Positions 1-22,122 of a stretch of 22,122 nucleotides of DNA are shown here, piece by piece. The notes beneath the pieces were generated by a model. That model was not told where the DNA came from and did no database searches. It saw nothing but the letters and a program-made list of their open reading frames with translations. The stretch covers positions 1 to 22,122 of IMG/VR virus record IMGVR_UViG_3300005581_000154. The stretch is one strand, 5' to 3'. The translations under genes and the position numbers were made by a program. This stretch comes from a virus. How positions within the stretch are numbered: position 1 is the stretch's first letter; the number at the start of each line of letters is the position of its first letter.

Positions 1-2
1 AC

Positions 3-272
3 CTATCCCCCGCTCAGGCAATCATGGTTGCCGCCACCAATGGCAACTTCAATCTCGTAAACGATCCGGTTTACAAACAGTGCATCGCCGCCGCCCTGCG
101 CGCTGCTGCTGATCAGGTGGTGCCGGATGGCCCAAAACCCAGTGCCAATTCAGACTTCCACCTAATGAATTGGACTAAATCTCTCGACCAGTATTACCAG
201 CGCCAACAAACCCGCGCCGAGATCCTCGCCATCGCCGCCGAGCTGGATGGCACTACCCTCACTGAATCATGA
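3..272 (+). CDS. Hypothetical phage/cyanobacterial protein, 5' end cut by window
   Basis: The reading frame is open to the left edge of the window; the first methionine is at base 24. The codons before it read LSPAQAI, which looks like protein, so the true start is probably outside the window. The visible part is about 89 residues, soluble, and rich in Ala and Gln, with a helical C-terminus ending in a run resembling RAEILAIAAELDG. From memory this resembles small hypothetical proteins recurrent in freshwater Synechococcus/Cyanobium genomes; no function is known to me. Its stop overlaps the next start as ATGA, so the two are probably co-translated. Confidence 0.6.
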   Translation, partial: LSPAQAIMVAATNGNFNLVNDPVYKQCIAAALRAAADQVVPDGPKPSANSDFHLMNWTKSLDQYYQRQQTRAEILAIAAELDGTTLTES

Positions 273-733
273 GCAACATTTACCGCGCCCTATGCGCTGA
301 GCTGGTCGCATTAGACGGCCACTGCGTTGTGGACTGCACCGAAGAGTGGGCCGATGCCATGTGCCGGCTTCGCGCCGCCCTAGCCCAGCCCGAGCCGGTG
401 GCGCCAACGGATGAGGAGATTCACGATTGGGGTAGTCAGTGCGCCGATCTCACCCGGCGTGGCGCGGCTGATCATTACTGGGCGTTTGACCTGCAGAGTG
501 ATGATGTGGCCGGCGTAGTTCGCGCCGCCCTTGCCCGCTGGGGCACACCCACCAACCATCCGGTGCCGGCTCAGTTCCTAGCGGATAATAAAGTAGTCGT
601 GGAAAAAGACGGTGACATGATAAGAGTACACGAAATGACAAGCATTTTGGCTAACATTGGCGAGATTGAATCGCTAGAGGCGCTAGCCTATTCGCTGTTG
701 CATCATCCAAGATTTACAGTGAATCCCCGTTAA
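269..733 (+). CDS. Hypothetical protein with PTDEEI-type motif
   Basis: A 154-residue soluble protein. The N-terminal 40 residues form a helical segment (YRALCAELVALDG), followed by a Pro-rich linker and PTDEEI at about residues 46-51. After that comes a helix ending in RAALARWG near residues 85-92, then an acidic C-terminal tail. The linker-PTDEE-helix pattern recurs in the gene at 804, suggesting modular relatives. It is translationally coupled to the preceding gene by a 4-nt ATGA overlap. I do not recognise an activity; the resemblance to repeated small proteins of picocyanobacteria is from memory. Confidence 0.65.
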   Translation: MSNIYRALCAELVALDGHCVVDCTEEWADAMCRLRAALAQPEPVAPTDEEIHDWGSQCADLTRRGAADHYWAFDLQSDDVAGVVRAALARWGTPTNHPVPAQFLADNKVVVEKDGDMIRVHEMTSILANIGEIESLEALAYSLLHHPRFTVNPR

Positions 734-789
734 TAATTTTTTGGCTGCATCACCACGCGCTGCCGATGCCCACACCCGCCAACAACACT

Positions 790-800
790 AAAGAGGAGAA
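790..800 (+). promoter_or_regulatory. Strong Shine-Dalgarno sequence before the gene at 804
   Basis: The purine-rich AAAGAGGAGAA ends 3 nt before the ATG at 804. It is the best ribosome binding site in the window, while most other genes here rely on stop-start overlap. It fixes the start of the 804 gene, and its strength suggests this product is made independently of the upstream pair. Confidence 0.8.
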
Positions 801-803
801 CTA

Positions 804-1217
804 ATGGCTAATTCAATTACACCACCGCCCGAGCCGGCTGAGCTGACGGATGAGAAGATTCTGAGCTTGGCTGACGACTGCGGCTTTGAGGCGCAGGAGA
901 TCACAAACTGGGACGGGAAAAGTAGAACTGTTGATCACGGTTGGGAATGCACAGACGCGCAGCTCCTGACCTTCGGCCGCGCCTTCCTCGCCCTCTACGC
1001 CTGCCCCGCCATCGAGCCGGTGCCGGTGAGCGAGCGGCCTTGGGAGCAAAAAGGCCATTGGCGTGATCTGGATGGGGAATGCTGGTGGTGCCCGCCCGAT
1101 GGTCCGTGCTACTGGAGCATGGTCAATCCGGCAATGGTATATGGCGGCTGGCTGCTCCCCGCTGATGCAATCCCGCACCCCGACTTTGACCCCGCCTACG
1201 CCCGCCCCACCCCATAA
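804..1217 (+). CDS. Hypothetical tryptophan-rich protein
   Basis: A 137-residue protein beginning with a Pro-rich segment and a TDEKI motif (about residues 15-19) like the PTDEEI of the gene at 269. A helix with FGRAFLALY lies near residues 51-59. The C-terminal half is rich in Trp, Cys and Pro (SERPW, CWWCPP, YWSM, GGWLLPADAIPHP). That half resembles, from memory, a module at the ends of many small phage-borne cyanobacterial proteins; its role is unknown. The start is set by the strong ribosome binding site at 790-800. An intrinsic terminator follows 15 nt after the stop, so this is the last gene of the left plus-strand unit. Confidence 0.7.
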   Translation: MANSITPPPEPAELTDEKILSLADDCGFEAQEITNWDGKSRTVDHGWECTDAQLLTFGRAFLALYACPAIEPVPVSERPWEQKGHWRDLDGECWWCPPDGPCYWSMVNPAMVYGGWLLPADAIPHPDFDPAYARPTP

Positions 1218-1232
1218 CGCCACGCGCTAAGG

Positions 1233-1284
1233 TGGGGATACATCAGCAGGCCGTGCGCGCCACTGATGTATCCCCAGCTTTTTT
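1233..1284 (+). terminator. Intrinsic terminator (perfect 14-bp stem)
   Basis: TGGGGATACATCAG (1233-1246) pairs perfectly with CTGATGTATCCCCA (1263-1276) around a 16-nt loop. It is followed by GC and six T at 1279-1284. The T-tract is only on the plus-strand side, so it terminates rightward transcripts from the 804 gene. The next plus-strand ATG is at 1288, just beyond the T-tract, so the element could also act as an attenuator for that gene. Confidence 0.88.
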
Positions 1285-1287
1285 ACA

Positions 1288-1470
1288 ATGTCTATTCCCT
1301 GCCTTGCCGCCTGGTTGGCGGCGTTAATTTTGCTGCCGATCGTCGTTCTGATCTGGGCCACTGAGAGCCGCCAGCAACGTGCCCGCAGATGGCGCCAAGC
1401 TGGGCTCACACAGCAGGCCATCGCTGATCGGTTGGGCTGCAGCCGCAGCACTGTGCGGAGGATGCTCTAG
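1288..1470 (+). CDS. Small membrane-anchored helix-turn-helix protein
   Basis: A 60-residue protein. Residues 5-24 are a continuous hydrophobic segment (CLAAWLAALILLPIVVLIWA) and predict one membrane helix. A short Arg/Gln-rich linker follows. Residues 38-59 (GLTQQAIADRLGCSRSTVRR) fit the bihelical HTH of resolvase/Hin-type and MarR-like DNA binders closely. The positive residues after the helix suggest the HTH faces the cytoplasm. No Shine-Dalgarno is visible, and the start lies 3 nt after a terminator T-tract. The 3' part (1324-1470) is antisense to the end of the minus-strand zinc-ribbon gene. The HTH match is strong for so short a frame, so I favour it as real; the regulatory role is inference. 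Confidence 0.6.
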   Translation: MSIPCLAAWLAALILLPIVVLIWATESRQQRARRWRQAGLTQQAIADRLGCSRSTVRRML

Positions 1471-1884
1471 GTCAAACACTGAGCAATCTCTAGCGAATCG
1501 TGGACCTTCGATCTCGACATCAGGAAACCCCATGCTGCAGCCATCGCTCCAGAACTTGCACTGATGGCAGGTCGGATCACCTGCTTTAGGTGGTGACCTA
1601 AACCACGTAGGCAGCAGGTCTTTGTAGATCAATCCGCCGCGGATCTGCCTAATTAGCTCACGGCTGCAGCCATAGTGATCAGCTAGTGATTGATGGCTGT
1701 CGGTTGATTGGCGAATTGCCATTACTGCGGCGTCATCAATCAACCGATCAGCCTTTGACCCGCCATAGGAAACGTTGAAACGGTGCTGACATTCCTTGCA
1801 CTCAAAACGTCGATACCGCCCGTATTTAGTCGCTCGCGATTGAATCACAAACGTTGCGCCGTCGCACTTCAGGCAGTGATGCAT
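1324..1884 (-). CDS. Zinc-ribbon/helix-turn-helix protein, putative regulator
   Basis: A 186-residue protein, counting from the ATG at 1884, whose first base is the last base of the upstream stop (TGATG); a GTG at 1887 is an alternative start. A zinc-ribbon-like CxxC...CxxC is formed by Cys4, 7, 29 and 32. An HTH-like segment follows at about residues 63-83 (SHQSLADHYGCSRELIRQI). A second cysteine cluster comes next (Cys106, 109, 116, 134; CHQCKFW...CSMGFPD...RDC). This order suggests a DNA- or RNA-binding regulator. Residues from about 139 onward are low-complexity and antisense to the HTH gene at 1288-1470, so they may be less constrained. It is the last gene of a five-gene minus-strand set. 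Confidence 0.68.
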   Translation of the reverse strand: MHHCLKCDGATFVIQSRATKYGRYRRFECKECQHRFNVSYGGSKADRLIDDAAVMAIRQSTDSHQSLADHYGCSRELIRQIRGGLIYKDLLPTWFRSPPKAGDPTCHQCKFWSDGCSMGFPDVEIEGPRFARDCSVFDLEHPPHSAAAAAQPISDGLLCEPSLAPSAGTLLAALSGPDQNDDRQQN

Positions 1885-2063
1885 CACGGCGCGATCACTC
1901 CGTAGGACGGCTGGATCTGCACGTCACGCTCCTGCGCCGCAACGCAGGCAACCAGTCCCAGCAGGCAGAGCGTCACGCAGATCACGGTTCGGCGACGGGC
2001 AGCGGCCTGGGCAGCAAGCGCAGCACGCCGGCGTTGGCGCCGATAGACAGCCAGCGAAACCAC
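1884..2063 (-). CDS. Tiny membrane protein or lipoprotein
   Basis: A GTG at 2063 gives 59 residues. A very basic N-terminus (YRRQRRR, RRR) is followed by a hydrophobic stretch at 26-43 and a short polar tail. The hydrophobic stretch contains LVAC (residues 37-40), which fits a lipobox, so this may be a small lipoprotein with a mature peptide of about 20 residues; otherwise it is a single-span membrane protein. The frame is open much further upstream, but that part overlaps the 50-residue gene at 2071 and looks non-coding. TTG at 2087 is another possible start. No Shine-Dalgarno is seen; the start lies 7 nt after the upstream stop. Function is unknown; an outer spanin or exclusion lipoprotein is possible but unsupported. 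Confidence 0.5.
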   Translation of the reverse strand: MVSLAVYRRQRRRAALAAQAAARRRTVICVTLCLLGLVACVAAQERDVQIQPSYGVIAP

Positions 2064-2070
2064 AGGCTGA

Positions 2071-2223
2071 TCACTGCAGGGATTCAAGGCTGATGATCTG
2101 GGCTTGCGAGAATTGAGCGTAGAAGGCGCGCCGGATTGACTCGGGGCTCCAGCTTGATGGTGCGATCCATTCCAAGGTTTGGAGTTCATCGTTCTTGTCG
2201 AAATAAGTGATTTCGTAGGCCAT
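2071..2223 (-). CDS. 50-residue hypothetical protein
   Basis: ATG at 2223 begins MAYEITYFDKNDELQTLEW and ends ...AQIISLESLQ. The composition is balanced, with alternating hydrophobic and charged residues typical of a small folded alpha/beta protein. It starts 3 nt after the stop of the 118-residue gene and ends just before the GTG of the membrane/lipoprotein gene, filling an otherwise empty stretch of the cluster. I do not recognise the family. Confidence 0.6.
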   Translation of the reverse strand: MAYEITYFDKNDELQTLEWIAPSSWSPESIRRAFYAQFSQAQIISLESLQ

Positions 2224-2226
2224 GGG

Positions 2227-2583
2227 TCAGGGTTTCTTAGTCGGTGCTGTTGTTGCAGCGCCAATGGCCATGTAGGCAGAGTGGCATGAATTGCACAGCT
2301 CAACGGTTAAACAATCATCAACGGGATAGCCCTCGTCCCATGCGTTATCTGCCACGGCTTCAGCTGTGACCTTCAACGCCTCAACCAGCCCGATCAGGAG
2401 CGGCATGAGGGGCTTATTGCGGGGTCCGCAGTCTGGCAGGGTGATCAGCTGCTCAACGTCGGATGGGATGGCCTGCCGTGCCGCCTGCAGGATCAGGTCA
2501 GACAGTGCTGCCAGAACTGACAGCTCCTGCGCGCGCTGGGCAGTAGCCGCCGCGTCGGCAGTTAGGTCGAAGAGGGTGGTCAT
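2227..2583 (-). CDS. Hypothetical helical protein
   Basis: A 118-residue protein, almost entirely helical by inspection (TADAAATAQRAQELSVLAAL, LIGLVEALKVTAEAVADNAW). A CNSCH motif occurs near residues 97-101, followed by a short Pro/Lys tail. The CxxCH could bind metal, or haem if the protein were exported, but no signal peptide is present. The start overlaps the upstream stop as TAATG. I do not recognise the family. It sits mid-cluster among genes pointing away from the sigma factor gene. Confidence 0.6.
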   Translation of the reverse strand: MTTLFDLTADAAATAQRAQELSVLAALSDLILQAARQAIPSDVEQLITLPDCGPRNKPLMPLLIGLVEALKVTAEAVADNAWDEGYPVDDCLTVELCNSCHSAYMAIGAATTAPTKKP

Positions 2584-2855
2584 TAGCGAGGCTCCACAAC
2601 AAGGCGGAACCGGGACCCGTGCCGCAGCTGGCGCATGGTGGCTTCCATCCTCGCCACCCGCTGCTCTAGCGCGGCGATGCGGTCGGGCTCGGTGGTCTCA
2701 GGCTCAGCAGATGGCTTCCAGTAGCAGATGGCTTCCAGTAGCACATCCCCATCCCCATCCCCATCCGCCCTAGTCGGCAGCCGGTCTGTGATCCATTCGT
2801 CTGTCATGCGCTGGGGAATTGCGAACCCACCAACCCTAGCCTTTTGGTTCCGCAT
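2583..2855 (-). CDS. Hypothetical coiled-coil protein carrying tandem repeats
   Basis: Starting at ATG 2855 gives 90 residues. I chose this start because AGGGG precedes it at good spacing and it leaves room for a divergent promoter. An ATG at 2909 would add 18 residues and make it overlap the sigma factor start. Residues include MTDEWITDRLPTRAD, a DGDGDGD acidic run, then a C-terminal coiled coil (DRIAALEQRVARMEATMRQL). The DG run comes from a hexanucleotide repeat. The link to the coiled coil comes from a 17-bp tandem duplication that shifts frame between its two copies, so the present protein may be a recent join of two frames. Function is unknown. Confidence 0.55.
   Translation of the reverse strand: MRNQKARVGGFAIPQRMTDEWITDRLPTRADGDGDGDVLLEAICYWKPSAEPETTEPDRIAALEQRVARMEATMRQLRHGSRFRLVVEPR
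2707..2740 (+). repeat. Perfect 17-bp tandem duplication
   Basis: GCAGATGGCTTCCAGTA occurs twice back to back (2707-2723, 2724-2740). Its length is not a multiple of three, so the copies are read in different frames of the minus-strand gene: LLEAIC in one, YWKPSA in the other. With one copy the upstream frame would stop at a TGA directly after LLEAIC. Confidence 0.9.
2744..2766 (+). repeat. Hexanucleotide microsatellite (CATCCC), about 3.8 copies
   Basis: CATCCC is repeated with period 6 and encodes alternating Asp-Gly on the minus strand. It sits 3 nt from the 17-bp tandem duplication, making this a local hotspot of slippage-type repeats. Confidence 0.85.
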
Positions 2856-2870
2856 CTGCACCCCTATAGT
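2842..2870 (+). promoter_or_regulatory. Possible promoter of the sigma factor gene
   Basis: TATAGT at 2865-2870 matches the -10 consensus at five of six positions and lies 17 nt after TTTTGG, a poor -35. It would give a leader of about 20 nt before the GTG at 2897. The -10 lies inside a CCCC...GGGG dyad (2861-2874), a possible operator. This is suggestive only. Confidence 0.3.
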
Positions 2871-2896
2871 GGGGCAGTCTTCAGGATCTGATTTTC

Positions 2897-3838
2897 GTGG
2901 CCGGCTCATGGTGGCTTGACACGATCGGCAGGATTCCCCTGCTGACGCCGGCTGAAGAGATTGAGCTAGGAACGCTGATCCAGAAAGGCCAGCAGCCGAA
3001 CGCGACGCCACGGGAGAAACGAGCCGGCAGGCGCGCCCGTGATCGGTTTGTGCAGGCCAATCTGCGGCTGGCGGTGAATTATGTCACCAAGCGGTGTCAC
3101 CGGCTTAGCAAGCTCCACGGCGGGGTTGAGGATCTGATACAGGCCGCCAATGAAGGGCTTATCAAAGGGGTGGAGCGGTTTGATCCGGCCAGGGGCTACA
3201 AGTTCAGCACTTATGGATATTGGTGGATTCGGCAGGCGGTCAATACGTTCGCCAACAGTCAACGCAGCATTGCCATTCCCGGCAGCCACAGCCAGCACCT
3301 AGGCCGGTTGGCTGAGATTGAGCGGCGCCTTGCTGGTGAGTTGAGCCGCCCTCCAACACCAGACGAAATTGCCGAAGCGTTGGGATGCAGCGTGGCGGTG
3401 CTTGAGCAGGTGATTGAGAACGGCAGGCCGATTGGCAGCCTGGATCAGGTCGTGAGCGATGATGGCCTAGAGCTGAGCGGATTGGTTGCCACCTACGACC
3501 GCAGCATTGAAGACGAGGAGGAACAGCGTGAACGCTGGCGACAGGCTGAGCAGTTACGCGGACTGATATCCCGGCTGCCGGCGTCGGATCAACGGCTGCT
3601 GTCATTGGCGTGGGGTCTTGATGGTGTGGAGCTCCCCCGCGCTGAGCTGGCCCAGCAGGAGGGGCTGTCAAAGCGGGCGCTGGAGTCAAAGCTGCAGCGA
3701 CTGCAGGCGTCCCTGGCGGCGCACTCGGTGCAGCTGGTGTTGGTTGCGGTGTGCAGGGTGCAGCCATCACCGCGGCCGCGGCAGAAACGCAAGCGCCCCG
3801 GGTGTGTTGGTGAGCAGCTTAGGCTGGTGGTGGTGTGA
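2897..3838 (+). CDS. Sigma-70 family RNA polymerase sigma factor
   Basis: A 313-residue protein that would direct host RNA polymerase to promoters. Region 1.2 is at about 5-30 (WWLDTIGRIPLLTPAEEIEL). Region 2 is at 45-125 with QANLRLAV, EDLIQAANEGLIKGVERFD and YKFSTYGYWWIRQAV. Region 3 is near 135-185. Region 4 is near 215-275. Conserved -10 contacts are partly kept: WW109-110 and Gln113 (E. coli W433/W434/Q437) remain, but the T440-R441 equivalents are Asn116-Thr117. The usual VSRERVRQIE recognition helix of region 4.2 is replaced by LSKRALESKLQRLQ, and a 35-residue basic tail follows. GTG is the only reasonable start after the in-frame TAG at 2867. The overall type resembles cyanobacterial group 2/3 sigma factors; here it probably serves phage promoters. 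Confidence 0.92.
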   Translation: MAGSWWLDTIGRIPLLTPAEEIELGTLIQKGQQPNATPREKRAGRRARDRFVQANLRLAVNYVTKRCHRLSKLHGGVEDLIQAANEGLIKGVERFDPARGYKFSTYGYWWIRQAVNTFANSQRSIAIPGSHSQHLGRLAEIERRLAGELSRPPTPDEIAEALGCSVAVLEQVIENGRPIGSLDQVVSDDGLELSGLVATYDRSIEDEEEQRERWRQAEQLRGLISRLPASDQRLLSLAWGLDGVELPRAELAQQEGLSKRALESKLQRLQASLAAHSVQLVLVAVCRVQPSPRPRQKRKRPGCVGEQLRLVVV

Positions 3839-3869
3839 CTCTGCAGCCTGAGAGACCCCCACCAGACCC

Positions 3870-4043
3870 ATGCCACACGCCTACGCCCGCCCCTACATCA
3901 CTGTTGGCCTCAATGATGCCGGCGGCGTCTGCTGGCTGGTGGTTACAGCCGATCGCGTCATCACCTGCAGCTGCGGCAAAGAGGCCTTAGCTGAACTCAG
4001 GGCCGCCACCAATCCACCCAGCGATCCTGGCCGCACGGATTGA
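3870..4043 (+). CDS. 57-residue hypothetical protein
   Basis: Starts at ATG 3870, 31 nt after the sigma factor stop, and reads MPHAYARPYITVGLNDAGG with an internal CSCGKEALAEL. The composition is plausible for a small beta-strand-plus-helix protein with a CxC pair. There is no clear ribosome binding site. Its last 57 nt (3987-4043) are antisense to the end of the HNH gene. It may be co-transcribed with the sigma factor. Function is unknown, and it could be a chance frame. Confidence 0.4.
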   Translation: MPHAYARPYITVGLNDAGGVCWLVVTADRVITCSCGKEALAELRAATNPPSDPGRTD

Positions 4044-4307
4044 ACAGTACCAGTCCTGCTGCTCGAACCACTCCCGCCAGTTATCGGACCCCTTGGCGCC
4101 GTTGCAAGGCCGGCACGCAGGCACCAGGTTTTCGCGCACTGTCAGCCCACCCTTGAGCCGCGGCAGAACATGGTCGAGGGTGTCGGCTGGGGCGGTGCAA
4201 TAGGCACAGGCGTGATCCCACTCGGCAAAGATCGAGGCGCGGAATCTGGATTTACTGGAGCGCTTGGGCAGTAGTTCGGTCTCGTCGATCAGGTGATCGA
4301 AGGCCAT
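3987..4307 (-). CDS. HNH endonuclease
   Basis: A 106-residue HNH/McrA-like nuclease. A zinc pair CAYC (Cys34, 37) is followed by the catalytic DH (Asp45-His46), LKGG, ENLVPAC (Asn60) and CRPCN (Cys65, 68, Asn69), then a C-terminal WF segment. These are the standard beta-beta-alpha-metal residues. It is the last gene of the late operon, and its ATG follows the endolysin stop directly (TAAATG). Phages often place HNH proteins next to terminase to aid packaging, which would hold here only if this end lies near the other end of the genome. A free-standing homing nuclease is the alternative. Confidence 0.9.
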   Translation of the reverse strand: MAFDHLIDETELLPKRSSKSRFRASIFAEWDHACAYCTAPADTLDHVLPRLKGGLTVRENLVPACRPCNGAKGSDNWREWFEQQDWYCSIRAARIAGWIGGGPEFS

Positions 4308-5378
4308 TTAGTAATCCCACCGGACGCGCGGACGACCCGCACGAATACCGAGATGCACAAACCCCTTAGGCGCGCCATAGCCGAGCGAGTGCGGCCAGCT
4401 CTGATCACACCAGTCCTGCACTACCTGCACCGATACGCCTTCAATGAAGAAATCGACAGCGCCGACGCCGGGGGCGTCGTAGAGGTGCTCCGATCCCGAA
4501 GCGCCACCGACTGATCGGTTCACCGCTGGCGGCCTGTATCCGCTGGTGATCACCACCGGCTTGCCGCCAAACTGTGTTCTGCACCGCTCCAGAAATGCTG
4601 CTAGCTCGGCGGCGGTGTCCAGCTGGTGCTGATGATCGAATCGCCGAGCCTCCTGGAATAATGCAAACTCACCAATCCGAATGTGTGGCGTGAGTCGCGC
4701 GGCGAACGGACTGGCGAGGCTGAGCTTGGATGGCTGCTGCTGCGTTTCGATTGCAGCGCCCCCCGTAAATAACCGCACCTCAGCCGCGCGCCTGCGGGTC
4801 AGGCCGGCCAGGGGTTTGCCGTCTGCCTTATCCCACCTCGGCAGCTCTTCCCCGGCAACGGTGTTCGGGTTATCGCCCGCCAGCAGCCTGCGGCGGAGCG
4901 TTGAATCCTGCATTGCCCCAACGCCTACGTTGTAGGTCCAGCTCACCAGCGCCGCTTGCTGCTCAGGGCGAAGCGTGGCGACTCTGGGGATAGCGCGGAC
5001 AATGGCGCTATGGAACCGTTGCGCATCGGCTGTCAGCTGCTCATCGGCCTGGGCCTGAGTGATCGTGTCGCCCTCGCGCACCACCTTGTTGTTGATCGTG
5101 GTGCTGCCCCATCCAATGGTCCAGACACCAGCAGGGCAGCGGTAGACGCTGAGGTGGCACCCCTCGAACTTGCGGATAATCTTGAGCGCTGGTGCCAGCC
5201 ACGCATCAGGCCCCGCCGCCGCCGGACTCCCCGCCGCCCGCCACAGCTCAGTGAACGCCTGGCGTTGCTCATCGCTCAGGGACTGATCCAGTGCGGTTAA
5301 TGCCGCCAGCTGATGCGGCGTTATGGTGCCAACCCTGGCGAGGTGCTCAGCTGCGGCGCGAACGGTGGCGTAGGTCAT
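4308..5378 (-). CDS. Two-domain endolysin: GH24 lysozyme plus M15 peptidase
   Basis: A 356-residue cell-wall hydrolase for host lysis. Residues 1-60 are a helical N-terminal domain without a signal peptide. A T4-lysozyme-type (GH24) domain at about 62-205 carries Glu72, Cys81 and Thr87 in the E-8-D/C-5-T spacing, with TIGWGST and WTYNVGVG. A peptidase M15-type domain at 225-356 carries ITSGYRPPAVN and zinc ligands His298 (SEH), Asp309 (GAVDF) and His342 (VHLGI). The first would cut glycan strands, the second peptide cross-links. It overlaps the upstream gene as ATGA. Export would need a holin, for which the two upstream membrane proteins are candidates. Confidence 0.93.
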   Translation of the reverse strand: MTYATVRAAAEHLARVGTITPHQLAALTALDQSLSDEQRQAFTELWRAAGSPAAAGPDAWLAPALKIIRKFEGCHLSVYRCPAGVWTIGWGSTTINNKVVREGDTITQAQADEQLTADAQRFHSAIVRAIPRVATLRPEQQAALVSWTYNVGVGAMQDSTLRRRLLAGDNPNTVAGEELPRWDKADGKPLAGLTRRRAAEVRLFTGGAAIETQQQPSKLSLASPFAARLTPHIRIGEFALFQEARRFDHQHQLDTAAELAAFLERCRTQFGGKPVVITSGYRPPAVNRSVGGASGSEHLYDAPGVGAVDFFIEGVSVQVVQDWCDQSWPHSLGYGAPKGFVHLGIRAGRPRVRWDY

Positions 5379-5656
5379 CGGTTGATGTTGCGGAGTGCGG
5401 CCTTGACGGGGTCGTACAGGCCCAGCACAGCGGCCACCTGGGTGGCGGTAGCGGTGTGGCCCAGCTTCTCCTCGATGGCCTCTGTGACGGCAGCCTGGAC
5501 CTGCAGAGGCTTGGCCTTGTTCATCAGCATGTAAGGCACTGTCAGATCGAGCCGCTTAAAGATCGCGGGCAGCTCTTTCTGGAGCGCACGATCCACGGCC
5601 AGCTTGAGCAGGGCGTGGGCAATCTGCAGGGAGATGGTGCGGAAGATGGTTGTCAT
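5375..5656 (-). CDS. Hypothetical helical protein in the lysis region
   Basis: A 93-residue, all-helical protein (ISLQIAHALLKLAVDRALQKEL, then QVQAAVTEAIEEKLGHTATA). It has no strong membrane span, though the first helix is amphipathic. ATGA overlaps couple it to the two-span protein upstream and to the endolysin downstream, so a lysis-associated role is possible from context only. I do not recognise the family. Confidence 0.65.
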   Translation of the reverse strand: MTTIFRTISLQIAHALLKLAVDRALQKELPAIFKRLDLTVPYMLMNKAKPLQVQAAVTEAIEEKLGHTATATQVAAVLGLYDPVKAALRNINR

Positions 5657-5856
5657 GGTTTTGTGGGTACAAGAAGGCCACCGATCCAGCCAGCGGCTGC
5701 ACCAACGGCGGCGCTGATTGCGCTGGACTGGGCGTCACAGCTGGCTGGAGTGCGAATGCGGCAGCCGGCCAGGTCGATGCCGCTGATCACGATGCCCGTG
5801 GCCAGCAGCCCCACCAGGCAGCGGAGTAGATAGCTGCGCTCGGTTGATGTGGTCAT
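5653..5856 (-). CDS. Candidate holin (two membrane helices)
   Basis: A 67-residue protein with a short polar N-terminus. A first hydrophobic span lies at about 9-30 (LLRCLVGLLATGIVISGIDLAG), then a loop with CRIRTPASCD, a second span at about 45-63 (AISAAVGAAAGWIGGLLVP) and a short Lys-containing tail. Small size, two spans and a position two genes before the endolysin fit a class II-type holin. It overlaps both neighbours by ATGA. The call rests on topology and context, not on a recognised family. Confidence 0.6.
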   Translation of the reverse strand: MTTSTERSYLLRCLVGLLATGIVISGIDLAGCRIRTPASCDAQSSAISAAVGAAAGWIGGLLVPTKP

Positions 5857-6095
5857 TTCTGCCCCTCCAGCTTGCTAACGCGCTGCTCGACGCTGCCAAT
5901 GCGGCCGAACATCTCCTTTCGCTCGTCTTTGATGTCGGTGTGGAGGATCTGTAGCTGTGTGGCTATGTTTTCAACCCCTGCGGTGAGCCGAATAACGGCC
6001 TCCCGCGCTTCATCGTTGCGCCGTGAAAACCCCATGCTGCCCATCGCAGCCCAGGTGATTGACGCTCCCGCTACTGCCGCGATGACCTCAATCAC
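5853..6095 (-). CDS. Small membrane protein with coiled coil, lysis region
   Basis: An 80-residue protein starting at GTG 6095. An N-terminal hydrophobic segment (residues 3-20) is followed by a basic SRRND and a long heptad-like helix to the end (VENIATQLQILHTDIKDERK...VSKLEGQK). One span plus a coiled coil is typical of XhlA-like holin partners and of inner spanins. It begins 24 nt after the conserved TCCATAGCCT element and opens the lysis set. Exact role is uncertain. Confidence 0.65.
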   Translation of the reverse strand: MIEVIAAVAGASITWAAMGSMGFSRRNDEAREAVIRLTAGVENIATQLQILHTDIKDERKEMFGRIGSVEQRVSKLEGQK

Positions 6096-6119
6096 AACCC
6101 GAAGCAGCTCTACCCCTGC

Positions 6120-6129
6120 AGGCTATGGA
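6120..6129 (-). repeat. Conserved late-operon element TCCATAGCCT, copy 1
   Basis: Minus strand TCCATAGCCT starts directly after the TGA (6130-6132) of the 146-residue gene and ends 24 nt before the GTG start of the lysis-region gene at 6095. The 34-nt gap around it has no Shine-Dalgarno. Confidence 0.75.
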
Positions 6130-6570
6130 TCAGGCGCCTGTTGCAGCGCCCGCGGCCATGATCAGGTAGACCGGCGGAAGGGCTAGTTCGTCGTCGGCGG
6201 TGCCATCAGATCCCAGCTCTACGGTCATGGTCACGTATCCGCCTGATGCGTGGTCCTCTTCTGGCGGCGCAACGTATCGCCAGAGGGTGGTGTATGGCGC
6301 CACGTTGCCGCTGAAGGTATGCCCCAGCCAGATGATTGACGGCAGCTGGAAGCTCCTATAGCCGCCGCCCTGGCCCTGGTAGTGCTGGCGGATTAGATCG
6401 GCCTCTGCATCGGTCAGGTCGATGTAGCCAAGCGTTAGCCGGTAGTTTTCCGGCTCATCGCCATGCCTGAACCGCACAGTACCCGCGCTGACGCTGGGTA
6501 CCTCCGTCAGCGGGAACTGCCCAAAGTCGTAGGCCCTGGCGGCAGGTTCCAGCGCAGGGAACGCGGCCAT
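6130..6570 (-). CDS. Tail-tip/fibre-type protein, paralogue of the N-terminus at 7024-8124
   Basis: A 146-residue protein. Its opening MAAFPALEPAARAYDFGQFP, and the block with LIRQHYQGQGGGYRSFQLPS, align along their length with the first 125 residues of the gene at 7024-8124 (MATFPTLTP...SIRSHYVGQRGRFLSFTIPD). It is therefore a single-domain paralogue without the repeat and C-terminal domains. The start overlaps the upstream stop as TAATG. Position after the tail hub suggests a virion tip or fibre-attachment role; the biochemical function is unknown. Confidence 0.7.
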   Translation of the reverse strand: MAAFPALEPAARAYDFGQFPLTEVPSVSAGTVRFRHGDEPENYRLTLGYIDLTDAEADLIRQHYQGQGGGYRSFQLPSIIWLGHTFSGNVAPYTTLWRYVAPPEEDHASGGYVTMTVELGSDGTADDELALPPVYLIMAAGAATGA

Positions 6571-6986
6571 TAGTTCTGCAGCGTGATGGTGCTGGCTGCC
6601 ACGGCGAATGTTCCGCCGCTGCTGCTGACGTCGCTGCCGAAGTCGTTGTAGGCCACCAGCTCATCAGCTGATGACGCGCCCCCTCTGGATTTGTAAATCA
6701 CCAGCCCCCGTGCTGTGATTGTGGAAGACGCCCACGACACCGCGGCGAACTGTATCGTCACCCGATCGGTGGCGGTGTCTTTGGTGACGGTGCAAACGGT
6801 GGCAACCCCGCCAGCTGTGTAGCCGGTGCCGGTGACTTCATTGGTTACGTCGTCGCGCTTGTCATGCGTGTCCTTGTTTGGCGTGTAGGTGCTGGTGACC
6901 AGCATCGCTTTAAAGCTGTTGGTGTCAAAGTCGATATTCCCGCGCGCTACGTCGTCAATGCACGAGTTGAAGATGAGTGATGCCAC
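6570..6986 (-). CDS. Virion-associated protein of a widespread phage family
   Basis: A 138-residue beta-rich protein starting at GTG 6986. The N-terminal half (GNIDFDTNSFKAMLVTSTYTP, then DTHDKRDDVTNEV and GTGYTAGG) and the later TITARGLVIYKS and YNDFGSDVSSSGGTF match a hypothetical family that I know from many siphophage tail or structural regions. No enzymatic motif is seen. It lies between the two paralogous tip proteins, so it probably decorates the tail tip or fibres. The start is preceded by TCCATAGCCT and lacks a Shine-Dalgarno. Confidence 0.75.
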   Translation of the reverse strand: MASLIFNSCIDDVARGNIDFDTNSFKAMLVTSTYTPNKDTHDKRDDVTNEVTGTGYTAGGVATVCTVTKDTATDRVTIQFAAVSWASSTITARGLVIYKSRGGASSADELVAYNDFGSDVSSSGGTFAVAASTITLQN

Positions 6987-7007
6987 GGGTCATATTGCAT
7001 TTAAGTA

Positions 7008-7017
7008 AGGCTATGGA
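7008..7017 (-). repeat. Conserved late-operon element TCCATAGCCT, copy 2
   Basis: Lies 6 nt after the TAA (7024-7026) of the repeat-containing fibre gene and 21 nt before the GTG start at 6986, in a 37-nt gap. Confidence 0.75.
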
Positions 7018-7023
7018 GGGCTT

Positions 7024-8124
7024 TTAAGTGAACAGGAACCGGAACCAGGCGTAGGTGGCGGAAACTGTGCCTGTTGGCTGGGTGCTGCCAGGTTCGCCAT
7101 AAACGTAGGAAATAGAACCTATGGCAGGGTTAAAACTTAGTCCTGAATAGTCTAAATAAACACTTCGAGTTTGCGAGTTTGCCCTGGCCCCTGAAATCAC
7201 GTATTGAACGCCGGCGGACAAGACAACAGGCGTAATTGAAACATCTACCCATTGATTCACAACGCTAGTAATATCCGCGGAAGCAATAACCGCCCCCGTG
7301 TTTACTCTGTGAATTATCACGCGCTCTTCAACTAAACTGTTAGGCATGTAAGCTCCAAGCGCTTGGCAAGTAATGTCAGAAGCGCCCACCGTAAACCTAT
7401 AGCCAAATCTTAACGAGCCGCTTTGAGCATTTGACGCAGTAGCAAACAAATGGCTTGCCGTTGATACGCCGCTAGAGGCAGCACCAGCCGTGAATGACAC
7501 CGCAACTGTCAGCGCAGCACCTGGGGCATTGATGAAGGATTCCGCAGCACCAGCTGCCAGCGATGCGCTAACCGTCAGATTGAACCCTGGCACCGACGCC
7601 CCGAGATCACCACTTACCGCACCAGTTGCTAGCGACACCGCAACGGTAAGCGCAGCACCTGGAGCCGATGCCCCCAGGTCACCACTGACCGCACCAGCTG
7701 TCAGCGATGCGGTTACCGTGAGGTCAAAGCCGTTGATGTTGGCTCCTTCAGGCGGCACCGTGGCCAGCTCAATGCTCACGTCATAACGTTGAGCGCATGG
7801 AATATCAACGACCTGCGGCGACTTGACGTAAATCCAGCTATAGCCAGCCGGCGTAAAATATGCCGGCGTGGTCATGCCACTGAGCAGGCTGTCGGGAATG
7901 GTGAAGCTGAGAAAGCGCCCCCGCTGGCCAACGTAGTGGCTGCGGATGCTAAGCATCTGCGATTCAGTGAGCCCTAGGAAAGTCAGCCGCAGCTGCTGAT
8001 CGAGCAGCACGTTGCTAGTCCGCACACGACTCTGTAGCCCCTTAAGGGTTGGGATCTCAGAGTGAGGATGCCGCCCTGGTGTAAAGGTCCGACTTGATGG
8101 AGTAAGCGTGGGGAAGGTGGCCAT
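7024..8124 (-). CDS. Tail fibre-like protein with internal repeats and C-terminal beta domain
   Basis: A 366-residue protein. Residues 1-125 are a tip-attachment-like domain shared with the gene at 6130. Residues 132-224 are four repeats of 22-24 residues alternating GF(D/N)LTV and GAALTV types. Residues 226-366 resemble a jelly-roll or adhesin domain (LFATASNAQSGSLRFGYRFT... ending in YAWFRFLFT). Such an N-terminal anchor, repeat shaft and C-terminal beta domain suggest a receptor-binding fibre. It begins just after the tail-hub gene (TAGATCATG). The receptor cannot be deduced. Confidence 0.72.
   Translation of the reverse strand: MATFPTLTPSSRTFTPGRHPHSEIPTLKGLQSRVRTSNVLLDQQLRLTFLGLTESQMLSIRSHYVGQRGRFLSFTIPDSLLSGMTTPAYFTPAGYSWIYVKSPQVVDIPCAQRYDVSIELATVPPEGANINGFDLTVTASLTAGAVSGDLGASAPGAALTVAVSLATGAVSGDLGASVPGFNLTVSASLAAGAAESFINAPGAALTVAVSFTAGAASSGVSTASHLFATASNAQSGSLRFGYRFTVGASDITCQALGAYMPNSLVEERVIIHRVNTGAVIASADITSVVNQWVDVSITPVVLSAGVQYVISGARANSQTRSVYLDYSGLSFNPAIGSISYVYGEPGSTQPTGTVSATYAWFRFLFT
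7453..7731 (-). repeat. Four alternating coding repeats in the fibre gene
   Basis: Units of 24, 24, 22 and 23 residues run in the order A-B-A-B. A starts GFDLTV or GFNLTV; B starts GAALTV. Each contains a (S/A)(L/F)..GA.(S/E) core. The alternation suggests that an A-B pair was duplicated as one block of about 140 bp. Confidence 0.8.
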
Positions 8125-8127
8125 GAT

Positions 8128-10245
8128 CTACGCCGGCCTCCCTGTGGGTGTTGTGAAGAATCTTAGTTTGCACTGGTAGAAGGCGTTACGGTGCCAAGTG
8201 TATGCTTCGGTTGAGAAAACAAGCACCAAGGTATTGGTGGTCCCTGGCGCCAAAAGGTAGGGAGACTGCACGTTTTCCACCTGCAAAGGCGGAGACATAA
8301 CGCACTCGTAAGCGGGTTCTGGTGCGTTGTTATTCGATGATGCTCGCCTAATCTGTTGCCCATTCAAGGATATGGTCATCACGTCAAAATCGGTGAAAAA
8401 AGCTATTACCGCGCCTGTCAGCTCCAGGCCCAAGAAAAGCCTCCGAGTCGTAGTAATCGTTGCCGTGGCCTGGCCGGTTTGCAAGTTTGAATTAGAAACG
8501 GGCACGGCACAAGGCTCGAATTCTGGTTCATATGGGCTATCCGGGCCGCCGTCTTGAATGTTAAACCTAATCGTTAATCCTCCTGGCTCAAGCTCCCAGC
8601 CGCCGGGGCCGTCAATCAGCCCGCTCTGCGTAGTCTCCCAGTTAATGCTTACGTCGGGGGCTAGCTCGTCCTTAGGATTCTCCTGATCATCTCCAAGCTC
8701 TTCCTCTTCGATCTCGCTGATCCCAATTCCATAATCAGGGAATGTTGCTTCCGTAAACGTCTCAGCCGGTACGCTGGTATCCGCTGAAGAGTTCACATCG
8801 CAGGTGATGCCGGTCAACCCAGTTGGCAGCAACAGGCCGGTGCCTGTGGCGGCGGCGACTTCTTGCGCTACCACGCTGGCGCGGTTGGCATCGACCGGGA
8901 AATGAGTTAGCTCTAAAAGCACCTCGCCTGATACTGATTTGCCGATCCTGTCCACCTCGTAGAGATAATCGTGAAGGCTGGCTGCTCCGGTAGATGCCAC
9001 ACGCTCCAATCGCACCCGCACCAGATCACCATTCGCCAGCGTTGGGTTAAACGCATCAGGCTTCACGCCTAGCTGCAGCCGGTGGGTGACGTGCTTGCGC
9101 TTGGAGATGATGTAGGTGCCCACCTTGACTGCGTGATTTTCAGTAGAGCAGAATCCGCTCAGGTCGTGCTGCTCATACGGTCCATCAACAGCAGTGCCGG
9201 TGTAACGCACCTCAGCAGTGCGCATCACGGGGATGCCTAGATCATCCTGCTGCCGCCACAGCACCGTGGCGCAGAATGGCTTACGGTCTGCCAGTGGCGT
9301 GTAGGTGATCTCATCGCTGTCTGGGATGATGTGCTCTTCGGTGAACGTGAACACCCAGCTCACTGCTGTGGTCTTGATGGTGCCGTCGTCGTCAGTTGGC
9401 ACCAGTGGCTTAAGCGCTTCCTTGCCGCCGATTCGTGTTTGACGCAACAAGAAATACTTAAGCCTGTCGCTTATCCAATCGACTAAATTATTAGATTGTC
9501 TTTCCTCTCCGTTAAACCAAAACCCATTGACATCGGTAAATGTTGCTGCTGCTAGGAAGCTGTTTGCGGTGTCGATCATTGCCTCAGGCACTCTGGAGCT
9601 ATTGCGCAACAGATACAGCAGCAGATCGGCCACGTTGTTACTGGGGCCGGTGACGCTATCGAGTAGCCGCGTGACATAGAGCCCGCCACGAATGAAGCAA
9701 TGCACCTGGCGGTTCCACTGGTCAAATCCCGCCGGGATCGTGACCGAGAACGCCATCGTGCTTAGCCCGTCATACGTTCCGCCTGTTCCGCAATAGGTCG
9801 GCGCTTCTAGGTTTGGCGTGTTGTTGATGAAGTTACCTGCCACGAAGGTGCCAGCTCGCCGGTCGTAGGTCTGGGTGAAGCTCCCCACCCGGCAGCTGCG
9901 CTGGAATACATCGCGCACCTGGATCGAGTCAATCTGGCCCTCGCTCAGTACTAGGTGGTAACTGGCGGTGATGTTGCTTGATGCGTCGTCTTCAAACCTG
10001 GCCTCAGTTGCCGGCGGGCTGATCAACACGCCACCAGTGCCACCAGTGCGGCGGCAGAACACAATCGGGATCGGCTCACCGACGACTGCGCTGCGCTGTT
10101 TTACATCAAGTGGCGAAGCACCTGATGCGGCTGCTTCAACAAGTGGCGTATTGATTATTGCTGAACTGGATGCACCGGGCAGCACCCCAGAGGTTGACCT
10201 AACCCTTCGGGGAACTTGAGTGTAAGGGGTGTTTACAGCTGGCAT
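8128..10245 (-). CDS. Tail-tip central hub protein (gpJ-like)
   Basis: A 705-residue protein, the largest of the tip. The N-terminal half has features of lambda gpJ-type hub proteins: GEPIPIVFCRRTGGTGGVLISPP, YHLVLSEGQID, NNVADLLLYLLRN. The middle (ANGDLVRVRLERV...LYEVDRIGK) looks like hub beta domains. An acidic linker (EIEEEELGDDQENPKDEL) at about residues 510-530 precedes a beta-rich C-terminal domain (540-705) that could bind a surface glycan. It overlaps the end of the upstream minor tail gene by 13 nt. As hub it would plug the tail tube and carry or be the receptor-binding part. Confidence 0.85.
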   Translation of the reverse strand: MPAVNTPYTQVPRRVRSTSGVLPGASSSAIINTPLVEAAASGASPLDVKQRSAVVGEPIPIVFCRRTGGTGGVLISPPATEARFEDDASSNITASYHLVLSEGQIDSIQVRDVFQRSCRVGSFTQTYDRRAGTFVAGNFINNTPNLEAPTYCGTGGTYDGLSTMAFSVTIPAGFDQWNRQVHCFIRGGLYVTRLLDSVTGPSNNVADLLLYLLRNSSRVPEAMIDTANSFLAAATFTDVNGFWFNGEERQSNNLVDWISDRLKYFLLRQTRIGGKEALKPLVPTDDDGTIKTTAVSWVFTFTEEHIIPDSDEITYTPLADRKPFCATVLWRQQDDLGIPVMRTAEVRYTGTAVDGPYEQHDLSGFCSTENHAVKVGTYIISKRKHVTHRLQLGVKPDAFNPTLANGDLVRVRLERVASTGAASLHDYLYEVDRIGKSVSGEVLLELTHFPVDANRASVVAQEVAAATGTGLLLPTGLTGITCDVNSSADTSVPAETFTEATFPDYGIGISEIEEEELGDDQENPKDELAPDVSINWETTQSGLIDGPGGWELEPGGLTIRFNIQDGGPDSPYEPEFEPCAVPVSNSNLQTGQATATITTTRRLFLGLELTGAVIAFFTDFDVMTISLNGQQIRRASSNNNAPEPAYECVMSPPLQVENVQSPYLLAPGTTNTLVLVFSTEAYTWHRNAFYQCKLRFFTTPTGRPA

Positions 10246-10694
10246 GGCGCTCCTATTAGTTTTGTTGTGAACTTACGCGGCGGCACTTGCGCGCCAACTG
10301 GTGAGATGCTACTGCCAAGCTCCATTGTGATCTGAGTAAAGCTGCCCGACACTCCAACCACCTCGCCGAGGTAAGACGCGATCAGCGTCTGCCCAGCCTG
10401 CGGAGTGCTGTTGCCCAGGGTGGTGTCAAACTCGTATATCTGCAGCTCTGCCAGGCGGGCTTCGTTGAGCGCCTGCAGCACCACCTCCATCACGTTGGTG
10501 GTGGCTGGCAAGGTGACTGAAATTGAAGATTCCGATTGCACCTCACCAGCGGTGATGCCATCAGCATCAAATGGCTGATATGACCAGGCTGCGCTCTCCC
10601 AGGTAACGCTGGTGTTGACGTAGTAGGACTGCCACCGCTGGTAGGTGGTGTCACCAGAGAAGATGCGCAGGAACTGGGATTGACCGCGAGCCAT
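10233..10694 (-). CDS. Minor tail protein (tip-assembly, gpL/DUF1833-like)
   Basis: A 153-residue beta-rich protein. I take ATG 10694, which overlaps the tape-measure stop as TAATG; the frame extends 35 codons further, but those overlap the tape measure and look non-coding. Near the end it has MELGSSISPVGAQVPPRKFT and GAPCQL, reminiscent of the C-termini of minor tail proteins that connect the tube or tape measure to the hub. Position between tape measure and hub matches lambda M/L. The family assignment is moderate. Confidence 0.72.
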   Translation of the reverse strand: MARGQSQFLRIFSGDTTYQRWQSYYVNTSVTWESAAWSYQPFDADGITAGEVQSESSISVTLPATTNVMEVVLQALNEARLAELQIYEFDTTLGNSTPQAGQTLIASYLGEVVGVSGSFTQITMELGSSISPVGAQVPPRKFTTKLIGAPCQL

Positions 10695-12445
10695 TACCGC
10701 ACCCCCGTGGCGTAGCGCCCTGCGGGTGTGCGCAGGCTGGCGTAGATGCCGTCGGCCGTGGCGCGTGCCACCTTCTCCAGGTCGGCCATGGTTGCCCACT
10801 GCTGGCCGCCCTGCTGCATCACAGGGCCAGTGGTGACATTGATCTGGGCATTGCCGCCGACGAAGCCGCCAGATGCACTGCCGCCGCCCACGAAGCCGCC
10901 ATTGGCGAAGGCGGGAATTGCAGCACCACCGCGAGCGCCGTTGAGGTAGTTCATGGCGAAGGCTGCGGCTTTGCGCTCAGGCACGATGTACTCAGGGCCA
11001 GCCTCACCAACTACGGCAAGCGTTCCCTGGCCGACGTAGCCACCCTGCGCAAACTGGGGAACTTTCAGCGTTGGCAGGGTGGGCAGTTGGGGCCCGCTTA
11101 CCTTGGCTGATAGTGCGTTAGCGCGATTGATTAAAGAATTGATATTGTTAATTGCTTGATTTACGGAGTTAAATACACCGCGCAGTACGCCATTCATTAC
11201 ACCCTTGATAGCGGCAGTCATTCCTACAAAGACAGATCGAACCGCCGTTGCTGCGGTATTTGCCGTTTTGACCACTCCATCCCACAGTCCTGCAAAGAAC
11301 TGACCGACCGGCTTGCCCCAGCTCACCAGCCACCCGGCAAAATCTTGCAGCGGTTTGCGGAACAGGATTGCCATCGCCACCACTGCGGCCACAGCCAGCA
11401 CAGTCCAACCAACGGGGCCGGAGAAGAAGGCGATTAGACCAGGCAGCAGGGTTCCGGTCAGGAAGGTCAGGAAGCCGGTAAATGCGGCACTGATCGCTGC
11501 GATTGCAGGGCCAGCCAGAGCAGCCCAGCCGGCGATGGTGGCGCCGATCTTTAGGCCGGCCAAGACGGGGCCGATGGAAGCAAGAGCAGTAATGGCCGGA
11601 GCCAAGGCAACAAAGCTGATTGCCAGCAAACCAGCGGCAACAATGATTCCTTGCATCGGGCCAGGTAGCGCGTTGAAACCATCAAGCAGCCTTACCAGCG
11701 ACTCAGTTATTGCGGTGATTGACGGAAGCAGCACCACAGCCAGCTTGCCGCCCAACATACCCACCTTGCCTTGCAAGGTCACCATGGCAACTTCGCCCGC
11801 CTTGGCATCCTTGGCGTATTGAGTTGTCATTGCGCCAAACTTGCCGATGGCTTCGCCGCCCATATTCAGCATTGGAATCATATCGGCGCCAGCTCTACCG
11901 AACAGTTGCAGCGCTATTGCGGTTTTTTCAGCTCCGTTAGGCATTGTCTTGAACTTGTTGGATATTTCCAGCATGATCTGATCTGTATCTTTCAGCTTCC
12001 CGTTTGCATCTACTGCGCTGATTCCCATCGACTTCAACGCTTCACCGGCTTGCCCTTGACCGTTCTTCGCTTCCACCAGTCCCTTACTTAATTTAATCAT
12101 TGCCTTGGTAACGCCTTCAACATCAGTGCCGCTGACTTTGGCAGCCTTCGAGAATCTGCTCAACGCTTCGACACTGACCCCTGTCTTCTGGCTCAGATCA
12201 AACATCTTCGCCGCGTTATCCATTGAGTTTTTCGCCAGGGTGATTAGCCCTGCGCCAGTCGCCAGCGGCACCAATGCGCCGAGTGCGCCACCTAGCCCAC
12301 CAGCCGCACCAGCTAGGCCCTTCAGCCCGCCTGACACCCTGGCAGCGGTGCCGCTAAGACCGCCGATGGCACGGCCCAGGGCGTTGACCTTACCCTCGCC
12401 CTCAACGTCGGCTTTGATCTTCAGCAGCGCCTGCATCTGTGCCAT
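10694..12445 (-). CDS. Tail tape measure protein
   Basis: A 583-residue protein that sets tail length and forms the chaperone-coated core of the assembling tail. The N-terminus is Gly/Ala-rich and helical (1-75), followed by a TP901/lambda-type helical region containing QKTGVSVEALSRFSKAAK and ALQLFGRAGADMIPML (about 86-194). A long hydrophobic segment spans 263-362. The C-terminal part has GGYVGQGTLAVVGEAGPEYI (468-487) and repeated GGFVGG. At roughly 0.15 nm per residue it would specify a tail of about 85-90 nm. The start overlaps the chaperone stop as TAATG. Confidence 0.96.
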   Translation of the reverse strand: MAQMQALLKIKADVEGEGKVNALGRAIGGLSGTAARVSGGLKGLAGAAGGLGGALGALVPLATGAGLITLAKNSMDNAAKMFDLSQKTGVSVEALSRFSKAAKVSGTDVEGVTKAMIKLSKGLVEAKNGQGQAGEALKSMGISAVDANGKLKDTDQIMLEISNKFKTMPNGAEKTAIALQLFGRAGADMIPMLNMGGEAIGKFGAMTTQYAKDAKAGEVAMVTLQGKVGMLGGKLAVVLLPSITAITESLVRLLDGFNALPGPMQGIIVAAGLLAISFVALAPAITALASIGPVLAGLKIGATIAGWAALAGPAIAAISAAFTGFLTFLTGTLLPGLIAFFSGPVGWTVLAVAAVVAMAILFRKPLQDFAGWLVSWGKPVGQFFAGLWDGVVKTANTAATAVRSVFVGMTAAIKGVMNGVLRGVFNSVNQAINNINSLINRANALSAKVSGPQLPTLPTLKVPQFAQGGYVGQGTLAVVGEAGPEYIVPERKAAAFAMNYLNGARGGAAIPAFANGGFVGGGSASGGFVGGNAQINVTTGPVMQQGGQQWATMADLEKVARATADGIYASLRTPAGRYATGVR

Positions 12446-12765
12446 TACTTTGCCTCCTTGTTGATCAGGTCGCGTGCGTGCAGCTCCATGATCTGCAGGT
12501 CTTCCATCACGCGGGCCAGATCCTCGGTGATCTGATACAGGCTAGCCATCTGCAACACCACGCCATAATCCAGCCCGATCACACCACTGGCACCGCAGCG
12601 CCATTGCGTCATGCAGCGCAGGAACAGACTCAGCACCTCCATGTGCTCAGGCCAGATGTGGTAGACCTTTGGCGCCAAGATTGCCTCCGGCAAGGTCATG
12701 CCAAAGGCTGCCGCATCAGCAAGCAGCTCTTTGTTGGCGCTGCTGCCATGGAGCAAGTGCTCCAC
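12445..12765 (-). CDS. Tail assembly chaperone, T segment (frameshift product)
   Basis: Read alone from GTG 12765 this is 106 residues (WPEHMEVLSLFLRCMTQW, GVIGLDYGVVLQM, EDLQIMELHARDLI), resembling DUF1799-type chaperones found just before tape measure genes. There is no ribosome binding site. Its frame is exactly the -1 frame of the upstream G gene past a slippery A AAA AAC, so it is more likely the C-terminal part of a GT fusion of about 235 residues in which GTG is read as Val. The fusion would hold the tape measure and recruit tail-tube subunits, as lambda gpGT does. Confidence 0.88.
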   Translation of the reverse strand: MEHLLHGSSANKELLADAAAFGMTLPEAILAPKVYHIWPEHMEVLSLFLRCMTQWRCGASGVIGLDYGVVLQMASLYQITEDLARVMEDLQIMELHARDLINKEAK

Positions 12766-12783
12766 AGCGCCTGTTAGTTTTTT
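12745..12783 (-). other. -1 programmed ribosomal frameshift element (G/GT)
   Basis: On the minus strand, A AAA AAC (12783-12777) fits X XXY YYZ in the G frame, directly before the G stop TAA (12776-12774). An 8-nt spacer follows, then a hairpin: GCTGTGGAGC (12768-12759), loop ACTT, and GCTCCATGGC (12754-12745). That is ten pairs, two of them G-U. Slipping back one base continues as LTGAVEHLL into the T segment without a stop. Confidence 0.87.
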
Positions 12784-13151
12784 GCTTTGGCCTTCGCGTG
12801 CGCGTCGAAGAACGTCTCAACCAGCACATCAGCGACCGTGGCCACCTCTAGCAGCTGGGCCTTGTAGGACTCAGAGAACTCCACCGGCGTGCCGTCAGGG
12901 TTGGTGATGCCTTCCCATCCCTGCAGGATCTCGGCGGCGATCTCGCGGGTGGGGATGCTCTCCAGCGGCTGATCGCGTACTGCTGCGGCCTTCATCGCCT
13001 GGTACTGCAGCTGCACCTCTTCCATCCGGCTCTGGGGCAGCCGGCGGTAGATCGCCTCAAACTGGTGAGTCCGGTACTTGCCGCCGTCTCGCAGCTCCCG
13101 AATGATGATCGGGTGCGTAAACGTTGGCGACTGCTCAAGAACAAAGGCCAT
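12774..13151 (-). CDS. Tail assembly chaperone G
   Basis: A 125-residue protein upstream of the T segment and the tape measure. The fold is mixed (YRTHQFEAIYRRLPQSRMEEVQLQYQ, EIAAEILQGW.G), resembling siphophage G-type chaperones that include a YKAQLLEV...F-type C-terminal helix, with a Lys/Ala tail (HAKAKAKN) at the slippery site. It would coat the tape measure and keep it soluble; the frameshifted GT minority form links it to the tube protein. ATG 13151 lies inside TCCATGGCCT, a one-mismatch variant of the conserved element, adjacent to the upstream TGA. Confidence 0.87.
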   Translation of the reverse strand: MAFVLEQSPTFTHPIIIRELRDGGKYRTHQFEAIYRRLPQSRMEEVQLQYQAMKAAAVRDQPLESIPTREIAAEILQGWEGITNPDGTPVEFSESYKAQLLEVATVADVLVETFFDAHAKAKAKN

Positions 13152-13154
13152 GGA

Positions 13155-14084
13155 TCAAGTCAGCGCAATGGTAAATTCATCATTGCCTGCAGCGGTTGGC
13201 TGAGGCATGAAGGGCAGCTTCAGCATGATGATGCCGTCGTCTTCATCGTATTCTGGGGAGCCCAGGGTGCAGGTCGGCGCCGTAAACGTGATGATGTTCC
13301 CGGCGGTGGTGCCGTGAACCCAGCTGAACTGGCCTGCGGTCTGGGCGCTGGCAGCGCTGAAGTAGTTCTTGGCGGTGATGGTTGGCGCCTCGATTGTGAC
13401 TTCGCCCTCGGGTTTGCGGTCGGTGATCATCACCTGCTGGGTGCAGCCGGCCAGCTGACGGAATGGTGTCTCGTTGGCTAGGTCGAGGCTGAAGGCGCTC
13501 AGGCAGGCTGCGTAGCCATGCACTTGCAGGGTGGCGGTGTTGGCGCTGTTGACCACCACCGGATCAGCCTGGTTGGTGAACGTGGGCGAAGGCTGCGTCT
13601 CGTCGGTTGGCGCGTTGAAGATGCCCGTGAAAGAGAAGCTGATCTTGGGGATCTCGCCAGTTTCCAATGCCATGCTCCAGGTGCCGCGGCAGCCGGTGAC
13701 TTTGTGGCGCACACCATCAGCGAAGAAGTAGAGCGTGACGCCCTTGAAGCTGGCGCTGACTGGGGAGTAGGTGACGCTGGTGGTGGCCACGATAGTTTCA
13801 GCAAACCCGCAGGCCTGCATCAGGGCCGACCACTTGGGCGCCGTCCCTGCTGTACCAGAGCCGGCGATCTCCACATCAAAGGAGACGCTGACCAATCGCT
13901 GGCCCACGACCATCTCAGTGTTACCGAGATAGCCAAGGATCAGCTCGCGGTCCTTCAGCTCCAGCTGCAGCGGCTGCACCTCAAGGGCTGACACCAGCAC
14001 CGCATCAGTCGCTGCGGGTGTGGGGTCAGTGCCGTAGGTGGTTTCAATCTTCGCCAGCAGTAGGCGCTTGCGAGTCAGTGCCAT
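13155..14084 (-). CDS. Major tail protein (tail tube)
   Basis: A 309-residue beta-rich protein starting MALTRKRLLLAKIETTYGTD, the typical opening of siphophage tube proteins. It continues with long strands (VSVSFDVEIAGSGTAG, GVTLYFFADGVRHKV) and a repeated tube-like core near GRCGTWSM-type and KISFSF segments. Its place between tail terminator and chaperone genes is the expected one. It would stack as rings into the tail tube around the tape measure. The ATG at 14084 lies inside the end of the small gene at 14044-14205 (41 nt overlap). Confidence 0.9.
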   Translation of the reverse strand: MALTRKRLLLAKIETTYGTDPTPAATDAVLVSALEVQPLQLELKDRELILGYLGNTEMVVGQRLVSVSFDVEIAGSGTAGTAPKWSALMQACGFAETIVATTSVTYSPVSASFKGVTLYFFADGVRHKVTGCRGTWSMALETGEIPKISFSFTGIFNAPTDETQPSPTFTNQADPVVVNSANTATLQVHGYAACLSAFSLDLANETPFRQLAGCTQQVMITDRKPEGEVTIEAPTITAKNYFSAASAQTAGQFSWVHGTTAGNIITFTAPTCTLGSPEYDEDDGIIMLKLPFMPQPTAAGNDEFTIALT

Positions 14085-14205
14085 TGGTGCTCTCGGGGAT
14101 AGGCAGGTCTGCTGGCGTTTCGTCGATCAGTACCCATTGGTTCTTCTTGGCATCCAATAGGTATGAGCCACCTTCTGATGGGAGAGGGGGTAGTTCCTTC
14201 GCCAC
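14044..14205 (-). CDS. 53-residue hypothetical protein before the tail tube
   Basis: GTG 14205 opens a frame reading AKELPPLPSEGGSYLLDAK, then KNQWVLIDETPADLPIPE, ending ...APTAGED. It is acidic and Pro-rich, with a central strand-like segment. Without it the 163 nt between tail terminator and tail tube would be the only long non-coding gap of the late operon. The start follows a copy of TCCATAGCCT by 26 nt and has no Shine-Dalgarno. Its end overlaps the tail-tube start by 41 nt. I do not recognise the family; a small tail-assembly protein is possible. Confidence 0.6.
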   Translation of the reverse strand: MAKELPPLPSEGGSYLLDAKKNQWVLIDETPADLPIPESTNGTDSQAPTAGED

Positions 14206-14231
14206 GATCGCCAGGTGTTAACGCCATCAAC

Positions 14232-14241
14232 AGGCTATGGA
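14232..14241 (-). repeat. Conserved late-operon element TCCATAGCCT, copy 3
   Basis: Lies 6 nt after the TAG (14248-14250) of the tail terminator gene and 26 nt before the GTG of the 53-residue gene, in a 42-nt gap. AGGTGC precedes it. Confidence 0.75.
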
Positions 14242-14247
14242 GCACCT

Positions 14248-14676
14248 CTAGGTGGTCAGATCAGTGACGCTGGAGCGATACCGGACGTTGTAGGTGCAGA
14301 CGGTCCAGAGCGCGGGCTGATCGGCTTTCTCCATCTGCGGGTCCACCGTGCCGGGGAATATGTCCATGCATAATCCGCCAAGGGTACGATCGGCCATGAG
14401 CTTGCCGTGCAGGCTGATGATGATCGGATCGGCCAGCTGGTCGGGGATGGCGCCACGGGTATAGACCGCGATCAGCACCGGCAGCCGCCAGTCAATCTTG
14501 CAGTTACTCACCAGCTCCTCAGATGCTGAATCAGTGCCTGGCTCGATCACTAAAGCTGGCGCTTCATTGCGGGCGAATGCTTCCACCCTGCTACGATAGA
14601 TGCGAGTGCCTACGTCGGCGGTGCCTTCAAGAGTCGTGGCAATGGCTGCCAGGATTTGCTCGCGTTTGCTGGTCAT
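14248..14676 (-). CDS. Tail terminator (gpU-like)
   Basis: A 142-residue alpha/beta protein. It opens with a helix (KREQILAAIATTLEGTADVG), then IYRSRVEAFARNEAPALVIE, a strand pair around WRLPVLIAVYTRGA, and ALWTVCTYNVRYRS at the end. This matches the minor tail U/tail-terminator pattern, which caps the tube and joins it to the head. It sits immediately upstream of the small gene and tail tube and overlaps the preceding gene as ATGA. Confidence 0.82.
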   Translation of the reverse strand: MTSKREQILAAIATTLEGTADVGTRIYRSRVEAFARNEAPALVIEPGTDSASEELVSNCKIDWRLPVLIAVYTRGAIPDQLADPIIISLHGKLMADRTLGGLCMDIFPGTVDPQMEKADQPALWTVCTYNVRYRSSVTDLTT

Positions 14677-15086
14677 GGCTGCAGCTGGTAAACGTCTGAT
14701 AGGTGGTATTGATTCATCAGGCCCGTCAGTTCAGCAGCGTGGGCCATATCCAGCGGGATCTGAGGCAGCAGCAGCCAGATGGCGCCCTGCATTGCTGGCC
14801 GGTTCTCGCGCGATGCCATACAGTCCTGTATCGCGCTCACAAATACCGCCATTGCAAAGGCCGAGTCAGCCGTTTTTGGCTGATTGATTACTGCCGCGTA
14901 GATATTGCTACCCAGCAATGCGCTATAAAATCCAACATAGTCAGGCTCTATTATCGCCGGCGAATACTCCGCTGCTGCTGCTGCTACCTCAGCCGATGCA
15001 GACCCTGCCGGCAACACCAGCGGCGCGCGACTTGGGTCCAGGTCGTCAGTAATGATGATGCCAGCAGTGGAGTACGCAATTGCCAT
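14673..15086 (-). CDS. Hypothetical virion-region protein
   Basis: A 137-residue protein starting as TGATG on the fibre stop. It contains ITDDLDPSRAPLVLPAGSAS, an Ala-rich helix, and a helical C-terminus (AVFVSAIQDCMAS, IPLDMAHAAELTGLMNQY). Its position just after the large fibre gene and before the tail terminator allows two readings: a head-tail completion protein, or an assembly factor for the fibre. I do not recognise the family. Confidence 0.6.
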   Translation of the reverse strand: MAIAYSTAGIIITDDLDPSRAPLVLPAGSASAEVAAAAAEYSPAIIEPDYVGFYSALLGSNIYAAVINQPKTADSAFAMAVFVSAIQDCMASRENRPAMQGAIWLLLPQIPLDMAHAAELTGLMNQYHLSDVYQLQP

Positions 15087-16735
15087 CAGAGAAGTGCAGC
15101 AACCTGCAGATAAACAATCCCGCCGCGAGCGCTGCCGGTTTGAACCGTTGTTGCGCTAGCCGTCAACGTCGGCCACGTACCAAACGTCTGCGACACAGAT
15201 CGCCAGCCGCCTGACCCTGTGCCACCCGATGACACTTGCGCCAATGTTGGAGCACCTAATACTGATGCTGCAAAGTTAATGGCGGTGCCAGTCAAGTGCT
15301 GCAATACCGGCGCGCCATCGCTATTCGTCGCCATCCAATATGTAACACCCCCTGTTAAATTAAAGTCGGTAACGTTATCAGATACAACAGCAGCCGTAGC
15401 TGAACTGAGGCTTGCAGTAGAACCAAGCGGAGCACCATTTGGCTCACCGTTCACCGTTGCGTAAATTGCCAGCTGAATTGAGCTGCCTGCAGCGACTGTG
15501 TTTACCCGAGCGCCAAGTTCCCCAACCGTGATTGATCGCGCAAGTACAAACGGATACAAATAAATAACGCTTGCCACCATCGCAGTGGCGTTCCCCACAG
15601 AGCCTTGTACCGGTGCCAGCCAGTAGCCGGCCGCATATTGCTGGTTGCTGGTTCCGCCGCCGCCTGGAGGGGCGGCCCATGTGCCATCAGCTCGCAGAAA
15701 GTTGGTAGTTCCGCCACCGCTTAGAGGGGCCAGTCCTGCCGTGGTGCTGGTCACTAGGGGTAGGGTTACATCTGCGCCCGTGCTGCTGCTCAGCAGCCTT
15801 GTGGTGGCGTCAAAGGTTAGGTCTGTTGCAAACCTGCTGTCATCGCCAGCGGCGACCGTGCCGGCGGTTGTGCCGACGCTTAGCACTGCAGCGCCGCCTA
15901 GGCCGAGTGTGGTTCGTTGTGCGGCGGCGTCTGCATCGTCAAGTAGAGCCTTGCCTGCTGCCGTGATGTCGCCGCCGAGCTTGGCGGTGATTACTGCTCC
16001 GTTGTCAATCGTCCATGTTGCGCCGCTGGCCGATACTGTGATGTCGCCTTTATCGCCGTCGCTGATCCCACCGCCGCCACCGCCCGGCAGGTTGGTCAGC
16101 TGTGAACCGTCAACAGCGGGAAGGCGGCCGCTGCCGTCCAGCCTGACCAGATTGCCTGCTGCTGTGCCGTGGTCCAGGGTGGCAGCAGTGCCTAGAGATG
16201 GAGTCCCTGACAGCGAGCTGTAGGCGATCTGCGCCCCATCGCCGCCGTTGTGGTCGTGGCTGTTACCGTTGGTGACGCCCTGCGCTGCTGGGGCGTAATC
16301 CGTTGAGGCCGTGGCGGCAGCAGTGCCGAGCGTTGGCTTGCCGCTCAGGTCGCCGTAAGCGCCGGTGGTGGCCACCGTGGCCAGACCAGTGATCGTGCCG
16401 GCCGCCTGCGTGCCGGTGTGGTTTGCCCTCGCCAGCAGGGTGGCATCAGTGCTATTGGCGGTGGCGCCTGTAGCTACGCCATCAAGTTTGGTTTTATCTG
16501 CTGCGCTCTCTAGTCCCGCGTCCGTGGTCGTTGCGACTGGCAGCACTACATCTGCGCCCGTGCTGCTGGCCAGGGTCCGCGTTGCAGCGGTAAAAGTTAA
16601 GTCGGTGCCGGGTGCCGTTGCGCTGATCGCTCCTGTCGTAGTGCGTCGCTGGTTGCCGCTCTGCACCACATAGACCAGCTCCGCGCCAGTTAGGGAGGCG
16701 GCGGCGGTCAGTTGTGAGAGCTTTTGATCAGCCAT
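15086..16735 (-). CDS. Fibre protein, possibly a head or neck fibre
   Basis: A 549-residue protein with a fibre-like layout. The N-terminus MADQKLSQLTAAASLTGAEL is of the type that starts many phage fibre proteins. Low-complexity shaft segments follow (KTKLDGVATGATAN near 81-94; SGTPSLGTAATLDHG), then Gly hinges at 218-223 and 357-361, and FLRADGTW at 346-353. The C-terminal beta domain (365-549) is probably a receptor-binding or carbohydrate-binding tip. A 31-residue segment is duplicated (residues 45-75 and 305-335). Its place between head-connector and tail-terminator genes is unusual for a tail fibre. It begins as TAATG on the connector stop. Confidence 0.8.
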   Translation of the reverse strand: MADQKLSQLTAAASLTGAELVYVVQSGNQRRTTTGAISATAPGTDLTFTAATRTLASSTGADVVLPVATTTDAGLESAADKTKLDGVATGATANSTDATLLARANHTGTQAAGTITGLATVATTGAYGDLSGKPTLGTAAATASTDYAPAAQGVTNGNSHDHNGGDGAQIAYSSLSGTPSLGTAATLDHGTAAGNLVRLDGSGRLPAVDGSQLTNLPGGGGGGISDGDKGDITVSASGATWTIDNGAVITAKLGGDITAAGKALLDDADAAAQRTTLGLGGAAVLSVGTTAGTVAAGDDSRFATDLTFDATTRLLSSSTGADVTLPLVTSTTAGLAPLSGGGTTNFLRADGTWAAPPGGGGTSNQQYAAGYWLAPVQGSVGNATAMVASVIYLYPFVLARSITVGELGARVNTVAAGSSIQLAIYATVNGEPNGAPLGSTASLSSATAAVVSDNVTDFNLTGGVTYWMATNSDGAPVLQHLTGTAINFAASVLGAPTLAQVSSGGTGSGGWRSVSQTFGTWPTLTASATTVQTGSARGGIVYLQVAALL

Positions 16736-17094
16736 TACGCCTCTAAGAGCAAGAAGCTGGAATCCTCCAGCAGAAAATAAAATCCATCCTCAAGCAACAG
16801 CTTACTGAGTACGGCCGTCACCTTCGTCAAAATAATTGCGCAGAACGCGCCATCATCCACCGGTCGGTTGTCGCGCACCTCGTAGGAGTTGCCGTCAATG
16901 GTCATTGCTGCGCCGTAAATCAGGTCGCCAAATTTCGACGCCTCGCATGTCAGGCTGTAGTCAGTGCTGATCACCATGCCATCTAGAACTAGATCGCCCG
17001 GCATATCCAGCACGCCAAAACCAGAAACGGCGCCAGCAGTTACGCTAACGCCGAGGTCTGATAAGAACAGAGTGAGATCCTCTGTTAATGCCAT
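16735..17094 (-). CDS. Head-tail joining protein (lambda FII-like)
   Basis: A 119-residue protein from ATG 17094, which overlaps the upstream stop as TGATG; the frame runs 11 codons further but only within the neighbour. It has DLTLFLSDLGVSVTAG, IYGAAMTIDGNSYEVRDNRP and DGAFCAIILTKV, as in lambda FII-type connector proteins that complete the neck. The C-terminus is an odd hydrophobic-acidic triplet (LLLEDG, FLLEDSS, FLLLEA), absent from typical members and possibly a docking tail for the next protein, the fibre. Confidence 0.8.
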   Translation of the reverse strand: MALTEDLTLFLSDLGVSVTAGAVSGFGVLDMPGDLVLDGMVISTDYSLTCEASKFGDLIYGAAMTIDGNSYEVRDNRPVDDGAFCAIILTKVTAVLSKLLLEDGFYFLLEDSSFLLLEA

Positions 17095-17471
17095 CAGCTG
17101 TACTTCTTCAGGCCAAAGCCAAAGCAAGTCACGCTGCTAGATGCGGTGCCCGTCTCAGCGGTGCAGCTCAAACGGATATAACGCTTATGGTCATTGCTGT
17201 TCAGGGTGATCACCTGCTTTGATGCAGCGTTGGCAATCGCGGTGAAACTGCCGCCGGTGGCAGCGGCATAGGTCGAGTTGTCATCCGACTCTTCAATGCG
17301 GAAGGTCAGGTCAGCGCTAGCACCAGCAGCAGTGCCGGCCAGGATGATCTGAACATCACCCTCAAATCCTTGCAGGTCCACGCCGGTCTGGTTGCCGGTC
17401 GCGGTGATTGTGGTCGTAGGTAACAGGGTAAAGTGCTGGAGCTTGTCCAGCGAAAGCTCATGAACAGCCAT
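17094..17471 (-). CDS. Head-region structural protein, possible capsid decoration
   Basis: A 125-residue beta-sandwich-like protein (QTGVDLQGFEGDVQIILAG, LTFRIEESDDNSTY, GSFTAIANAASKQVITLNSN, KRYIRLSC). The VDLQGFEG...IEESDDNS...YIR pattern matches a small family I know near the major capsid gene of many siphophages; decoration or head-completion roles have been proposed. It overlaps the neighbouring genes at both ends (14 nt upstream; TGATG downstream). Confidence 0.75.
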   Translation of the reverse strand: MAVHELSLDKLQHFTLLPTTTITATGNQTGVDLQGFEGDVQIILAGTAAGASADLTFRIEESDDNSTYAAATGGSFTAIANAASKQVITLNSNDHKRYIRLSCTAETGTASSSVTCFGFGLKKYS

Positions 17472-17673
17472 TGATTTGACGGGGGGTTGATTTACGGGAG
17501 CGAGGCTTTGCGGCCTCTAAGGCGGTGATCACCACGGGATCAGGATCTGGCGCCTGCTCAGCCCTGCCCATGGCCAGCAGTAGCCGGGCATCTGCAGGGG
17601 TTGCCTCAACCACGTCGCCAACCCAGACAGGTTGGCCATTGATTGAGGTTTGGCGCAAGATCCTAATCCTCAT
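17458..17673 (-). CDS. Small head-region protein
   Basis: ATG 17673 gives 71 residues; GTG 17682 would add three and overlap the capsid stop. It starts MRIRILRQTSINGQPVWVGD and continues VVEATPADARLLLAMGRAE, then a Pro/Asp linker and a basic tail. The start segment is typical of a small beta-domain family directly after major capsid genes, whose role is unclear; connector or scaffold-related functions are possible. It overlaps the downstream gene by 14 nt. Confidence 0.72.
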   Translation of the reverse strand: MRIRILRQTSINGQPVWVGDVVEATPADARLLLAMGRAEQAPDPDPVVITALEAAKPRSRKSTPRQINGCS

Positions 17674-17678
17674 GGCTA

Positions 17679-19532
17679 TCACAGGGTGTTGTTGCCGCGG
17701 CAGAAGGCCTGGGGATGACGCACCGCGTAGTCAATGGCCTGGTGGGCCACAACGCGAATGTTGCCTTCCTTGTCTTCGCTGTAAGGGTTGACCTGCAGAT
17801 CGACGGCGCCGAATAGACCCAGGACAAGCTGGCTCCAAACACCGAAGAACACATCACCGGACTCGACCTGATTGGAGCGCACCACGCCGTAGCTGTTCAC
17901 GGTGCCGCCAGGCTCCAGAACAAACTGAGCGGTGCTGCTGGCCTTCTCGGTGGTCTTGAAGCCGCCGTAGATGGTGGCGTTGGTGACGTAACCCATGGTG
18001 CCGATGTCAGCATCATCTGCCGCCACCTGGGTTTCCATGTCCACCAGCTCCGCGTAGGTGGGCTGGTTGGCGGCAAAATCCTTGGTGTTGATTCCAGTGG
18101 TCAGCTTTAGACCTTCAGGCTGCGAGGCTGAACCCAAGCCGTAAAGAGCAACACGCGCCTGCTCTAGCGCCATCACGGTCACCAGGTCATTGCGAACAAA
18201 CGTCTCAACGTCGATGGAGCTTTGCAGCATCAGCGAACGGGAGAAGCGGGTCCAGGCGCTCATTTCCTTGAGCGTCATCGTGACCTGACCCACGCTGGGC
18301 TCGGACTCGGAAGCAGCCACGCCTTCACCCTTCCAGTAAACCTGGCTGGCGCCGGTCTGCTTGGGGATACCCACGGGGCCGGTTAGTCCAGACAGGATTG
18401 TTACACCCAGTCCGGTCAGGAAATTGCGCTTGCGCAGTAGCTCGATAAACGAACCGGGGCGGGCATCGGTGAAAATTAAATCTCCAGCGGCGGAAGCCTG
18501 GCCAGCGGTCAGAGACCGGCTGAGCACGTCGTTGGGGATTAGCAGGCCCTTGGGGCTCATGCCCATCCGCTGAGCGGCAGCATTGCTGGCCTCGCGCTCA
18601 AAAGCGGCCTCTTCTTGGAATGCCCGCTCGTTGGGGAACAGCTGGGCGCGCATTGCCTTCAGGAAGCTGAAGGAGCGTGCTTCCTTGTCGGTCAGACCAA
18701 TGTCAGCAGATGCGCCGGCGATGGGTTGAGCAGAGGTGGCCTTGGGGGCAGCAGGCTGGCTGGCGCGCTTGCCGATGGCGGCGAGCACTTCCTTCATGGC
18801 TTCAGATTCAGTAGCGCCGCGCTCGATTAGGCCTTGGGCCAGATCGTCAGCGGAGTGAGTGCGGCAAAGGGCGGTGATGCTAGAAACGCGGGCGCGCTCA
18901 TCGGCCGCAGCCTGAGCCCGCACCTCTTCAAGGTTGATGGTGTTTTCCACAGGTTGAATTGGGGGTTGGGTTTGGTCTGCGGCCGCGGCCGCGATTGTGG
19001 TATCGAGCTGGCGCCCGATTCCAACGGAGGCATCAGCAGGGACCGACACCACTGAAACCTCATGGGGTTGCCATGAAGTTGCGACAATGGAGCCGTCGCG
19101 TGTCTGATCGGCGTCGTTGATGCTGTAGCCGACGGAGACATTGCGCAAAATGCCATCGCGGATATCGGCCAGCTTTTCCTCAGCAAACGCTGAGCGGCTG
19201 AACCGAACCGCGACCATTCCGCGCTTTTTCTCGCCGTCAATCCAGCCGCGCTCTACAACGCCAAGCACCTGATCTGGGTTGTGATTCCAGAGCAAGGGCG
19301 CGCCGTCGTTGAGGCGGGTGAGATCAACAGATTCGGAGTCGTGGCTTAGCACCTCGTCTCCAAACCACCGAGCTACTGGGGCCTCGCTGCTGAAGCTGAA
19401 CTCCAGCGATCGTGATTCCTCTCCAATCGCGCTGGCATCAAATGACGCAACGCGACGGAGCGGCTCACGATTGAGGTCTCGAAGTTGCATCGGCGAGGCT
19501 GTATCTAAGTTCAGGCTATGGACGTTGCTCAT
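17679..19532 (-). CDS. Prohead protease-major capsid protein fusion
   Basis: A 617-residue protein combining two usually separate genes. An S78-type prohead protease at about 28-175 has His84 (LLWNHNPD) and Ser133 (RNVSVGYSI) as likely catalytic residues and PHEVSVVSVPADA behind them. A helical delta/scaffold-like linker spans about 200-285. An HK97-fold capsid domain at 286-617 has FTDARPGSFIELLRKRN, IPKQTGASQVYW, EMSAWTRFSRSL and QLVLGLFGAVDLQVNPYSED. The protease would free itself and the linker from the capsid during head maturation. ATG 19532 forms TAATG with the portal stop, but ATG 19490 (Met15) is equally plausible because it would place TCCATAGCCT in the leader. It ends with TGA TAG in series. 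Confidence 0.93.
   Translation of the reverse strand: MSNVHSLNLDTASPMQLRDLNREPLRRVASFDASAIGEESRSLEFSFSSEAPVARWFGDEVLSHDSESVDLTRLNDGAPLLWNHNPDQVLGVVERGWIDGEKKRGMVAVRFSRSAFAEEKLADIRDGILRNVSVGYSINDADQTRDGSIVATSWQPHEVSVVSVPADASVGIGRQLDTTIAAAAADQTQPPIQPVENTINLEEVRAQAAADERARVSSITALCRTHSADDLAQGLIERGATESEAMKEVLAAIGKRASQPAAPKATSAQPIAGASADIGLTDKEARSFSFLKAMRAQLFPNERAFQEEAAFEREASNAAAQRMGMSPKGLLIPNDVLSRSLTAGQASAAGDLIFTDARPGSFIELLRKRNFLTGLGVTILSGLTGPVGIPKQTGASQVYWKGEGVAASESEPSVGQVTMTLKEMSAWTRFSRSLMLQSSIDVETFVRNDLVTVMALEQARVALYGLGSASQPEGLKLTTGINTKDFAANQPTYAELVDMETQVAADDADIGTMGYVTNATIYGGFKTTEKASSTAQFVLEPGGTVNSYGVVRSNQVESGDVFFGVWSQLVLGLFGAVDLQVNPYSEDKEGNIRVVAHQAIDYAVRHPQAFCRGNNTL
19513..19522 (-). repeat. Conserved late-operon element TCCATAGCCT, copy 4
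   Basis: Lies 9 nt after the portal TAA (19532-19534). If the capsid gene starts at 19532 it encodes VHSL in the first codons; if it starts at Met15 (19490) it lies in a 41-nt leader, 22 nt before the ATG, as at the other copies. Confidence 0.75.
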
Positions 19533-21055
19533 TAGGCCAAATCCTCCGCGTCGTCGTCGGGCTTGTTGGGATCTTCCGGCTCGTCCTCTGTTTCTGGCTC
19601 AGCGTCTGTAGCTCCGCCTTGCATGTCATCGGCGGGGTTCGTGTCAAACTGAATACCGAGTTCTTGAGCACGCTGCACCTCAGATGCGCGAGCGGTGAGC
19701 AGGTCTTCCAGATCGCCGCCCTGCTCAGCCACGATCTGCGCTTGGGTCTTGAAGCCAGAGCGGACAAGCTCTTTATTGGCGGCCGATTCTTTCTGTGGGT
19801 CAACGAACTCCCAGCCGCGCGGGAACCACTTAACTGCCTCGTATCGCTCCGGTGCCAAGTCGTAGCCGGCAAGCGTCAGGGTGCCGGCGTCAACGGCTGC
19901 GGCCATAGCGCGCTCAAACACAACCTGGCACACGTCTTCAATAATCCAATCCTGCAGGCTGCGCCATAGCTCAAGCACCTCTAGCCGCTCTAATCGGCTG
20001 CTGCTGTAGTTGGCCTGGCTGTAGTCCGCGCTCACTGTGGGATAGGGAACGCCGGAGCCAGCCGCTAACGCCCGCAGCATTGGCCGCAGGAAGGCTTCGT
20101 ATTGGGTGTCGGCGTTGCCTAGCTGGGGGACGGTGACGCTCTCGCCGGCTGCTAGGTGTTTGAACACGCCAGGCTCAAAGTTGCTTACCCGCTCGCCGTC
20201 TTGCACGTCATCACCAACCAGTTCACCCTCGGGGCTGGTGATAAAACCCATCAGGCTGGATCGCGCGCGCTTGCCCACGACTTCGGCCTCCTCGAAACCC
20301 GCAACGTGGTGCATCCGCTTGATGCTGCTGGCAAACCACGGGGCGCCCCTGGTCTGGCCTGGCCGCTCAGGGATGAATAGGTGAATGATCTGGTTGGCCG
20401 GTACGTCGGTGCTGGTGTAGCCAACCGATCCCGACACGTCGCCAGGGTGGCGGGTGCGGAAGCGGTACTGGACCGGCCTGCCCCAGCGGTTGACCTTGAC
20501 GCCCATGCGCCATTCGTTGCCCTCGGCGTCAGGGCCAGCCGTGTACATCTCGTCGCAAAGGTCAGCTTCGAGAATCTCCAGGCCCATCGGTGTGTCGCTG
20601 TCTCCGAACTCTTCAGGTACTAGGCGAATGAACACCTCACCCGACTCGGGAACAGCGGCCATGGCTTGCCGCAAGATGCGCGCAAAGCTCAATTTCCCTG
20701 CGGCGTGGATATGTTCCTTGCGGCAGTAGCGCCGCCACCATGACTCGATGCGGTCGTTAGTTGGCTTGTCAAGGCGGCCAGCCCCGCGCACCATCGGCAC
20801 CCGTGATTGCATCCGAATTCCGCGGCCGATCACGTTGGTGACGATCGCCCGGCGGGCTGCTTTTACGTAGTCGTTATCTCTGAGCAGCTGCCGCGACCTG
20901 TTCCGCAGCTTCACCAAGCTGCCATCAATCTCAGCGTCTGCGCTGGTGCTGCTGGTTACCCAGTCAGCCGTCAGCCGTGACACCATCGCGCCCTCGTAGG
21001 CGCGGCGGCGTGGTGCAGCTGGGGCGGGGGGCTGTGGTTTCTTGCGCTTGCTCAT
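19532..21055 (-). CDS. Portal protein (lambda gpB family)
   Basis: A 507-residue protein forming the dodecameric DNA-entry ring at one capsid vertex. Diagnostic segments are RNRSRQLLRDNDYVKAARRA and NVIGRGIRMQS (about 52-83), ESWWRRYCRKE, AVPESGEVFIRLVPEEF, RPGQTRGAPWFASSIKRMHHV and PYPTVSADYSQANYSSSRLE. The last part is acidic (DAEPETEDEPEDPNKPDDDAE). It starts as ATGA with the upstream gpW-like gene. Length and order match the lambda family. Confidence 0.94.
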   Translation of the reverse strand: MSKRKKPQPPAPAAPRRRAYEGAMVSRLTADWVTSSTSADAEIDGSLVKLRNRSRQLLRDNDYVKAARRAIVTNVIGRGIRMQSRVPMVRGAGRLDKPTNDRIESWWRRYCRKEHIHAAGKLSFARILRQAMAAVPESGEVFIRLVPEEFGDSDTPMGLEILEADLCDEMYTAGPDAEGNEWRMGVKVNRWGRPVQYRFRTRHPGDVSGSVGYTSTDVPANQIIHLFIPERPGQTRGAPWFASSIKRMHHVAGFEEAEVVGKRARSSLMGFITSPEGELVGDDVQDGERVSNFEPGVFKHLAAGESVTVPQLGNADTQYEAFLRPMLRALAAGSGVPYPTVSADYSQANYSSSRLERLEVLELWRSLQDWIIEDVCQVVFERAMAAAVDAGTLTLAGYDLAPERYEAVKWFPRGWEFVDPQKESAANKELVRSGFKTQAQIVAEQGGDLEDLLTARASEVQRAQELGIQFDTNPADDMQGGATDAEPETEDEPEDPNKPDDDAEDLA

Positions 21056-21627
21056 CTTCCAAACCTCACGAATAGCGAGCGCGGATCACCCAAGCCGGCG
21101 GCCACCTTCTCGGCGGCACGCTCGCGGGCGACGATTGCCTTTAACTGCGCTTCACGCTGCATCAGCTGGCCCAGATCGTTGGATGTAAAACTGCGGGTTC
21201 CGATCGTGTAAGACTTGGCGCCCTTGCTGACGATTGCGCGGATTGCAGCCTGCACCGCTGCTAGGTCTTGTTCAGCTTGGCTCTGGCCGTTGAACGCGGC
21301 AGGAGTGCCGGTGTAGTTCAGACCCGGCAGCACCTGCGTAGTGCCAGATCCCACGGTGATCACCGTGGCGCCGCTGGTGATTCGGCTCTGCCAGCTCCAG
21401 ACGCCAGCATCAAATGCAGCGGACGTGTTGGCGGTGATTGCCATATCCCAGCCGCCATCGGCGCGAGCTGTGCCGGTCACAGTGGCGCCTTCGCTGGCAG
21501 CGTTAAAGCGCAGGAAGGTCGTAAATGTCCAAGCCGCTGACGTGGCAGCATTGCCGTCCAGGTCGAGCGCAGCCGGCTCCACCCATGCCACTGTGTCGCC
21601 AGCGCGGATTGTCGCAGGGACTGTCAT
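21052..21627 (-). CDS. Head-completion protein: beta domain plus gpW-like domain
   Basis: A 191-residue protein. Residues 1-110 are beta-rich (IRAGDTVAWVEPAALDLDG, WTFTTFLRF, GVWSWQSRI), like a small immunoglobulin-type domain. Residues 121-191 (LAAVQAAIRAIVSKGAKSYT, then SNDLGQLMQREAQLKAIVA and a basic end) align by eye with lambda gpW: helix, short hairpin, helix. gpW joins the neck after packaging. The gene lies between terminase and portal, as W does in lambda. The fusion is unlike the 68-residue lambda W. ATG 21627 is 6 nt after a copy of TCCATAGCCT. Confidence 0.75.
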   Translation of the reverse strand: MTVPATIRAGDTVAWVEPAALDLDGNAATSAAWTFTTFLRFNAASEGATVTGTARADGGWDMAITANTSAAFDAGVWSWQSRITSGATVITVGSGTTQVLPGLNYTGTPAAFNGQSQAEQDLAAVQAAIRAIVSKGAKSYTIGTRSFTSNDLGQLMQREAQLKAIVARERAAEKVAAGLGDPRSLFVRFGR

Positions 21628-21633
21628 AGCTTC

Positions 21634-21643
21634 AGGCTATGGA
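21634..21643 (-). repeat. Conserved late-operon element TCCATAGCCT, copy 5
   Basis: Starts directly after the terminase TGA (21644-21646), as in copy 1, and ends 6 nt before the ATG at 21627. With its right flank it can form a small hairpin (CATAGC, loop, GCTATG). GGTG before it makes GGTGATCC, which matches the extended anti-Shine-Dalgarno complement. Confidence 0.75.
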
Positions 21644-22122
21644 TCACCAGCCAGACACGAATCCGCCGGGGCGTGATGCAGGGGCAGTGCGGCGCCTGGT
21701 GGTCTCTGGCGCGGCTTTCGTTAGGCCGGCTTCCAGTTGGTCCCACATGGTTGCGCGGTTGTAGCGGCGCTTCAGGAGCTCCAGCATCGCCAAGCAGTAC
21801 ACCTTCAGGTCAAGCGGTTCATTGCGAGCGCCGCTTGGCTTGACCCACTCCAGCACTTGAAACCCTTTGACGTAGCGCGGCTGCAGTCGCTCGCAGGTCA
21901 GGCCCTGCAGGTAGTCATCGGTGGTGGCGTTGTCAAAGTGAATAAACCCTGGCCCGTGATCTTCAATCTTCAGCCGGCTGTAGATCGTTCGCTTGATTGC
22001 ATGGGTGCCGATCATGTAGAGCGTCACGCCGTTTTTGATAATCTTCCCCTTGTAGTTCACGTCCTGCTTTGTGCCCTTGCCCAGCACTGCGGTGTTGCGC
22101 TGGCTTGAACCCTTGATTGCAG
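21644..22122 (-). CDS. Terminase large subunit, C-terminal part (gpA-like)
   Basis: The frame runs off the right edge; about 159 C-terminal residues are visible. YMIGTHAIKRTIYSRLKIED, GPGFIHFDNATTDDYLQGL and EWVKPSGARNEPLDLKVYCL are typical of the nuclease-domain end of lambda gpA/GpA-family terminases. The conserved ARNEPLDLKVY segment near the C-terminus includes an acidic residue of the nuclease site. It cuts and packages DNA at the portal. The GTG at 22087 is not the start, since sensible codons (AIKGSSQRNTA) continue to the window edge. Confidence 0.92.
   Translation of the reverse strand, partial: AIKGSSQRNTAVLGKGTKQDVNYKGKIIKNGVTLYMIGTHAIKRTIYSRLKIEDHGPGFIHFDNATTDDYLQGLTCERLQPRYVKGFQVLEWVKPSGARNEPLDLKVYCLAMLELLKRRYNRATMWDQLEAGLTKAAPETTRRRTAPASRPGGFVSGW

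Follow-up and report, generated by a model that had tools for sequence, protein, structure and literature searches.

A phage tail gene that ends on a stop codon directly adjoining a slippery heptamer raises two questions: whether the open frame that follows it is reached by a programmed -1 ribosomal frameshift, and whether the touching stop codon takes part. Such a junction, between genes designated G and T, lies in the window, a 22,122-nucleotide stretch of viral DNA (IMG/VR record IMGVR_UViG_3300005581_000154). Frameshifting between G and GT is classical in phages, and the main survey is said to be that of Xu and colleagues (2004). Here we describe the junction, its conservation and its surroundings, and we consider it very probable that a programmed -1 ribosomal frameshift yields two tail assembly chaperones from one start.

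The G/T junction in the window

Every element of the junction is on the minus strand, within the interval 12745-12783 given by the initial annotation. G (12774..13151) encodes 125 aa and ends ...AKAKN-stop, its 3' end reading GCG AAG GCC AAA GCA AAA AAC TAA. At 12783-12777 the heptamer A_AAA_AAC stands in the slippery frame of G and abuts the stop TAA (12776-12774), as had been proposed. The T segment (12445..12777; 110 codons and a stop) is in the -1 frame, and its N-terminus, LTGAVEHL, begins at the slip site. T had been described as DUF1799-like, and its match to DUF1799 (PF08809, E=1.2e-16) scores 61.1 bits, above the curated cut-off of 26. A TGA in the T frame (12817..12819) closes that frame upstream, so it is open only from 12816, 40 nt ahead of the G stop, down to 12445; any productive shift is thereby confined to the final 40 nt of G. 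The 23 ORFs examined in the window hold six in-frame XXXYYYZ heptamers, and only the one at 12783-12777 is near a stop, which argues that its position is not due to chance. The second AAAAAAC in the window (11928-11922) is out of the slippery frame.

The gene order is that of a tail module: terminator, tube, G, T and tape measure. The G/T pair is directly downstream of the gene for a tail tube protein (Phage_tube_2, 13155..14084, E=7e-26) and directly upstream of that for a tape measure protein (10694..12445, PHROG 3981, E=1.8e-73), both likewise on the minus strand. This order and the DUF1799 assignment support the G/GT reading of the initial annotation. G itself matches PHROG 569 (E=1.3e-17) and PHROG 313, tail assembly chaperone (E=7e-6), and over its full length Phage_TAC_4 (PF08748), at 17.9 bits, below the curated cut-off of 21.1. 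A weak structural match to the HK97 chaperone 2ob9 (Z 3.3, rmsd 4.7 over 83 residues) was second in its list. A PDB sequence search with the G profile gave no match, and Foldseek against the PDB gave no significant match.

Elsewhere in the window a 617-aa ORF (17679-19532, minus strand) fuses a prohead protease (Peptidase_S78) and the major capsid protein, and a phage lysozyme is fused to a peptidase M15 domain (4308-5378, minus strand). A sigma-70 family factor with regions 1.2, 2 and 3 is encoded at 2897-3838 on the plus strand, opposite the structural genes.

Conservation among relatives of G

Relatives of G with a readable junction numbered 85, from IMG/VR and the named phages S-LBS1, S-CBS3, S-CBS1, Rhodovulum P1, HK639 and HK578. 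All 85 keep A_AAA_AAC, down to about 30% identity, and in none is its frame lost, a loss that the initial annotation had named as grounds to refute the frameshift. The heptamer is adjoined by TAA or TGA in 84 of them, and the C-terminal Asn of G is conserved along with the stop. In the remaining relative (IMGVR_UViG_3300048580_000854, locus L111) the heptamer is intact and is followed by TCC TAG, so that the stop comes one codon (3 nt) later. The codon preceding the heptamer varies (GCA, GTA, GAA, TCA, CAA, AGA) and always ends in A. In the bodies of these G genes A occupies 8.5% of third positions, Lys is encoded by AAA in 17% of cases and Asn by AAC in 82%. Given so few third-position A and so little AAA, NNA-AAA-AAC is expected in about 1% of Lys-Asn pairs; it is seen in all. 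Scanning genomes with the G alignment turned up no prophage relatives, although the T alignment did find them.

The first codons of T (LTGAVDHL) start with an invariant Leu at the slip site. In codons 2-8 of 55 relatives, the minority bases at -1 codon positions 1, 2 and 3 number 15, 22 and 133. Since variation is almost confined to third positions of the -1 frame, this first stretch is translated in that frame.

These patterns bear on the other ways in which two such frames might come about. T could be a separate gene with an internal start, such as the GTG at 12765, and no fusion made; ORF callers do start T internally, as in S-CBS3 gp13 and S-LBS1 A20. That GTG (codon 5) is the only frequent start, yet it is present in just 26 of 55 relatives, no start is conserved in the first 17 codons and the coding constraint begins upstream, at the slip site, all of which makes an independent T very unlikely. 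Slippage of RNA polymerase on the A6 run inside the heptamer might also generate the fusion, but six A are short for this, and homologues carrying GGGAAAC lack such a run and still obey the XXXYYYZ rule; we regard transcriptional slippage as equally improbable. An indel introduced by sequencing or assembly, splitting one gene, has practically no chance of being the explanation, given the same split in about 250 loci and isolate genomes that were assembled separately.

RNA structure downstream of the heptamer

The initial annotation placed an 8-nt spacer and a 10-bp hairpin after the heptamer. The hairpin holds as a prediction; it is one of two folds of nearly equal stability. After the spacer UAACAGGC (12776-12769), the hairpin GCUGUGGAGC-ACUU-GCUCCAUGGC (12745..12768) closes a 4-nt loop, with a fold z of -2.36 (5 of 200 shuffles). 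The alternative is a bulged stem of 13 bp, GGCGCUGUGGAGC/GCUCC...CAGCGCC (12736..12771), which begins 5 nt past the heptamer. When the 42-50 nt that follow the heptamer are folded, this stem has the lowest energy (-22.9 kcal/mol), and one in 200 codon-preserving shuffles is as stable. The predicted minimum changes with the length folded: the long stem at 42-50 nt, the 10-bp hairpin at 54-66 nt and the long stem again at 70 nt. Relatives favour a longer stem, its base being a GCGCYGU stretch that begins 5-6 nt past the heptamer and its 3' arms being differently spaced by clade.

Over 56 junctions the mean z is -2.1 against codon-preserving shuffles. Along T the enrichment is restricted to codons 1-17 (mean z -2.21, 85% below -1.5), other windows giving -0.5 to +0.3. 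In a set of 21 sequences 82% of cells of the stem are paired, versus at most 48% when it is slid, and in three pairs both partners have changed, one of these changes being from C-G to G-C. This covariation is modest, with 6-18 of 500 shuffles reaching the observed values and a 3' arm that shifts between clades. RNAalifold returned no consensus structure on alignment A2, which we attribute to the offset of the 3' arms, and an Rfam search of the window gave no match. The loci L113, L118 and L111 are without a notably stable stem.

Outside the cyanophage clade the stem is unsupported as a family-wide feature: 50-nt nested folds of proteobacterial relatives gave no enrichment (mean z -0.3 and -0.6). 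An upstream Shine-Dalgarno stimulator was likewise not enriched in the cyanophage or the proteobacterial sets. Stimulatory structures are common at frameshift sites, not universal, and the predicted downstream structure would be one of them.

Stop contact across the DUF1799 family

A search of GTDB genomes and IMG/VR with the T domain only gave 160 further scorable loci, mostly proteobacterial. A heptamer touches the G stop in 158 of them (108 AAAAAAC and 50 GGGAAAC). Since many of the loci are related, the cases cannot be taken as independent, but those from GTDB come from about two dozen bacterial genera. Exchange of AAAAAAC and GGGAAAC keeps the two-tRNA slip rule and breaks the A run. The exceptions are Pseudomonas syringae GAW0119 (L162), where GGGAAAC is followed by a stop 9 nt downstream, and a Fibrobacter MAG (L181), which reads GCA AAG CCC TAA, without a heptamer and with a possible A_AAG tetramer. 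Among hand-picked distant DUF1799 phages A_AAA_AAC or G_GGA_AAC touches the stop in all except Klebsiella phage NewHawk (L049). There the end of G (1010) reads CAA AAG CAC TAA, without a heptamer, and a tetramer slip on A_AAG is possible one codon before the stop.

The codons read after a slip are biased. Of 169 first -1 codons 168 are CTR, versus 54% elsewhere. Where the second -1 codon is Arg it is AGR in 34 of 34, versus 28 of 339 (8%) in the same genes, a count that is partly conditional because it comes nearly all from adjacent-stop loci (2 of the 160 loci are excluded, neither with a CGN Arg there). This codon choice points to selection for the stop itself. Ile after CTR, in the junctions L141-L300, is ATA in 38 of 60 cases versus 49 of 566 elsewhere, many of the loci being closely related; in 32 cases ATA yields the tandem stops TGA-TAG or TAA-TAG.

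Phages lambda and HK97 have a stop 15 nt past the shift site (the HK97 site was read by eye), so stop contact is a trait of this family and not a general rule. The loci L111 and L162 show that the contact can be dispensed with. The suggestion of the initial annotation that the adjacent stop may matter has thus gained comparative support from contact in 84 of 85 and 158 of 160 loci and from codon choice.

Proposed mechanism and the role of the stop codon

The layout, the frame, conservation throughout the family, the coding constraint from the first -1 codon onward and the local structure lead us to infer the following events. Most ribosomes would decode AAA-AAC and end at the touching UAA, producing G. 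A minority would slip back by one base, tRNA-Lys re-pairing to AAA and tRNA-Asn to AAA, and would then read CUA and continue through T to give a G-T fusion. In the cyanophage clade the stem about 5-8 nt downstream is the likely stimulator, whichever of the two predicted folds would be the active one. By analogy with lambda, G would be a chaperone coating the tape measure protein, and recruitment of the tail tube protein would fall to the T domain. In E. coli, A_AAA_AAC counts as a weak heptamer (PMC4066793), which speaks against the frameshift, though Synechococcus is the probable host here.

Why the stop should touch the heptamer can be read in two ways. The contact may serve only to end G exactly at ...(K/G)N, without a tail from the T region, the stop having no effect on slippage. 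The conserved C-terminal Asn fits this, early termination avoids overlapping coding frames and the identical codon bias would arise; at the same time, weak N=C heptamers throughout the family, with no evident stimulator outside the cyanophage clade, are left unexplained, and lambda and HK97 tolerate five extra codons. We judge this account about equally likely to be right or wrong. The stop may instead be a working part of the signal. With the stop in the A site and tRNA-Asn in the P site, a pause would give time for a -1 slip before the release factor acts, and the release-factor level would tune G:GT. On this view heptamer and stop would form the ancestral signal, to which the stem of the cyanophages was added as a stimulator. 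Contact in so many loci and bacterial genera and the AGR and CTR preferences agree with a working role, as do proteobacterial relatives that have weak heptamers yet neither stem nor Shine-Dalgarno enrichment; furthermore, in pea enation mosaic virus a stop codon close by has a strong influence on -1 shifting (PMC5009743). Against it, the natural variants L111 (stop +3 nt) and L162 (+9 nt) keep the heptamer, the stop of lambda and HK97 is 15 nt away, a tandem slip before translocation requires no stop and the selection for the stop could concern only where G ends. A working role for the stop is possible, and we lean somewhat against it.

For the proteobacterial relatives either a low frameshift efficiency is wanted or the waiting stop adds to slippage; in lambda the G:GT ratio is about 30:1 (PMC5009743). 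More tentatively still, and rather unlikely as a whole, DUF1799 chaperones may carry heptamer and stop as a single fixed unit, X_XXA_AAC-URA, whose stop codon, while it waits, would stimulate slippage on weak heptamers and couple G:GT to release factor activity, the cyanophage stem being a later addition.

Comparison with known systems

The site is an unannotated example of the ordinary phage G/GT frameshift, with an unusually tight and conserved stop contact. As in lambda gpG/gpGT, the -1 shift is near the end of a chaperone gene that immediately precedes the tape measure gene, and the fusion would be the minority product. Unlike the site here, the lambda heptamer is GGGAAAG and lies 15 nt before the G stop instead of 0 nt; T is here a DUF1799 protein. 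The nearest isolates are the Synechococcus phages S-LBS1, S-CBS3 and S-CBS1, which share A_AAA_AAC-TGA, the stem and an open -1 T frame but carry no frameshift annotation. In S-CBS3 and S-LBS1 the layout is the same, and T is annotated separately or truncated; in S-LBS1 it is cut to a short internal ORF, and the S-LBS1 paper makes no mention of a frameshift (PMC6157547). The G gene of S-LBS1 (SLBS1_A18, L043) is listed as ABC transporter ATPase (FepC), an annotation that is evidently wrong.

Escherichia phage LL5, a T1-like phage with a DUF1799 T, also has A_AAA_AAC touching TAA and T in the -1 frame, and this relative is annotated as a frameshift product. In proteobacterial relatives as a group, unlike here, no comparable stem was found. 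Burkholderia phage KL1 gp18/gp19 has a proposed -1 shift at GGGAAAC immediately upstream of a TGA stop (PMC3483164), the difference being a heptamer with X = G. For gp12/gp13 of Acinetobacter phage vB_AbaS_Loki, which has a different host, the contact of the shift site with the stop is stated in a passage that contains no comparative or structural analysis (PMC5313236). AAAAAAC is also reported in the chaperone of phiCbK (PMC3556154) and in that of the archaeal virus HCTV-2 (PMC5009743). No paper treating DUF1799 together with a frameshift was found in the literature searched, mostly without subscription journals, and the family contact rule may already have been noted elsewhere.

The reading presented here mends the annotation for one clade of siphophages of cyanobacteria, where T is listed as a separate or truncated ORF. 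It also brings together about 250 loci, in phages and prophages of cyanobacteria and proteobacteria, at which a weak heptamer touches the stop and codon choice is biased towards preserving it. With its exceptions, this is a natural set for asking whether -1 frameshifting in bacteria is tuned by stop codons and release factors.
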